Below are positions 1 through 64,000 of a stretch of 64,000 nt of DNA, one piece after another. The notes beneath the pieces were generated by a model, which was not told where the DNA came from, did no database searches, and worked only from the letters and a program-made list of their open reading frames with translations. The stretch comes from Halothermothrix orenii H 168 (GTDB lineage: Bacteria > Bacillota > Halanaerobiia > Halanaerobiales > Halothermotrichaceae), in NCBI RefSeq assembly GCF_000020485.1, contig NC_011899.1, positions 159,501-223,500 of the forward strand, given 5' to 3'. A program made the position numbers and the translations under genes. Numbering within the stretch: position 1 is the first letter of the stretch; each line of letters begins with the position of its first letter.

Positions 1-288
1 AAGGGAAGTCCCCAGTAAAATTTCTTTTTTTAAATTTTTAGTAGAAAGGCCAAGTGTTCTAAAATCAACTCCATATAATGAAACAAGATAGAAGATTACC
101 AGAGCAAGAAAAATTAACCTGCCACTGATGACGAACAAAAAGTGAAATATACTTGTTAAAACCGGGGTGTAGGGGAATACCAGTCCCCTGGTCAGGTAAC
201 CAAAAGCAGCCATAAAGTACCAGAACCCCACAATAATAAGGATATCTTTATAGTTAATTTTATGTACATAAAGCGGTCTTTCTTTCAT
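1..288 (-). CDS. Partial membrane protein, possibly a CPBP-family intramembrane protease (N-terminal part)
   Basis: The reading frame opens at an ATG at 286-288 on the minus strand, behind a clear GGAG ribosome site, and runs off the left edge, leaving 96 residues. Two or three hydrophobic segments are visible (about residues 16-36 and 45-72). They are followed by a charged stretch containing FRTLGLSTKN, which resembles the segment before the catalytic core in CPBP (CAAX-type) proteases. The EExxxR and HxxxN motifs that would prove the family would lie outside the window, so the family name is an inference. It is transcribed divergently from glmM. Confidence 0.5.
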   Translation of the reverse strand, partial: MKERPLYVHKINYKDILIIVGFWYFMAAFGYLTRGLVFPYTPVLTSIFHFLFVISGRLIFLALVIFYLVSLYGVDFRTLGLSTKNLKKEILLGTSL

Positions 289-634
289 TTTTTTCTCTCC
301 TTTCACCAATTAAAATTTCGCTACAAGTTAATAAAATCCTCTTTTATCCACTATATTGGGGCATTCTGCTCACACCCATGTTAACCCGGGGTTTAAAAAA
401 TATTAATTTACTGTTATATTTAAGCTACAAATAATTTATGATTTCAGAAGAATTAATTGTAGAAAGCCCTGACAAATCCTAAAAGAATATATAAATTAAC
501 TTAAGGAAAAAGCAGGTTTATTATATATTTTTATCGAAAATAGTAGTTGTTAAACAAAATATTAGTTATCTTGTTTTAAAACATAAATTTTAGTATAATA
601 ACTTCGTGGTTAAAATTGATCAAGAGGTGAGATT
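289..634. other. Divergent intergenic region between the membrane protein gene and glmM
   Basis: 346 bases of AT-rich sequence with no coding frame that I can support. It contains the glmM promoter and two short palindromes: TTGTTAAACAA at 547-557 and TGTTTTAAAACA at 572-583. The second overlaps the -35 box and could be an operator, but I cannot name the regulator. Confidence 0.5.
571..599 (+). promoter_or_regulatory. Probable sigma-A promoter of glmM
   Basis: TTGTTT at 571-576 and TATAAT at 594-599 are separated by 17 bases, and the glmM start lies 35 bases downstream. A 12-bp palindrome (572-583) covers the -35 box. Confidence 0.7.
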
Positions 635-1984
635 ATGGGTAAATTATTTGGAACAGACGGTGTCAGAGGAGTAGCAAACAAAGAACTTACAGGTGAACTG
701 GCCTATAAACTGGGAAGGGCAGGAGGTTATTATTTAACCAGAGATTATAAGGGAGGCAAAAAACCGGTAGTTTTAATTGGTAAGGATACCCGGATTTCGG
801 GTGATATGCTGGAAGCCGGGCTGGTAGCCGGTTTGACCTCTGCAGGCATTGATGTTATTAAGCTCGGTATTATTCCGACACCAGGGGTATCTTTTTTAAC
901 CTCAAGTCTTGATGTCCAGGGAGGGGTAATGATTTCTGCCTCTCACAATCCTATTGCCGACAACGGTATAAAGTTTTTTAACCAAAAAGGTTATAAACTT
1001 ACCGATGAAATGGAGGATGAGATTGAAAATTTAATTTTTAATAAACTGGAGACCATACCCTACCCCACCCATGAGAAGATCGGGGTAGTTGATTCTGCCC
1101 CTGAATATTACCATAAGTATGTTGATTATTTGAAGGAGACAGTTGACTCAGATTTTTCAGGACTGAAAATAGTTGTTGACTGTGCCAATGGAGCTGCCTA
1201 TAAAGTTGCTCCAGAAGTTTTGAAAAAACTGAGGGCTGATGTCATGGTTATCAATGGGAGCTCAGATGGTCACAAAATTAATGTCAATTGTGGTTCTACA
1301 AACCCCGAGATCCTGAGACAGAAGGTTATTGATGAAAAGGCAGACCTGGGTATTGCCCATGATGGTGATGCTGACAGGGTTATTATGGTTGATGAACGGG
1401 GTCAGGTAGTTGATGGTGATAAAATTATGGCTATATGTGCCCTTGATATGATGGAGAGGGGAGTACTCAATAAAAACACCCTGGTAACCACACCTTACAG
1501 TAACCTGGCTTTAAAAGAAATTATGGAAGAAAAGGGAGGACAGGTGGTTATAACCAAAAATGGTGATAGATATGTCCTCAAGGAAATGTTAGAAAATGGT
1601 TATAACCTAGGAGGCGAGAAATCAGGCCATATTATTTTCCTGGATTATAATAATACAGGGGATGGCGTGTTGACAGCCCTTCAGGTTGTAAATATAGTTA
1701 AAAGAACAGGACATAAGTTAAGTGAACTGGCAGCTGTCCTAAAACCGTGGCCCCAGAGGCTGGCTAATATAAAGGTTAAATACAAACAAAAGCTTAAAAC
1801 CAGTGAGCTAATTAAGCAGGAGATCAGTAAGGCTGAACAATTATTGGGAACAGAAGGCAGGGTATTTGTCAGGGCCTCAGGGACTGAACCGGTTATCAGG
1901 CTTATGCTGGAAGGCAAGGATGAAAAACGGTTACTTGAACTGGAAAAGAAACTGGGTAGTATTATCGAAGAAGAGCTAAATTAA
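635..1984 (+). CDS. glmM: Phosphoglucosamine mutase
   Basis: Interconverts glucosamine-6-phosphate and glucosamine-1-phosphate in the cytoplasmic route to UDP-GlcNAc. At 449 residues it has the usual length. The N-terminal [10 protein letters not shown], the phosphoserine loop ISASHNP (active Ser at residue 103), the metal loop DGDADR and the C-terminal phosphate-binding RASGTEP are all present. The ATG follows an AGAGGTGAG ribosome site. It is followed directly by the ribozyme-controlled glmS, so two consecutive steps of amino-sugar synthesis sit together. glmS has its own leader, so the two genes are probably regulated separately. Confidence 0.97.
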
Positions 1985-2138
1985 GCAATTAGTAGTAATC
2001 ATTGTTATTTAAATTGTTCAACTTATTATGATATAATTTATTATGTATGTCATTGATGAGTTTTATTCTTTATTTTAAAGGAAAAGGAGGTGATGAAAAA
2101 CGAGAATTAAGCATTGAGGTTTTTAATATTTAAAGAAA

Positions 2139-2300
2139 AGCGCCTGGACTTAGATGAAAATATTATCTTCATCTAAGTTGACGAGGGAGGGGGTTATCGA
2201 AATGATCGGCGGATGCCCCCAGGCCTTCTGCCGGGCCTGAAGTCATTCCTCAAACCCGTGGAGTGATCTACGGAACAAAGGGAATGACAGGCAGAAAAAA
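2139..2300 (+). ncRNA. glmS ribozyme (glucosamine-6-phosphate-activated self-cleaving riboswitch)
   Basis: The leader shows the conserved order of glmS ribozyme blocks: the cleavage-site segment AGCGCCTGGACT from 2139, a P2 hairpin, GTTGACGAGG, GGGGTTATCGAAAT and the core CGGCGGATGCCCCC. These are followed by the P3/P4 region ending near GACAGGCAG at 2300. Cleavage is expected between A2139 and G2140. In this class glucosamine-6-phosphate acts as a cofactor for cleavage, which destabilises the glmS message. The ribozyme ends about 30 bases before the glmS start. Confidence 0.95.
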
Positions 2301-2330
2301 ACTAAATAATAAACCTGGAGGTAACAAAAC

Positions 2331-4157
2331 ATGTGCGGAATTGTTGGATATATAGGGGAAGAAGAAGCCCCATCGATATTACTTGAAGGATTAAAACGAC
2401 TTGAATATAGAGGTTATGATTCGGCAGGTATAGCTGTAAGTGATGGTTATAATATTAATGTTGTTAAAAAAGCAGGTAAGTTGAAGGAACTGGAGAACAT
2501 CGTTTTTTCCAGCCCTCCGGCCGGAACAGCTGGAATTGGCCATACCCGGTGGGCAACCCATGGAGTTCCTTCTGAGAAAAATTCACATCCTCATTATGAT
2601 TGCCACGAGAATATTGTAGTGGTTCATAATGGTATAATTGAGAACTTCCAGGAGTTAAAAGAAGGGTTAGAGGCTGCGGGGCATAGCTTTGTGTCTGATA
2701 CCGATACTGAGGTTATAGCACATTTAATAGAAGACTATTATAATGGCGATTTGAAAGATGCCGTTTTTAAAGCTGTGCAGAAGCTGGATGGTTCATATGC
2801 CCTGGCTGTTATGACAAAAGAGGAGCCGAATAAAATAATTGCTGTAAGAAAAGATAGCCCTTTAATTATCGGGAAAGGCCAGGGGGAAAACTATATTGCC
2901 TCTGATATACCCGCTTTCCTTAATAACACCAGAAGCTTTTATATCCTTGATGATGGAGAGATAGCTGAAGTTAGTAAGGATAAAGTAGTAATCTATGATA
3001 AAAATGGAGTCAGTATTGATAAAGAGATATTTAAGGTTGACTGGGACCCGGAAATGGCTGAAAAAAATGGGTATGAGCACTATATGTTAAAAGAAATACA
3101 CGAACAACCAGATGCTTTAAGACGGGTTCTTGCCAACAGGGTATCTACTCAAGGTGTTAACCTTGATGAAATTGGATTAACAGCAGAAGAATTAAAAAAA
3201 TACAGCCAGATACAGGTTGTAGCCTGTGGAACGGCCTATTATTCGGGAATGGTCGGTAAATATATCATTGAGGAACTGGCGCGGATACCGGTTAAAGTTG
3301 ATGTTGCCTCAGAATTCAGGTATTCTAATCCCATTATTGATAAGGATACTCTGGTAATTGTTGTTAGTCAGTCAGGGGAAACAGCCGATACCCTGGCTGG
3401 ATTGAGACTAGCCCGGGAAAAAGGGGCCGAGGTACTGGCCCTGACAAATGTAGTCGGCAGTACTATAGCCCGTGAGGCTGACCGGGTTCTTTATCTCAAG
3501 GCCGGGCCTGAAATTGCTGTAGCTTCGACCAAAGCCTATTTAACCATGGTCTCTGTTTTTTATCTGCTGGCCGTTCAATTTGCTAAAATTAAAGGAACAA
3601 TTAATGACGATGAATATATGGGACTTGTATCTGACTTAATTAGACTTCCGGAGCTGGCTTCTGAGACTATTAAGGTCTCTGAAGAGAAGGCGAAAGAAAA
3701 GGCCAGATATTTTATTGATTATGATAATTCCTTCTATATTGGCCGTAACTTTGATTATACCATTGCCCTGGAGGGTGCTTTAAAGTTAAAAGAAATATCA
3801 TACCTTCATGCTGAAGCTTATCCAGCCGGGGAGTTAAAACACGGTCCTTTAGCTTTAATAGAAGAGGGGATTCCGGTAGTTGCCGTTGTGACCAGGAGAT
3901 CACTGTATGATAAAATGTTGAGTAATATAAAAGAAGTTAAAGCCAGGGGTGCCAATATAACAGCTGTTGCTATTGCAGGAGATGCGGAGGTTGAAAAAGC
4001 TGTTGATGATGTTATTTTTATTCCTGAGTGTAATGAATTTTTCAGTGGCCTGCTGGCAGTTATTCCGCTTCAGCTTCTGGCATATTATACAGCCGTAGGC
4101 CGGGGTTTTGATGTTGATCAGCCCCGCAATCTGGCCAAAAGTGTGACTGTGGAATAA
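2331..4157 (+). CDS. glmS: Glutamine--fructose-6-phosphate aminotransferase (isomerizing)
   Basis: Makes glucosamine-6-phosphate from fructose-6-phosphate and glutamine, the entry step to cell-wall amino sugars. It has 608 residues, the normal length. The N-terminal Ntn glutaminase domain starts with MCGIVGYIG, so the nucleophile is Cys2 after Met removal. Two SIS sugar-isomerase domains follow, with VSQSGETADTLAG and the C-terminal DQPRNLAKSVTVE end. The GGAGG ribosome site at 2317-2321 fixes the ATG. Feedback control is through the glmS ribozyme immediately upstream. Confidence 0.97.
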   Translation: MCGIVGYIGEEEAPSILLEGLKRLEYRGYDSAGIAVSDGYNINVVKKAGKLKELENIVFSSPPAGTAGIGHTRWATHGVPSEKNSHPHYDCHENIVVVHNGIIENFQELKEGLEAAGHSFVSDTDTEVIAHLIEDYYNGDLKDAVFKAVQKLDGSYALAVMTKEEPNKIIAVRKDSPLIIGKGQGENYIASDIPAFLNNTRSFYILDDGEIAEVSKDKVVIYDKNGVSIDKEIFKVDWDPEMAEKNGYEHYMLKEIHEQPDALRRVLANRVSTQGVNLDEIGLTAEELKKYSQIQVVACGTAYYSGMVGKYIIEELARIPVKVDVASEFRYSNPIIDKDTLVIVVSQSGETADTLAGLRLAREKGAEVLALTNVVGSTIAREADRVLYLKAGPEIAVASTKAYLTMVSVFYLLAVQFAKIKGTINDDEYMGLVSDLIRLPELASETIKVSEEKAKEKARYFIDYDNSFYIGRNFDYTIALEGALKLKEISYLHAEAYPAGELKHGPLALIEEGIPVVAVVTRRSLYDKMLSNIKEVKARGANITAVAIAGDAEVEKAVDDVIFIPECNEFFSGLLAVIPLQLLAYYTAVGRGFDVDQPRNLAKSVTVE

Positions 4158-4181
4158 GTTCTCAGTGAATTTAATAATATT

Positions 4182-4210
4182 TATGGAGGGGCATAATCTG
4201 CCTCTCCATA
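4182..4210 (+). terminator. Probable terminator after glmS
   Basis: A 12-bp stem (TATGGAGGGGCA with TGCCTCTCCATA, one G-U pair) has a 5-base loop. The downstream tract is AT-rich but not a pure T run. Confidence 0.6.
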
Positions 4211-4307
4211 CTATAATATATTTTAAAAAGTAAAAAAATTATTATTACTGGAAGGAGTTGAGGATACCCATGTAGAAGTAAAAAAGTGTGTAATAAGGTA
4301 TAACAGT

Positions 4308-4319
4308 GCAAACGTTTGC
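4308..4319. promoter_or_regulatory. LacI/GalR/CcpA-family operator upstream of galT
   Basis: GCAAACGTTTGC is a perfect 12-bp palindrome with the central CG typical of LacI-family operators. With its flanks (GTGCAAACGTTTGCC) it closely resembles GalR-type sites. A TATAAC at 4299-4304 just upstream could be a -10 box, although no convincing -35 was found. The site lies 88 bases before galT. Confidence 0.6.
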
Positions 4320-4407
4320 CAAAGGTGGGAAAGTTAGGGATTGTTAGGGCTTAGACAATCTTAAGTTAACTATCTACCATAAATTATAATAGGAGGAGTT
4401 GTATACC

Positions 4408-5409
4408 ATGTCTGAAATAAGAAAAGATATTATTACAGGTAATTATGTAGTAATTGCTGTAGAAAGGAGTAAAAGGCCACATGATTTTGCACATAAAAGG
4501 CCTCCCAAAAAAGGTGGATTCTGCCCATTTTGTTATGGAAATGAACAGGAAACTCCCCCCGAAGTTGCTGCTTTAAGACCAGATGAAAATACAGAACCGG
4601 ATACACCTGGCTGGGAAATCAGGATAGTTCCCAATAAGTTTGGAGCAGTTAAGCCCGATATTGAACTGAAAGACTGTAAAGATGGCATCTATTCATATGT
4701 AACCGGTCGGGGAGCAGCTGAAGTAGTGATTGAGTCCCCCAGGCATGATTCCACCCTGGGTAGTCATGAACCAGAGCATGTCAATAATCTATTAAAGATG
4801 ATAAGGGATCGTTATAATGAACTGGGTAGTGATGAGAATATTAGCTATGTCCAGGTTTTTAAGAATTTTGGTCCAACAGCTGGGGCCTCTCTGGAGCACC
4901 CCCACTGGCAAATAATTTCTACACCATTGATTCCCACCAATGTTATGGATGAGCTTAAAGGCACCGAAAATTATTACAGGAAACACGGTACCTGTCCCTA
5001 TTGTGAAATGATTGAAGAAGAATTAAAGGATGGAAGCAGGATTGTTGCCGAAAATGATTATTTTGTAGCCCTCTGTCCCTATGCATCCCGTTTTCCCTTT
5101 GAAACATGGATTTTACCCAAAGAACATAACAATTGTTTTGGGAAATTAACAGGTAAAGAATTCGGGGAATTAACTGAAATGCTCCAGGGCATTGTAAAAA
5201 AACTGGAACTAGGATTTGACTATCCTCCCTATAATATTGTGGTTCACAGCAATCCTGTGGATGGGGTTGACAGGGATTATTACCACTGGCATATTGAAAT
5301 TTTACCCAGGCTGGCAATAATGGCCGTTTTTGAACTGGGAACTGGCTATCATATTAATCCTACCCCTCCAGAGATTGCAGCAGATTCTCTAAAAGAGATA
5401 GGGGGATAA
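4408..5409 (+). CDS. galT: Galactose-1-phosphate (hexose-1-phosphate) uridylyltransferase
   Basis: Transfers UMP between UDP-sugar and hexose-1-phosphate (Leloir pathway). The catalytic HPHWQ motif lies in SLEHPHWQIIST. Two CxxC pairs (CPFC near the N-terminus and CPYC in the middle) suggest zinc binding. A second HIT-like half ends in HWHIEILPR. The ATG at 4408 has AGGAGGAG nine bases upstream. An in-frame TTG at 4399 overlaps that ribosome site and is rejected. The product is 333 residues. It leads a three-gene group with a maltokinase-like kinase and a GT4 glycosyltransferase, preceded by a GalR-like operator. This suggests sugar-phosphate flux into a storage glucan or disaccharide route. 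Confidence 0.9.
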   Translation: MSEIRKDIITGNYVVIAVERSKRPHDFAHKRPPKKGGFCPFCYGNEQETPPEVAALRPDENTEPDTPGWEIRIVPNKFGAVKPDIELKDCKDGIYSYVTGRGAAEVVIESPRHDSTLGSHEPEHVNNLLKMIRDRYNELGSDENISYVQVFKNFGPTAGASLEHPHWQIISTPLIPTNVMDELKGTENYYRKHGTCPYCEMIEEELKDGSRIVAENDYFVALCPYASRFPFETWILPKEHNNCFGKLTGKEFGELTEMLQGIVKKLELGFDYPPYNIVVHSNPVDGVDRDYYHWHIEILPRLAIMAVFELGTGYHINPTPPEIAADSLKEIGG

Positions 5410-5438
5410 ACAATCTATTGTGGTGGAAGGTGTTAAAT

Positions 5439-7007
5439 ATGGCTTTAGTAACGGCATATTCTTTTGGTGAAATAATAAAAGAACTAGATAATATTATTTC
5501 ATCAATAGAACCGAAAAAATTTAAGGAGACCCGGTGGTTCAGGAAAAAGGCCGATGACTTAATAGGTGTAGAGCTAGTAGACTATGGTGTATTAGAGTAT
5601 AAACCTGATGAAAGACTGGTAATTCCAGCAGTTGTCTCCTTTCATATGCAGGATCGGGTCAACAATACAGGGTATGAAGAACTATATTATTTACCACTGG
5701 TAATAAATAAAAATTATGATGAAAAATGCCTTTTGTTACTGGAGATAGAAAACACCTCATATACAGCTTATGTATATGAGGGGATATATTCGCTGGAATA
5801 TAACAGGGTTCTCGATGAGTTTGTTAAAAGAGAAGGTAGTCTTGAAATGGAAAAAGGAGGCTATCTTCAGGCTGAATTATTAAATTATTATAATAATGTT
5901 ACCAGGTCTTATTCGTTGACAGAGGTTTCAAGTAATAGTCTGGCTTTAATCGAAAGAAGCAGTATTATAAAGACTTATCGAAAAATGGTACCCGGGGTCA
6001 ATCCTGATCTGGAAATAGGATTATCACTTATCAGAGAAACCGGTTTCAGAAATTTTCCCGAAATAAAAGGATATGTCTCCTATCAAAAGAATAATATCAA
6101 TTATGACATCTGTCTTATCGAACAATATGTAAATAACGAGGGGGATGTCTGGGCTTATACCCAGCGTTTCCTCTCGCGTTATTTGCATTATGTAAGTGAT
6201 AACCCGGGGAAGGACTCCCTGTTTACATACCTTGACCCCTTTATTGAAGAGATGGAATACCTGGGTGAGGTCATTGGTGAACTACATCTATCCCTGTCTG
6301 GAATAGAGCAGGATAATTTTAAACCACGGAAGCCAACCCTGGCAGAAATTGAAGCCTGGCATGAAGAAGTACAACAGAATACAGAGTTACTCTTTAAATT
6401 ACTTAAGAAAAACAAGAATAATATCAATAATGATTATAACTATTACAGGGTGCTAAACATGGTCCTTGATAAGGAAAAAACAATATTTGGAGCAGTAAAG
6501 CGCATTTTTGGATTAAAGGATTCACTGGGTAAATATATGAGGGTTCACGGGGACCTTCATTTAGAGCAAATATTAAAGACTGAAGATGATTTTATGGTCC
6601 TTGACTTTGAGGGCGAGCCTTTAAAGAGTATTCAGCATCGCCGCATGAAGTATTCTCCATTAAAAGATATAGCCGGAATGATGAGATCCTTTAACTATGC
6701 TGGTTATGCGGGCTACTTTGATTTTGTTAAAAAGAATCAGGGTATAAATGACCGGGGAAGATTTATTAAAGCAATCTCACTATGGGAGGAAGAGGCCCGG
6801 ACATCTTTCTTGACAGGGTATCAGAATAAGATAAGAGAAAATAATGGAGACTTTTTACCACCTGAAGATAAATTTGACCAGGTGCTGGCCCTGTTTAAGA
6901 TTGAAAAAGCTCTGTATGAAGGGATATATGAGATCAATAATAGACCAGACTGGTTGCACATTCCGCTCCAGGGGATACTGGACTGTGTGGAAGAAATCGC
7001 TGACTGA
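5439..7007 (+). CDS. Maltokinase-like phosphotransferase (Mak/Pep2 type)
   Basis: The 522-residue protein has the two-part layout of bacterial maltokinases. The N-terminal cap contains RWFRKKADD, matching the family RWF-x-KxR start. The C-terminal aminoglycoside-phosphotransferase-like kinase has a VHGDLHLEQIL catalytic loop (HGD), then LDFEGEP (metal-binding DFE), RRMKYSPLKD and IAGMMRSFNYA. In actinobacteria these enzymes make maltose-1-phosphate from maltose and ATP. The start is ATG 5439, with GGAAGGTG six bases upstream; an upstream in-frame TTG has no ribosome site. The gene lies between galT and a GlgM-like transferase, a combination that fits maltose-1-phosphate metabolism. The substrate is inferred. 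Confidence 0.8.
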   Translation: MALVTAYSFGEIIKELDNIISSIEPKKFKETRWFRKKADDLIGVELVDYGVLEYKPDERLVIPAVVSFHMQDRVNNTGYEELYYLPLVINKNYDEKCLLLLEIENTSYTAYVYEGIYSLEYNRVLDEFVKREGSLEMEKGGYLQAELLNYYNNVTRSYSLTEVSSNSLALIERSSIIKTYRKMVPGVNPDLEIGLSLIRETGFRNFPEIKGYVSYQKNNINYDICLIEQYVNNEGDVWAYTQRFLSRYLHYVSDNPGKDSLFTYLDPFIEEMEYLGEVIGELHLSLSGIEQDNFKPRKPTLAEIEAWHEEVQQNTELLFKLLKKNKNNINNDYNYYRVLNMVLDKEKTIFGAVKRIFGLKDSLGKYMRVHGDLHLEQILKTEDDFMVLDFEGEPLKSIQHRRMKYSPLKDIAGMMRSFNYAGYAGYFDFVKKNQGINDRGRFIKAISLWEEEARTSFLTGYQNKIRENNGDFLPPEDKFDQVLALFKIEKALYEGIYEINNRPDWLHIPLQGILDCVEEIAD

Positions 7008-7059
7008 GAGCTATAACAGGGGTAACAAAAATTATCAAATATTATAAGGAGGTATCATA

Positions 7060-8274
7060 ATGGATAATTTGAAAGTAACCATGCTAACCAAGGAATACCC
7101 ACCATATATATATGGTGGGGCCGGGGTCCATGTTGATTATTTAACAGGGGCTTTAAAAGATATAATGAATGTTGAAGTCAGGTGTTTTGGTGATCAGGAG
7201 GGTAATAAAAAGGGGATAGATGTAACCGGTTATCACCCCTGGGAAGATTTAAGTGAGGGAAGTGACATTCGCTTCCGTAAGGTACTGGATCCTTTTTCAG
7301 TTGATCTGGCTATGGTAAAGGACCCAATAGATTCTCATCTGGTTCATGCCCATACCTGGTATACTTTTATGGCAGGTTTTCTGGCTAAAAAATTGTATAA
7401 TATACCCCTGGTAACTACAATACATAGTCTGGAACCTTTAAGGCCGTGGAAGGAAGAACAGCTGGGTCGCGGGTACCAGCTCAGTCTCTGGATGGAAAAA
7501 ATGGGAATAGAGAATTCTGATAAAGTGATTGCTGTTTCCGGTGAAATGAAAAAGGATATCTTAAAATATTATGATGTTGATGAAGACAGGGTAGAGGTAA
7601 TATACAATGGTATCGATCTAGACCAGTACAGGTATACTGATAGTGATACATATAGAAGGAAATATGGTATCGATCTTGATAAACCATATGTCTTATTTGT
7701 GGGTAGAATAACCAGACAGAAAGGGATTATTCACCTGGTAAATGCCATTAAATATATAAATGAGAACACCCAGGTAGTTTTATGTGCCGGTGCTCCTGAT
7801 ACTGAAGAGATAGAAAAAGAAATGACAGAAAAAGTTGCCGCCATACAGGAAAAGAGGGATGGAGTAATCTGGATAAATGAGATGGTCAGTAAAGAAGCTG
7901 TTATCGAATTTTATTCCAATGCTGCTGTCTTTTGCTGTCCTTCTGTTTACGAACCCTTTGGTATTATTAACCTGGAAGCCATGGCCTGCCAGACACCGGT
8001 TGTTGCTTCGGCGGTCGGTGGGATAAAAGAAGTAGTTGTTGATGGAGAAACAGGTTTTCTTGTAAATTACGAACAGAAGGATGAAAAAACCGGTGAGCCC
8101 AAAAACCCTGAGGCCTTCTCTAAATCCCTGGCAGAGAAAATAAATATGGTTTTAGAAGATGACAAACTTGCCAAAGAGATGGGTAAAAAAGGACGAGAAC
8201 GGGTAGAAAAATATTTTAGCTGGGAGAGTATTGCCCGGCAGACAAAGAAACTTTATGAAAGTATTGTTCAGTAA
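7060..8274 (+). CDS. GT4 glycosyltransferase, GlgM/actinobacterial GlgA-like (maltose-1-phosphate or glycogen synthase)
   Basis: 404 residues with the GT-B fold of retaining GT4 enzymes. The N-terminal [18 protein letters not shown] matches the start of the corynebacterial/mycobacterial GlgA (GlgM) family. The donor site has GRITRQKG, and the E-x7-E pair is in [18 protein letters not shown]. GlgM enzymes couple ADP-glucose to glucose-1-phosphate to give maltose-1-phosphate; others of this subfamily extend glycogen. AAGGAGG precedes the ATG. Together with the adjacent maltokinase-like gene, two potential producers of maltose-1-phosphate are neighbours. No GlgE (the polymerase) is in the window. 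Confidence 0.82.
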
Positions 8275-8303
8275 GAAGGTAAGAATATTGGCTGGGTTAT
8301 CCC

Positions 8304-8335
8304 AAAAAATACCGGCTTTTTAGCCGGTATTTTTT
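8304..8335. terminator. Bidirectional terminator between the GT4 gene and agrB
   Basis: A perfect 14-bp stem (8304-8317 with 8322-8335) and TTTT loop has A and T runs on opposite sides, so it can stop transcription from both converging genes. The last bases overlap the agrB stop codon. Confidence 0.9.
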
Positions 8336-8945
8336 AGTCATGTTCAGGAAGGTAATTATCGACCAGATAATAAAAGAAGGGATGGAGTACCAGTATTTCA
8401 GCGATAATACCCAGGCTGCTGGCCAGAACCAGATGGCTGTACTGGTCAAAATAGATAGTTACAAGAGAAGCAATAACAAACCAGATGGTTAAAATTTTAA
8501 AGGAAACATTCTTTAACTTTTGTCTCCTGTCAGGTTCTTTAATGGGATGTACTTCAGTATCAGCCGGGGCATATTTATTAACCATAAAAAGGCTGAATGT
8601 CGTTATTATAATCAGCCAGATAATAAGAGAAGGTGTTGCCAGGGTGATATATATGGATATTAGACCTATTGCCAGAAAGACAATGAGGGATACTATTAAG
8701 CACAGAGAATACCGTGGTAGATGGACACCTCCGGCATAGGGTCGCAGAATGAGAAAGGTTATTAGAGCTATCATAACAGGCCAGAATATTCCCAGAAAAT
8801 AGGCTGACCCCAGAATGGCAATAATCTCAATCAGGAGGCCAATAATTACCTGAAAACCGTACCTTAAATAGGCTTCTCTCCTTTCACTGAGGTTGAGGGT
8901 TTTTCTGATATACCTGGCCATGGAATCAGATACCTGTTTTATCAA
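8334..8945 (-). CDS. agrB: AgrB-like peptide-processing membrane protease
   Basis: AgrB proteins are membrane cysteine endopeptidases that trim and cyclise the AgrD propeptide. The family signature is clear: RPYAGGVHLPRYSLC holds the catalytic His and Cys (about residues 75 and 82, close to His77 and Cys84 of S. aureus AgrB). Several transmembrane helices follow. The best ribosome site, GGAGG on the minus strand, lies eight bases before a TTG at 8945. A GTG nine bases further upstream overlaps that site, so TTG is chosen, giving 203 residues. It is divergent from agrD, unlike the usual agrBD order, and converges on the GT4 gene. Confidence 0.9.
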   Translation of the reverse strand: MIKQVSDSMARYIRKTLNLSERREAYLRYGFQVIIGLLIEIIAILGSAYFLGIFWPVMIALITFLILRPYAGGVHLPRYSLCLIVSLIVFLAIGLISIYITLATPSLIIWLIIITTFSLFMVNKYAPADTEVHPIKEPDRRQKLKNVSFKILTIWFVIASLVTIYFDQYSHLVLASSLGIIAEILVLHPFFYYLVDNYLPEHD

Positions 8946-9348
8946 TTTAACCACCTCCGTTAATATGTGTTTTTTGGTTTTGGGAATTCAGTTATGGAGT
9001 ATGCCTTATGTAATAATTCTACAGACCATTAACTTCCACCTTTTTCTATAATATAATTTTTGAAAAAAAGATGAAATTAAAAATATTACAAAAAAATTAT
9101 GATTTATTTTGCCAGGGTTAATTTAACATGGAATGAAATAAGTTACTCTTATAGTGTAATAGATTACAGAAAAACTGCACATTACTACATTTTGACAAAA
9201 AATCTTAAAAGTGTTAAAATATAACCAGAATATAAAAGTTTTAGTACATATGATGGTAATGAATCAGGACAGGCCTTTAGCCTGTAAAAATTAGCTTGTA
9301 AAAATATATATTTTAAATATAAATACTTATTAAGGGGGGATTTTATAT
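8946..9348. other. agrB-agrD divergent intergenic region
   Basis: About 400 bases, AT-rich and without a supportable gene. It holds the agrD promoter (9192-9220). On the minus strand it should also contain the agrB promoter, which I could not place. I looked for paired AgrA/LytTR-type boxes and found only isolated GTTA-like half sites. Confidence 0.5.
9192..9220 (+). promoter_or_regulatory. agrD promoter
   Basis: TTGACA at 9192-9197 and TAAAAT at 9215-9220 are separated by 17 bases. The leader to agrD is about 120 bases. Confidence 0.75.
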
Positions 9349-9462
9349 ATGTTGAAAATATTAGTAAACATAGTTGCTGACCTTGTATCTGCTGTATCCC
9401 GTAAGAGTGTAAGTACAAGCTGTATTGGTTGTTTTTATCAACCAGATTTACCTGAAAAATAA
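9349..9462 (+). CDS. agrD: AgrD-like autoinducing peptide precursor (37 aa)
   Basis: A short gene with a GGGGGG ribosome site eight bases before its ATG. The propeptide has the three AgrD parts. The first is an amphipathic N-terminal helix (MLKILVNIVADLVSAVS). The second is a small Cys-containing core (STSCIGCFY). The third is a charged tail with the QPDLPEK pattern expected for the AgrB-cleaved leader. The mature peptide would probably be a thiolactone closed on Cys25 or Cys28, with a C-terminal aromatic residue. The two cysteines leave two possible rings. It is flanked by its own promoter and terminator, with agrB divergent and agrC/agrA downstream. Confidence 0.88.
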   Translation: MLKILVNIVADLVSAVSRKSVSTSCIGCFYQPDLPEK

Positions 9463-9484
9463 TAAATAATAAATAACAAACAGG

Positions 9485-9514
9485 AACTCCAGGTATATAC
9501 CTGGAGTTTTTTTT
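9485..9514 (+). terminator. agrD terminator
   Basis: A perfect 24-base palindrome (9485-9508, 12 bp per arm with essentially no loop beyond the central bases) is followed by a T run. The agrD transcript is therefore largely separate from agrC. Confidence 0.88.
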
Positions 9515-9597
9515 GTTTCAAAAAAGGAAAAAATAAGTTTTTGTTGAATTATATAATATACAAAATTTTACTGCCTCTATACAGGGGGAATATATAT

Positions 9598-9981
9598 ATG
9601 GAAAATTTAAATTTAATTCTTCTATTGTTATCAATTACAGAAAATTATATTTTGTCTATTTTTATTTTATCAATTCTGGATAAAAAAATTAGTTTTAAAA
9701 GACTTACTTTAATGAGTATCGGGGTTTCGATTTTTGTTTTATCTATTAGAACCTTGCCTGTGACCCCGGTTATGAATATTTTTGTGGCAATGTCTGCTCA
9801 AATTCTTTTAGTCAGATATTTATATGGTATCCCTATATTACTGGGTGGGATTGCCGCTGGGCTTACTGATACAATTTATATGACCCTTGAAACTATATTA
9901 ATTCCTTTACTGGGATTTATATTTAATGTTGAGTTAAATATGGCTATGAATACGCCTTTGATTAGAATAAAATTTTTATAG
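9598..9981 (+). CDS. agrC: AgrC-like sensor, N-terminal membrane fragment (reading frame interrupted)
   Basis: The frame starts at ATG 9598 with a GGGGG ribosome site and codes 127 residues made almost entirely of hydrophobic helices, like the peptide-sensing half of AgrC. It stops at TAG 9979-9981, inside AAAATTTTTATAG. Reading on in the frame of the downstream ORF gives FFIVQCVIMLLIVWLIKRY, a natural continuation of a membrane helix. One missing base (for example T5 for T6) would restore a protein of about 458 residues, the normal AgrC length. The break could be a true frameshift mutation, a sequencing error or programmed frameshifting. Confidence 0.75.
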   Translation: MENLNLILLLLSITENYILSIFILSILDKKISFKRLTLMSIGVSIFVLSIRTLPVTPVMNIFVAMSAQILLVRYLYGIPILLGGIAAGLTDTIYMTLETILIPLLGFIFNVELNMAMNTPLIRIKFL

Positions 9982-9995
9982 TTCAATGTGTTATA

Positions 9996-10973
9996 ATGCT
10001 ACTTATTGTTTGGCTAATAAAAAGGTATAATATTAATTTCAGGGAAGGTTTTTTTCATTTATCTCCAGATGAAATTGAATTAATAGGTAAAGAAGAGGTC
10101 AAACGGGAAAAGAAAATAACCTCAACCCTGCTGTTGGCTCTCTTTTTTATTATAATACAGGGAATGTTTATCAATATGTACAACTGGTCCCGGAGATTGA
10201 GCCATTTATTTGATATTGAATTATCTTTTTTTACGTCATCTGAATTCATCAATATAATTGTAATCATTCTGAGTATATTTTTAATATGGTTGGTTCAGCA
10301 TATGGTAGGTATGCTTAAAATCCAGAGGAATGAAATCATAGAGAAGATAAAAAGGAAATCAAAGGAGAGACTCGACTGGGAGCTAAGAATGCAGTACCAT
10401 GATTTTAACCATCACCTGGGAATGTTGAGTATGATGTTACAGATGGATCAGGTCAGCGCTGCTAAAAAATACCTGAAGGGGATGGTAAAAGAACTGGGAA
10501 AAATTAAAAAGCTGGAAAGCAGTGGGAATCCTGCCTTGAATGCCCTGATTCAGAGTAAAATAGCCCGGGGGCAGAAGATGGGGGTTAAAATTGATGTGGA
10601 ATTAGTTAACCCTCTTAAAGGAGAGTATATTCCCGACTGGGAACTGGTCAGGGTATGTGGAAACCTTCTCGATAATTCCATTGAAGCTTTACAACAGCTT
10701 CCGCGGGATACAGAAAAGAGAGTTAAAATAGAAATAGATGGGGAAAAAGATATTCTAACTATCTCTGTAACTACTTTCGGGGTCGTAATTCCTGATGAGA
10801 TTAAAGAACATATCTTTGAAAGGGGTTTTACCAGCAAAAAGGAAAAAGGCCATGGTCTCGGCCTGGCTATCTGTAAGGAGATTACAGATAAATATCAGGG
10901 GCAGATCTCAATTAGAAAAGATGAAGAACGGGAGACAACGACATTTACCGTTAAATTACCAAAGAATACATAA
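9996..10973 (+). CDS. agrC: AgrC-like histidine kinase, C-terminal part (frameshifted from the preceding ORF)
   Basis: Contains remaining membrane helices (about residues 45-65 and 85-105), then a HPK10-type kinase. The His box MQYHDFNHHLGML, N box VCGNLLDNSIEAL and G box GHGLGLAICKEI are all present, ending at residue 325. The ATG at 9996 has no ribosome site and lies within a predicted helix, so independent translation is doubtful. More likely this is the rest of the sensor that begins at 9598. If intact in vivo, it would sense the AgrD-derived peptide and phosphorylate AgrA. Confidence 0.85.
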   Translation: MLLIVWLIKRYNINFREGFFHLSPDEIELIGKEEVKREKKITSTLLLALFFIIIQGMFINMYNWSRRLSHLFDIELSFFTSSEFINIIVIILSIFLIWLVQHMVGMLKIQRNEIIEKIKRKSKERLDWELRMQYHDFNHHLGMLSMMLQMDQVSAAKKYLKGMVKELGKIKKLESSGNPALNALIQSKIARGQKMGVKIDVELVNPLKGEYIPDWELVRVCGNLLDNSIEALQQLPRDTEKRVKIEIDGEKDILTISVTTFGVVIPDEIKEHIFERGFTSKKEKGHGLGLAICKEITDKYQGQISIRKDEERETTTFTVKLPKNT

Positions 10974-11003
10974 AAAATCAAATTTATTCTATAAAGTGAT
11001 AGC

Positions 11004-11030
11004 TTGACCTCATACATATTCTGATATAAT
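11004..11030 (+). promoter_or_regulatory. Possible agrA promoter
   Basis: TTGACC at 11004-11009 and TATAAT at 11025-11030 are only 15 bases apart, which is short. It lies in the gap between the kinase and agrA. Confidence 0.45.
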
Positions 11031-11091
11031 AAGGGTAGAGTAGATATTTCATAATTTTATGTGTGAAAATAATTGACCAGGAGGGTTATAT

Positions 11092-11808
11092 ATGACACCT
11101 GAAATTATTATCTGTGATGATGACCCTCAAATGGTTGACCTTCTGGTGAATTTCTGCGAGAGTAAACTTAAGTTACATATTCTGGATAAAGCAACTAAAG
11201 GTCAGGCGGTTATTGATATGGTAAAAAAAAGTAACCCGGATATCCTGTTACTGGATATAAATTTACCTGATATGGATGGCATCCAGGTAGCCCGTCAAAT
11301 CAGGGAGTTTAATCCCTTTGTTAAAATAATATTTATTACTGGTCATGAAAATTATTACCGGGATGCTTTTGATGTTTATGCATATGACTACATAAGTAAA
11401 GATTCTTTAACTACCAGGTTACCCCAATCTGTTAAGAGAATTAAAGAAGAAATGAAGTTAAACAGGATAAAGGAAAATGGAAGTAACTGGCACCAGATAA
11501 CTGTAAATAAAAAACAACATTATATCAATGAAGATGATATAATCTATATTAAAAGTGAGGGCCGGAAACTTGTTATAGTAACCTATGAAGAAGAATATGT
11601 TACCTATGGAAACCTTAAAGACTGGGGGCTTAAACTTGGTTCGACTTTTTTTAAATGCCATCGTTCATATTTAATAAATTTAAATAAGATTAAAGAAATA
11701 AGGGGTGGTATTCCAGAGACAGTTGTTATTATGGGTAATCGTCAAAAAATACCGGTAAGTAGATTCAGGGTAAGTGAATTAAAGAGGGTCCTGAATATGG
11801 CTGGTTAA
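11092..11808 (+). CDS. agrA: LytTR-family response regulator, AgrA-like
   Basis: 238 residues. The receiver domain (1-125) has the acidic pair in CDDDP, the phosphoacceptor Asp55 in LLLDINLPDMDG and a conserved Lys in YDYISKD. The LytTR DNA-binding domain (about 140-235) contains IIYIKSEGRKL and FFKCHRSYLINLNKI. Regulators of this type bind imperfect direct repeats upstream of target promoters. AGGAGGG precedes the ATG. It is the output partner of the AgrC-like kinase immediately upstream, completing the agr circuit. Confidence 0.92.
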   Translation: MTPEIIICDDDPQMVDLLVNFCESKLKLHILDKATKGQAVIDMVKKSNPDILLLDINLPDMDGIQVARQIREFNPFVKIIFITGHENYYRDAFDVYAYDYISKDSLTTRLPQSVKRIKEEMKLNRIKENGSNWHQITVNKKQHYINEDDIIYIKSEGRKLVIVTYEEEYVTYGNLKDWGLKLGSTFFKCHRSYLINLNKIKEIRGGIPETVVIMGNRQKIPVSRFRVSELKRVLNMAG

Positions 11809-11872
11809 AAATAATTATATTTTACTCTTCTTTATATATTTACTTAGATGATTAATAAGAACATGTCCCTGT

Positions 11873-11904
11873 GGTTATAATAATGTTAAGTTAATATTAT
11901 AACC
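11873..11904. repeat. 10-bp inverted repeat abutting a ribosome site
   Basis: GGTTATAATA at 11873-11882 and TATTATAACC at 11895-11904 form a perfect stem with a 12-base loop. It ends directly before AGGAGG of the DUF3243 gene and could be an operator or an RNA hairpin. Confidence 0.6.
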
Positions 11905-11919
11905 AGGAGGGACACAATA

Positions 11920-12189
11920 TTGGAAAGATATTCTGATTGGGATAAATGGAAAAAAAACCTGGGGCAGGCAGTAAACCTGGGAAAAAAGATTGGGTTAAGT
12001 GAGGAGACGGTTGTTAAGGTTGGAGAAAAAATAGGTGATTTTCTGGAAAAAAGGGTTGAACCTGAAAACAGGGAACAGCGGGTCTTAAAGGAACTCTGGG
12101 ATGTAGCCAGTCAGGACGAACAAAGGCATCTGGCCAGTATGATTGTAAAAATGGTACAAAAGGATGGGAAGGAAGGTGACCGGGCCTGA
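11920..12189 (+). CDS. DUF3243 family protein (YmfJ-like)
   Basis: An 89-residue soluble protein of unknown function. It begins at TTG 11920, nine bases after AGGAGG. The pattern W-x-x-L near the start, then VEPENREQRVLKELWDVA and EQRHLASMIVKMV, matches Bacillus subtilis YmfJ from memory. No catalytic motif is evident. A hairpin lies just before its ribosome site and a terminator overlaps its stop codon, so it appears to be its own transcription unit. Confidence 0.8.
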   Translation: MERYSDWDKWKKNLGQAVNLGKKIGLSEETVVKVGEKIGDFLEKRVEPENREQRVLKELWDVASQDEQRHLASMIVKMVQKDGKEGDRA

Positions 12190-12207
12190 ATTGAGGTCCG
12201 GATTTTT
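12180..12207 (+). terminator. Terminator overlapping the DUF3243 stop codon
   Basis: CCGGGCCT (12180-12187) pairs with AGGTCCGG (12194-12201) with one G-U pair, followed by ATTTTT. The stop codon lies at the top of the stem. Confidence 0.6.
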
Positions 12208-12269
12208 GCATTTGCCGGGGAGTTACAGTATAATTAAATTGGATATAATTGATGTTAGGAGAATTACCT

Positions 12270-12647
12270 GTGATTAGGGGAATTGGAATTGATATTGTTG
12301 AAGTCAATAGAATAAGTGATATGGTGGACAAATGGGGAGAACGCTTTTTAAATAAGGTATATACCCCTTATGAAGTTAATTATTGCAAATTTAAATCCAA
12401 TACTTATGAGTGTCTGGCCGGTAGATTTGCTGCTAAAGAGGCCTTTGTGAAAATGCTGGGAACAGGATTTAAGCATATCTATTTTAAAGACATAGAAGTT
12501 CGTTCTGATGAAAAGGGTAAGCCTTATTTACGGATAAAAGGGAATGCCGATAGATTGACAAAGGAATCAGGTATAAAAAGGATACATTTAAGTATATCCC
12601 ATGAGCGGAAATTTGCGATAGCTTTTGTAGTTGGTGAGGAGGGGTAA
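12270..12647 (+). CDS. acpS: Holo-[acyl-carrier-protein] synthase
   Basis: Transfers 4'-phosphopantetheine from CoA to acyl carrier protein. 125 residues, the normal length for the bacterial AcpS type. The N-terminal IGIDIVEVNRI holds the metal-binding Asp, and GRFAAKEAFVKMLGTG holds the second metal ligand and CoA-binding Lys. LSISHE is near the C-terminus. The start is GTG 12270, with AGGAG eight bases upstream; an earlier in-frame TTG lacks a ribosome site. It leads the run acpS-nnrDE-alr, a common order in Firmicutes. Confidence 0.93.
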   Translation: MIRGIGIDIVEVNRISDMVDKWGERFLNKVYTPYEVNYCKFKSNTYECLAGRFAAKEAFVKMLGTGFKHIYFKDIEVRSDEKGKPYLRIKGNADRLTKESGIKRIHLSISHERKFAIAFVVGEEG

Positions 12648-12649
12648 CA

Positions 12650-14191
12650 GTGGTTGTACTTACACCCGGGCAGATGAGGAAAGCAGATCAGCTGGCCATC
12701 AAAGCAGGAATCCCTGACCTGGTCTTAATGGAGGTAGCCGGGAGGGAAACTGCTGAAAGAGTCCGCCACTTATTACCGGAACCAGGTCATGTAGTAATTT
12801 TTGCCGGTAAAGGTAATAATGGTGGTGATGGTCTTGTAGCAGCCCGTTATTTAGATATGTGGGGTTATGATGTAAATCTGGTTTTATTAAGACCCGGAGA
12901 TGAATACCGGGGCAGTTCTGCCGCTAATTTTAAGGCCTGTAAAGCCAGGAGTATTAATATTAGCATATTTTCAGATGTTAAGACCAGGTTGAATAAAGAA
13001 CTTGAAAGGGCGGATCTTGTAATAGATGCTATGCTGGGGACAGGTCTTACCGGTGAAGTCAGGGGGGAATTTGCCAGGGCTATAGAGATGATAAATGATC
13101 AATCCTGCCCTGTTGTGTCAGTTGATATCCCCTCCGGGGTTGAAGGTGAGACCGGAAGGGTTCTGGGGATGGCAGTAAAGGCTGATTTAACGGTAACCAT
13201 GGCCTGTCCCAAGGTGGGACTCCTGGTTTACCCGGGAAAGAAATATGTTGGTAACTTACATGTAGTGGATATCGGAATTCCCGGTGAAATAATTATGAAG
13301 GTCAAGCCTGATCATTTTGTCTTAACTGAGAATGAAGCCCGGCTGTTACTTCCTGAAAGAGAAGTTGACGGACATAAAGGTAGTTTTGGAAGGGTTCTCA
13401 TGGTTGGTGGGTCCCGGGGGATGAGTGGTGCCCCCTCCCTGGGAGGACTGGCTGCACTCAGGGTAGGGGCTGGTCTGGTTGAAGTCGCGGTTCCTGAAAG
13501 CATTCAACCTCTGGTAGCTATTACTGCTTCTGAGTTAATTACCTCCGGGTTACCTGAAAAAGATGGAAAACTCAATACCAATTCTGACTCCATTATAACA
13601 AAGAAGGCAGAAAGAGCAGATGTCCTCGCCTTAGGCCCGGGACTGGGACGGGGGCGTGGTATTAGGACTGTGGTGGCCAGTGTGATTAAAAAGGCTAAAA
13701 AACCTGTGGTTCTTGATGCAGATGCTTTGAATGAAATTGAGTCTCCTGATATTCTTAAAGAGTCTGAAGTCCCGTTAATACTAACACCACATCCCGGTGA
13801 GATGGCCCGCCTGCTGGATACTGATATAAAAGGGGTCCAGTCTAACAGAATCAAAATTGCCAGGGAGTTTGCCACAACCTATAGTGTTTACCTCATTCTA
13901 AAGGGAGCAGATACGGTTATTGCTTTACCTGATGGAACTATATATATAAATGATACTGGTAATGAAGGAATGGCAACGGCCGGTAGTGGTGATGTCTTAA
14001 CAGGAATGGTCTCGGGGTTAATAGCCCAGGGGCTGGATATACAGGAGGCTGTTGTTCTGGCACCATACCTCCATGGTCTCTCCGGTGATAAAGCCAGAGA
14101 TAATGTAACTTCCTATTCCCTTACTGCAGGGACAATAATTGAGTTTATAGCCGGAGCTATAATGGATTTGACAACTTCGGTGATAAATTAG
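12650..14191 (+). CDS. nnrDE: Bifunctional NAD(P)H-hydrate epimerase / ADP-dependent (S)-NAD(P)H-hydrate dehydratase
   Basis: Repairs hydrated NADH and NADPH. 513 residues in two domains. The N-terminal YjeF_N epimerase (1 to about 215) has GKGNNGGDGLVAARYL and SVDIPSGVEGETG. The C-terminal carbohydrate-kinase-like dehydratase (about 230-510) has LGPGLGRGRG, TPHPGEMARLL and TAGSGDVLTGMVSG. The GTG start at 12650 is two bases after the acpS stop and is preceded by GAGGAGGGG. It is translationally close to acpS and alr. Confidence 0.95.
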   Translation: MVVLTPGQMRKADQLAIKAGIPDLVLMEVAGRETAERVRHLLPEPGHVVIFAGKGNNGGDGLVAARYLDMWGYDVNLVLLRPGDEYRGSSAANFKACKARSINISIFSDVKTRLNKELERADLVIDAMLGTGLTGEVRGEFARAIEMINDQSCPVVSVDIPSGVEGETGRVLGMAVKADLTVTMACPKVGLLVYPGKKYVGNLHVVDIGIPGEIIMKVKPDHFVLTENEARLLLPEREVDGHKGSFGRVLMVGGSRGMSGAPSLGGLAALRVGAGLVEVAVPESIQPLVAITASELITSGLPEKDGKLNTNSDSIITKKAERADVLALGPGLGRGRGIRTVVASVIKKAKKPVVLDADALNEIESPDILKESEVPLILTPHPGEMARLLDTDIKGVQSNRIKIAREFATTYSVYLILKGADTVIALPDGTIYINDTGNEGMATAGSGDVLTGMVSGLIAQGLDIQEAVVLAPYLHGLSGDKARDNVTSYSLTAGTIIEFIAGAIMDLTTSVIN

Positions 14192-14216
14192 AAAATATAT
14201 AATAAAGGTGATATCT

Positions 14217-15356
14217 GTGAATAAAAGGATTACACGTCCGACCTGGGCAGAAATCGACCTATCCTGTCTCCAGTTTAATTTTAATCAAGTAAAAGAAATA
14301 TTGGGAAGTAATGTTAAAATAATGTCAGTTGTTAAGGCCGATGCCTACGGCCATGGTGTTATTCCTGTTGCTAAAACCCTGGTTGAGGCTGGAACTCAAC
14401 GTCTGGCGGTAGCTATACCTGAGGAGGGGGTTGAACTCAGGGAAGCAGGTCTTTCTGTCCCCATTCAGGTATTGGGAGAGGTATTACCCTCCCAGTATGA
14501 ACTGTTATTTAAATATGATTTAATTCCCACTGTTGGCCGGGAGGAAACAGCCCTGAGCCTGAATCGCCTGGCCGCCAAATACAATGTGGTTAAGAAAGTC
14601 CATATCAAAGTAGATACCGGCATGGGACGTATCGGGGTCAGGCCCCGGGAAGCGGTTGGTTTTGTTAAAAAAGTGAATTCATTAAGTAATATAAAAATTG
14701 AGGGGTTAATGACTCATTTTGCCAGTGCTGATGAACGGGATAAGAGCTATACCTATGAGCAATGGGATAAGTTTAAACAGGTCCTTGACGGGTTAAACAA
14801 ATTGAGAATTGATATTCCCATAAAACACAGCAGTAATAGTGCTGCCATAATAGATTTTAAGAAATTTGGTCTGGATATGGTGAGACCCGGTATTATGTTA
14901 TATGGTTTGAAACCCTCCCGGGACCTTATTAACAACATAGATTTAAAACCTGTTTTAACCTGGAAGACCCGGATAGTTTATCTTAAAGAAGTGCCCCCCG
15001 GTACGGGGATAAGTTATGGAACTACTTATGTTACCAACCGGAAAAGCAAGATTGCTACTCTGCCGGTAGGTTATGCTGATGGTTACCCCAGAATTTTATC
15101 AAACCAGGGTCAGGTTTTAGTACGGGGCAGGAAGGCCCCAATCAGGGGCAGGGTCTGCATGGATCAGATAATGATAGATGTTACTGAAATACCTGACGTC
15201 AGGGTCGGGGATGAGGTTGTGTTGATTGGGGAACAGGGTACTCAAAAAATATCGGCTACAGATATAGCTGAAAAGGCCGATACAATAAATTATGAAATTG
15301 TTTGTGGGATTAGCCAGAGGGTCCCCAGAGAATATAAAAATAAAATTGGGGGGTAA
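14217..15356 (+). CDS. alr: Alanine racemase
   Basis: PLP enzyme making D-alanine for peptidoglycan. 379 residues. Lys40 in VVKADAYGHG binds PLP. The catalytic Tyr of the second domain is in GISYGTTYVT, and the substrate-site MDQIMIDVT lies near the C-terminus. The GTG at 14217 is chosen because AAAGGTG ends six bases upstream; a GTG at 14208 lies inside that ribosome site. In several Firmicutes alr sits next to mazEF; here mazEF is about 3.7 kb downstream, behind the HPr-like, dcd and helicase genes. Confidence 0.95.
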   Translation: MNKRITRPTWAEIDLSCLQFNFNQVKEILGSNVKIMSVVKADAYGHGVIPVAKTLVEAGTQRLAVAIPEEGVELREAGLSVPIQVLGEVLPSQYELLFKYDLIPTVGREETALSLNRLAAKYNVVKKVHIKVDTGMGRIGVRPREAVGFVKKVNSLSNIKIEGLMTHFASADERDKSYTYEQWDKFKQVLDGLNKLRIDIPIKHSSNSAAIIDFKKFGLDMVRPGIMLYGLKPSRDLINNIDLKPVLTWKTRIVYLKEVPPGTGISYGTTYVTNRKSKIATLPVGYADGYPRILSNQGQVLVRGRKAPIRGRVCMDQIMIDVTEIPDVRVGDEVVLIGEQGTQKISATDIAEKADTINYEIVCGISQRVPREYKNKIGG

Positions 15357-15359
15357 AGT

Positions 15360-15641
15360 ATGATAACAAAACAGGTATATGTCAATATAAAAACAGGTCT
15401 CCATGCCAGGCCAGCATCTTATTTTGTGGATGTGGCCAGCAAGTTTGTTTCAGATATTAATATTTCCTTCAGTGGAGTAACTGTTAACGCCAAAAGTATA
15501 ATAGGGGTTTTATCCCTGAGTGTCGGGGAAGGGGATCAGGTAACTTTGGTTGTTGATGGGCCTGATGAAGAAGAAGCCCTGGATGCCCTGGAGAAAATAC
15601 TGTCTGGCGAAGATGGATTATTGGATAATCAGGTGGGCTAA
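15360..15641 (+). CDS. HPr-family phosphocarrier protein
   Basis: 93 residues with the HPr fold pattern. His15 in [10 protein letters not shown] is the PEP-phosphorylation site of the phosphotransferase system. Ser46 in [11 protein letters not shown] is the HPr-kinase regulatory site in Firmicutes, so both regulatory residues are present. It could serve sugar transport or carbon catabolite control through CcpA. It begins only a few bases after alr. No other PTS genes are in the window, so whether it is the main HPr or a paralog is unclear. Confidence 0.9.
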
Positions 15642-15675
15642 TTTGTGGTTAAGAAAAATAGAAAGGGAGAGGAAA

Positions 15676-16224
15676 ATGATACTGTCTGACAGGACTATAA
15701 ACCAGATGATTAAAAACGGTGAATTGGTTGTAGAACCACTGGAAGAGTACCAGATACAGCCTGCTTCTATTGATTTAAGACTGGGAAGTAGCTTTTTAAA
15801 AATTGATGAAAACCTTATGGAAGTTATGACTTTAAATGATGAAATTAAATATGTAAACCTGGAACGAAAAGAAATAATTGTTCCTCCTAATTCATTTCTT
15901 CTGGCGACAACCAGAGAATATATTAAACTACCTCCTGATATTACTGCTTTTGTTGAAGGGAGAAGTTCCATAGGCAGGATGGGTTTGTTTATCCAGAATG
16001 CTGGCTGGGTTGATCCGGGTTTTGAGGGACAGATAACCCTTGAATTATATAATGCCAACAGGTTACCGATTAAGTTAACGGCAGGGCGCCGTATCTGTCA
16101 GCTGGTTTTAGCCCGAATGGATAAGGAAGCTAAAACTCCCTACCAGGGTAAATATTTGTATCAGAAAAAAGCAGTTGGTAGTCGGGTTTATCAGGATCTT
16201 GAAAATAAACAAAATAAGAATTGA
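15676..16224 (+). CDS. dcd: dCTP deaminase
   Basis: Converts dCTP to dUTP, or to dUMP in bifunctional members, in pyrimidine deoxynucleotide supply. 182 residues with the trimeric dUTPase-like fold. PASIDLRLG is near the N-terminus. The core [19 protein letters not shown] and [11 protein letters not shown] carries the catalytic Glu in the last motif. The ATG 15676 follows GGGAGAGG. An in-frame extension upstream overlaps the HPr gene and is not supported. I cannot decide from sequence alone whether dUTP is also hydrolysed. Confidence 0.93.
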
Positions 16225-16253
16225 GCAGAGTTGAGTTTTAGGAGGGTTTCAGC

Positions 16254-18518
16254 ATGAAAGAAATAATTGTAACCGGTATAAATGATAAAATAGGTCCGGG
16301 CGATATAGTCGGGGCCTTTATTAATGAAACCAAAATCGATAATAATGATATCGGTAAAATAAATATTAGAAAAAACAAAGCTATTGTTGAGCTGGCAGAT
16401 GAAGTAGCCGAAAAGGTTATTAATATTATGGATGGTAACAAAGTGGGTGGACTTCAGGTAAAAGTATATCCAGGATACAACAGGAACAGGAGAGAAAAGA
16501 ATCACAGGTATACTAAAAAAGTATCCAATTATGTCAATAAATTTAAAGAACTGGTTGAGCTGGAACGCAAAGAAGAGATGGAACGTCATGAGATTGAGAT
16601 TAAAAGGTTAAGTGGGGAAGAAAGGCAGAAAAATGGCAGGGCAATTTTACATCTCCGGGGACGTGATGAAGGAACCGGTCTGGGGAATAAATATATAGTT
16701 AAATTTGTTCGCCAGTGGCAGGGGGAGAAACTCCCTGAAACAGAAATAAAGGTTGGAGACCTGGTGATGATCAGCAAGCATAACCCCCTTGATTCCAGTA
16801 ATCCAACCGCAACTGTCGTTGAAAAAACAAATTATTCAATAACAGTGGTTTTTGATAAAAAGCCACCATCCTTTATTTATAAAAAGGGTTTGAGAATGGA
16901 TCTCTATGTTAATGATATTACTTTCCAGAGAATGCTTTCTGCCCTGGACCAGATCCGCCGGGCTAAAGGAAACCTGGGCAGGATTAGAAATATTTTACTC
17001 GGTATTAAAAAGCCGGGCTGGTACCGGAGAGAGCCTGAAATAATTGAATGGGTAAATGATGACCTCAACCTTTCCCAGAAAAATGCTGTAAAAAAGGCTA
17101 TTCAGGCCCGTGACATCTATCTTATCCAGGGGCCTCCGGGAACCGGAAAGACAGTAACAGCAGTAGAAGTAGTTAATCAGGCTGTTAAATCAGGAAAAAG
17201 GGTCCTGGCTACGGCGGAATCCAATGTTGCTGTAGATAACCTGGTAGAAAGACTGGTTGGTTATGGTTTGAATGTGATCCGGGTTGGACACCCTTTCCGG
17301 GTAACCCCTTTATTAAGGGAGCACACCCTTGATTATCGGGTTCTGGACCATCCTTTATATAAAAAGGCCCTGAATTTGCGGGAAAAAGCCTCTGACCTGA
17401 AAGAAAAGCAGGAAGGGTTGACCAGTCCTTCCGGACAGTGGCGAAGAGGTATGAGTGATAAGCAAATAAGGATTAATGCCAGAAAAAATAGGTCTTTCAG
17501 GGGTGTTCCGGCAAAACGGATAAAAGAAATGGCTAAATGGCTCGGTATCCAGGAAGAAATAAATCAATTATTTGATAAAATCAATAGTCTTGAGGAAAGG
17601 GCTGTCAGGGATCTGTTAAATTCAGCTGATGTAGTCTGTTCTACTAATTCAACTGCAGGTTCAGAGTTACTCGAGGGATGGGAGTTTGAACTGGTAGTGA
17701 TTGATGAGGCAACCCAGGCCACAGAACCGGGAGCTTTAATCCCCCTGATAAAGGCCCAGAAGGCAGTTTTAATTGGAGACCACAAACAATTACCTCCGAC
17801 TGTCTTGAGTCAAAAAGCGGATAAACAAGGATTGAGTAAATCATTATTTGAACGCCTTTATTCCCTTTATGGAGATAAGTACTGTTCTTTACTCGAAATT
17901 CAGTACCGGATGAATGATTTGATTATGGAGTTTTCTAACAGTCATTTTTACGGGGGAAGGTTAAAGAGTGCTCCAGAGGTAAGAAATCATACTTTAAGGG
18001 ATCTGGGCATAGAAATAAGTGAGGGAAAATGTTTTACTGAAAAAGGTTTTGATCCAGATAATCCGGTGGTTTTTCTGGATACTTCAAACATGGAAGCCAG
18101 GGAACGGTCTTTGCCAAATTCCGATTCCTATGATAACCCTGTTGAAGCCGAAATTGTATTGGACCTGGTCGGAGAAGCTTTAAAACTGGGGCTGGAGCAA
18201 AGGCATATAGCTGTTATTACTCCATATAAAGACCAGGTGGACCTCCTTAATCATCTGAGTAGATTTGAAAACCTTGAGATTAATACAGTAGATGGGTTCC
18301 AGGGTAGGGAAAAGGAAGTAGTGATGATTTCCCTGGTCAGGAGTAATAAACACCGGAATATAGGTTTTTTACGTGATTTAAGGAGGTTAAATGTTGCCAT
18401 AACAAGGCCCAAAAGGAAATTAATAATCATTGGAGATAGCAATACCATTTCCGGACATGAAGTATATTCGTCTCTGGTTGATTATGTCAGGGAAAATGGT
18501 CTGTTCTATACCCTTTAA
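16254..18518 (+). CDS. Superfamily 1B (Upf1/IGHMBP2-like) helicase with an N-terminal DbpA-like RNA-binding domain
   Basis: 754 residues. Residues 1-80 (GINDKIGPGDIVGAFINETK and DIGKINIRKNKAIVEL) resemble the DbpA-type RNA-recognition domain of DEAD-box helicases. A spacer with charged helices and an OB-like region follows. The SF1B motor has Walker A GPPGTGKT (about residue 297), VIDEATQA, GDHKQLPPTV, the QYRMN motif, TVDGFQGREKE and AITRPKRKL. Such proteins unwind RNA or DNA 5'-3'. The added RNA-binding domain argues for an RNA or ribosome role. AGGAGGG precedes the ATG. This domain combination is the unusual part. Confidence 0.88.
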   Translation: MKEIIVTGINDKIGPGDIVGAFINETKIDNNDIGKINIRKNKAIVELADEVAEKVINIMDGNKVGGLQVKVYPGYNRNRREKNHRYTKKVSNYVNKFKELVELERKEEMERHEIEIKRLSGEERQKNGRAILHLRGRDEGTGLGNKYIVKFVRQWQGEKLPETEIKVGDLVMISKHNPLDSSNPTATVVEKTNYSITVVFDKKPPSFIYKKGLRMDLYVNDITFQRMLSALDQIRRAKGNLGRIRNILLGIKKPGWYRREPEIIEWVNDDLNLSQKNAVKKAIQARDIYLIQGPPGTGKTVTAVEVVNQAVKSGKRVLATAESNVAVDNLVERLVGYGLNVIRVGHPFRVTPLLREHTLDYRVLDHPLYKKALNLREKASDLKEKQEGLTSPSGQWRRGMSDKQIRINARKNRSFRGVPAKRIKEMAKWLGIQEEINQLFDKINSLEERAVRDLLNSADVVCSTNSTAGSELLEGWEFELVVIDEATQATEPGALIPLIKAQKAVLIGDHKQLPPTVLSQKADKQGLSKSLFERLYSLYGDKYCSLLEIQYRMNDLIMEFSNSHFYGGRLKSAPEVRNHTLRDLGIEISEGKCFTEKGFDPDNPVVFLDTSNMEARERSLPNSDSYDNPVEAEIVLDLVGEALKLGLEQRHIAVITPYKDQVDLLNHLSRFENLEINTVDGFQGREKEVVMISLVRSNKHRNIGFLRDLRRLNVAITRPKRKLIIIGDSNTISGHEVYSSLVDYVRENGLFYTL

Positions 18519-18556
18519 TTTTCAATAAGATACCAGTTAATTATTATTTTTCTATG

Positions 18557-18586
18557 TTGACATAACCCTTCCATATGTTATATACT
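18557..18586 (+). promoter_or_regulatory. Promoter of the small MazE-tail-like gene
   Basis: TTGACA at 18557-18562 and TATACT at 18581-18586 have 18-base spacing, and the ATG lies about 40 bases downstream. Confidence 0.75.
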
Positions 18587-18626
18587 TGAAGGGTAGTATG
18601 ATATAAGCTACTCAAGAGGTGAGTCT

Positions 18627-18782
18627 ATGTTTAAAAAGAAGAGGGACAAGGAACTAACTGAAGAGCAAAGAAAAGAAATAGCCAAAAAAATGATTGAAGG
18701 ATACAAGAAAATGGCCGCCTTAAATAAAGAGTTAGCTGAAGACGGTTTAATCTCCAGGGAAGCCGATGAGACTGATGGATAA
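18627..18782 (+). CDS. 51-residue charged protein resembling the MazF-binding tail of the neighbouring MazE
   Basis: A short gene with a GAGGTGAG ribosome site before its ATG, its own consensus promoter and its own terminator. The product is highly charged and predicted helical. Residues 17-41 align without gaps to residues 49-73 of the MazE-like antitoxin encoded 290 bases downstream. Eleven of the 25 positions are identical (E, I, M, GY, M, N, ELA, G) and most others are similar. That part of MazE lies after the ribbon-helix-helix DNA-binding domain, where related antitoxins contact MazF. The small protein lacks any DNA-binding domain. I infer a possible MazF-binding accessory peptide; it may instead be an unrelated small protein. 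Confidence 0.75.
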   Translation: MFKKKRDKELTEEQRKEIAKKMIEGYKKMAALNKELAEDGLISREADETDG

Positions 18783-18800
18783 AGTCTCATCTTTTTTTTT
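18765..18800 (+). terminator. Terminator overlapping the end of the 51-residue gene
   Basis: GATGAGACT (18765-18773) pairs perfectly with AGTCTCATC (18783-18791), followed by nine T. The stop codon is in the loop. Confidence 0.92.
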
Positions 18801-18995
18801 AGGATTAATAAATTATCAGGAAATTTATTAATAAAAGAGTAAAATTATTATATATAGTATATTATATTAATAATCAGGTAAAGTGTGTATAGGTAATAAT
18901 TTTATAACTATTTACTATATATACATTTATATATAATTATGAATACAAAACCTTTAATTGGAGAATATTATTATATATCTAATGCTGAGTTATTA

Positions 18996-19025
18996 TTGAC
19001 AATTTTCTATACAATTCTATATAAT
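18996..19025 (+). promoter_or_regulatory. mazEF promoter with direct repeats
   Basis: TTGACA at 18996-19001 and TATAAT at 19020-19025 are 18 bases apart. The spacer holds a direct repeat, ACAATTTTCTAT (18999-19010) and ACAATTCTAT (19011-19020). This is a plausible operator for autoregulation by MazE. Confidence 0.7.
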
Positions 19026-19069
19026 AATATTATAAGGTAACGGGCAGATATTTTTTGGGGGTGTTTTTT

Positions 19070-19345
19070 TTGGGTAATTTGAAGCGGGTAATGGTCAGTT
19101 TACCAACCAGCCTATTAAAAGAAGTAGATGGATTTGTTCAAAAAGGCAGTGGTAACCGCAGTGAGTTTATCCGGGAAGCTATGAAACTTTACCTCCATGA
19201 GAAAAAGCGTCAGGAAATCCGGGAGCAAATGAGAACTGGATATATGGAGATGAGTGATATTAACCGGGAACTGGCTGATGAGGGGATTACTTACGATGCC
19301 CTTACCATCAATTTTTATGAAAAAAGTCTAGCGGAGTGTGAATAA
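19070..19345 (+). CDS. mazE: MazE-like (EndoAI) ribbon-helix-helix antitoxin
   Basis: The 91-residue antitoxin has an N-terminal ribbon-helix-helix DNA-binding domain ([20 protein letters not shown], then [14 protein letters not shown]). A C-terminal arm follows, with [19 protein letters not shown], the type that blocks MazF in Bacillus-type systems. TTG 19070 follows GGGGGTG by six bases; an earlier in-frame TTG at 19055 would place that ribosome site inside the coding region. It overlaps or nearly touches mazF. It probably represses its own promoter, where direct repeats are seen. Confidence 0.9.
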
Positions 19346-19346
19346 T

Positions 19347-19697
19347 GTGAATGTTACCAGAGGAGATGTTTTTTATGCTGACTTAAACCCGGTAGTGGGG
19401 TCAGAGCAGGGTGGTGTGAGGCCGGTTCTTATCATTCAGAATGATATCGGTAATAAGTATAGCCCGACAGTAATTGTTGCTGCTATTACTTCAAAAATAA
19501 ATAAGGCTAAATTACCCACTCATGTGGAAATCGCTGCAAGTGAAAGTAACCTTGAGAAAGATTCGGTTATTCTTTTAGAGCAGATAAGAACCATAGATAA
19601 AAAACGGCTCCAGCGCCATGTAACCCACCTGGATAATGGTATAATCGAAAAGGTTGATGAGGCTATTGAAATTAGCCTGGGATTAATAGAACTTTAA
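19347..19697 (+). CDS. mazF: MazF/NdoA (PemK-family) mRNA interferase toxin
   Basis: A 116-residue sequence-specific endoribonuclease of the Bacillus EndoA type. [18 protein letters not shown] is the family start. Arg25 and Thr48, the residues equivalent to those needed for cleavage in B. subtilis MazF, are both present, so the toxin looks intact. The start chosen is GTG 19347, one base after the mazE stop codon, with GGAG ten bases upstream; a GTG at 19338 is also in frame. It is inhibited by the preceding antitoxin. Confidence 0.94.
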
Positions 19698-19698
19698 G

Positions 19699-19732
19699 GG
19701 TCCTTTGGAATTAGACCAGGGGATCTTTTTTT
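19699..19732 (+). terminator. mazEF terminator
   Basis: GGTCCTTTGG (19699-19708) and CCAGGGGATC (19716-19725) pair with two G-U pairs and one mismatch, then a run of seven T. Confidence 0.65.
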
Positions 19733-19939
19733 ATTTGTTTTATCTTAAGGAGGATTTGGAGGAACTGATTTAGAAGTATATAAGCACAGGTTTAACTTAA
19801 TGTTAATCTTCCTGTTAATCTTTTCTCTCAGAGTGAGTTGTATAAGTCATTTTTTTAATATCCACAAAATTATAAATGATTATGGCTGAAGGCCAATTTG
19901 TTCAACCGATCTCTATATATAAAGAAAGAGGGGATAAAA

Positions 19940-20944
19940 TTGCCTACCAAAATTGCAGAGGTATACCGGGGTAAACTTGTTGAAAGTATCCATCGGGGTG
20001 ACATTGTAGTTGTGACTACGGATGAAAGAATTACTTATTACAGTGGAAGTAGAGATAAGGTCACTTACTGGCGGTCAGCTGCGAAACCAATTCAGGCCCT
20101 GCCTGTTATTTTTTCGGGGGCTGCAGAAAAATACGGGTTAACCCCTGAAGAGATAGCCATTATGGCAGCTTCCCATAGTGGTGAAAATTTACATGTAGAG
20201 ACGGTTAAAGGTATTCTTAATAAAATTGGACTCGATGAATCAGCTTTAAAGTGTGGGGTACATCCCCCTGTTCATAAAGAAACTGCCAGAAATATATGGA
20301 TGAAAGGCGGGAAAGTTAGTCCTCTCCATAATAATTGTTCTGGAAAACATGCCGGGTTATTAACCCTCTGTCAGTTTTATGGCTGGAGTATAGATGATTA
20401 TCTGAACCAGGATCATCCCCTGCAGCGTTTGTTGCTGGAAGTGATATCAGATATAACCGGTGTGCCGGAATCGGACATAGAGCTAGGTGTGGATGGGTGT
20501 GGTGTTGTAGTTTTTGGTTTGCCCCTCAAAAATATGGCATATGCCTATGCTCGCCTTGCTAACCCTGAGTATCTTCCTTCAAAGTACCGCAAAGCTGCCA
20601 GGCATATAGTAGAGAGTATGACCTCTTATCCTGAAATGGTCGGGGGGAGTGAGAGGTTTAACACTGATTTATTAACAGTGGCCGGTGATAAGCTGGTGGC
20701 TAAGTCAGGAGCTGAGGGTGTATTCTGTATAGGTGTATTTGGGGGGCCTGGTGTTGCGGTAAAAATAGAAGATGGTAATAGCAGGGGTATTCCACCGGTT
20801 GTAATTAATTTATTGAAGCAGTTAAATTTACTTACCCCGGAAGAGATAGCTAAAATGAGAAAATACCATAAACCAGCTGTTAAGAATAACAGGAAAGAAA
20901 AAGTAGGTTTTATAAAACCTGTATTCACCCTTAATAAAGCATAA
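19940..20944 (+). CDS. Asparaginase, Rhizobium-type (Asparaginase_II family)
   Basis: 334 residues from a TTG start preceded by GAAAGAGGGGAT. The motifs WRSAAKPIQALP (Ser/Lys pair), HNNCSGKHAGLL (Cys/Lys) and GVDGCGVVVFGLPL (Cys) correspond to the catalytic and zinc-related residues of Rhizobium etli ReAII/ReAV-type asparaginases, a family unrelated to E. coli AnsA. It should hydrolyse L-asparagine to aspartate and ammonia in the cytoplasm. There is no signal peptide. It stands alone, downstream of mazEF. Substrate preference cannot be judged from the sequence. Confidence 0.85.
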   Translation: MPTKIAEVYRGKLVESIHRGDIVVVTTDERITYYSGSRDKVTYWRSAAKPIQALPVIFSGAAEKYGLTPEEIAIMAASHSGENLHVETVKGILNKIGLDESALKCGVHPPVHKETARNIWMKGGKVSPLHNNCSGKHAGLLTLCQFYGWSIDDYLNQDHPLQRLLLEVISDITGVPESDIELGVDGCGVVVFGLPLKNMAYAYARLANPEYLPSKYRKAARHIVESMTSYPEMVGGSERFNTDLLTVAGDKLVAKSGAEGVFCIGVFGGPGVAVKIEDGNSRGIPPVVINLLKQLNLLTPEEIAKMRKYHKPAVKNNRKEKVGFIKPVFTLNKA

Positions 20945-21120
20945 TATTTACGTACTAAAAAATTTTAAAAAATATATGATTGGTTTTACCTCTGTTAAAA
21001 ATGAAAGGGTGTGAAACGGGAGTTTATGTAAGTTATGTAAATTTACATTTTTATTGAATTAGTTTTTATAAAAATATATATATGAATGATAAATAAAATG
21101 TAAGAAGGGGGAGGAAATTT

Positions 21121-22278
21121 ATGCTAGCACTCGTTAAAGGTAAGGTCCTGACAATGGCCGGGAAAAGATATGAAGAAGGTCTTGTTATTATTGATAAAGG
21201 GAAGATCAGGGAAGTTGGTCCCTACCGCAAGCCGCCAGCAGATGTAGAGGTAATCGATGTTAGTGGTAAGGTGGTAATGCCGGGGTTAATAGATGCCCAT
21301 ACCCACCTGGGTATTGGTGAAGACGGGCTCGGCTGGGAAGGCCGGGATTATAATGAAATGACTGATCCCATCACTCCACACCTCAGGGCCATAGATGCTA
21401 TAAACCCGGAAGATGATGGTTTTGCCACAGCGCGCAAAAACGGGGTAACCACGGTTATGACCGGCCCCGGGAGTGCTAATGTTCTTGGCGGTGAGAGTGT
21501 TGCGGTAAAAACCATGGGTAAAACAGTGGATGAAATGATTATAAAAAACCCGGTTGGGATAAAAGCAGCCTTTGGTGAGAATCCCAAGAGGGTTTATCAT
21601 AACCAGAAAAAATCTCCCAGTACCAGGATGGCGGTGGCAGCTTTAATGAGGGAGGCCTTTATGGAAGCCCAGGATTATCTTAAATCTAAAGAAGAGAAAA
21701 TCAGCAAAAATAAGGCCTTTAAACGTAATCTAAAGATGGAAAGTCTGGCCAGGGTAATAAAGGGGGAAATACCTTTAAAGGCCCATGCCCACCGGGCTGA
21801 TGATATAATGACTATTTTGCGTATTGCCCGGGAATTTAATATTAAGGTCACTCTGGAGCACTGTACCGAAGGTCATAAAATAGCAGAGGAAATTGTCCGG
21901 TCCGGTGTTCCTGCAATTGTGGGGCCAACCCTGACAGGAAAGACCAAAGTAGAGTTAAAGAATCGAACTTTTGAGACTCCCGGTATATTAAGCAAAGCTG
22001 GGGTTAAAGTAGCTTTAATGAGTGATCATCCCGTTATACCGGTAGAAAATTTGACTGTTTATGCTGCCCTGGCCGTGAAGTCAGGTATGAATAGGGAAGA
22101 GGCCCTTAAAGCTATTACTATAAATCCTGCTGAAATACTGGGGATAGATGATAGAGTTGGTAGTCTTGAGCCTGGTAAAGATGCTGATTTGGTTGTTTTT
22201 GACAGGGATCCCCTTGATATTATGAGTAAGGTAGAAATGGTCTTTATCAACGGAGACAGGGTAATGGATTTAAAATAA
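21121..22278 (+). CDS. Amidohydrolase, imidazolonepropionase-like family
   Basis: A 385-residue metal-dependent hydrolase. Metal-ligand motifs are visible in order: MPGLIDAHTHLG (HxH), KAHAHRADD, LEHCTEGHK and LMSDHPV. The C-terminal small barrel ends with LEPGKDADLVVFDRDP. The substrate is unknown; relatives act on cyclic amides, dipeptides or imidazolones. GGGGGAGG precedes the ATG. It is a single gene with 170-420 base gaps on both sides, and no neighbouring pathway points to its substrate. Confidence 0.85.
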   Translation: MLALVKGKVLTMAGKRYEEGLVIIDKGKIREVGPYRKPPADVEVIDVSGKVVMPGLIDAHTHLGIGEDGLGWEGRDYNEMTDPITPHLRAIDAINPEDDGFATARKNGVTTVMTGPGSANVLGGESVAVKTMGKTVDEMIIKNPVGIKAAFGENPKRVYHNQKKSPSTRMAVAALMREAFMEAQDYLKSKEEKISKNKAFKRNLKMESLARVIKGEIPLKAHAHRADDIMTILRIAREFNIKVTLEHCTEGHKIAEEIVRSGVPAIVGPTLTGKTKVELKNRTFETPGILSKAGVKVALMSDHPVIPVENLTVYAALAVKSGMNREEALKAITINPAEILGIDDRVGSLEPGKDADLVVFDRDPLDIMSKVEMVFINGDRVMDLK

Positions 22279-22702
22279 AAGATAAATAGTAGTTTAGCAA
22301 AATATTTTTGAATATGGACTATAACATAACTTGAAATTGTGAATTATTTATCATATAATGTTATAGGAAAAATGTATTTAATCTGATGAAAAAATAAGTT
22401 TATTATATCATGTGACAAATAAATAACTGGAAGATATTAAAATATATATCTTATATATATTTTACAGTATATTTATAATAAAGAATATTTTAGTGATAGA
22501 ATAAATTGCCCCTGCTAATTAAATGGATTACCCAGGTAATAACCCCGGGATATTTAACTGTAATCTTGAATTATATGAGGTCCGTTCTTACCGATATAGG
22601 CATGTATTAACCATGAATGAATTGAATATTTTTTGATATTTTGTGAATTGATTCACTTTTTATGAAGAATTATTAAATTCTGAAATTAAAGGGGACCTTT
22701 CA
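22279..22702. promoter_or_regulatory. AT-rich leader of the first hydrogenase cluster with Rex-like sites
   Basis: 424 non-coding bases. A promoter (TTGAAA 22331-22336, TATAAT 22354-22359, 17-base spacer) carries a TTGTGAA half site in its spacer. A better Rex-like 18-mer, TTGTGAA-N4-TTCACTT, lies at 22641-22658, about 45 bases before the first gene. Its centre GTGAAT-TG-ATTCAC is a perfect dyad. Binding by the Rex encoded at 56587 is an inference. Confidence 0.55.
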
Positions 22703-24457
22703 ATGACAGTTTTAAAAATTAAGGAGACGGACTGTCAGGACTGTTATAAGTGTGTACGTTTTTGCCCGGTTAAGGCTATCAAGATTAAGGATGGGCATGC
22801 ATCAATCATAGGTGAACGGTGCCTGGGTGATGGTGGCTGTGTTGAGATTTGCCCCCAGAAAGCAAAAGAAGTTAGACAGGACTGGCCTGTTGTTAAAGAC
22901 TGGCTGGAAAAGGGAGAAGAGATAATAGTAAGTCTGGCTCCTTCTTATCTGGTTGCTTACCGGAATAAATCTCCTCAAAATTTGGTGAATACACTTTATT
23001 CCCTGGGGTTTAAAAAGGTGGAAGAGACCGCTATCTGGGCGGATTATGTTGCCCGGGCTCATCAAGAATTATTAACCATGGATGAGAAAAATAAAAATAT
23101 ATTAAGGGAAAAAGGTATTTTTAGAGTTAAGAAACCTGTTATAACAAGTTCATGTCCAGGGGTTGTTAAGCTAATAGATTATTATTACCCACATCTTAAG
23201 GAACATTTGGCCCCGGTTCTGTCACCGATGATGGCCCATGGAAAATATCTAAAGGAACAGGCCCCTGAAAGGAAAGTAGTATTTGTTGGACCCTGTGCGG
23301 CCAAAAAAGAGGAAGCCACCAGGGCCGGGTATATTGATGCTGTTTTAACCTTTACTGAAATACAGGAACTTATAAAATCAGAGGGAAATGAGGTAGAAGT
23401 AAAGCAAGATATTACCCCGGAACTTGCCACTGAAAAGGGAGCTTTTTTTCCTGCCTCCGGTGGTTTTTATAAAACAGCAGGCCTTAAAGTAACTGAAATT
23501 GATAATAAATTTTTAACAGTTACTGGCATAGAGAAACTTCAAGAGCTGTTTTCATCCTTTGAAAAGGTTCAGAACCTGGAATTGATTGAAGCAATGGCCT
23601 GTGAAGGTGGCTGTCTGGCCGGGGCTTTTTTTCCGGATTCAGCCAGTCTGTGGGAAAGGCGCCAGAAATTACTGGAGAGGATAGAACAGCAAGAGAGAAA
23701 AAAAATAGTTGGAGAACAGAATCTGGAACAAAATGTGAAATTAACTTTTATGAATCTTAACCTTGATAATAAAACTAATGATCCTGAAGAACCAGATGAA
23801 GAGGATATTAAAAAAATACTTGCTAAAACCGGGAAATATACAGAACAAGATGAATTAAATTGTGGTGCCTGTGGATATAATACCTGTCGTGAAAAAGCCC
23901 GGGCCGTATATTATGGCTGGGCAGAATTAGAGATGTGCTTACCCTATATGCGCCAGCGGGCTGAATCACTGGCCAACAAGTTTCTGGAGTCAGTTCCCAA
24001 TGGTGTTGTCGTTATCGATTCTACATTTACCATTCAGGAGGTAAATCCGACAATCCTTGAAATGTTTAACCGGGAAGGAGTTAACCTTATCGGAAAAACT
24101 CTGGATGAATTGCTTACAGATATATCTCATTTTGCTGAAGTTATGGAAACCCAAATCCAGAAAGAAGGGAAAATTAAGCATGGTGACAGGGTTTTTGAAG
24201 AGCTTATCTTTCCAATTGAAGATGAGGACTTAATTGTAGGTATTTTCAGTGATATAACAGAGATGGAAAAACAGAGAAAAGACCTTAAGGATCTGAAACA
24301 GGAAACCCTGTTAAATGCTCGGAAAGTTATAGATAAACAGATGAGGGTAGCCCAGGAGATTGCCGGGCTTTTAGGTGAAACTACAGCCGAAACCAAGGTA
24401 ACCCTGTCCCGACTGATTGATATTATCAGTGGGGAGGAAGAAAAAAATGATGGTTGA
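22703..24457 (+). CDS. Sensory-type [FeFe]-hydrogenase with PAS domain (HydS-like)
   Basis: 584 residues. Two N-terminal [4Fe-4S] sites (CQDCYKCVRFCP and CLGDGGCVEICP) precede an H-cluster domain (about 75-340), a further Fe-S module (CGACGYNTC, about 395-430) and a PAS domain (about 435-540) starting SVPNGVVVIDS. The H-cluster motifs deviate: TSSCPGVV replaces TSCCPxW, so the proton-transfer Cys is Ser, and the others are GPCAAKKEEA and ACEGGCLAGAF. These deviations and the PAS domain fit a hydrogen or redox sensor rather than a catalyst. It overlaps the PP2C phosphatase gene, its likely output, and precedes hydCBA. Confidence 0.88.
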   Translation: MTVLKIKETDCQDCYKCVRFCPVKAIKIKDGHASIIGERCLGDGGCVEICPQKAKEVRQDWPVVKDWLEKGEEIIVSLAPSYLVAYRNKSPQNLVNTLYSLGFKKVEETAIWADYVARAHQELLTMDEKNKNILREKGIFRVKKPVITSSCPGVVKLIDYYYPHLKEHLAPVLSPMMAHGKYLKEQAPERKVVFVGPCAAKKEEATRAGYIDAVLTFTEIQELIKSEGNEVEVKQDITPELATEKGAFFPASGGFYKTAGLKVTEIDNKFLTVTGIEKLQELFSSFEKVQNLELIEAMACEGGCLAGAFFPDSASLWERRQKLLERIEQQERKKIVGEQNLEQNVKLTFMNLNLDNKTNDPEEPDEEDIKKILAKTGKYTEQDELNCGACGYNTCREKARAVYYGWAELEMCLPYMRQRAESLANKFLESVPNGVVVIDSTFTIQEVNPTILEMFNREGVNLIGKTLDELLTDISHFAEVMETQIQKEGKIKHGDRVFEELIFPIEDEDLIVGIFSDITEMEKQRKDLKDLKQETLLNARKVIDKQMRVAQEIAGLLGETTAETKVTLSRLIDIISGEEEKNDG

Positions 24458-25622
24458 AAAGGGAATTCGCCAGCTTAAAAAGTTTAATGAAGAGCTCTGT
24501 GGTGATAAGGTAGAAGTTTATCACGATGACCGGCGGTTTCTGATGGCCCTGTCAGATGGCCTGGGGAGTGGAGTTAAAGCCAATATTCTGGCTACCCTGA
24601 CCAGTAAAATAATTATAACCATGGTTAAGGAGGGAATGGGTTTATCAGATGTAATTGATACAATCGGTAAAACCCTTCCCATCTGCCAGGTAAGGAATAT
24701 AAGTTATGCGACTTTTACTATTGTAGAAATAGATAAAATAAATTCCATAGCAACCCTTATTGAATTTGATAACCCCGGAGCCCTGATTTTCAGGGATAAC
24801 AGGTTAATAGAGATTGAAGGTGTAAAAGAAGAGTTCAAAAATCATAAGGTTAAAAAGAGTATCTTTAAACTACAATATGGTGATATCCTTGTTCTTTTCA
24901 GTGACGGCGTAATTCATGCCGGGATTGGAGCCAAACTTAAACTTGGATGGCCCCGTAAAGAGGTAGCCAGATATATTCATAAGATTATAAGAAGGCGGGA
25001 GGGGATAAGTATGGAAGAACTGGCGGACTGGCTGGCAGAAGCCTGTAATAATTTTTATGATAACAAACCAGGAGATGACACTACCATTGCTGCTATAAGA
25101 GTCAGACCTTCTCAGAGTGTAACCATCCTGGTTGGGCCGCCAAAAGACAGAAGTAAGGACAAAGAAGTAACCGAGCTGTTAATGAAAGAAGAAGGTAAGA
25201 AGATTGTCTGTGGGGGAACCACCAGCAAACTGGTGGCCCGGGAACTGGGTAAAAATATTAAGGTTGAATTAGACGAAAAAAGTAAAAATATGTCTAAAGT
25301 GGGTCAAATTCCACCCGGTGGGACAATAGAGGGCATAGACCTGGTTACTGAAGGAGTGTTAACTCTCCAGAGGGTCTATAGCGTCCTGTCAGGTGAGGAA
25401 AAATTACCAAAAGGTAATTATGGTATTAATAAAACTCTCTATACTTTTGTTGAAACTTTGCGGGAATCAGATGTAATTACTTTTCTGGTGGGCAGAGCTA
25501 TAAATCCTGCTTACCAGAATCCGGACTTACCACTGGCAACAGGTGTAAAAGAACATCTAATAAATAAAATTGCCTCTATTCTGCAGAGGCAGGGGAAAAG
25601 GGTTAATATCAAATATTTTTAG
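24447..25622 (+). CDS. PP2C/SpoIIE-type serine phosphatase linked to the sensory hydrogenase
   Basis: 391 residues. The phosphatase domain (1 to about 225) has the metal-binding Asp motifs ALSDGLGSGVKA, LFSDGVIHAG and KPGDDTTIAAI. A C-terminal domain of about 165 residues has a conserved start, SVTILVGPPKDRSKD, then KIVCGGTTSKLVAREL and EGIDLVTEGVLTL. I cannot name that domain; it recurs in the paralog at 53696. The ATG follows GGGGAGG and overlaps the sensor gene by 11 bases, implying translational coupling. It probably relays a hydrogen or redox signal by dephosphorylating an unknown partner. Confidence 0.85.
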   Translation: MMVEKGIRQLKKFNEELCGDKVEVYHDDRRFLMALSDGLGSGVKANILATLTSKIIITMVKEGMGLSDVIDTIGKTLPICQVRNISYATFTIVEIDKINSIATLIEFDNPGALIFRDNRLIEIEGVKEEFKNHKVKKSIFKLQYGDILVLFSDGVIHAGIGAKLKLGWPRKEVARYIHKIIRRREGISMEELADWLAEACNNFYDNKPGDDTTIAAIRVRPSQSVTILVGPPKDRSKDKEVTELLMKEEGKKIVCGGTTSKLVARELGKNIKVELDEKSKNMSKVGQIPPGGTIEGIDLVTEGVLTLQRVYSVLSGEEKLPKGNYGINKTLYTFVETLRESDVITFLVGRAINPAYQNPDLPLATGVKEHLINKIASILQRQGKRVNIKYF

Positions 25623-25633
25623 GAGGGATAATA

Positions 25634-26137
25634 ATGGCCGATAAAGAAGCAGCCCGGCATAATTTCACCCGGGTAAATGAAATTATTGAAAAGCATGGTA
25701 AGGATCAGAGCAAACTTATACCGATCTTGCAGGAAGTTCAGAAGGAGTACAGATACTTACCGGAGGAAATATTAACCTATATTGCTACTGTAATGGACCT
25801 TTCTCCGGCAACAGTTTATGGTGTAGCAACCTTTTATGCCCAGTTTTCCCTTGATCCCAAAGGAAAATATGTAATTAATGTCTGTGATGGTACTGCCTGT
25901 CATGTTAGCGGGTCACTACCGGTATTAAATGCTATCAGGAAAAAGCTCAACCTGGAAGATGGTAAGTTTACCACTGATGACCTGATGTTTACTGTGGAAA
26001 CAGTATCCTGTCTGGGTGCCTGTGGTCTGGCCCCTGTAGTGACAATAAATGGTAAGGTTTATGGAAAAATGACTCCTGAAGCCATTGAGGTAATTATAGA
26101 TGAACTTATGGGGAGGGATACAGATGATCAAGAGTAA
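25634..26137 (+). CDS. hydC: NuoE-like [2Fe-2S] subunit of bifurcating [FeFe]-hydrogenase
   Basis: A 167-residue thioredoxin-like ferredoxin. The four ligands appear as CDGTACHVSGS and SCLGACGLAPVV, the NuoE/HndA pattern. An N-terminal helical region with EVQKEYRYLPEE and the typical TVYGVATFYAQF precedes it. It passes electrons within the HydABC complex, which reversibly couples NADH and reduced ferredoxin to H2. It is 12 bases after the phosphatase and overlaps the next gene by 14 bases. Confidence 0.93.
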   Translation: MADKEAARHNFTRVNEIIEKHGKDQSKLIPILQEVQKEYRYLPEEILTYIATVMDLSPATVYGVATFYAQFSLDPKGKYVINVCDGTACHVSGSLPVLNAIRKKLNLEDGKFTTDDLMFTVETVSCLGACGLAPVVTINGKVYGKMTPEAIEVIIDELMGRDTDDQE

Positions 26138-27998
26138 GACTGATTTAGAAGAGGCAATTAAAAAAGCTAAAGATAAGCTGCAGGAAGAAGGGTTAAGGAT
26201 TCTTGTCTGTGCCGGAACCGGATGTGTGGCCGGAGGTTCCCTTGAAATCTTTGATGAACTCAAAAAGAAAGTGGAGAATTTAAGTTTACCGGTTAAAGTA
26301 GGATTGCTTGAAGAAAAGGAGAGCAATGTTACAGTAAAAACCAGTGGATGTCATGGATTTTGTGAAAAAGGTCCACTGGTAAAAATTGAACCCCTTGGTA
26401 TTTTATTTACTAAAGTAAGCCAGGATGATGTTGATGAGATCATTAATGATACTATTAAAGCCGGGAAATTAGTAGATAAATTAATTTATAAAAGCCCTGA
26501 TGGTGAGGCTTATTCTAATGAAAAAGAAATACCATTTTATGCAAACCAGAACCGGATTGCTTTAAGTAACTGTGGTAATATAGATCCGGAAGACCTTGAT
26601 GATTATCTGGCCCATGGTGGGTATAAGGCTCTGAGTAAGGCCTTACTGGAAATGAGTCCAGAAGAAGTATGTAAAGAAGTTACCGAGTCGGGCCTCCGTG
26701 GCCGTGGTGGAGGTGGCTTTCCTACCGGCAAGAAGTGGGAGTTTGCTTATCGGGAAAAGGCTGATCAGAAGTATGTAATTGTAAATGGTGACGAAGGTGA
26801 CCCCGGAGCCTTTATGGACAGAAGTATTATGGAAGGTGATCCTCACCGGGTTATTGAAGGTATTACTATTGCTGGTTATGCCACTGGAGCCACCAAAGGT
26901 TATATTTATGTCAGGGCTGAATACCCTCTGGCTGTTAAACGTTTGAGAAAAGCCATTAATGATGCTTATGATCAAGGTTTACTCGGTGAAGATATCCTGG
27001 GAAGTGGCTTCGACTTTGATCTTATGATAAAAGAAGGGGCCGGGGCTTTTGTCTGTGGTGAAGAGACTGCCCTGATGGCTTCTATTGAAGGTAAGAGGGG
27101 TATGCCCAATCCGAAACCACCGTTCCCTGCCCAGTCAGGGTTATGGGGTAAACCTACAACCATCAATAATGTGGAAACCCTGGCCAATGTTCCCCAGATT
27201 ATTCTTAAAGGTGCTGACTGGTTTACCAGCCTGGGTACTGAAAATAGTCCGGGAACCAAAACCTTTGCTATTACCGGTGATGTTGCCAATACCGGCTTGA
27301 TTGAAGTACCCATGGGTATGACCCTGAGGGAACTGGTCTATGATATCGGTGGAGGTATTAAGAATAATAATAAGTTTAAAGCAGTTCAGATCGGTGGTCC
27401 TTCCGGAGGGTGTCTGACTGAAGAGCACCTGGATATGCCCATGGATTTTGACTCCCTGCAGGAAGTAGGCGCCATGATTGGATCCGGTGGTCTTGTTGTC
27501 ATGGATGAAAATACCTGTATGGTAGAAGTGGCCCGTTTCTTTATGGAGTTTACCCAGAACGAATCCTGTGGAAAATGTGTTCTCTGTCGTGAAGGGACTA
27601 AACAGATGTTAAAGATATTGGAGAGAATTGTTGAAGGTAAAGGTACCATGGAAGACCTGGATTTACTGGAAGAACTGGCTTTAGCTGTTAAAGACGGGTC
27701 CCTCTGCGGGCTTGGTAAAACTGCTCCGAACCCGGTTTTAACAACCCTGAAATACTTCCGGGATGAATATGAAGCCCATGTTAAGGACAAGAAATGTCCG
27801 GCCGGTGTCTGTGAGGCCCTGAAATCCTATAAGATTAATCCTGACTTATGTAAGGGTTGTAGTCTATGTGCCCGTAAGTGTCCTGTTGATGCAATCAGTG
27901 GTAAGGTTAAAGAGCCCTTTGTAATTGATCAGGATAAATGTATTAAGTGTGGTGCCTGTTATGAGGCCTGTAAATTTAACGCTGTGGAGGTGGGATAA
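26124..27998 (+). CDS. hydB: NuoF-like NADH-binding subunit of bifurcating [FeFe]-hydrogenase
   Basis: 624 residues from an ATG preceded by GGGGAGGG. In order: an N-terminal thioredoxin-like [2Fe-2S] domain (CAGTGCVAGGS, CHGFCEKGP), the NADH/FMN domain (GRGGGGFPTGKKWEF and NGDEGDPGAFMDRSIMEG), an SLBB region, a [4Fe-4S] site (CGKCVLCREGT) and two C-terminal [4Fe-4S] sites (CKGCSLCARKCP, CIKCGACYEACK). This is the layout of HydB of Thermotoga-type bifurcating hydrogenases. It binds NAD(H) and FMN and is stoichiometric with HydA and HydC. Confidence 0.94.
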   Translation: MIKSKTDLEEAIKKAKDKLQEEGLRILVCAGTGCVAGGSLEIFDELKKKVENLSLPVKVGLLEEKESNVTVKTSGCHGFCEKGPLVKIEPLGILFTKVSQDDVDEIINDTIKAGKLVDKLIYKSPDGEAYSNEKEIPFYANQNRIALSNCGNIDPEDLDDYLAHGGYKALSKALLEMSPEEVCKEVTESGLRGRGGGGFPTGKKWEFAYREKADQKYVIVNGDEGDPGAFMDRSIMEGDPHRVIEGITIAGYATGATKGYIYVRAEYPLAVKRLRKAINDAYDQGLLGEDILGSGFDFDLMIKEGAGAFVCGEETALMASIEGKRGMPNPKPPFPAQSGLWGKPTTINNVETLANVPQIILKGADWFTSLGTENSPGTKTFAITGDVANTGLIEVPMGMTLRELVYDIGGGIKNNNKFKAVQIGGPSGGCLTEEHLDMPMDFDSLQEVGAMIGSGGLVVMDENTCMVEVARFFMEFTQNESCGKCVLCREGTKQMLKILERIVEGKGTMEDLDLLEELALAVKDGSLCGLGKTAPNPVLTTLKYFRDEYEAHVKDKKCPAGVCEALKSYKINPDLCKGCSLCARKCPVDAISGKVKEPFVIDQDKCIKCGACYEACKFNAVEVG

Positions 27999-29999
27999 AT
28001 GTCTGATACTTTAGTAATAAACGGAAAAACTGTTGCGATAAATGGTGAGAAGAATCTGCTTGAGCTGATAAGAAAACAGGGGATTGAGCTACCAACCTTT
28101 TGTTACCATTCTGAATTAAGTGTTTATGGAGCCTGTAGGATGTGTCTTGTTGAAGAGGAGAATATGGGGATTATTGCAACCTGTTCAACGGCACCCCAAC
28201 CGGGGATGAATATAAAAACCCATTCTCCCAGGGTACAACGGATAAGAAAGATGGCTCTGGAATTACTACTGGCTAACCATGATCGGGATTGTACTACCTG
28301 TTCCCGGAATGGGAATTGTAAGCTTCAGGACCTGGCCCAGAGGTTTGGCATAGATGAGGTAAGGTTTGGTACCAGGGAAGAAGTACTACCGGTTGATAAC
28401 AGTAGTCCTTCAATTGTACGCAATCCCAATAAGTGTATACTGTGTGGGGACTGTGTCCGGACCTGTCAGGAAATTCAGGGCATCGGGGTACTGGATTTTG
28501 CCAACCGTGGTTCCAAATCTATAGTGGCTCCAGCTTTTAATAAAGACCTGATTGAGGTTGACTGTGTGGCCTGTGGTCAGTGTGTTGCCGTATGTCCGAC
28601 CGGAGCTTTGACAATAAAATCAGATATTAGTCGGGTCTGGGAAGCAATTAATGATCCCGCGAAAACCGTAGTTGTCCAGATTGCGCCTGCTGTCAGGGTA
28701 GCTATCGGTGAAGAATTTGGCATGGAACCTGGAGAAATCCAGATGGGACAGCTGGTTGCTGCCCTCAAAAGGCTTGGGTTTGATAAAGTCTTTGATACCA
28801 GCTTTGCAGCTGACCTGACAGTTATGGAAGAAACGGCTGAATTTATTGAGAGATTTAAAGAAGGTAAGAAATTGCCACAGTTTACTTCCTGCTGTCCGGC
28901 CTGGGTTAAATATGCTGAAGAGTATGCCCAGGACTTCCTGGATAACCTGTCCAGCTGTAAGTCACCACAGCAAATGTTCGGTTCTGTAGCCAAGAGGTTC
29001 TATAGTCAGGATCTCGGTATTGATCCGGAAGATATGGTTGTTGTTTCCATAATGCCCTGTACAGCCAAAAAATTTGAAGCTCAGCGTCCTGAATTTATAA
29101 CAGATGGGGTACCTGATGTTGACGTAGTTATAACCACCCAGGAAGTAGCAAGCATGATTAAAAAGTCTGGCCTGGTTTTCTCTGAACTGGGGATAGAATC
29201 CCTCGATATGCCTTTAGGATTTTCTACCGGGGCCGGTGTTATTTTCGGTGTTACCGGTGGGGTTTCAGAGGCTGTTCTTAGAAATGCCTATGAAAAGATA
29301 ACCGGAGATAACCTTGATGATGTAGAATTTAAGGAAGTAAGGGGCTTTGATGGAATAAAAGAAGCAGAAGTAGAACTGGATGGTAAAACTGTAAGACTGG
29401 CGGTTGTCCACGGTCTGAGTAATGTCGGTGATCTTATTAAGGCGATTAAAAAAGGTGAAAAAGAATATGACCTGATTGAAGTTATGGCCTGTCCTGGCGG
29501 TTGTATTGGCGGTGGAGGACAGCCTACTCCTAATAACACAGAGGTCAGAGAAAAGAGGGCGCAGGGTATGTACAACTGTGATAAGTTATCAGCCCTTCAC
29601 AAATCCCAGGAAAACCCCATGGTCAACGACTTTTACCGCCGCTGGTTTGGTGAAGAGAATAGTGATGTAACCCATAAACACTTACACACCTCCTATGAAG
29701 AAAAGCAGAGGATCAATACTAAAGGAATTGAATTAAACACAAGTGAAAGTAGTGAGGAGGTTGTACCGGTTCAGGTCTGTGTAGGAACCTGCTGTTATCT
29801 TCATGGTTCCTACGACCTCTTACAGGGTCTTATAGAAAGGGTTGAAGAAGAGGGGTTAAGTGATAAGGTAGATATAGAAGCAACTTTCTGTTTTGAAAAC
29901 TGTAAAAACGCGCCTTCTGTTAAAGTAGGCAATCAGCTTTTAAGTAAGGTTGAAAGTGTTGATGATATTTTAAAACACTTAAAGCCTGCTTTAAAATAA
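27999..29999 (+). CDS. hydA: Catalytic subunit of bifurcating [FeFe]-hydrogenase
   Basis: 666 residues. An N-terminal [2Fe-2S] domain (CYHSELSVYGACRMC) is followed by a His-Cys3 type [4Fe-4S] site (CTTCSRNGNC), two [4Fe-4S] sites (CILCGDCVRTC, CVACGQCVAVCP) and the H-cluster domain. All three canonical motifs are intact: TSCCPAWVKYAE, MPCTAKKFEA and MACPGGCIGGGGQP. A C-terminal thioredoxin-like [2Fe-2S] domain (CVGTCCYLHGS, CFENCKNAP) follows. The ATG starts directly after the hydB stop, with a GAGGTGGG site inside hydB. It produces or consumes H2 with NADH and ferredoxin. Confidence 0.96.
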   Translation: MSDTLVINGKTVAINGEKNLLELIRKQGIELPTFCYHSELSVYGACRMCLVEEENMGIIATCSTAPQPGMNIKTHSPRVQRIRKMALELLLANHDRDCTTCSRNGNCKLQDLAQRFGIDEVRFGTREEVLPVDNSSPSIVRNPNKCILCGDCVRTCQEIQGIGVLDFANRGSKSIVAPAFNKDLIEVDCVACGQCVAVCPTGALTIKSDISRVWEAINDPAKTVVVQIAPAVRVAIGEEFGMEPGEIQMGQLVAALKRLGFDKVFDTSFAADLTVMEETAEFIERFKEGKKLPQFTSCCPAWVKYAEEYAQDFLDNLSSCKSPQQMFGSVAKRFYSQDLGIDPEDMVVVSIMPCTAKKFEAQRPEFITDGVPDVDVVITTQEVASMIKKSGLVFSELGIESLDMPLGFSTGAGVIFGVTGGVSEAVLRNAYEKITGDNLDDVEFKEVRGFDGIKEAEVELDGKTVRLAVVHGLSNVGDLIKAIKKGEKEYDLIEVMACPGGCIGGGGQPTPNNTEVREKRAQGMYNCDKLSALHKSQENPMVNDFYRRWFGEENSDVTHKHLHTSYEEKQRINTKGIELNTSESSEEVVPVQVCVGTCCYLHGSYDLLQGLIERVEEEGLSDKVDIEATFCFENCKNAPSVKVGNQLLSKVESVDDILKHLKPALK

Positions 30000-30129
30000 A
30001 GAAATATCCCTTTTGATATACTCCCCAGGGGTAGGTTATTAGATAAAAAATGGTACTAGAATGGGAGTATATTGAATAAACCAGTTAAATTGAATAAACT
30101 CAAATTAAGCAGTTTCTAATAAAACACTC

Positions 30130-30170
30130 AAACGGCCAAAGCCCTGAATCCAATGGGCTGAGGCCGTTTT
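30130..30170 (+). terminator. Terminator after hydA
   Basis: Outer stem AAACGGCC/GGCCGTTT and inner stem AGCCC/GGGCT, followed by TTTTATTTTTATT. It closes the first hydrogenase cluster. Confidence 0.8.
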
Positions 30171-30280
30171 ATTTTTATTATTATTTATTTAAATTAGAGT
30201 GTAATTTTTTATAGGGTTGAGGTCTTAAAATTTAATGTGTTAAAGGGTACAGGTATTTATAACATTGAGTTATTGATTGA

Positions 30281-30583
30281 TTAAAAAAGGCCTGTCAAAA
30301 AGACACCACAAATACTACCAATAACCACAAGAAACAGGTTAACTTCATAAAGAGCAAGAATTACAGCAACAAGTCCCCCTGCCAGAGCAGATACAGGATT
30401 GCCGGTAGAAAAAAGTATCCCCGGGAAAATGAGTGAAGTTAATACTGCATAAGGAATAAACCTTAAAAATCTTTGCAGGAACGGGGGTAAATCAAGCTGA
30501 TGAAAAAATAACATGGGGATTAGTCTCGGTAGATAGGTGACTACGGCCATACCGGTAACTATAAATAATAGATTATCATTCAT
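30281..30583 (-). CDS. azlD: AzlD-family branched-chain amino acid exporter subunit
   Basis: A 100-residue protein with about four membrane helices, and TYLPRLIPMLFF near the start followed by FIPYAVLTSLIFPG, the AzlD pattern. AzlC and AzlD together export branched-chain amino acids or analogues. It overlaps the end of azlC by 8 bases, so the two are translationally coupled. Confidence 0.88.
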   Translation of the reverse strand: MNDNLLFIVTGMAVVTYLPRLIPMLFFHQLDLPPFLQRFLRFIPYAVLTSLIFPGILFSTGNPVSALAGGLVAVILALYEVNLFLVVIGSICGVFLTGLF

Positions 30584-31286
30584 TAGTGATTACCTCCTCC
30601 GGAAATAAGAAAGCCCCGGTAGCACTGACAACTACAGTTGTGATTATGATTTTCCATCCTGTGGATAAAACCCTGAAAGGTGACCAGTACAGGAAACTGT
30701 TTGTTACCAGGGCCATCAGGGATATTCCCAGGGCAGCACGGGATTTTTTTATATTGGGGATTAAAAGACCAATAAACATAGCATAGAGGGCAATTCCCAT
30801 ACTATTTTGTAGTGCTTCCGGAAGTCCCCTTCCCAGATAGACCCCGGCAAAACTACCTCCAACCCAGGCCAGGTATCCGAGGGTATTAACTCCGAGTATA
30901 AAGTAACTATTAAGTTTTTTTGTTGATACCATTGATAAAATCGAGAAACTCTCATCAGTAACCCCAAAAGAAATAATGGGAATCAGTTTACCAGAAATTT
31001 TTCTAATTATTTTCTGAGAGAGGGAAGCTGACATGAGAAAATGACGGAAATTAACAACAAATGTAGTAGAAATAATTTCCCAGCTGCCGAGCCCCAGGGC
31101 AATTAAATTTAAGGCGACAAACTGGCTGGCTCCGGCAAAAACCACAACAGACATCAAAACTGTAATATAGGCAGGTATTCCTGTATTTTCTGCCAGAATT
31201 CCATAGGTAATGGCTATCGGGATATATCCAAAGGCGACCGGTAAAGCTTTTTTCATTCCTGAGAGAAAATCATCCCGGCTTCTCAT
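30576..31286 (-). CDS. azlC: AzlC-family branched-chain amino acid exporter subunit
   Basis: 236 residues, mostly hydrophobic, with the AzlC hallmarks ALPVAFGYIPIAITYGI, FAGASQFVALNLI and NFRHFLMSASLS. The ATG at 31286 has GGGAGTGGAG upstream; the longer frame to 31325 lacks a ribosome site. It is divergent from an XRE-cupin regulator gene, with direct repeats between them that may be the operator. Confidence 0.9.
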   Translation of the reverse strand: MRSRDDFLSGMKKALPVAFGYIPIAITYGILAENTGIPAYITVLMSVVVFAGASQFVALNLIALGLGSWEIISTTFVVNFRHFLMSASLSQKIIRKISGKLIPIISFGVTDESFSILSMVSTKKLNSYFILGVNTLGYLAWVGGSFAGVYLGRGLPEALQNSMGIALYAMFIGLLIPNIKKSRAALGISLMALVTNSFLYWSPFRVLSTGWKIIITTVVVSATGAFLFPEEVITNE

Positions 31287-31311
31287 TGACTCCACTCCCT
31301 TTATAATGTAT

Positions 31312-31342
31312 AATATATTAAACAATATAACAATATATTAAA
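31312..31342. repeat. Direct repeats between azlC and the XRE-cupin gene
   Basis: AATATATTAAA occurs at 31312-31322 and again at 31332-31342, a 20-base (two helical turns) period. This is a candidate regulator-binding site in the divergent promoter region. Confidence 0.55.
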
Positions 31343-31450
31343 TATTATATAATATGGAAAAATTATATTCAAGAAGGTTTTTATGAAGCTTTCTGATGTA
31401 CCAGTGAAAGATACTTACTGAAATATGGAGTGGAGTGGGGGTTTTTGCCT

Positions 31451-31999
31451 GTGAATGAGATAAATGCTAATATAGGAAAAAAACTCAGAAAATTAAGGAT
31501 AGGAAAAGGTTATAGCCTTGGTGACCTTGAAGAGATTGCCGGGGTTAGTAAATCAATGCTGGGACAAATTGAGAGAGGGAAGACCAATCCCACTGTTAAA
31601 ACCCTGTGGAAGGTAGCCAGAAGCCTCAATGTCCCTTTTTCATTTTTTATAGAAGAAGAGACATCACCAGTTAAAGTTTTTTCACCTTCTAAAGAAGTAC
31701 TGGTATCTGGAAAAAAAGGCCGGTACAGGGTATATCCCCTGATGCCTTTAAACCGTACTAAAAATTTTGAGATATATCTAATGGAGATTGAACCAGGTTA
31801 TAGTTATAAATCAGAACCTCACAGCCAGGGGGTCGAAGAGTTTGTTATGGTAAAAGAAGGTATTCTAAGATTAACTGTTAATAGTAAAGAATACAAAGCC
31901 AGAGAAGAAGAAATTATTCATTTTCCTGGAGACAGGGTCCATATTTATCATAATATATCTGAGACCCCCCTGAAGGCTTATGTACTGGTGTGTTACTGA
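31451..31999 (+). CDS. XRE-family regulator with C-terminal cupin domain
   Basis: 182 residues. The helix-turn-helix (about 5-60) includes GYSLGDLEEIAGVSKSMLGQ and the typical IERGKTNPT. The cupin domain (about 105-180) has SEPHSQGVEEFVMVKEG and HFPGDRVHIYHN with conserved histidines. Such regulators usually sense a small molecule in the cupin. GTG 31451 is ten bases after GGAGTGGGG and preferred; a TTG at 31445 and a GTG at 31430 are in frame. Its divergent position suggests it controls azlCD. Confidence 0.87.
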   Translation: MNEINANIGKKLRKLRIGKGYSLGDLEEIAGVSKSMLGQIERGKTNPTVKTLWKVARSLNVPFSFFIEEETSPVKVFSPSKEVLVSGKKGRYRVYPLMPLNRTKNFEIYLMEIEPGYSYKSEPHSQGVEEFVMVKEGILRLTVNSKEYKAREEEIIHFPGDRVHIYHNISETPLKAYVLVCY

Positions 32000-32083
32000 A
32001 CGGAATAATCTACACTCATATTTAAATAACTGTTAAACCCTGAATGAATTTATTATAAAAATTATTAAGAAAGGAGTTTCAAG

Positions 32084-33145
32084 ATGAGTAAGTACTGGAG
32101 TAATACAATTAAGGATATTGAACCCTATGTACCCGGGGAACAGCCAAAGGATAAAACATATATAAAACTTAATACCAACGAAAACCCCTACCCTCCTTCC
32201 CCGCGGGTAATCAAGGCTATAAAGGAGAATACAAATAATAACTTAAGGCTTTATCCCGACCCCGGTTGTGATAACTTGAAGGAGGCAATTGCCAGTTATT
32301 ATAATCTGGACAGGGATCAGGTGTTTGTAGGTAATGGTTCTGATGAAGTACTGGCCTTTTCGTTTATGGCTTTTTTTGACCGGGAAAGGCCCCTCCTGTT
32401 CCCGACTATTACCTACAGTTTTTACCCTGTTTACTGCAGGTTATTAAATATCGAGTACCGGCAGGTTCCATTACAGGATGATTTTACCCTCAATGTAGAG
32501 GAATTCTACCGTGAGAATCATGGTATTATTTTTCCCAATCCCAATGCTCCGACCGGTATCTATTTACCCTTATCGAAAGTTGAAAAAATAGTAGCATATA
32601 ATATAGATAAAGTTGTTATTATTGATGAGGCCTATATAGATTTTGGAGGAAAATCAGCTGTTTCTTTAATTGATAAATACCCCAATCTGCTTATTGTTCA
32701 GACATTTTCTAAATCCAGGTCCCTGGCAGGGTTGAGAATAGGTTTTGCGATGGGAAATAAGAAGTTAATTGAAGGTTTAAACAGGGTTAAAAATTCTATT
32801 AACTCTTATACCCTTGATACCCTGGCCATGATTGCAGCCCGTGAAGCTATTAAAGATGATAAATATTTTGAGGAAACAAGATTAAAGATCATAAAAACCC
32901 GTGACAGGGTGGCAAAAAATTTAAGAAAAATAGGATTTAAGGTTCTTGACTCCAGGGCCAATTTTATTTTTATCAGTCACCAAAGTTACCCGGCCTGTGA
33001 TCTATTTAATGAACTTAAGGATAAAGGAATTCTTGTTCGTTATTTTAATCAACCGGGGATCAGTAATTACTTGAGGGTCAGTGTGGGGACAGAAAGAGAA
33101 ATGGATGTTTTTATAAAAACTATTGAAGAGATTATTTCAGGGTAA
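32084..33145 (+). CDS. hisC: Histidinol-phosphate aminotransferase-like enzyme
   Basis: 353 residues, class I/II PLP aminotransferase of the HisC group. LNTNENPYPPSP is the family start, GNGSDEVLA the phosphate-binding loop, IIDEAYIDF the PLP-ring Asp, and TFSKSRSLAGLRIG the Schiff-base Lys. AAGGAG precedes the ATG. It stands alone, without other his genes, so a role in histidine or aromatic amino acid transamination is equally possible. A second paralog is at 37555. Confidence 0.88.
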   Translation: MSKYWSNTIKDIEPYVPGEQPKDKTYIKLNTNENPYPPSPRVIKAIKENTNNNLRLYPDPGCDNLKEAIASYYNLDRDQVFVGNGSDEVLAFSFMAFFDRERPLLFPTITYSFYPVYCRLLNIEYRQVPLQDDFTLNVEEFYRENHGIIFPNPNAPTGIYLPLSKVEKIVAYNIDKVVIIDEAYIDFGGKSAVSLIDKYPNLLIVQTFSKSRSLAGLRIGFAMGNKKLIEGLNRVKNSINSYTLDTLAMIAAREAIKDDKYFEETRLKIIKTRDRVAKNLRKIGFKVLDSRANFIFISHQSYPACDLFNELKDKGILVRYFNQPGISNYLRVSVGTEREMDVFIKTIEEIISG

Positions 33146-33342
33146 TATCCCTTTTATGATGGCTAAAAACCTCTGTTTGGCGAATTATTATGTAGTTGAT
33201 TCAAACATATATCTGGTTTACTTAGAAATATGTTAAATAATGAACTTTTTTGTAGGAATTAAGAAGGATTTTTTGTAAGGTTTAACGAATTAAGTAATGG
33301 AAAGATTATATTTACATACTAAAATAATATGGAGGTGTTTTT

Positions 33343-33717
33343 ATGTCTGAAGGAACCAAAGAAGTTTCCAGTGCACCACTTATTTTAGGTATTATTGGGG
33401 GTGTGCTCGGAATTCCGGCTTCATTCTGTGCAGGGGCCTGTGCTGGTTTCATTACTGCTATGTCCAGCACCGCAGAAGAGGCTTCAGCTGTTGCTGACTT
33501 TTATATGTGGGTATGTTTAATTGGAGCAGTTTTAGGTCTTATTTTTGCAATCAGGTCTAAAAAGTCTCCGAAATCATCAGGGATTGTAATGATCATTGCC
33601 GCTGTTTTAACAGGGTTTACTGTTATTGCCGGTAATGGACTGGCTTTGATTGCAGGTATTTTATTCCTTATTGCCGGTATTCTTTCCATTAATGAGGCTA
33701 AAAAAGTAGCTGCTTAA
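33343..33717 (+). CDS. Small membrane protein (DUF4064-like)
   Basis: 124 residues with four predicted membrane helices (about 12-40, 52-70, 78-98 and 98-118). The second half, GLIFAIRSKKSPKSSGIVMI then AGNGLALIAGILFLIAGIL, resembles DUF4064 proteins. The function is unknown. GGAGGTG precedes the ATG. It is monocistronic, with a terminator after it. Confidence 0.7.
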   Translation: MSEGTKEVSSAPLILGIIGGVLGIPASFCAGACAGFITAMSSTAEEASAVADFYMWVCLIGAVLGLIFAIRSKKSPKSSGIVMIIAAVLTGFTVIAGNGLALIAGILFLIAGILSINEAKKVAA

Positions 33718-33731
33718 CATTTAAGTAAAAG

Positions 33732-33766
33732 TCAGGGTGACTGGAAAATGTTACCCTGATTTTTTA
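33732..33766 (+). terminator. Terminator after the small membrane protein gene
   Basis: TCAGGGTGAC (33732-33741) pairs with GTTACCCTGA (33750-33759) with one G-U, followed by TTTTTTT. Confidence 0.85.
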
Positions 33767-33861
33767 ATAACTTATTTTTTTGTGTTTTTACTGTTACTTT
33801 TCTAAAGATATATAAGAGAATTTATAAACTATTATTCAACATTTTAAAAGGAGTATTGATA

Positions 33862-34635
33862 ATGTTACCATATATAATACTTGGTAAACAAGTTTATATT
33901 CCAACTTACAATTTAATGTTCGGGATAGGTTTGATACTGGGGATATTAGTATTTGAATCGGGCCTAAAAAAAGTGGCACTTACCCGGGTAGAATATGAAA
34001 GGATGTATACTATTATACCTTTATCTATAGTCATCGCTTTTATAGGTGCTCTGTTTTTTGATTATTTGGTCCATGGTCACCTGGGTGGTTTTACATTTTA
34101 TGGAGGGCTGGTCAGTGGTGCCATAGTTTTTCTGATCTTTTTAAGAATTTATAATTTAAATATATATAAGTTTTTAAATTTACTAATACCATCAGTTATA
34201 ATCGGCCACGCCGTCGGGAGAATAGGCTGTTTTCTGGCGGGATGCTGTTATGGAAAACCGACTGATAGTTTATTGGGGGTAATATTTCCTGCAGGAAGCC
34301 TGTCTTCATTGAAGTACGGAATGGGTACCAGGGTTCACCCCACCCAGTTATATGAATCCGTATTTTTGTTTCTCCTGTTTATTGTTATCATTAAATTAGT
34401 ACCATTCTACAAAAGGTTCGGTATTTACTTAACAGGATATGGACTCTTCAGGTTTTTAATTGAATTTTTGCGGGGTGATAACCGTGGGATTATATTTAAC
34501 CAGGAGTTTTTTTCACCATCCCAGTTTATAAGTATTTTACTAATGTCGGCAGGTATTATTTATTTAAATAAGATTGTTTTACCTGAAGGTGATATAGATG
34601 AACTACATTCAGATAATCAAACAGGAACTTTATAA
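33862..34635 (+). CDS. lgt: Prolipoprotein diacylglyceryl transferase family protein
   Basis: A 257-residue polytopic membrane enzyme. The signature HAVGRIGCFLAGCCYGKPT contains the essential His and Arg. HPTQLYES and EFLRGDNRG are also typical. Lgt transfers diacylglycerol from phosphatidylglycerol to the lipobox Cys of prolipoproteins. The ATG 33862 has AAAGGAG eight bases upstream; a TTG two codons earlier is less likely. It overlaps the next gene by 38 bases. The GCC spacing differs slightly from classic Lgt, so a paralogous Lgt-like function is possible. Confidence 0.85.
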   Translation: MLPYIILGKQVYIPTYNLMFGIGLILGILVFESGLKKVALTRVEYERMYTIIPLSIVIAFIGALFFDYLVHGHLGGFTFYGGLVSGAIVFLIFLRIYNLNIYKFLNLLIPSVIIGHAVGRIGCFLAGCCYGKPTDSLLGVIFPAGSLSSLKYGMGTRVHPTQLYESVFLFLLFIVIIKLVPFYKRFGIYLTGYGLFRFLIEFLRGDNRGIIFNQEFFSPSQFISILLMSAGIIYLNKIVLPEGDIDELHSDNQTGTL

Positions 34636-35308
34636 ATATCGGGAACCTGAAAAAGCAGATTTCCTTCCCGGATTTTTTAAATGTTATCCTGGTGGGTATG
34701 GTGAGGGTGATCAGTTCATTGGAGTCAGGGTTCCCCATCAGAGGAAAGTTGCTAAAAAATATTATAAACAGATATCTTTAAAAGATGTAAGTAAACTTTT
34801 AAATGACCCGGTCCATGAATATCGATTGACCGGTTTATTTATTCTCATAAATAAATACCAGAAAGCAGATCAGAATAAAAAACAGGAGATAGTAGACCTC
34901 TATTTAAATCATCTTGATGGTGTTAATAACTGGGACCTGGTGGATTCATCTGCTGATAAAATACTTGGGGATTTTTTATTTAACAGGGATAAAAGTCTTT
35001 TATATAAACTGGCGAAGTCAGGTGAACTGTGGAAACAAAGAATAGCTATTATAGCAACAAAGTATTTTATTAAAAAAAATCAATATAGACACACATTGGA
35101 AATAGCTAAATTATTGTTAAACCATGACCATGATTTAATTCACAAAGCAGTGGGCTGGATGCTTCGTGAGGTTGGTAAAAGGAATCAGGCGATAGAAATA
35201 AATTTCCTTAAAAAACATTATAAAAAAATGCCGAGGACCATGCTAAGATATGCAATTGAAAAGTTTGAGCCCAAATTAAGGAAGAAGTTTCTGAACGGTC
35301 AGATCTGA
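34598..35308 (+). CDS. DNA alkylation repair protein, AlkD-like
   Basis: A 236-residue all-helical HEAT-like repeat protein. FIGVRVPHQRKVAKKY and NNWDLVDSSADKIL (Trp-Asp pair of the AlkD active-site cleft) are present, with WKQRIAIIATKYFI and HKAVGWMLREVGKR. AlkD-type glycosylases remove bulky or cationic alkylated purines. It begins inside the end of lgt, with GAAGGTGAT upstream, so the two are probably cotranslated. Confidence 0.87.
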   Translation: MNYIQIIKQELYKYREPEKADFLPGFFKCYPGGYGEGDQFIGVRVPHQRKVAKKYYKQISLKDVSKLLNDPVHEYRLTGLFILINKYQKADQNKKQEIVDLYLNHLDGVNNWDLVDSSADKILGDFLFNRDKSLLYKLAKSGELWKQRIAIIATKYFIKKNQYRHTLEIAKLLLNHDHDLIHKAVGWMLREVGKRNQAIEINFLKKHYKKMPRTMLRYAIEKFEPKLRKKFLNGQI

Positions 35309-35335
35309 TTATAAAAAGAAAAGGGGTGATTATGA

Positions 35336-36229
35336 ATGACAGAAGGAAAGAAGGAAAAACAACTGGATAGCAGGACTAAAAAAATGATTCTGGACTATCA
35401 AAAAAATGAAATTACAGAATATAAAATATATACCAGACTGGCTAAACGGATCAAGGATAAAAACAATAAAAAAGTTCTGGAGGAAATCGGGAGAGATGAA
35501 CTAAAGCACTATGAGTTCTGGAAAAAACATACCGGTCAGGATGTTAAGCCCAGTAAGTGGAAGGTATTCTTTTATTACTGGATAGCAGTTATATTCGGTC
35601 TGACCTTTGGGATAAAGCTAATGGAAAAGGGTGAAGAAGAGGCCCAGGTTATCTATAAACAGGTGGCCGATAAGATCCCCGGAGCAGCCAGCATCATGGA
35701 AGATGAATACAGGCACGAACACGAGCTTTTAAATCTGCTGGAAGAAGAACACCTTCAATATGTTGGTTCTGTTGTTCTGGGGTTAAATGATGCTCTGGTG
35801 GAGTTAACGGGAACACTGGCTGGATTAAGTTTTGCGTTAAAAAACACAAATTTAATTGCAATAGCCGGATTGATAACCGGTATCGCTGCTTCTTTTTCAA
35901 TGGGGGCTTCAGAGTATCTCTCTACTAAATCTGAAAGTGACCATGGTGAGGCTCTGAAATCATCTATGTATACCGGGGGAGCCTATATTATTACCGTTTT
36001 CTTCCTGGTTTTGCCCTTTTTACTCCTGGCAGGTTATATGACAGCACTGTTAGTTACTATATTGTTAGCCATTTTAATCATTTTTGTCTTCAATTATTAT
36101 ATAGCAGTGGCCAAGGATCTGGACTTTAAAAAACGGTTTCTGGAAATGGCCACCATCAGCCTTGGGGTAGCTGTCCTCTCCTTCGGTATTGGTTATCTGG
36201 TGAGGGTATTCCTGGGAGTTGATGTCTAG
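35336..36229 (+). CDS. Rubrerythrin-VIT1/CCC1 fusion membrane protein (MbfA-like)
   Basis: 297 residues. The N-terminal half (about 15-145) is a ferritin-like di-iron domain with E and ExxH motifs (NEITEYKIYTRLA, EIGRDELKHYEFWK, MEDEYRHEHELL). The C-terminal half is a VIT1/CCC1-type transporter with VVLGLNDALVELTGTLAGLS and GASEYLSTKSE and about five helices. Such fusions export iron or manganese and protect against peroxide. AGGGGTG precedes the ATG. It ends shortly before the T-box leader promoter. Confidence 0.85.
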   Translation: MTEGKKEKQLDSRTKKMILDYQKNEITEYKIYTRLAKRIKDKNNKKVLEEIGRDELKHYEFWKKHTGQDVKPSKWKVFFYYWIAVIFGLTFGIKLMEKGEEEAQVIYKQVADKIPGAASIMEDEYRHEHELLNLLEEEHLQYVGSVVLGLNDALVELTGTLAGLSFALKNTNLIAIAGLITGIAASFSMGASEYLSTKSESDHGEALKSSMYTGGAYIITVFFLVLPFLLLAGYMTALLVTILLAILIIFVFNYYIAVAKDLDFKKRFLEMATISLGVAVLSFGIGYLVRVFLGVDV

Positions 36230-36268
36230 TATTAAATCGGGTAAGACTGAAAAAATATATAACAAAAC

Positions 36269-36297
36269 TTGACACTGAATCTATTTATGTGTATAAT
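36269..36297 (+). promoter_or_regulatory. Promoter of the pheA T-box leader
   Basis: Exact consensus: TTGACA at 36269-36274 and TATAAT at 36292-36297 with a 17-base spacer. Confidence 0.88.
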
Positions 36298-36407
36298 ATA
36301 TAATCAAACAAAAGATAAAAAATTTGTAAAAAACTATGAACAGGGAAAGTAATTAAAATTACCTGTTTTGAGCGAGCCGGGGATGGTGAAAGCCCGGTAA
36401 CAGGGAT

Positions 36408-36476
36408 TTTAATGAAGTTCCCCTGGGAGTTGTGCGCTGAACCTTTAATGAAGTTACCCTGGGAGTTGTGGGCTGA
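36408..36476 (+). repeat. 33-base tandem repeat within the T-box stem I 3' strand
   Basis: Copies at 36408-36440 and 36444-36476 differ at two positions. One changes the specifier codon from TTC to TTA; the other is a C to G further on. Both keep GAAG before and CCCTGGGAG after the codon. Confidence 0.93.
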
Positions 36477-36601
36477 TTCATTGAGTATTAGGCTTTTACC
36501 GGTTGTCGGCCGTTACCCCGACACGGTTATAGAAGTAATACCTTCCGTAGCCGGATTGAGCGGGTCATTGACCAAAAAGGATGGTACCGCGGGATAATAA
36601 A

Positions 36602-36631
36602 CCTCGTTCCTTCATGGGAACGGGGTTTTTT
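36602..36631 (+). terminator. T-box leader terminator
   Basis: CCTCGTTCC (36602-36610) pairs with GGAACGGGG (36617-36625) with one G-U, followed by six T. It is alternative to the antiterminator carrying the T-box. Confidence 0.88.
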
Positions 36632-36668
36632 GTATTTATAGTAAAAAATGAGTAGGGAGGAGATATTA

Positions 36669-37580
36669 TTGTGTCCAGCGCGATACGGGTATTTAGGACC
36701 TGGAGGCACCTTCTGTGAAAAGGCAGCCCTTAAGTATTTTGGAGGGGGTCATGAGATGATTTCTTTCCGGACGATAAAAGAAGTCGTCCGGAATGTCAAA
36801 GAAGGCTCCATTGAAAAGGGGGTTATTCCCCTGGAAAACTCACTCGAAGGGTCGGTCAATTTAAGCCTTGACCTGCTTGTTAAGGAATCAAACATAATTA
36901 TAACCGGTGAAGTAATTATTCCGATAAACCATAATTTAATAGGCCAGAAAGGGTTGGAAGTAGGTAACATAAAGAAGGTTTTGTCCCATCCCCAGGCCAT
37001 TGCCCAGACGGCTGATTTTATAGAAGAAAACCTACCTCAGGCCGAAATTATTTATACGGAAAGTACCGCTGCTGCCGCAGAGTGTGCTTTAAAAAACAGG
37101 GAGTTAGCTGTTATCGGGTCAGACCAGATTGCCCATCTGTATGGATTAAGTGTAATAGCAGAGGGTATCCAGGATGATGATGAGAACTACACACGGTTTA
37201 TAATTATCTCCCGGAGTAAAGGTAAATTCTTTTACAGTACGGGCTATAATAATTATCAGGATACAAAGAAAATGTATAAAACATCTATTGTCTGTACCCC
37301 TGAGGTAAATAAGCCCGGGGTTCTTTACGAAATGCTGGGTGAATTTGCAGCTCGAAAAATAAATTTGACCAGGATAGAATCACGACCGACCAGGAAAAAG
37401 CTGGGGGAATATCTGTTCTATATTGACCTTGAGGGTCATTACCATGACCCACTGGTGGCCGGAGCCCTGAAAGAAGTGAGAAATATGTCCGGACTCTTTA
37501 AAATACTGGGTTGTTATTTTAAGGATAATATTAAAGAAGGGAGTAGTGAGAAGGATGCTAAATGTAAAAAGAGGGCTTAA
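36669..37580 (+). CDS. pheA: Prephenate dehydratase
   Basis: Converts prephenate to phenylpyruvate in phenylalanine synthesis. 303 residues. The periplasmic-binding-protein-like catalytic domain begins YLGPGGTFCEKAALKYF and contains NSLEGSVNLSLDLL and the TRF motif (NYTRFIIIS). A C-terminal ACT domain (about 210-285) with the ESRPTRKKLGEY motif provides Phe feedback control. The start is taken as TTG 36669, six bases after GGGAGGAG; an ATG at 36648 lies upstream of that site. The T-box leader directly upstream gives tRNA-charging control, with Phe the expected amino acid. Confidence 0.92.
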   Translation: MCPARYGYLGPGGTFCEKAALKYFGGGHEMISFRTIKEVVRNVKEGSIEKGVIPLENSLEGSVNLSLDLLVKESNIIITGEVIIPINHNLIGQKGLEVGNIKKVLSHPQAIAQTADFIEENLPQAEIIYTESTAAAAECALKNRELAVIGSDQIAHLYGLSVIAEGIQDDDENYTRFIIISRSKGKFFYSTGYNNYQDTKKMYKTSIVCTPEVNKPGVLYEMLGEFAARKINLTRIESRPTRKKLGEYLFYIDLEGHYHDPLVAGALKEVRNMSGLFKILGCYFKDNIKEGSSEKDAKCKKRA

Positions 37581-38673
37581 AAGCTGGAAAAGAATTGTCA
37601 GGGATGAGGTTCACAATATCAAACCCTATATCCCTGGAAAACCTATCAAAGAGGTTAAAGAAGAGCTGGGTCTGGCTGAAGTATATAAACTGGCTTCAAA
37701 TGAAAACCCACTGGGAGTATCACCCAGGGTTAAGGAGGTTTTGACCAGAGAAACGGTAAATATCAATCGTTATCCCGATGGTGCCAGCCGGAGTTTAAAA
37801 AGATCTTTAAGTGATAAGCTTGGTGTTAAAGAAGATATGATTGCCATCGGTAATGGTTCTGATGGATTATTAAAAGTAATTGCGGAGGCATTCCTCGATA
37901 ATAATAGTCAGGCTGTAATTTCCTATCCATCATTTGTTGAATATAAATTTGTTTCCCAGTTAATGGGGACCCAGCTTATAAGGGTCTGGATGAAAAATTA
38001 TCATCAAAACCTGGAGGCCCTTGCCCGCGGGGTGACCTCAAAAACAAAACTAATCTTTTTAACCAATCCCCACAATCCAGCTGGTACTATATTCAGGAAA
38101 GATGAGTTGGAACAATTTTTAAGCCAGATCCCCGATGATGTAATCGTTGTCCTTGATGAGGCTTATCATGAATTTGTCCAGGATGAATCCTATCCTGACG
38201 GAATTGAGTATGTAAAACAGGGTTATCCGGTTATTGTACTCCGGACTTTTTCAAAAGCATATGGCCTGGCTGGCTTAAGACTCGGCTATGCTATATCTGC
38301 CCCGGATATAATTGAAACTTTAATGAAGGTAAGGGATCCCTTTAATGTGAATCACCTCGCAGAGAAAGCAGGGCAGGCAGCCCTTGAGGATAAAGACTTC
38401 CTGGAGGCTACCATTCGTAATAACGAACAGGGTAAAGAGTATCTATACACTGAACTTGACAAAATTGGGGTTGGTTATGTTCCTACCCAGGCCAATTTTG
38501 TGTTAATAAGGACCGGGGTAGATTCTATAAAAATGTTTAAAGAACTCTTAAAACATGGGGTTATAGTAAGACCGGGTAAACCCCTGGGTTATCCCCATCA
38601 TCTACGGGTTAGTATTGGTCTCCCCGAAGAGAATGAGGCCTTTATCAGGGGCCTTAAATTGACTCTGGAATAA
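37555..38673 (+). CDS. HisC-family aminotransferase, probably aromatic/phenylalanine-specific
   Basis: 372 residues, paralog of the gene at 32084. KLASNENPLGVSP, GNGSDGLLKV, VVLDEAYHEF and TFSKAYGLAGLRLGYA (Schiff-base Lys) mark it as a HisC-group PLP enzyme. It overlaps the end of pheA by 26 bases and shares the T-box leader. I infer that it transaminates phenylpyruvate to phenylalanine rather than, or in addition to, histidinol phosphate. The start is ATG 37555; a GTG at 37546 is in frame. Confidence 0.88.
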   Translation: MLNVKRGLKSWKRIVRDEVHNIKPYIPGKPIKEVKEELGLAEVYKLASNENPLGVSPRVKEVLTRETVNINRYPDGASRSLKRSLSDKLGVKEDMIAIGNGSDGLLKVIAEAFLDNNSQAVISYPSFVEYKFVSQLMGTQLIRVWMKNYHQNLEALARGVTSKTKLIFLTNPHNPAGTIFRKDELEQFLSQIPDDVIVVLDEAYHEFVQDESYPDGIEYVKQGYPVIVLRTFSKAYGLAGLRLGYAISAPDIIETLMKVRDPFNVNHLAEKAGQAALEDKDFLEATIRNNEQGKEYLYTELDKIGVGYVPTQANFVLIRTGVDSIKMFKELLKHGVIVRPGKPLGYPHHLRVSIGLPEENEAFIRGLKLTLE

Positions 38674-38687
38674 CTATTTGCTATAAT
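38659..38687 (+). promoter_or_regulatory. Promoter of proBAC
   Basis: TTGACT at 38659-38664, inside the end of the aminotransferase gene, and TATAAT at 38682-38687 have a 17-base spacer. proBAC can therefore be transcribed independently of the T-box leader. Confidence 0.7.
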
Positions 38688-38738
38688 TAATAAATATACA
38701 AATCAAGATATTAAGGAAATAGACCAGGGGATGATTAT

Positions 38739-39902
38739 ATGGGCAGGGGACGAAAGAAGAAATATAACCGGGTGGTTGTTAAGGTTGGTAGCAGTACTTT
38801 AACCCACCCGGGTGGAAAATTAAATATTACCAGGATCGACCATCTTGTCAGGCAGCTGGTAGATTTGAAGAACCAGGGGCGGGAAGTCCTGCTTGTGACT
38901 TCAGGTGCTATTGCTGCTGGAATGGGAGATATGAACCTTGATGTCAGGCCCGGTTCTATTCCCGAACAGCAGGCCCTGGCTGCCCTCGGTCAGGGAGTAT
39001 TAATCGGATTATATAATAAGTTTTTCAGGGAATATGGAGAAAAAGGGGCCCAGATATTATTAACTGCCAGTGACCTGGAAGACAGGGGGCGGTATTTAAA
39101 TGCCTTTAATACCCTGTTAACTTTATTAAAACACGGGGTTATCCCCGTAATAAATGAGAATGATACTGTTGCTACCCAGGAAATTAAATTTGGCGATAAT
39201 GACACCCTGTCGGCCCGGGTAGCCGGACTCGTTGAGGCTGATCTTTTGATCGTTCTGTCAGATGTTGAAGGCCTGTATAACGGGGTTCCTGGAGAGGGAT
39301 CAGACCTTGAAGTTATTAGAGTAGTAGAGGACATTACTCCTGACGTTGAAGGGCTGGCCGGTGGGCGGGGTAGCTCTGTCGGGACCGGGGGTATGATTAC
39401 CAAGATAAAAGCTGCCAGGATTGCCGTTAATTCCGGGGTTACTATGGTTATCGGACCCGGTTATGAGAAGAACGTTTTATTATCACTGGTAGATATGCTG
39501 GAAAAGGGAAATAATTATAATAAAGGGACAACTTTTCTTCCAAAACAGGATTACCTGACTAAACGAAAACAGTGGTTGCGCTTTAACCTGCCGGTCAGTG
39601 GTTCTATAAAAGTTGATAAAGGTGCTGAAACTGCCCTGGTATACCGGGGTAAAAGTCTTTTACCCGGTGGTATAACCGGGGTTGAGGGAGATTTTTCAGA
39701 AGGTGAACCGGTTAGGGTAATCAACCACAGTGGTAAAGAGATAGGGAGAGGGTTGGTTAATTATTCATCTGAAGAAATTAGAGTTATTCAGGGACACCAC
39801 ACCACAGATATTAGTTCTTTACTCGGTTATATGAAACAGGAAGAAGTAATACACCGGGATAACCTGGTAATAGAAAGGGGTAAGATTGATAATGGAGATT
39901 AA
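38739..39902 (+). CDS. proB: Glutamate 5-kinase
   Basis: Phosphorylates glutamate to gamma-glutamyl phosphate, first step of proline synthesis. 387 residues. The amino-acid-kinase domain has VVKVGSSTLTHPGGK, VTSGAIAAGM and FGDNDTLSARVAGL, and GTGGMITKIKAA binds substrate. A C-terminal PUA domain (about 280-370) includes LLPGGITGVEGDF. The ATG follows a CAGGGG site. It overlaps proA slightly. Confidence 0.95.
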   Translation: MGRGRKKKYNRVVVKVGSSTLTHPGGKLNITRIDHLVRQLVDLKNQGREVLLVTSGAIAAGMGDMNLDVRPGSIPEQQALAALGQGVLIGLYNKFFREYGEKGAQILLTASDLEDRGRYLNAFNTLLTLLKHGVIPVINENDTVATQEIKFGDNDTLSARVAGLVEADLLIVLSDVEGLYNGVPGEGSDLEVIRVVEDITPDVEGLAGGRGSSVGTGGMITKIKAARIAVNSGVTMVIGPGYEKNVLLSLVDMLEKGNNYNKGTTFLPKQDYLTKRKQWLRFNLPVSGSIKVDKGAETALVYRGKSLLPGGITGVEGDFSEGEPVRVINHSGKEIGRGLVNYSSEEIRVIQGHHTTDISSLLGYMKQEEVIHRDNLVIERGKIDNGD

Positions 39903-41148
39903 AGAACAGGTGGTATTTCAGGCCCGGAAAGCCAGTAAGGCTTCCCGGAAACTTTCCGGTATTGCAACCGATGTTAAAAATAAGGCCCTGGCTGCCATTG
40001 CAGAAAAGTTAGTCCAGGCAAAAGACGAAATAATAAGAGCCAACAATATAGATATGGAAAGAGGGCGGGAGAAAGGTCTTTCAAAAGCCCTCCTGGACAG
40101 GCTGGAACTTAATGAAAAGCGGATTGAGGGTATGGCTGAAGGGCTTAAGGAACTGGTTAAGCTTGAAGATCCGGTCGGTGAAGTTATCAAGATGTGGAAA
40201 CGGCCCAATGGACTTCAGATCGGTCAGATGCGGGTTCCTCTGGGAGTTATCGGGATGATTTATGAAGCCCGTCCCAATGTTACGGTTGATGCAGCCGGTT
40301 TGTGTTTGAAAACCGGGAATGCTGTTATTTTAAGGGGTGGTTCTGAAGCCATTAACTCAAATAAAATCCTGGCCCGGATCATTGAAGATACAGCTGTGGC
40401 TGCAGGCCTGCCTGAAGGATGTGTCCAGTTGATTCAGACAACTGACCGTAAGGCGGTTAAAGTTTTATTTAACCTGACTGAATATTTAGATGTTCTTATT
40501 CCCAGGGGTGGGGCTGGACTTATTAACCGGGTTATAGCTGAAGCAAAGGTGCCCGTAATCCAGACCGGGGTCGGTAACTGCCACGTTTATGTTGATTCTG
40601 AAGCTGACCTGGATATGGCCCTGGATATTGTTTTTAATGCCAAAACGAGTCGGCCTGCCGTTTGTAATGCTGCTGAAAGCCTCCTGGTACACCGACAGGT
40701 TGCTGATGAATTTCTACCGGAGCTATATAAATTATTTAGAGAAAATAATGTTGAATTAAGGGGCTGTGAAAACACCCGGGCAATATTACCCGGGATAAAA
40801 AAAGCGGTTGATGATGACTGGTCCCGGGAGTATCTGGATTATATCATGGCAGTAAAGATTGTAGATAGCTTTGATAAGGCGGTAGAACATATTAACACCT
40901 ATGGTACGAAACATTCTGAAGCTATAATAACTGAAAATTACACCAGAGCCCACCGGTTTCTTCAGGAGATCGATGCTGCCGCTGTTTATGTAAATGCGTC
41001 AACACGGTTTACTGATGGAGGTCAATTTGGCCTGGGGGCCGAGATCGGTATCAGTACCCAGAAGTTACATGCCAGGGGTCCAATGGGATTAGAAGAGCTG
41101 ACAACAACCAAATATATTATTTTTGGTCAGGGTCAGATCAGGGAGTAG
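39892..41148 (+). CDS. proA: Gamma-glutamyl phosphate reductase
   Basis: NADPH-dependent reduction of gamma-glutamyl phosphate, second step of proline synthesis. 418 residues, aldehyde-dehydrogenase fold. GMIYEARPNVTVDAAGL and LRGGSEAINSN are typical. The catalytic Cys is in SRPAVCNAAESLLV, and the end has GPMGLEELTTTKYI. It overlaps proB by 11 bases and is followed at once by proC. An in-frame TTG two codons upstream is an alternative start. Confidence 0.95.
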   Translation: MEIKEQVVFQARKASKASRKLSGIATDVKNKALAAIAEKLVQAKDEIIRANNIDMERGREKGLSKALLDRLELNEKRIEGMAEGLKELVKLEDPVGEVIKMWKRPNGLQIGQMRVPLGVIGMIYEARPNVTVDAAGLCLKTGNAVILRGGSEAINSNKILARIIEDTAVAAGLPEGCVQLIQTTDRKAVKVLFNLTEYLDVLIPRGGAGLINRVIAEAKVPVIQTGVGNCHVYVDSEADLDMALDIVFNAKTSRPAVCNAAESLLVHRQVADEFLPELYKLFRENNVELRGCENTRAILPGIKKAVDDDWSREYLDYIMAVKIVDSFDKAVEHINTYGTKHSEAIITENYTRAHRFLQEIDAAAVYVNASTRFTDGGQFGLGAEIGISTQKLHARGPMGLEELTTTKYIIFGQGQIRE

Positions 41149-41157
41149 GTGATATTT

Positions 41158-41958
41158 ATGAAACTCTGCATCATAGGTCTGGGAAAAATGGGGACCACTT
41201 TACTTTATGGTATTCTGGATAATAATATCCTGGAAGCCAAAGATATTATAGGATGTGACCCGGTCGTAGATGAAAGGGAACATAACAAGGATTATAGAGG
41301 AATCAGGACTACTGGCAGTAACTATAGAGGGGTTGAGCAGGCAGATAATATTTTACTGGCAGTAAAGCCTCAGGTACTTAAAAATGTCCTTCAGGGTATT
41401 AAACCGGCCTCAGAAAATAAATTATTTATATCTATTGCAGCCGGGGTCAGTACTGATAGGATAAAAGAAAATCTGCCTGAAAGCTGCCGGGTTATCAGGG
41501 TAATGCCCAACACCCCGGCTCTGGTTAACCAGGGGGTTTCAGCTATTTCACCGGGAGAAAAGGCAACTGATGATGATATAGAGTTTGTTAAAAAGATTTG
41601 TAACGGGGTTGGTAAAGGTGTGGTCATTGAAGAACATTTAATAGATGCAGTAACCGGTTTAAGTGGTAGTGGTCCGGCATATATATATGTGATTATAGAA
41701 GCTCTGGCCGATGCCGGGGTTTTAAATGGTCTATCCCGGGATCTGGCCCTGGAGTTGGCTGTAAGGACAGTAGCCGGTTCGGCTGAAATGGTTTTAAAAA
41801 CCGGACAACATCCAGGGCAATTAAAAGATATGGTAACCTCACCTGGAGGAACGACAATAAATGGACTACAGGTTATTGAAAAAAGGGGGTTGAGGGGCAT
41901 CTTAATGGAGGCCGTTTCCCGGGCTGTAGAGAGGTCGAGGGAACTGGGAGAAGAATAA
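41158..41958 (+). CDS. proC: Pyrroline-5-carboxylate reductase
   Basis: NAD(P)H-dependent last step of proline synthesis. 266 residues. The N-terminal Rossmann motif is IIGLGKMGTTL. VIRVMPNTPALVNQGVSA and GLSGSGPAYIYVIIEALADA are the conserved substrate and dimer elements, and VTSPGGTTINGL is near the end. The ATG 41158 is preceded by AGTAGGTGAT overlapping the proA stop; the GTG directly at 41149 is less likely. Confidence 0.95.
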   Translation: MKLCIIGLGKMGTTLLYGILDNNILEAKDIIGCDPVVDEREHNKDYRGIRTTGSNYRGVEQADNILLAVKPQVLKNVLQGIKPASENKLFISIAAGVSTDRIKENLPESCRVIRVMPNTPALVNQGVSAISPGEKATDDDIEFVKKICNGVGKGVVIEEHLIDAVTGLSGSGPAYIYVIIEALADAGVLNGLSRDLALELAVRTVAGSAEMVLKTGQHPGQLKDMVTSPGGTTINGLQVIEKRGLRGILMEAVSRAVERSRELGEE

Positions 41959-41974
41959 TTACAGTAAGGGATGT

Positions 41975-42012
41975 AACCGGGCTCTTTAGATGAAGCCCGG
42001 TTATTTTTATTT
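41975..42012 (+). terminator. Terminator after proC
   Basis: AACCGGGCT (41975-41983) pairs perfectly with AGCCCGGTT (41994-42002), followed by ATTTTTATTT. Confidence 0.85.
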
Positions 42013-42072
42013 TACTTTTTAATACTTTGTGTTATAATGGTAATGCTAAAGACAGGGGTGAGGTGAAGAATA

Positions 42073-42549
42073 ATGAGCCAGGAAACATGGCAGGTTATAA
42101 GTGATTCGGTTGGGGAAACCCTGAAAATAGGAAAAATAACAGGAGAGCTGGTGGAACCGGGTCAAATTATTTTGCTGGCAGGAGACCTGGGAGCCGGAAA
42201 AACTGTTTTTACCCGGGGACTGGCTGAGGGACTCGGTGTTGATGAAGATGTAACCAGTCCCACCTATAATCTTATTAATGAATACGATGGAGACCTTCCC
42301 CTTTTTCATATGGATCTTTATCGTCTTGAGGAAGAAGAGGATATATATGATATTGGATTTGAAGAATACCTGGACAGGGAAGGGGTTGTTGTGATCGAGT
42401 GGCCGGATATAGTATATGATGTTATTCCTCAGGATTTTATATATGTAAAGATAGAAAAAAGTAATCATGACACCAGGCGGAAATTAACTTTTGAAGCAGA
42501 GGGTGAAAAAAGTAAAAGGTTACTGGAAGGGTTGGCTCAGAAATGTTAG
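42073..42549 (+). CDS. tsaE: tRNA threonylcarbamoyladenosine biosynthesis ATPase TsaE
   Basis: 158 residues. Walker A GDLGAGKT at residues 37-44, switch region SPTYNLINEY, and LFHMDLYRL and VVVIEWPD are typical. It drives turnover of the TsaB-TsaD complex that makes t6A37 in ANN-decoding tRNAs. GAGGTGAAG precedes the ATG. It is the first gene of the tsaE-tsaB-rimI-tsaD group, and the ends of these genes overlap. Confidence 0.94.
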   Translation: MSQETWQVISDSVGETLKIGKITGELVEPGQIILLAGDLGAGKTVFTRGLAEGLGVDEDVTSPTYNLINEYDGDLPLFHMDLYRLEEEEDIYDIGFEEYLDREGVVVIEWPDIVYDVIPQDFIYVKIEKSNHDTRRKLTFEAEGEKSKRLLEGLAQKC

Positions 42550-43262
42550 TTATGGGAATTGACACCAGTGGGGCGGTTGGTTCGGTTGGCCTTTACAATG
42601 ATGATGGAGTCCTTGGTGAAATCAATATAAAACTTAAAAGAAGGCACAGTGAACGGCTGTTGCCGGTAATAGACCGACTCTTAATGGAGTGTGGCCGTGA
42701 GATTGATCAAATAAATGGTGTTGGAGTTGTCACCGGACCTGGTTCTTTTACTGGCCTCAGGATAGGAATGAGTACTGCTAAATCCTTTGCTCAGGTTTTA
42801 AATATACCGGTAGTGGGTTTATCCTCTCTGGACATCCTGGCCTATAACCTGATAATAGCTGAAGGCTGGATTGTACCTGTTATTGATGCCCGGAATGCGA
42901 GGGTTTATACTTCCCTGTACCGGGGTTGGAGTCGTGATATTAAAAATGCAAAGGTCCGGGATGAAAGGGCCCTCTCTGTTAATGATTTGATTAATGAGCT
43001 GTCTTCAATAGATGATGGAAAACCATTTTATTTTGTAGGCAATGGAGTTGAGGAATATCGCGAGGTCTGGGAAAAGGCTGGCTTTAACTGTGTTCTGGCT
43101 CCCCGGTCGGCCGGTATTCCTCATGGTGGCTCTATTGCAGAACTGAGCTTTTATCATCTGAAAAATGGCCAGGGGCAAAATTACCTGGAGGTCAGTGCCA
43201 ACTATCTGAAAAGGCCCCAGGCTGAAATCAACTGGGAGAGAAAACATAAGTCAGGTGATTAG
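42543..43262 (+). CDS. tsaB: tRNA threonylcarbamoyladenosine biosynthesis protein TsaB
   Basis: 239 residues, ASKHA fold, start MGIDTSGAVGSVGLY and the conserved GVVTGPGSFTGLRIGMSTAK. It pairs with TsaD as the structural partner in t6A synthesis and lacks the metal-binding histidines of TsaD. It overlaps tsaE by 7 bases and rimI by 8, so translation is likely coupled along the group. Confidence 0.93.
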   Translation: MLVMGIDTSGAVGSVGLYNDDGVLGEINIKLKRRHSERLLPVIDRLLMECGREIDQINGVGVVTGPGSFTGLRIGMSTAKSFAQVLNIPVVGLSSLDILAYNLIIAEGWIVPVIDARNARVYTSLYRGWSRDIKNAKVRDERALSVNDLINELSSIDDGKPFYFVGNGVEEYREVWEKAGFNCVLAPRSAGIPHGGSIAELSFYHLKNGQGQNYLEVSANYLKRPQAEINWERKHKSGD

Positions 43263-43719
43263 ATTGGGTTTAACAATCAGGCCCATGGAAGAAAGTGATC
43301 TCCCCAGGGTGCTTGAAATTGAGGGGAAATGTTTTCAAGCCCCCTGGTCCAAAAAAGCATTTCTCCGGGAGTTACAGGATAACAAATATTCCCTGTATTT
43401 ATCAGGCTGGCTGGACGGAAGGTTGGTCGGGTATATCGGGTCCTGGATAATAAAGGATGAATTACATATTACCAATCTCGCTGTGGACCCCGGGTATCGA
43501 CGCCGTGGTCTGGCCACCAGATTAATTAATAACCTGATGAACTTTGCTGAAGATCAGGGACTTAAAGAGGTGACCCTGGAAGTCAGGGTCTCCAACAAAG
43601 CAGCTATCAGGCTTTATGAGAAGCTAGGATTTATTCCTATTGGCTGTTATGTTGGTTATTATAAGAATAATAATGAGGATGCTCTGGTTATGTGGAAGGG
43701 GTTAAAAAATGAAGAATAA
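43255..43719 (+). CDS. rimI: Ribosomal protein S18-alanine N-acetyltransferase-like GNAT protein
   Basis: 154 residues, GNAT fold. The acetyl-CoA loop YRRRGLATRLINNLM and EVRVSNKAAIRLYEKLGF are the classical motifs A and B, as in RimI. It probably acetylates the N-terminus of S18. GTG 43255 overlaps the tsaB end; a TTG at 43264 has the better-spaced AGGTGA ribosome site, so the first three residues are uncertain. Confidence 0.88.
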   Translation: MIRLGLTIRPMEESDLPRVLEIEGKCFQAPWSKKAFLRELQDNKYSLYLSGWLDGRLVGYIGSWIIKDELHITNLAVDPGYRRRGLATRLINNLMNFAEDQGLKEVTLEVRVSNKAAIRLYEKLGFIPIGCYVGYYKNNNEDALVMWKGLKNEE

Positions 43720-44725
43720 AAATGTTATTATTCTGGCAATAGAGACATCCTGTGACGAGACTGCAGCTGCAGTTGTGAAAAATGGGGTTGAAGTTCTGTC
43801 CAATATTGTGGCCTCTCAGGTAGACTGGCACCGTAAATATGGTGGGGTTGTCCCTGAAATAGCATCCCGGAAACACCTGGAATTTATTAATCCTGTGGTC
43901 AAAGAAGCCCTTGACAGGGCGGGTCTGACCTTCAAGGATTTAGATGCAGTAGCCTGTACCTATGGACCAGGATTGGTAGGTGGCCTTTTAGTTGGGTTAT
44001 CGGCGGCAAAGGCAATTGCTTATGCTACCGGTAAACCATTTATCGGAGTTAATCATATTGCCGGACATATTTACGCCAATTTCATATCCCATAATGATAT
44101 TGAACTCCCGGCTGCCTGTCTTACTATTTCTGGTGGTCATACGGATCTTTTATATTTTAAAAATCGCGGGGAGTATAAAATACTGGGGCGGACCCGTGAT
44201 GATGCGGCCGGTGAAGCCTTTGATAAAACAGCCCGGGTCCTGAAACTGGGATATCCCGGGGGGCCGGCCATTGAAAAGGCAGCCAGGGATGGAAATCCCC
44301 GTGCTGTAGATTTTCCCCGCCCTTTTCTGGAAAAGGATACTTTTGATTTCAGTTTTAGTGGTTTAAAGACAGCTGTAATCAACTATATTCATAATAGAAA
44401 ACAGCGTGGCCAGGAGATAAATGTCAATGATGTGGCAGCAGGCTTTCAACAGGCTGTTATTGATGTTTTGGTCAGTAAAGTTATAAAAGTGACAAAAAAA
44501 TTACCCGTAAAGAGTGTTATCCTGTCAGGTGGGGTGGCGGCCAATCGGTCTTTAAGATCACAGCTTCAAAAAGAATTAAATTACAGGAATATCCCCCTTT
44601 ATTACCCCAGGCTCGAGTACTGTACCGATAATGCAGCAATGATAGGAGTAGTGGCTTATTACCAGTACCTGAAGGGTGATTTTAACGATTTAAGTTTAAA
44701 TGCAGAAGCCAATTTAAAATTATAA
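43709..44725 (+). CDS. tsaD: tRNA N6-adenosine threonylcarbamoyltransferase TsaD
   Basis: 338 residues. AIETSCDETAAAVV is the family start. His116 and His120 in NHIAGH bind the metal. GGHTDLL and SGGVAANRSLR are nucleotide-binding elements. It catalyses transfer of threonylcarbamoyl to A37 of tRNA. It overlaps rimI by 11 bases and is followed at once by a radical SAM gene. Confidence 0.95.
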   Translation: MKNKNVIILAIETSCDETAAAVVKNGVEVLSNIVASQVDWHRKYGGVVPEIASRKHLEFINPVVKEALDRAGLTFKDLDAVACTYGPGLVGGLLVGLSAAKAIAYATGKPFIGVNHIAGHIYANFISHNDIELPAACLTISGGHTDLLYFKNRGEYKILGRTRDDAAGEAFDKTARVLKLGYPGGPAIEKAARDGNPRAVDFPRPFLEKDTFDFSFSGLKTAVINYIHNRKQRGQEINVNDVAAGFQQAVIDVLVSKVIKVTKKLPVKSVILSGGVAANRSLRSQLQKELNYRNIPLYYPRLEYCTDNAAMIGVVAYYQYLKGDFNDLSLNAEANLKL

Positions 44726-44743
44726 GTGGGGCGAGGTAGTAGT

Positions 44744-46087
44744 ATGAAGATAGAGGGTAAACATAAATATCTTTTATTAAAAACGGTTCAGGAAGATGGG
44801 ATCCTTCCCCTTACTTCGGTCTGTAACCTGAGTTGTAAGTTCTGCAGTCATCGTTATAACCCACCGGGGGTTGAGGTTTATCGTTTCGGGCACCTTCCCA
44901 TGGAGCTTATTATGGAACTTATTGATTATATTCCGCCTGATGGGCCCCTGATATTGGGTGAATCTGCTACCAAAATTATCGAGGGGGACCCCCTGGCTCA
45001 TCCTCATTTTCGGGGAGTTCTTACTATGTTGAGAGAAAAATGGCCGGATAAATTATTAAAAATAACTACAAGTGGAACCCATCTCTCCCGGGATATGATA
45101 GAATTTTTGAAAGAGGTAAATCCAGTTGAATTAAACATATCCCTTAACTGTTCTTCCCCGGAGGAGAGGGTTTTTTTAATGGGTGACCCTCAACCAGAAC
45201 GGGTATTTAATTCCTTTTTTTTGTTAAATGAGTATAGAATTCAAGTTAACGGGAGTCTTGTAGCTGTTCCTCATATAATTGGTTATAAAAGTATAGAAAA
45301 GGCCATAGTATTTTTAGCCAGAAAGCAGGTAAAAACTATCAGGGTATTTATGCCCGGTTATACCAGGTATGCTGATGTTGATATAGATTTTCATAAAATG
45401 TATTACAGGTTAAAAGAACTCATAGAAGAAATTAGAGCCAGATACCAGACCCCTATCATCCTGGAACCACCCCTTTTAAATGATTTAACTTCTAACGTGA
45501 CCGGTGTTATTAAAGGTTCACCGGCCTATAAATCCGGAATTAAGAGGGGAGATATTATTGACAGGATAAATGGTAATCTTCCTTTGAGCAGGGTTGATGC
45601 CTTCAGGAGGCTGGTTAATCTAAAAGACCCTGACCTCAGGATTAAAAGGGGTAAAGATTATCTTAATATTAAATTAAAAAAATGCTCCGGGATGAAACCG
45701 GGAGTGGTTATGGATTATGACCTTGATAGTAATGTTTTCTTGAAATTAAAACGGATAATAGCTGCAAACAAGGGTAAAAAAACAGGGGTGATAACCTCAT
45801 TCCTGGCCAGAAATTTAATGGAAACAGTAACCACTAAAATAAAAGAAGATTTGAATTATATTAATTTATCTGTTCTACCTGTTAAAAATAAGTATTTCGG
45901 GGGTACTATCAAGACTGCCGGTTTACTGGTAAACAGTGATATAATTGAAGCAGTTGAACAAAATAATTGCAATTATGATTTGTTGCTTGTTCCGGGAATA
46001 ATTTATGATATTTTTGGAAATGATTTAACTGGTAGTAATTATAAAAAATTAAGTAAAATTATCAGAAGTAAAATTGAAATAATTTGA
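44744..46087 (+). CDS. Radical SAM protein with PDZ and DUF512-like domains
   Basis: 447 residues. The radical SAM cluster motif is Cys27, Cys31, Cys34 (CNLSCKFC), followed by a TIM-barrel domain to about 240. A PDZ-like domain (about 255-325) contains GSPAYKSGIKRGDIIDRING. The C-terminal part has NKYFGGTIKTAGLLVNSDI, a DUF512 hallmark. In the usual DUF512 proteins, from memory, the PDZ domain comes first, so the order here is different. ATG 44744 has GAGG seven bases upstream. The substrate is unknown. Tight linkage to tsaD may hint at a tRNA or translation role (inference only). Confidence 0.8.
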   Translation: MKIEGKHKYLLLKTVQEDGILPLTSVCNLSCKFCSHRYNPPGVEVYRFGHLPMELIMELIDYIPPDGPLILGESATKIIEGDPLAHPHFRGVLTMLREKWPDKLLKITTSGTHLSRDMIEFLKEVNPVELNISLNCSSPEERVFLMGDPQPERVFNSFFLLNEYRIQVNGSLVAVPHIIGYKSIEKAIVFLARKQVKTIRVFMPGYTRYADVDIDFHKMYYRLKELIEEIRARYQTPIILEPPLLNDLTSNVTGVIKGSPAYKSGIKRGDIIDRINGNLPLSRVDAFRRLVNLKDPDLRIKRGKDYLNIKLKKCSGMKPGVVMDYDLDSNVFLKLKRIIAANKGKKTGVITSFLARNLMETVTTKIKEDLNYINLSVLPVKNKYFGGTIKTAGLLVNSDIIEAVEQNNCNYDLLLVPGIIYDIFGNDLTGSNYKKLSKIIRSKIEII

Positions 46088-46176
46088 CAAGTGTAAATAT
46101 CTCGAGAAAATGGAAGGATTTAAGAGGAAATTACTATTAAATAAAATTAAACTAAAGTGATAAGCAATATTTTAAC

Positions 46177-46205
46177 TTGATTTTGCTTAAGTACTCCGTT
46201 ATTAT
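46177..46205 (+). promoter_or_regulatory. groESL promoter
   Basis: TTGATT at 46177-46182 and TATTAT at 46200-46205 are 17 bases apart, directly upstream of the CIRCE element. Confidence 0.7.
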
Positions 46206-46218
46206 ATTAATGTGCTTA

Positions 46219-46245
46219 TTAGCACTCGCCACCAATGAGTGCTAA
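46219..46245. promoter_or_regulatory. CIRCE element (HrcA operator)
   Basis: TTAGCACTC-N9-GAGTGCTAA is an exact match to the HrcA operator, placed just downstream of the -10 box of groES. The groESL pair is thus under HrcA heat-shock repression; hrcA is not in the window. Confidence 0.97.
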
Positions 46246-46286
46246 TAATAAATAAACAAAAATAAATAATAAAGGGGGCCAAGGAA

Positions 46287-46571
46287 ATGAACATTAAGCC
46301 TTTAAATGACAGGGTTGCTGTTAAATATCTTGAAGAAGAAGAAAAAACCAGGAGTGGAATAGTACTACCCGATACCGCTAAAGAGGAAAAACCACAACAG
46401 GGAGAAATTGTAGCTGTTGGTAAAGGATGCACACCTGAAGATGGTGACCCGGAAGTTAAAGTTGGAGATTTAGTTGTTTTTGATAAATATTCAGGAACTA
46501 AAGTAACAATAGACGGTGAAGATTATATCATTTTAAATCTGGAGGATGTATTGGCAGTAATTGAAAAATAA
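46287..46571 (+). CDS. groES: Co-chaperonin GroES
   Basis: A 94-residue 10-kDa chaperonin that caps Gro[19 protein letters not shown] with the mobile loop [16 protein letters not shown], then [16 protein letters not shown], are family hallmarks. It lies 41 bases after the CIRCE element and forms an operon with groEL. Confidence 0.97.
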
Positions 46572-46594
46572 TCTGAAAACCCTAAACTACTTAA

Positions 46595-48253
<1,659 letters not shown>

Positions 48254-48276
48254 GAAGCCTTTTCCCTAAACAAATG

Positions 48277-48311
48277 GCAGCGTACCTTTTAAAGGTACGC
48301 TGCTTTTTTTT
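48277..48311 (+). terminator. groESL terminator
   Basis: A perfect 13-bp stem (48277-48289 with 48291-48303) is followed by eight T. Confidence 0.93.
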
Positions 48312-48426
48312 ATGTCAAAGTCAATTAGTCTGCCCGAAAAATCTTGCATGGAAGGATAAGATATCTTAAACCGGGAGGATAATATATTATAAAAAGGAAG
48401 GGGAAAATATATTTGTCCATAATTCC

Positions 48427-48455
48427 TTGACATAGGTTATTAAGATAGATATACT
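48427..48455 (+). promoter_or_regulatory. guaA promoter
   Basis: TTGACA at 48427-48432 and TATACT at 48450-48455 with a 17-base spacer. The leader to guaA is only about 35 bases, which leaves no room for a purine riboswitch. Confidence 0.8.
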
Positions 48456-48494
48456 TTAATCAAGTGAAGTAAAGAAGGATGAAAGGGGAGTTAT

Positions 48495-50027
48495 ATGAAA
48501 GAAGATAAAATTTTAGTACTTGATTTCGGTGGCCAGTACAGTCAATTAATTGCTAGACGGGTAAGGGAATGTAATGTTTATTCCATTATCAAGCCATATA
48601 ATATCTCTATAGACCAGATTAAAGATATAAATCCGGCCGGAATTATCTTTTCCGGGGGTCCCAAGAGTGTTACCGGGCCAGAGGCTCCCATGATTGATAA
48701 AGAAGTTTTTAAGTTAAATATACCCATTCTTGGCATCTGCTACGGTATGCAGTTAATGACTGCATTGCTACCCGGTGGGGCTGTTGAAAAGGCCAGGCAC
48801 GGGGAATATGGAAAGGCCAGGTTACATATTACTGAAAAGGATAAATTATTTGAGGGTATTTCTGATAGTCAGGTCTGGATGAGTCACTGGGACCGTGTTA
48901 AGAAGGTTCCCGACGGATTTAAAGTAACCGCCAAAACTGATATTACGCCGGTAGCAGCTATGGGTAATCCTGAACTTAAGTTTTACGGTGTTCAATTTCA
49001 TCCGGAAGTTGTTCATACCATCCAGGGTTTAAACATTATTCGCAATTATTTATTTAAAGTTTGTGGGGTTAAAGGTACCTGGAATATGGCTGATTTTATC
49101 AATGAGGAAATTGATAGGATAAAGGAGGAAGTAGGTTCGAGTCAGGTTATTTCTGGCCTGTCCGGTGGGGTTGATTCTGCTGTGGCTTCAACCATGGTTC
49201 ACCGGGCAATCGGGGATCAGCTGACCTGTATTTTTGTAGACCATGGTCTTTTGAGAAAGGGAGAAGCAGAACAGGTAAAACGGACATTTGTAGATGAGTT
49301 TAATATTCCCCTTGTTTACGTGGATGCCCGGGAACGGTTTTTAAACAGGCTTAATGGCGTTAAGGACCCTGAAACTAAACGAAAGATAATAGGGGAGGAG
49401 TTTATAAGGGTTTTTGAAGAGGAGGCCAGAAAACTTGGTGATGCCAGATATCTGGTCCAGGGAACCCTGTATTCTGATGTAATTGAAAGCGGTAGTGAAA
49501 CTGCTGAAACTATAAAAAGCCACCATAATGTCGGGGGTTTACCTGACAACATGGACTTTAAATTAATTGAACCCCTCAGGAACCTCTTTAAGGATGAGGT
49601 CCGGAAAATAGGTGAGGTTCTGGGTCTCCCTGATGAGATAGTCTGGCGGCAGCCTTTTCCTGGTCCGGGTCTGGCTATAAGAATAATCGGTGAAATTGAT
49701 GGTAAAAAACTTGAAATCCTGAGAAAAGCAGATTCCATCATCCAGGAAGAGATAAAAGAGGCCGGGTATTATAAAGAAATCTGGCAGTCTTTTGCTGTTC
49801 TCCCTGATTTGAAAAGTGTTGGTGTTATGGGAGATACAAGGACCTATGGTTATCCTATTATCTTAAGGGCTGTTACCAGTGATGATGCCATGACAGCAGA
49901 CTGGGCCAGATTACCGTATGAGTTGCTGGAGAAAATATCAACCCGGATAGTAAATGAAGTTGACTCGGTTAACAGGGTTGTCTATGACATTACCAGTAAA
50001 CCTCCAGCAACTATAGAATGGGAATAA
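48495..50027 (+). CDS. guaA: GMP synthase (glutamine-hydrolyzing)
   Basis: Converts XMP to GMP. 510 residues. The class I amidotransferase domain has Cys82 in GICYGMQLM and the His-Glu pair in FHPEV. The ATP-pyrophosphatase domain has SGGVDSAV. The C-terminal dimerisation domain ends with [19 protein letters not shown] precedes the ATG. It is followed by a TrpR-like regulator gene whose ribosome site begins just after the guaA stop. Confidence 0.97.
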
Positions 50028-50044
50028 CCAGGAGGGGGAGAATT

Positions 50045-50332
50045 ATGGGGAAGGATATTAAAGACCGATTTACAGAACAATTATTTGATGCTATTTTACT
50101 TCTGGAAAACAAAGAAGAGTGTTATCGTTTTTTTGAGGATATTGCAACCATTGGGGAAATAAAAGCCCTTGGCCAGAGATTAGAAGTGGCCCGCATGTTG
50201 AGGCAGGGGGCCACTTATGATGAAATTACGGAAAAAACAGGAGTAAGTACAGCCACCATTAGCCGGGTTAAACGGGCCTTACACTATGGGGCCGATGGTT
50301 ATAAACTTATTCTGGATAGAATGGGAGAATAA
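50045..50332 (+). CDS. YerC/YecD family TrpR-like DNA-binding protein
   Basis: 95 residues. LFDAILLLENKEECYRFFED and IGEIKALGQRLEVARML, then the helix-turn-helix TYDEITEKTGVSTATISRVK, mark the TrpR-related YerC family. It has no known ligand. The ATG follows GGAGGGGGAG; a longer frame would overlap guaA. It may be cotranscribed with guaA. Confidence 0.9.
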   Translation: MGKDIKDRFTEQLFDAILLLENKEECYRFFEDIATIGEIKALGQRLEVARMLRQGATYDEITEKTGVSTATISRVKRALHYGADGYKLILDRMGE

Positions 50333-50336
50333 AATT

Positions 50337-50371
50337 TTCCCCCTGGCTTAAAATATAAAGGACAGGGGGAA
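50337..50371 (+). repeat. Hairpin that covers the ribosome site of the DUF389 gene
   Basis: TTCCCCCTG (50337-50345) is perfectly complementary to CAGGGGGAA (50363-50371). The second arm contains the AGGGGG ribosome site of the next gene. There is no T run, so a terminator is unlikely. Confidence 0.65.
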
Positions 50372-50377
50372 TTACAT

Positions 50378-51595
50378 TTGCAGGTTGTACATGCCACTTT
50401 TTACCCGGGTGAAGGGAAAAAAGCAGTCAGTATTCTGGAATCCCTGGGAGTTAATATAGAAGATTATAAATTAATAGAATCGGAGACCGGTGATTTATTA
50501 ATTGTAAACCTCCGGTACGGAAATACAGATGTGGTTATTGATAACCTGAGGAGTAATTTTAATTTTGAACACTCTGGAAGAAGCCTTGTTATTTTTACCC
50601 CGGATGCAGTTCTCCCCAGGGAAAGGGACAAGGAAGAGGAAGATAACTCCCGGGCTACCCGGGAGTCCCTGATTTTTTTTGCTAAAGAGAAATCCAGTAT
50701 AACCAGAGATTATCTGTTGCTGGTAGTTTTTTCGGCTATTATTACCAGTCTCGGTTTGATTTTAAATAATGTAGCCGTTATTGTCGGGGGTATGGTTATT
50801 GCCCCGGTTCTGGGACCGATTCTGGCCATTACTATCGGGATAGTCCTGGGAAAGACCAGATTGATCTGGAAGGGTATTTCGGCTGAGATAATAGCAGTTG
50901 TTCTGGCCATGGGAGTAGGACTGGTCTTTGGTCTTTTAATACCTGATGTAGAGGTTAATAGAGCCCTATCCATAAGGATGATGCCGACGATGGCTGATTT
51001 ATTTATTGCCATGGCAGCCGGGGCGGCCGGGGCTTTTACGCTAATCAAGGGTGAACTGGAATCTGGGCTGGTTGGAGTTATGGTTGCTGCTTCCTTATTG
51101 CCGGTAATGTGTACGGCCGGAATTGGACTGGCTCTGGGTAACAGGACCATGATAGTTGGTCCCATGCTGCTGCTGGGTGGTAACTATCTTGCACTTTTAC
51201 TGTCAAATGTCCTTGTTTTCTACTTACAGGGATTGAAACCCCGGATATGGTATAAATTAAAGGCAAAAAACCTTGTCAAACAGAGTATTATTATAATTAC
51301 CATTGCAGTTGTATTGTTGAGTATACCTTTGAGTTTTATTACATATTATTACTTTTATGTTGAAAAACCGGTTGACATTATTAAAACAACTATAAAAGAG
51401 AGGCTTGTTTTTAACTGGGATTACCGGATAGAAAGTGTAGAGATAGAGGGTAATCTGATAAATGTATATCTCTATGCTGAAGGAGATATTAATATCCAAT
51501 ATCTTCAGAATATTAAGCAGGAAATCGAAAAGGAGCTGGCCCGGGAGTATAATATTAATTTTAGAATAATTCCTGTTAAAGAGGTTCAGGTATAA
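50378..51595 (+). CDS. DUF389 family membrane protein
   Basis: 405 residues. A soluble N-terminal ACT-like region (1 to about 110) is followed by a hydrophobic domain of about six helices. The family motif VIVGGMVIAPVLGPILAIT and later AAGAAGAFTLIKGE are present. A last helix and a C-terminal soluble tail end the protein. The function is unknown. It begins at TTG 50378, eight bases after AGGGGG, and that ribosome site can be sequestered in a hairpin. Confidence 0.85.
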   Translation: MQVVHATFYPGEGKKAVSILESLGVNIEDYKLIESETGDLLIVNLRYGNTDVVIDNLRSNFNFEHSGRSLVIFTPDAVLPRERDKEEEDNSRATRESLIFFAKEKSSITRDYLLLVVFSAIITSLGLILNNVAVIVGGMVIAPVLGPILAITIGIVLGKTRLIWKGISAEIIAVVLAMGVGLVFGLLIPDVEVNRALSIRMMPTMADLFIAMAAGAAGAFTLIKGELESGLVGVMVAASLLPVMCTAGIGLALGNRTMIVGPMLLLGGNYLALLLSNVLVFYLQGLKPRIWYKLKAKNLVKQSIIIITIAVVLLSIPLSFITYYYFYVEKPVDIIKTTIKERLVFNWDYRIESVEIEGNLINVYLYAEGDINIQYLQNIKQEIEKELAREYNINFRIIPVKEVQV

Positions 51596-51612
51596 AAAAA
51601 TTAAAAAGGGGG

Positions 51613-51641
51613 TTGACACCTGGAATATAGATTGTTATAAT
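51613..51641 (+). promoter_or_regulatory. Consensus promoter of the second hydrogenase cluster
   Basis: TTGACA at 51613-51618 and TATAAT at 51636-51641 with exactly 17 bases between. The -10 box lies inside a Rex operator. Confidence 0.9.
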
Positions 51642-51649
51642 TTTAACAA
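51632..51649. promoter_or_regulatory. Rex operator 1
   Basis: TTGTTAT-AATT-TTAACAA matches 13 of 14 arm positions of TTGTTAA-N4-TTAACAA, the Rex site of many Clostridia-type anaerobes. It covers the -10 box, so bound Rex would block RNA polymerase. Confidence 0.85.
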
Positions 51650-51673
51650 AGCTCGTTATTTTTTTCACATATA

Positions 51674-51691
51674 TCGTTAAAATTATAACAA
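51674..51691. promoter_or_regulatory. Rex operator 2
   Basis: TCGTTAA-AATT-ATAACAA matches 12 of 14 arm positions and starts 42 bases (four helical turns) after operator 1, downstream of the expected transcription start. The cluster encodes Rex itself. Confidence 0.75.
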
Positions 51692-51750
51692 ACATATTAT
51701 ATCCTTATTATTTCCGGGGTAACTTAATTAAGACCGGGAGGTGCAGAAAA

Positions 51751-51993
51751 ATTACAATTACAGTCTGTATAGGAAGTGGATGTCATGTTAAAGGTTCCCG
51801 CAAGGTAATTAAGAGGATACAGGAATACCTGGAAGAAAATGAATGTGATGTAGATATTGAACTGAAGGCCTGTTTTTGCCAGAATCGGTGTACTGAAGGG
51901 GTTGTAGTTAAATTCGATGATGAGATTGTGACTAAAATCACAAAAGATAATATAATTGATGTTCTCGAAGAGAAGTTAAGTTGTGGGGGATGA
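51751..51993 (+). CDS. Small NuoE-like [2Fe-2S] protein with apparent AUU start
   Basis: The 80-residue product has CIGSGCHVKGS and CFCQNRC, the four-Cys pattern of thioredoxin-like [2Fe-2S] ferredoxins, and aligns with the 80-residue protein at 54864. No ATG, GTG or TTG in frame lies upstream of the first Cys. An ATT at 51751 is seven bases after a strong GGGAGGTG site, and the homolog's sequence begins four residues earlier, so initiation at AUU is the simplest reading. It ends three bases before the sensory hydrogenase gene. It probably feeds electrons to or from the cluster's hydrogenase. Confidence 0.82.
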   Translation: MTITVCIGSGCHVKGSRKVIKRIQEYLEENECDVDIELKACFCQNRCTEGVVVKFDDEIVTKITKDNIIDVLEEKLSCGG

Positions 51994-51996
51994 GAT

Positions 51997-53712
51997 ATGG
52001 GTCTGGTAATAACAAGTGAGGCTAAATGCAGAGATTGTTATAAGTGTATACGGTATTGCCCGGTTAAAGCTATTGGGATCAAGGATGGGCAGGCCTGGGT
52101 AGATGAAGACAGGTGTATTCTGTGTGGCCGTTGTATTGAAGCCTGTCCCCAGAATGCTAAAAAAACTGAACAATATCTTGATAAATTTAAAAACTATATA
52201 GCCTCCGGTAATAAAGTAGTTGTTAGCCTGGCTCCCTCGTATCTGGCTTCAGGTTATTTCTCTACCCCCTGGAAGTTGGTAGGGGCTTTAAAAGAACTTG
52301 GTGTAGATGTTGTTGAAGAAACAGCGATTGGGGCAGAAGTTATCGCCGATGAGTACAGAGATTTACTCAATAAAAAGGAACTAATTATATCCAGCTGTTG
52401 CCCAACTGTTGTAAACCTGGTTGAAAAATATTTTCCAGGATTATGTGATTATCTGGCACCTGTTATATCACCGATGATAGCCCACGGAAGACTGATAAAA
52501 CAGGAAATGGGTGAAAACTGCCGGGTTGTATTTATCGGCCCCTGTTATGCGAAAAAAGAAGAAGCGTTGACCCGGGGTGAAGGGTCAATTGATGCTGTTT
52601 TGACCTTTGAGGAAATATTTAATTACTTAGATAGACTAAATCAGGATATACCTCCCCGTAATATTTTTCCTGACAGAACCTCTAACAGGGCCCGCCGTTT
52701 TCCACTTCCCGGCGGGGCCCTTAGAACAGGTGGGCTAAATGAATTAAATATAAAGCCAGATGATATTGTGTCAATATCAGGACTTGAAGATTGTATGGAA
52801 ACCTTCCGTGATATTGAAAAAGGTCTTATCAAGCCCAGATTTATCGAGGCAATGGCCTGCCGGGGGGGTTGCCTCGGGGGGCCAGCCATGGGTGAAGATG
52901 CTGGAATCCTGGCCAGGAAACAAAGGTTATACAATAATTTAAACAGGGGACAGCAGAGCTGTCGGGGGGCTAACAATAAAGGTATTATAGTTTCCTGGAG
53001 CTACACTCCCAGAGAGATAGATTATAAAGTTCCAGATGAAGAAGAAATAAAGAGAATTCTGGCATTGACCGGTAAAACATCACCTGAAGATGAAACAAAC
53101 TGTGGTGGCTGTGGTTATCCCAGTTGCCGGGATAAGGCAATTGCTGTGTATAATGGTCTGGCCAATCCGGAAATGTGTATTCCCTATATGAGGGAAAAGG
53201 CTGAATCCTTATCCCATGCTGTTGTTGATAGTACTCTTAATGGAATTATTATTGTTGATAAAGATATGATTATTCAGGATTTTAATCCGGCTGCAAACCG
53301 GATGTTTAACCGCAGAGATATTAAGGCTAAAGGTAAACCATTGAGCACTTTTATTGATCCCGGGGATTACATTGATGTCTGGGAGAATCAGGAGATGATA
53401 ACTGATAATTGTAAGCAATATCCCCAGTATGAGTTGATTACCAGGGAAACTATTTATCCCCTCCCTAAATATGGAGTTGTCATCGGTATAATTACAGATG
53501 TTACTGAAGAGGAAAAGACCAGGGCCGAAATTGATAATATGAGACAGGAAGCTTTAGACAGGGCCTCTCAGGTAATTAAAGAACAGATGCGGGTTGCCCA
53601 GGAAATTGCAGGACTTCTTGGTGAGAGTACGGCAGATACTAAAGCAACACTACTCGAACTAAAAGAGATTATAGGGCAAAGAGAGGCGAAGACAAATGGG
53701 GATGAAAGTTGA
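51997..53712 (+). CDS. Sensory-type [FeFe]-hydrogenase with PAS domain (second copy)
   Basis: 571 residues with the same layout as the 22703 protein: CRDCYKCIRYCP and CILCGRCIEACP clusters, an H-cluster domain, CGGCGYPSC, a PAS domain starting STLNGIIIVDKD and the C-terminal helix AQEIAGLLGEST. Its H-cluster motifs are SSCCPTVV, GPCYAKKEEA and ACRGGCLGGPA, so it keeps both cysteines of the first motif, unlike the first copy. The ATG lies three bases after the preceding stop. It is followed by a coupled phosphatase gene, again like the first cluster. Confidence 0.88.
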   Translation: MGLVITSEAKCRDCYKCIRYCPVKAIGIKDGQAWVDEDRCILCGRCIEACPQNAKKTEQYLDKFKNYIASGNKVVVSLAPSYLASGYFSTPWKLVGALKELGVDVVEETAIGAEVIADEYRDLLNKKELIISSCCPTVVNLVEKYFPGLCDYLAPVISPMIAHGRLIKQEMGENCRVVFIGPCYAKKEEALTRGEGSIDAVLTFEEIFNYLDRLNQDIPPRNIFPDRTSNRARRFPLPGGALRTGGLNELNIKPDDIVSISGLEDCMETFRDIEKGLIKPRFIEAMACRGGCLGGPAMGEDAGILARKQRLYNNLNRGQQSCRGANNKGIIVSWSYTPREIDYKVPDEEEIKRILALTGKTSPEDETNCGGCGYPSCRDKAIAVYNGLANPEMCIPYMREKAESLSHAVVDSTLNGIIIVDKDMIIQDFNPAANRMFNRRDIKAKGKPLSTFIDPGDYIDVWENQEMITDNCKQYPQYELITRETIYPLPKYGVVIGIITDVTEEEKTRAEIDNMRQEALDRASQVIKEQMRVAQEIAGLLGESTADTKATLLELKEIIGQREAKTNGDES

Positions 53713-54850
53713 TGTTGGAGTTGCCAGCCTTTCAAAACACGGTGAAGAGGTCTGTGGTGATAGTTATCAGGTCATCAGGTCTAGGGATGCGACAACAGTA
53801 ATTTTATCTGATGGTCTTGGTAGTGGGATCAAAGCCAGTATACTCTCGTTATTATCTACGAAAATTGCTTCAAGATTACTGGAAAGAAATATCAATGTAG
53901 AACAGGTTTTTGCCACCATAGCAGATACCCTCCCTATCTGTCAGACCAGGGAGATAGCCTATTCAACTCTGTCGATTTTAAAAATAACAGATAGTGGCTA
54001 TGCCCATTTAATTGAATACGACAATCCCTCCCTGATATTGATTCGTAACGGGCAAAGGGTCAAATTAGATAAAGAACAAAAAATAATCGCCGGTAAAAAA
54101 GTAAGTGAAGTCCATTTTAAACTTAAACTGGGTGATTTATTGCTTGTAGTTAGTGATGGAGTCATTAATGCCGGGGTTGGAGGGCTATTTCACCTGGGGC
54201 TGGGGCGAGAAAGACTGGTAGAACATGTTACCAAATATGGATTATATAAAAAGGATTCCCTTCATGTTGCCCGGGATATCATTGAATTAACTGAAGCCTG
54301 TTATATCTGTAAACCGGGTGATGATTCGACATGTATTGCTTTAAAATTAAGAGAACCCCGTTCTGTTGTGGTGTTAACGGGTCCTCCCACTGATCCAGAT
54401 CTGGATGGAAAGGTGGTTAAGGAGTTTCTTAAACGTAATAATTCAGAGAAAGTAGTCTGTGGCGGGGCGACCGGAAATATGGTGGCTCGGGAACTTGGTG
54501 AAGATATAGAAACAAGCTTAACCTATGATGACCCCAGTGTTCCCCCCCTTGCTTCTATAAAGGGAATTGATCTGGTGACAGAAGGCATATTAACCCTCAA
54601 TAAATGTCTGGAAAAGATTTTGCAGTTAAAAAAGGGACAGAGTATTGATGAAAAAAAAGATGGGGCCAGCCTTTTAGCCAGGACATTATTTAAGGCCGAT
54701 CAAATACATTTTTTGGTAGGAACTGCTGTAAACCCCGCCCACCAGGAATTAATGCAGTCCTTACAGTTAAAGCCCAGGCCGGTAATAGTTAATAAACTGA
54801 TAAAAGAGCTTGCTGAACTGGGTAAAGAGATAAAGATAAAGAGGTATTAA
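53696..54850 (+). CDS. PP2C/SpoIIE-type phosphatase (second copy)
   Basis: 384 residues, paralog of the 24447 protein. LSDGLGSGIKASILS, VVSDGVINAGVGG and KPGDDSTCIAL supply the metal-binding acids. The conserved C-terminal domain shows VVVLTGPPTDPDLD, KVVCGGATGNMVAREL and KGIDLVTEGILTL. It overlaps the sensor gene by 17 bases, implying coupled translation and a physical or signalling partnership. The target phosphoprotein is not apparent in the window. Confidence 0.85.
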   Translation: MGMKVDVGVASLSKHGEEVCGDSYQVIRSRDATTVILSDGLGSGIKASILSLLSTKIASRLLERNINVEQVFATIADTLPICQTREIAYSTLSILKITDSGYAHLIEYDNPSLILIRNGQRVKLDKEQKIIAGKKVSEVHFKLKLGDLLLVVSDGVINAGVGGLFHLGLGRERLVEHVTKYGLYKKDSLHVARDIIELTEACYICKPGDDSTCIALKLREPRSVVVLTGPPTDPDLDGKVVKEFLKRNNSEKVVCGGATGNMVARELGEDIETSLTYDDPSVPPLASIKGIDLVTEGILTLNKCLEKILQLKKGQSIDEKKDGASLLARTLFKADQIHFLVGTAVNPAHQELMQSLQLKPRPVIVNKLIKELAELGKEIKIKRY

Positions 54851-54863
54851 GGGGGCAATCAAG

Positions 54864-55106
54864 ATGAAAGAAAAAATAACAGTTGAGGTCTGTGTCGGTA
54901 CATCATGCCATCTTATGGGGAGTCCGGCAATTATTGATTATTTAAAAAACCTTCCTGATAATATTAAAGATAAAATAGAAATAAAGCATGTTTCCTGTAT
55001 GAATAGCTGTGACCGGGGTCCCCGGGTAATGGTTAACGACACTGTAATTTATAATGCAACACCGGAGCGGGTTAAGGAAGCAATTACTGAAATAATTATG
55101 GCATAA
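54864..55106 (+). CDS. NuoE-like [2Fe-2S] protein
   Basis: 80 residues consisting of just the thioredoxin-like ferredoxin domain. CVGTSCHLMGS and CMNSCDRGPRVMVNDTV hold the four ligands. It lacks the N-terminal helical region of true NuoE/HydC. It is homologous to the 51751 protein, so this cluster has two such proteins, perhaps forming a pair or serving different partners. GGGGGC precedes the ATG. Confidence 0.88.
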   Translation: MKEKITVEVCVGTSCHLMGSPAIIDYLKNLPDNIKDKIEIKHVSCMNSCDRGPRVMVNDTVIYNATPERVKEAITEIIMA

Positions 55107-55124
55107 AGGGGTAGGTGATAAGAT

Positions 55125-56600
55125 ATGGCAGGAGAAGTATCTGAAGTTACCAGGATCAGGAGAAAGGTTTTGACCGAGATAGCCCGTCTTACTTTTGAAG
55201 ATCGTCTGGTGGAAGAGGTAGATTATATTCCCCGGAGGTTGACTGAAAATGGTATTTCCAATTATCGCTGTTGTGTCTATAAGGAAAGAGCAATTTTAAA
55301 AGAGAGGGTTAAACTGGCCCTGGGGGTTGCCCCTGATGAAGTGGATGATGAAGAGAAGAGTCTTTCTGAAATAGCGAGTAATGTATTACAGGGCCAACTG
55401 GGGAACAGTGATAGAAATATTGCTATTATTGAAGAAGCCTGTGACCAGTGTTCAATCGATAAAATAGTGGTAACCAATGCCTGTCGTAATTGTGTTGCCC
55501 ACCACTGTGTAAATTCCTGTCCCCGGGGCGCCATTACCATTGTTAATAATCAGGCCTATGTTATCAGGGAAAAGTGTGTGGAGTGCGGGCTCTGTGTTAA
55601 AGCCTGCCCCTATGGCGCCATTCTTGAAGTTGAAAGACCCTGTACCAGTGCCTGTTCCCTTGATGCAGTTGTTCCCGGGGAGAAGAGTACAGCAGAAATA
55701 GATGATAATAATTGTATTGAATGTGGCTCCTGTATAGAGGCCTGTCCCTTTGGAGCAATTTCCTATAAATCTGAAATTGTCAGGGTTGTTCAAATGTTAA
55801 AAAGTGGAGACATTAATACTGTAGCCCTGGTTGCTCCTTCATATATTGGACAGTTTGGACCAAGGGTTGACTGGGAAAAACTATGTACTGGTCTTAAAAG
55901 GCTGGGATTTCACGATGTAATACCGGTGGCCCTCGGTGCTGATAAGGTAATTGAAGAGGAAAGCAGGGAATTTCAGGCGATGACTGATAAACCAATGTTT
56001 AATTCCTGTTGTCCTTCCTTTGTTAACTTAATAGAATTAAAATTTCCTGAATATTTATCACAGGTATCTACTACAGAATCACCGATGCTTAAAGCTGCTT
56101 ATCTGGCTAAAGAAGATGGTGAACTGGTTCAGTGTGTCTTTATCGGCCCCTGTCTTGCTAAAAAGAGTGAGGCCAGGAATAAGGGGCAGGGTTTGATAGA
56201 TGCTGTTTTGACCTTTGAAGAAATTGCAGCCATGCTGGTGGCTAAAGGTATTAACCTGGCAAAAATAACCGAAACGGGGGATCTATCTGAAGAACACCGG
56301 TCCCCTTCCATACCGGCTCAGGCCTTCTGTGAAGCCGGGGGAGTTGGAAGTGCTATCAGTGGAAAACTTAATAATAATGATAATGGTATAAGGTTTCACC
56401 AGGTTGATGGTGCTTCAGAATGTCTTAAAGTGTTAAATCAGATTAAAGCAGGTAAGATTAAAGCAGATTTTGTTGAAGGTATGGGTTGCCAGGGGGGCTG
56501 TATTGGTGGCCCCGGAACGCTGGTAAACCGGCGAGTGGCTTCCGGATTATTAAAAAAGCTTATAAAATCCAGGGGTGGTGAAAAAGTTGGCACAAAGTAA
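55125..56600 (+). CDS. Monomeric-type [FeFe]-hydrogenase
   Basis: 491 residues. An N-terminal region of about 110 residues without Fe-S motifs precedes several ferredoxin-type sites (CRNCVAHHCVNSCP, CVECGLCVKACP, CIECGSCIEACP). The H-cluster domain has NSCCPSFVNLIE, GPCLAKKSEA and GCQGGCIGGPG. It fits the group with CRNC and a lone H domain, as in the clostridial HfsD/group B proteins (from memory). It lies between a small [2Fe-2S] protein and rex. The first H-motif retains both Cys, so catalysis is plausible. Confidence 0.87.
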   Translation: MAGEVSEVTRIRRKVLTEIARLTFEDRLVEEVDYIPRRLTENGISNYRCCVYKERAILKERVKLALGVAPDEVDDEEKSLSEIASNVLQGQLGNSDRNIAIIEEACDQCSIDKIVVTNACRNCVAHHCVNSCPRGAITIVNNQAYVIREKCVECGLCVKACPYGAILEVERPCTSACSLDAVVPGEKSTAEIDDNNCIECGSCIEACPFGAISYKSEIVRVVQMLKSGDINTVALVAPSYIGQFGPRVDWEKLCTGLKRLGFHDVIPVALGADKVIEEESREFQAMTDKPMFNSCCPSFVNLIELKFPEYLSQVSTTESPMLKAAYLAKEDGELVQCVFIGPCLAKKSEARNKGQGLIDAVLTFEEIAAMLVAKGINLAKITETGDLSEEHRSPSIPAQAFCEAGGVGSAISGKLNNNDNGIRFHQVDGASECLKVLNQIKAGKIKADFVEGMGCQGGCIGGPGTLVNRRVASGLLKKLIKSRGGEKVGTK

Positions 56601-57240
56601 AGGGAGGGTTAAATCACAGGGGATACCGGTAGGAGTCATAAATCGTTTGCCCCATTATTACCGTTATTTGAGTTCACTTATGGCAAGGGATGTGGAAAGA
56701 ATATCATCCCGGGAACTGGCTTCAAAACTCGGGGTTACGGCATCCCAGATAAGACAGGACCTCAGCTATTTTGGATGTTTTGGTCAGCCAGGATATGGTT
56801 ACCGGGTTCAGGAGCTTCAGGCAGAGATAGGTAAAATACTCGGGGTTAATGAAAATATGCATATGGTTCTGGTGGGGGCCGGGAATCTGGGGATGGCCCT
56901 GATGAAATACCCTAATTTCAGGAGAAGAGGTTTTTATATAAGAGCCATTTTCGACAGTGATATAAATAAAATTGGACAGGAAGTTGAAGGGATTGAAATA
57001 AAACCGGTCAGTGAACTTGAAAAGTATCTTTCCAGGTTTAATGTAGATATTGGTATTATTGCTACACCCGCCGGAGCAGCTCCGGAAATTGCCAGTATTT
57101 TTATGAATGGAGGCGTAAAGGGGATCTGGAATTTTGCTCCGGTTAGTTTAAACCCTGAAGAGGGGGTGGTTATAGAAAACGTCCACATCAGTGAGAGTTT
57201 AATGACACTTTCTTATAAAGTAAAAGAGAAAGACAAATAA
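56587..57240 (+). CDS. rex: Redox-sensing transcriptional repressor Rex
   Basis: 217 residues. The N-terminal winged helix (INRLPHYYRYLSSL, SSRELASKLGVTASQIRQDL, YFGCFGQPGYGY) binds DNA, and the Rossmann domain has VLVGAGNLGMAL and IIATPAGAAPEIA for NAD(H). Rex leaves DNA when the NADH/NAD+ ratio is high. The start is TTG 56587, eight bases after AGGGGTGG, overlapping the hydrogenase stop. Its own cluster begins with two Rex operators, implying autoregulation, and adhE follows. Confidence 0.94.
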   Translation: MAQSKGRVKSQGIPVGVINRLPHYYRYLSSLMARDVERISSRELASKLGVTASQIRQDLSYFGCFGQPGYGYRVQELQAEIGKILGVNENMHMVLVGAGNLGMALMKYPNFRRRGFYIRAIFDSDINKIGQEVEGIEIKPVSELEKYLSRFNVDIGIIATPAGAAPEIASIFMNGGVKGIWNFAPVSLNPEEGVVIENVHISESLMTLSYKVKEKDK

Positions 57241-57269
57241 GATTACAAGAATATAAGGAGGTTTTTAAA

Positions 57270-59933
57270 ATGGCTAAAGCGGTATTAGAAAAAAGTGTTG
57301 ATAAGGCTACAAAGGAAAAGAAAGAGATTAGAAAAGGTTTAAAGATTGAAGATAGTATCAACAAACTGGTAGAAAGGGCAAATGAAGCTGCCAGGAAGTT
57401 TAAAGATTATGACCAGGAACAGGTTGACAGGATTGTAAAAAAGATGGCTCTGGCCGCCAATGATAAACATATTGAACTTGCTAAAATGGCCCATCGGGAA
57501 ACAGGAATGGGGGTCTATGAAGATAAAATAACTAAAAATCTTTTTGCTTCTGAGTATGTTTATAACTATCTCAGGGATAAGAAAACAGCTGGAATTTTAA
57601 ATAAAAACATTGAAGAAAATTATATTGAGGTTGCAGAACCAATCGGGGTTGTAGCTGCTTTAACTCCTGTTACCAATCCTACTTCTACTACTATTTTTAA
57701 GGCTTTAATATGTATGAAGACCAGGAATCCAGTTATTTTTAGTTTCCATCCCCGGGCTATGAAGTGTAGTATTGAAGCAGCCCGGATCTTGAAGGAAGCT
57801 GCTATTAAGGCCGGTGCTCCTGAGAATTGCATTAGCTGGATTGAAGAACCATCTATTGAGGCTACCAACTATTTAATGAAACATCCTGAGGTGGATTTAA
57901 TTCTGGCTACCGGTGGTTCTGGAATGGTAAAAGCAGCCTATTCCAGTGGCAAACCAGCTCTGGGGGTTGGACCCGGTAATGTTCCCTGCTATATAGAAAA
58001 GACAGCCAATATAAAGCAGGCCGTATCTGACCTTATTTTGAGTAAAACCTTTGATAATGGTATGATCTGTGCCTCTGAACAGGCTGTAGTCGTTGATAAA
58101 GAAATTGCTGCTGAGGTTAAAAAGTTCATGCAGGAAAATGGTTGTTATTTTGTCAGTAAAAAGGAGTCAGAAAAACTGGCCAGAGTGGCAGTGGACCAGG
58201 AAAGGGGTGCCATGAATCCGGCTGTAGTCGGTCAACCTGCCCGTAAAATTGCCAAGATGGCCGGCATTAAAGTGCCTGATGACACCAAAATCCTGGTAGC
58301 AGAACTTAAGGGAGTTGGAGAGAATTACCCCCTGTCCCGGGAAAAATTAAGCCCGATTCTCGGCTGGTATGTTGTCAAAGACTATCGTGAAGGAATAAAA
58401 CGGTGTGAAGAGATAACAGAATTTGGAGGACTTGGACATTCTTCTGTGCTTCACAGTAATGATGAAAAAGTAATTGATGAATTCAGTCGGAGATTGAGGA
58501 CCGGTAGATTAATTATTAATTCACCTTCATCCCAGGGAGCAATAGGAGATATGTATAACTTTAATGTCCCTTCCCTGACCCTGGGTTGTGGTTCTATGGG
58601 TAAAAACTCAACAACCGATAATGTCAATGTTGATAATTTAATTAATAAGAAGAGGGTAGCCATGAGAAAGGAAAGGATGAAATGGGTTAAAGTTCCTCCC
58701 AGGATATATTTTGAATATGGTTCCCTTCGCTATCTGTCAGGAGTTAGAGGTGAGAGGGCCTTTATAATTACTGATAAGACTATGTCCCAGCTTGGTTTTA
58801 TTGATAAGGTTGAAGAACATCTATCTGTAGCCGGTGTCCAGACCAGGGTATTTGACAGTGTTGAGCCTGATCCATCAGTAGAAACGGTATTAAATGGTTG
58901 CCAGGAGATGAATGAATTTAAACCTGATATCATCATTGCCCTGGGTGGGGGTTCCCCGATGGATGCTGCTAAAGGTATGTGGCTATTCTATGAACACCCG
59001 GAAACCAGGTTTGAAGATCTGAAGATGAAGTTTAATGATATTAGAAAAAGGGTTTATAAATTCCCCAGGCTGGGTAAAAAGGCTACTTTTATTGCAGTAC
59101 CTACAACATCAGGAACCGGTTCTGAGGTAACCGCCTTTTCAGTAATAACTGATAAGAAACGTAATATTAAGTATCCACTGGCTGATTATGAACTTACCCC
59201 TGATATTGCTATAATTGATCCAGAACTGGTCCTGACAGTTCCCCAGTCAGTAACAGCAGATACAGGACTGGATGTTTTGACCCATGCTATTGAGGCCTAT
59301 GTTTCGGTTATGGCTTCTGATTACACTGATGCCCTGGCTGAAAAGGCTATCAAGCTGGTATTTGAATATCTCCCCCGGGCTTATAAGAATGGTAATGACC
59401 GGGAAGCAAGAAAGAAGATGCATAATGCTTCCTGTATTGCCGGAATGGCCTTTACTAATGCATTCCTGGGGCTTAACCACAGTATGGCCCATATACTGGG
59501 AGGTAAGTTTCATATCCCTCACGGCCGGGCTAATGCAATTTTATTGCCACATGTTATTAGATATAATGCCGGGAAACCAAGTAAGCTGGCCAGCTTCCCC
59601 CAGTATGATTATCCTCGGGCAGGAGAAAGGTATGCTGAAATAGCCAGAATACTGGGACTTCCCGCTTCCACTACAGAAGAAGGGGTTGAAAGCCTGGTTA
59701 AAGCCATAACAGACCTGATGAGAGAATTAAATATCCCCCTTTCTCTGGAAGAAGCCGGGGTAAATCACAACAAGTTCGAAAAAGAACTCGAAGATATGGC
59801 TGATATTGCCCATAATGACCAGTGTACTGGAACTAACCCCAGAATGCCGCTGGTCAATGAAATCAAGGAGATCTATCGTCAGGCGTATAAAGGGGTCAGT
59901 ATTAAAGATAAAAAGAAAGTCCGTAATGCTTAG
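57270..59933 (+). CDS. adhE: Bifunctional acetaldehyde-CoA/alcohol dehydrogenase
   Basis: 887 residues. The N-terminal CoA-acylating aldehyde dehydrogenase (1 to about 440) has VGPGNVPCYIEKTA and the catalytic Cys in DNGMICASEQAVV. The C-terminal iron alcohol dehydrogenase (about 455-887) has ALGGGSPMDAAKGMW and the Fe-binding histidines in LNHSMAHILGGKFHIPHG. It reduces acetyl-CoA to ethanol, consuming two NADH. AGGAGG precedes the ATG, 29 bases after rex, so it is in the Rex-controlled operon. Confidence 0.96.
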   Translation: MAKAVLEKSVDKATKEKKEIRKGLKIEDSINKLVERANEAARKFKDYDQEQVDRIVKKMALAANDKHIELAKMAHRETGMGVYEDKITKNLFASEYVYNYLRDKKTAGILNKNIEENYIEVAEPIGVVAALTPVTNPTSTTIFKALICMKTRNPVIFSFHPRAMKCSIEAARILKEAAIKAGAPENCISWIEEPSIEATNYLMKHPEVDLILATGGSGMVKAAYSSGKPALGVGPGNVPCYIEKTANIKQAVSDLILSKTFDNGMICASEQAVVVDKEIAAEVKKFMQENGCYFVSKKESEKLARVAVDQERGAMNPAVVGQPARKIAKMAGIKVPDDTKILVAELKGVGENYPLSREKLSPILGWYVVKDYREGIKRCEEITEFGGLGHSSVLHSNDEKVIDEFSRRLRTGRLIINSPSSQGAIGDMYNFNVPSLTLGCGSMGKNSTTDNVNVDNLINKKRVAMRKERMKWVKVPPRIYFEYGSLRYLSGVRGERAFIITDKTMSQLGFIDKVEEHLSVAGVQTRVFDSVEPDPSVETVLNGCQEMNEFKPDIIIALGGGSPMDAAKGMWLFYEHPETRFEDLKMKFNDIRKRVYKFPRLGKKATFIAVPTTSGTGSEVTAFSVITDKKRNIKYPLADYELTPDIAIIDPELVLTVPQSVTADTGLDVLTHAIEAYVSVMASDYTDALAEKAIKLVFEYLPRAYKNGNDREARKKMHNASCIAGMAFTNAFLGLNHSMAHILGGKFHIPHGRANAILLPHVIRYNAGKPSKLASFPQYDYPRAGERYAEIARILGLPASTTEEGVESLVKAITDLMRELNIPLSLEEAGVNHNKFEKELEDMADIAHNDQCTGTNPRMPLVNEIKEIYRQAYKGVSIKDKKKVRNA

Positions 59934-59985
59934 GTGTTAATCAGTAATAACATATAGGAAAATATGTTGGCATATATTGATAAGG

Positions 59986-60018
59986 ATGTCAGCCCATATG
60001 GGTCTGGCATATTTTTTT
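59986..60018 (+). terminator. Terminator after adhE
   Basis: ATGTCAG and CCCAT pair with ATGGG and CTGGCAT (59986-60010, one bulge and one G-U), followed by A and eight T. Confidence 0.75.
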
Positions 60019-60151
60019 TCTAATAAAAATTATTTACAAGTGTTTTTTGTGGATAATTTCAAACAATAGGGCTGGCCTTTAAGATTTTAACAAATTACAG
60101 AATTTATTCATAATATATTAAGGTGATGAAATTAGTTACGGGGGGATGATT

Positions 60152-61876
60152 GTGAAGAAAAAGGATATAGAAGTTAAAGTAATGGATACAGATTTGCTGA
60201 TTATTGGTGGAGGGACGGCCGGGTGCATGGCTGCCATCAGGGCAAAAGAGTTAGATCCTGATGTAGACGTATTAATTATGGAAAAGGCTCATATAAGACG
60301 GAGTGGTTGTCTGGCCAGTGGTATGAATGCCATCAATGCCTATTTAAATCCGGGTGAAACTCCGGAAAGTTTTGTCAGGTATGTCAGGGCAGATGCTATG
60401 GGGCTTGTTAGAGAGGATTTACTTTTGGGTATGGCCCGGAGATTAAACCAGGTAGTACATAAGGTTGAATCATGGGGCCTACCGATTGAAAAGGATAAAC
60501 AGGGAAATTATGTACCCCGGGGCCGGTGGAATATAAAAATAAACGGGGAATCACTCAAACCTATTATTGCCGATAAGGCCATTGAATCCGGAGCCAGGGT
60601 TTTAAACAGGGTTACGGTTACCAATCTTATAACCACAGAGGATGGAAGTGTTATGGGAGCCATGGGCTTTGGAATTCGTGATGGGGTGTTTTATGTGGTA
60701 AAGGCCGGGGCTACCATAGTGGCTACCGGGGGGGCGGCCGGTATATATAAACCGAATAATGATGGATCAGCCCATCATAAAATGTGGTATTCCCCCTTTA
60801 ATACTGGGGCCGGTTATGCAATAGGCATCAGGGCTGGAGCCGAGATGACATCCTTTGAAATGAGGTTTATTGCCCTGAGGACCAAAGATGTCATTGCTCC
60901 GACAGGAACCCTGGCCCTGGGATTTGGGGCAACCCAGGTTAACGCCCGGGGGGAAAGGTTTATGGCAAAAAAATTCAGACACCTCGGTTCTGAAGGGGCT
61001 CCAACTCCCATCAGGGTTTATGGTCCAACCCGGGAGATAAAAGAAGGAAGAGGTCCGGTTTTTATGGATACCACCCATTTGTCTGAGGAAGAGGTAAGGG
61101 ATTTAAAGAAATCATATTTAAATATGTATCCCGATATTGTTTTGTTCTGGGCTGCAAATAAGATTGATCCCGGCCAGGAACCCCTTGAAATCCAGGGTAC
61201 AGAACCGTACCTGGTAGGGGGGCATGCCCAGGCCGGTTACTGGATTACAGAAAAAAGAGAAACAACCCTGCCGGGTCTTTATGCAGCCGGTGATGTGGCC
61301 GGAGGTGCCCCGTATAAATTTGTCAGTGGAGCCTGGGCTGAAGGAGAAATCGCTGCCGAAAATGCCCTTGAATATCTCCGCAACAATTATTACAGAGAAG
61401 ATAAAAAATATGTTGCCCAGGTTATCGAACGGGAAATAATGAGGGTATATGCCCCGCTGAGGAGAAGGGATGGGGTTAAGGCTGAGGAAATGGAAGAACG
61501 ACTCCAGAAAATAATGGACCAGTATGCTGGAGGGGTAAGTCGGTATTATGAGATGAATGAAGATGAGTTAAAACTGGCCCGAAAATTACTTAAAAAGATG
61601 CGGGGTCAGGTAAAATATCTCAGAGCTGAAGACTACCATAAGCTAATGCTCTGTCATGAAGTGCTTGATAGACTGGATGTTGCCTCAGTTCTGGTTGAAC
61701 ACCTTTTATATAGACGGGAAACCAGGTGGCCTGCCTATCAGAGCAGAGTTGATTACCCGGATAGAAATGATCGGGAGTGGTTAAAGTTTGTAAATAGTCG
61801 ACTTGAAGGTAATAAAGTTAGTATTATAGAAAGGCCCTATAAACAGATAGTTCCTGGAGACAGGTATTTACCCTGA
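60152..61876 (+). CDS. AprA-like flavoprotein (adenylylsulfate/fumarate reductase family)
   Basis: 574 residues. The FAD-binding start is LLIIGGGTAGCMAAIRA. SGCLASGMNAINAYL, DAMGLVREDLLLGMARRL and AAGDVAGGAPYKFVSGAW resemble AprA of sulfate reducers more than classical fumarate reductases. It is shorter than AprA (about 630-660 residues). GTG 60152 is six bases after a G-rich site; the overlapping ATG at 60146 has no spacing. It is followed by an AprB-like ferredoxin. No sat or dsr gene is in the window, so the natural substrate is uncertain. Confidence 0.82.
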   Translation: MKKKDIEVKVMDTDLLIIGGGTAGCMAAIRAKELDPDVDVLIMEKAHIRRSGCLASGMNAINAYLNPGETPESFVRYVRADAMGLVREDLLLGMARRLNQVVHKVESWGLPIEKDKQGNYVPRGRWNIKINGESLKPIIADKAIESGARVLNRVTVTNLITTEDGSVMGAMGFGIRDGVFYVVKAGATIVATGGAAGIYKPNNDGSAHHKMWYSPFNTGAGYAIGIRAGAEMTSFEMRFIALRTKDVIAPTGTLALGFGATQVNARGERFMAKKFRHLGSEGAPTPIRVYGPTREIKEGRGPVFMDTTHLSEEEVRDLKKSYLNMYPDIVLFWAANKIDPGQEPLEIQGTEPYLVGGHAQAGYWITEKRETTLPGLYAAGDVAGGAPYKFVSGAWAEGEIAAENALEYLRNNYYREDKKYVAQVIEREIMRVYAPLRRRDGVKAEEMEERLQKIMDQYAGGVSRYYEMNEDELKLARKLLKKMRGQVKYLRAEDYHKLMLCHEVLDRLDVASVLVEHLLYRRETRWPAYQSRVDYPDRNDREWLKFVNSRLEGNKVSIIERPYKQIVPGDRYLP

Positions 61877-61915
61877 GGGGTAGCCAGAATAATTTTAGAT
61901 AAGGAGGTTAAAACT

Positions 61916-62239
61916 ATGGGTATCAGGATAGATAAAGGGAAGTGCACGGGATGTCCGGGAAGGGATGAACCACCCTGTGTCAAGTATTGCCCCGGGAACC
62001 TTATTGTTATTGCCCCGGAAACTAAAAAGGCCCGCATCCGGGGGCAGAGGGATTGCTGGGATTGTATGGTCTGTGTTAAATCATGTCCCTTTGGAGCCAT
62101 AGAAACCAGGTTACCCTTTCAACTGGCCGGTTTTGGAGCCAGTTTGAAACCAGAGGTAGCTAAGGATAAAATTGTCTGGAAGTTAAAGGATGCCGATGGA
62201 AATACAGAAATCTTTGAAGTCTTAACAAAAAAGGTATAA
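61916..62239 (+). CDS. AprB-like ferredoxin subunit
   Basis: 107 residues. Ligands for two [4Fe-4S] clusters appear as CTGCPGRDEPPCVKYCP and CWDCMVCVKSCP, then FGAIE. The CW-x-C-x-x-C pattern and the C-terminal GASLKPEVAKDKIVWKLKD closely follow AprB of APS reductase. AAGGAGG precedes the ATG. It is probably the electron donor subunit of the AprA-like protein encoded just upstream; the order A-B is the reverse of typical aprBA. Confidence 0.87.
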   Translation: MGIRIDKGKCTGCPGRDEPPCVKYCPGNLIVIAPETKKARIRGQRDCWDCMVCVKSCPFGAIETRLPFQLAGFGASLKPEVAKDKIVWKLKDADGNTEIFEVLTKKV

Positions 62240-62352
62240 ATTCATTGAGCAGCCAGAAACAAATTAAAATAATCATATATAACAGCATATAATAAATATT
62301 AACAATTTAATAAACGACCTATATCTATAAAATACAAAGGAGGTTATTTCCC

Positions 62353-63015
62353 ATATATTTTATCAGTTTATTTGTCGTTTCAATTCTGCCCGGTATTTTG
62401 TGGGTCTGGTATTTTTACCGCCAGGACAGATATGATCCGGAACCCCTCAGTTTAATCATCAGGGATTTTATCTGGGGGATTTTAATTGTTATTCCCATTA
62501 GTATTATTGAATCACCATTCAGCCGGTTTTTAACCCCTGATACTCCCTTGCTTATTCTCTTTTTTTCCTCGATTATATTTGTGGGTCTGGTTGAAGAAGG
62601 GGGGAAATCACTGGTTACCTACCGTCTCCATTACCGAAACACTGAATTTGATGAGCCTGTTGATGGTATTATTTATGGTATTACAGTAGGACTGGGGTTT
62701 GCGGCAGCCGAAAATCTTTTTTATACGATTATGTTTGGCTACCAGGTTGGACTTATCAGGGCGGTGGTTACCAGTCTGGCCCATGCTTCCTTTACCGGTA
62801 TATTTGGTTATTACCTTGGTCAGGCAAAAATAAAAGGGAACCAGGGGCTGATATTAAAGGGTTTTATTCTGGTAAGTATCCTCCATGGACTTTATGATTT
62901 TTTTGTCATAGGTCAGATAATGGGTTTTGTAACTACCGTCCTGGTAGTGGTGGCTCTGCAAATATATCTGGCTTCTTTAATACGGTTAACAACAGAAAAC
63001 TCTCCTTTTAAATAA
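62353..63015 (+). CDS. prsW: PrsW-like intramembrane protease with apparent AUA start
   Basis: 220 residues and about six membrane helices. GLVEEGGKSL (catalytic Glu pair), DEPVDGIIYGITVGLGFAAA and LAHASFTGIFGY, with LHGLYDFF near the end, define the PrsW family. A perfect AAAGGAGGT lies eight bases before ATA 62353. From there the first helix YFISLFVVSILPGILW and FYRQDRYDPEP match the length and pattern of the B. subtilis PrsW N-terminus. The first in-frame TTG (62398) would remove the first helix. PrsW cleaves anti-sigma factors; its target is not in the window. Confidence 0.85.
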   Translation: MYFISLFVVSILPGILWVWYFYRQDRYDPEPLSLIIRDFIWGILIVIPISIIESPFSRFLTPDTPLLILFFSSIIFVGLVEEGGKSLVTYRLHYRNTEFDEPVDGIIYGITVGLGFAAAENLFYTIMFGYQVGLIRAVVTSLAHASFTGIFGYYLGQAKIKGNQGLILKGFILVSILHGLYDFFVIGQIMGFVTTVLVVVALQIYLASLIRLTTENSPFK

Positions 63016-63156
63016 CCTCCACTCAGGTCAGATTCATTGTCGAAATCAATAAAAAAATATAAAGACCAGGCAGGATTTTTACCTTTTAACTTGAATATAA
63101 GAAAGGGTCTATAATTAATGGCCCTATAATATAGTTTCTGTGGAGGGATATTAAAA

Positions 63157-64000
63157 ATGGCCAGCAAAGAATATGATGTAATCATTGTAGGAGCCGGGCC
63201 AACCGGCATTTTTACTGCATTGGAGTTAATTAATAAGGAATCTGATCTTAAGGTAGTAATACTGGAAAAAGGGAATAATTTAAAAGATAGAGAATGTCCG
63301 ATGAATGTCAAAAATACTAACTGTGTTAAGTGTAAGAGTTGTTCAATAGTTTCCGGCTGGGGAGGAGCCGGGGCTTTCAGTGATGGGAAATTATCACTGT
63401 CACCGGATATCGGTGGTCATTTAGATGAATATATAGGCAAAGAGAATTTGTCTGAACTTATTAAGTATGCTGATAAACTTTATTTGAAATTTGGAGCTCC
63501 TGACCGTATTTTTGGAGTTGATAGCGATAAAGTTCAGGATATTAAGGAAAAAGCGGTTAAAGCTAACTTAAAATTTATACCCGCCAGGTTAAGGCATTTA
63601 GGCACCGGTTATAGTAAGACTGTCCTCCAGGCCATGCAGGACTTTATAGCTGAAAAAGGAGTAGATATCAGGTTCGGGGTTAATGTAAAAGAATTACTGG
63701 TGGAGGATGCGACAATAAAGGGAGTTAAAACTAAAGAAGGGGAAATTATTTATGGTGATTATGTAGTAACAGCTCCAGGTCGGGAAAATGCTGAATGGTT
63801 AACCCTGGAAGCAGAAAGGCTGGGGATTGAGACCACTATCAACCCTGTTGATATCGGCGTCAGGGTTGAGTGTCCGGCTGTAATTACCAAAGAGCTAACA
63901 GACAATATATATGAATCAAAGTTAATTTACCAGACCCCGACTTTTGATGATAAAGTCAGGACCTTCTGTATGTCACCATATGGGCAGGTGGTTAATGAAA
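63157..64000 (+). CDS. FAD-dependent dehydrogenase (COG2509-like), 3' truncated by the window
   Basis: 281 codons visible. The start has the dinucleotide-binding VIIVGAGPTGIFTALEL. CPMNVKNTNCVKCKSC holds five cysteines, then SGWGGAGAFSDGKLSLSP, a pattern of the COG2509 flavoproteins. The frame is open to the right edge. TGGAGGG lies ahead of the ATG. The substrate is unknown. Confidence 0.85.
   Translation, partial: MASKEYDVIIVGAGPTGIFTALELINKESDLKVVILEKGNNLKDRECPMNVKNTNCVKCKSCSIVSGWGGAGAFSDGKLSLSPDIGGHLDEYIGKENLSELIKYADKLYLKFGAPDRIFGVDSDKVQDIKEKAVKANLKFIPARLRHLGTGYSKTVLQAMQDFIAEKGVDIRFGVNVKELLVEDATIKGVKTKEGEIIYGDYVVTAPGRENAEWLTLEAERLGIETTINPVDIGVRVECPAVITKELTDNIYESKLIYQTPTFDDKVRTFCMSPYGQVVNE

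Follow-up and report, generated by a model that had tools for sequence, protein, structure and literature searches.

T-box leaders in which more than one codon is available, or in which part of the element is repeated, have been described before. In the T-box of the transamidation operon of C. acetobutylicum, one specifier loop holds two codons that overlap, and binding of both tRNAs was shown (Saad et al. 2013, described in PMC4052509). For thousands of leaders, TBDB records other possible frames of the specifier (PMC7778990). Partially tandem T-boxes, insertions in every domain and lineage-specific insertions have also been noted (PMC7583486). The pheA leader of Halothermothrix orenii, on which our literature search found nothing relevant, resembles the C. 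acetobutylicum element in making more than one codon available in a leader but differs in presenting two separate strands, the second unconserved and only a putative specifier. It resembles tandem and partially tandem T-boxes (PMC7583486) in repeating part of a T-box within one leader, but only 36 nt are repeated, and the stem I 5' strand, the stem II 3' strand and the antiterminator each remain single. It is also close to the Phe-class RF00230 leaders of pheA and pheS in Halanaerobiales, with which it shares a stem I with loop E and UUC, a K-turn, stem II, the IIA/B region, the UGGU bulge and a terminator, and from which it differs by an extra 36-nt copy of the stem I 3' and stem II 5' strands, found only in the H. 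orenii leader.

The window, that is, the whole stretch of 64,000 nucleotides analysed here, comes from a genome of the order Halanaerobiales that consists of one contig of 2,578,146 bases. Scanning the window with cmscan placed a T-box leader (RF00230) at 36327-36614 on the forward strand, with 113.3 bits (E 2.8e-24) against a gathering cut-off of 93 bits. The elements of the leader and the genes behind it are as follows.

36269-36297, forward strand: putative sigma-70-type promoter, TTGACA-17-TATAAT, 12 of 12 consensus positions.
36327-36614, forward strand: T-box leader, RF00230, 113.3 bits against a gathering cut-off of 93.
36341-36345, forward strand: CAGGG, 5' side of the helix that lies beneath the specifier loop in stem I, complementary to CCCUG of either copy.
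36348-36351, forward strand: AGUA, 5' side of the loop E motif of the specifier loop, from the RF00230 alignment.
36352-36359, forward strand: AUUAAAAU, 5' side of the upper stem I helix, over the specifier loop; pairs with 36406-36413 (8 bp).
36408-36440, forward strand: repeat copy 1, with the stem I 3' strand, UUC (36418-36420), GGGAG of the K-turn and the 5' strand of stem II; the relatives have the same C in the specifier and A in the stem II GAA (24/24 each).
36444-36476, forward strand: repeat copy 2, probably redundant, with UUA (36454-36456), absent from 24/24 relatives.
36487-36493, forward strand: AUUAGGC, 3' side of stem II, occurring once, from the RF00230 alignment and the relatives.
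36582-36585, forward strand: UGGU of the T-box bulge, partner of the ACCA 3' end of uncharged tRNA, from the RF00230 alignment and the tRNA ends.
36599-36628, forward strand: strong intrinsic terminator competing with the antiterminator, 13 pairs, loop of 4, T tail.
36648-37580, forward strand: pheA, prephenate dehydratase with ACT domain (PF00800, E 1.6e-60; PF01842).
37546-38673, forward strand: class I/II aminotransferase, HisC or aromatic type (PF00155), overlapping pheA.

By every feature tested, this leader is a T-box: the UGGU bulge matches the ACCA end of tRNA-Phe(GAA), a competing terminator lies upstream of pheA, and the UUC of copy 1, placed as in the pheS leader and in 24 relatives, fits the gene downstream, pheA. 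It holds one RF00230 match and one antiterminator, and not two complete units in series. Uncharged tRNA-Phe(GAA) would make two contacts by base pairing, one in stem I with the copy 1 UUC and one in the antiterminator with UGGU; with tRNA-Phe bound, the terminator at 36599-36628 would not form, and pheA and the aminotransferase gene would be transcribed. The overlap of the two genes suggests that they share a transcript.

A few observations concern the surroundings of the leader. Within 36655-36671, inside the listed pheA reading frame, a Shine-Dalgarno-like GGGAGGAG precedes by 6 nt a TTG in the same frame (36669), which is probably the true start of pheA rather than the ATG at 36648. A promoter-like TTGACT-17-TATAAT (11/12, with TG before the second hexamer) is found at 38659-38687, at the end of the aminotransferase gene, and just after it comes the proline set proB-proA-proC, without a T-box of its own; these genes stand behind the pair presumed to be under Phe control but may have a separate promoter. 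The window also carries a glmS ribozyme (RF00234, 2128-2298, 122.4 bits). Elsewhere in the genome, a T-box-like match of 62.9 bits, below the curated cut-off, stands upstream of an aminotransferase gene (L010, 1501-1706).

The first-pass annotation had described a 33-base tandem repeat in this leader, and the sequence bears it out: positions 36408-36440 and 36444-36476 form a direct repeat with 31 of 33 identities. The starts are 36 nt apart, so that three bases (ACC) lie between the 33-nt units and the repeated unit amounts to 36 nt once they are counted. The repeat is real, since the best 33-nt self-match reaches 31 in this leader versus a maximum of 22 in 200 first-order Markov shuffles and 21 in the 24 orthologous leaders described below. 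An assembly artefact is unlikely because the copies are not identical and stand 36 nt apart. Both copies keep GAAG before and CCCUG after the codon slot, as had been noted, and CAGGG at 36341-36345 can pair with CCCUG at 36421-36425 (copy 1) or at 36457-36461 (copy 2). The segment had been described as containing the 3' side of stem I; that assignment holds, but the unit is larger than was thought. The copies also share GGGAG, the strand of the stem I base and K-turn, and the stem II 5' strand, and the unit therefore comprises the 3' strand of stem I, the K-turn strand and the 5' strand of stem II. Present only once in the leader are the stem I 5' strand, the stem II 3' strand and the antiterminator. 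The pheS T-box of this genome has CUGAACCUUUAGUAGG as its equivalent stem II loop, and a duplication running from UUUA in the stem I strand to a UUUA in a loop of this kind would yield exactly a 36-nt unit with an ACC junction.

Comparison with related genomes shows that the duplication is private to this leader. Among 38 genomes of Halanaerobiales that we searched, pheA was found in 28; we compared 24 orthologous pheA T-box leaders, the window's own not counted. Each of the 24 has exactly one GAA(G/U)UUCCCC, and neither the duplication nor a second specifier occurs in any of them (0/24 for both). No comparable repeat was found in the nine other T-box matches of the same genome or in 19 long T-boxes fetched from relatives, where the background is 16-21 of 33. 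A DNA-pattern scan of 84,980 genomes, which may have left out records near the window genome, returned no other T-box with the same duplicated layout; its sole locus was a simple direct-repeat array on a planctomycete contig, with no T-box match.

The same leaders polarize the differences between the copies. The third base of the specifier is C in 24/24 relatives and in copy 1, and A in copy 2. In the GAA of stem II, the last base is A in 24/24 relatives and next to copy 1 (36441), where GAA is intact at 36439-36441, and U after copy 2 (36477). The column of 36435 holds a purine in 24/24 relatives, G in copy 2 and C in copy 1. By these states, the specifier and the stem II GAA are ancestral in copy 1, and copy 2 carries the derived base at both; one stem II base lost from copy 1 survives in copy 2. 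Scored against a profile built from the 24 leaders, the H. orenii leader fits best when copy 1 alone is used (176.3 bits), less well with a mixture of copy 1 for stem I and copy 2 for stem II (171.5), and least with copy 2 alone (165.7).

Which codon each copy displays could be calibrated on other T-boxes of the genome, located upstream of tRNA synthetase genes that we named from their translations. After GAAG, these present CGC for ArgS, AUC for IleS, ACC for ThrS, GUC for ValS, UUC for PheS and AUG for MetG, and the pheS leader, with GAAG-UUC-C, has a layout identical to that of copy 1, including the next base. Read in this slot, the specifiers are UUC at 36418-36420 and UUA at 36454-36456, as first annotated; one base shifted, copy 2 would read UAC. 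The genome encodes tRNA-Phe(GAA), tRNA-Leu(UAA) and tRNA-Tyr(GUA). The earlier remark that UGGU suits tRNAs with an A discriminator is true but does not discriminate, because all three end in ACCA: UGGU excludes neither the Leu nor the Tyr tRNA and only keeps a dual reading possible.

Where the additional copy sits in the structure depends on which strands are used. In the RF00230 alignment, copy 1 serves as the stem I strand and also as the 5' strand of stem II, and copy 2 is treated as an insert in apical stem II. Stem I, the K-turn and stem II then follow one another without interruption, as they do in the relatives; reviews stress the positioning of stem II by the K-turn (PMC7583486). The stem II 3' side, AUUAGGC here, is AGUAGGC or AGUAAGC in most relatives and again AUUAGGC in leaders L021 and L031, so that the stem II AGUA motif is AUUA at 36487-36490 here and in those two, and AGUA in the other aligned leaders. 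Most likely, copy 2 lies in the apical part of stem II. Less likely is an arrangement in which copy 1 supplies stem I, copy 2 supplies stem II and a 36-nt linker joins the two, favoured only by base 36435; given that base, the working 5' strand of stem II may come from copy 2, which would affect the position of the insert but not the specifier that is read. Both arrangements read UUC. UUA is read only if copy 2 supplies every strand; stem I would then carry an insert of 36 nt next to the specifier loop, and its upper helix, 8 bp with copy 1 (AUUAAAAU at 36352-36359 with AUUUUAAU at 36406-36413), would have 6 bp (AUUAAA with UUUAAU at 36444-36449), both lengths as first annotated. In constrained folds, stem I is more stable by 7.6 kcal/mol on copy 1 (-50.7) than on copy 2 (-43.1 kcal/mol). 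Free folding of 36333-36513 did not return the canonical T-box stem I, and fold energies therefore carry little weight.

Taken together, we consider it very probable that this is an ordinary Phe T-box with a lineage-specific 36-nt tandem duplication, in which UUC is the working specifier and UUA a substitution in a redundant copy. In this lineage, a piece of the leader comprising the 3' strand of stem I, the K-turn strand and the 5' strand of stem II was duplicated in tandem; copy 1 would have remained the working stem I strand, and copy 2, being redundant, would have acquired UUA by a single substitution. The duplication is best read as recent. The suggestion that copy 2 is a decaying duplication gains support from its absence in 24/24 orthologues and from the derived bases at the specifier and the stem II GAA; its UUA looks like that of an unselected copy, not of a second sensor.

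An unlikely alternative is that copy 2 was recruited as structure: with no second tRNA involved, it would tune the switch through an extra hairpin in stem II. The bases that follow copy 2 are unlike the short stem II loops of relatives, and when stem I is constrained to copy 1 in the fold, the UUAAUGAA of copy 2 pairs with UUCAUUGA (36477-36484), giving -10.8 kcal/mol for 36442-36486. This hairpin is, however, no better than expected from shuffled sequences (z -1.07; 32/200 fold as well), and its energy is the same when C is restored in the codon slot (-10.4 versus -10.5).

Far less probable is the proposal, made in the first-pass annotation, that the leader reads two tRNAs by strand exchange, the copies alternating as the stem I 3' strand so that UUC reads tRNA-Phe(GAA) and UUA tRNA-Leu(UAA). 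It would fit the retention of GAAG, CCCUG and GGGAG in both copies, the complementarity of CAGGG to either, the presence in the genome of a tRNA-Leu(UAA) ending in ACCA, and the fact that, of only two differences in 33 nt, one is in the codon slot. One change of 33 falling in a 3-nt slot is, however, not improbable, and the comparison of pheA leaders speaks against the proposal, with copy 2 and a second specifier absent from 24/24 orthologues. Copy 2 also lacks the conserved stem II GAA, its stem I would be weaker by the 7.6 kcal/mol given above, with the 6-bp upper helix and the 36-nt insert beside the specifier loop, and Leu control of pheA has no metabolic reason, leucine being unlinked to the function of the gene. 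By conservation of a second specifier, the one criterion assessed, the H. orenii leader would not class as a two-tRNA T-box. We thus give very little credence to a single T-box in which one stem I 5' strand serves two exchangeable 3' specifier strands, for tRNA-Phe and either tRNA-Leu(UAA) or, one base shifted, tRNA-Tyr. The Tyr version is the least credible of all: dual Phe/Tyr sensing would suit the aromatic pathway, copy 2 does contain GAAGU-UAC-CCUG (UAC at 36455-36457), tRNA-Tyr(GUA) ends in ACCA, and frame-shifted overlapping specifiers are known in C. acetobutylicum (Saad et al. 2013, cited in PMC4052509) and -1/+1 frames are allowed by TBDB (PMC7778990), but the objections to Leu apply equally, the register is shifted from that of all calibrated T-boxes of the genome, and the codon would abut the CCUG helix.

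Dual sensing by strand exchange, if shown, would be a novel means of combining signals from two tRNAs in a single riboswitch. As a known riboswitch with a private tandem duplication, the leader is a minor curiosity. It nevertheless offers a clean natural example of a T-box part that has been duplicated with the original specifier retained, which may be raw material for a second specificity.
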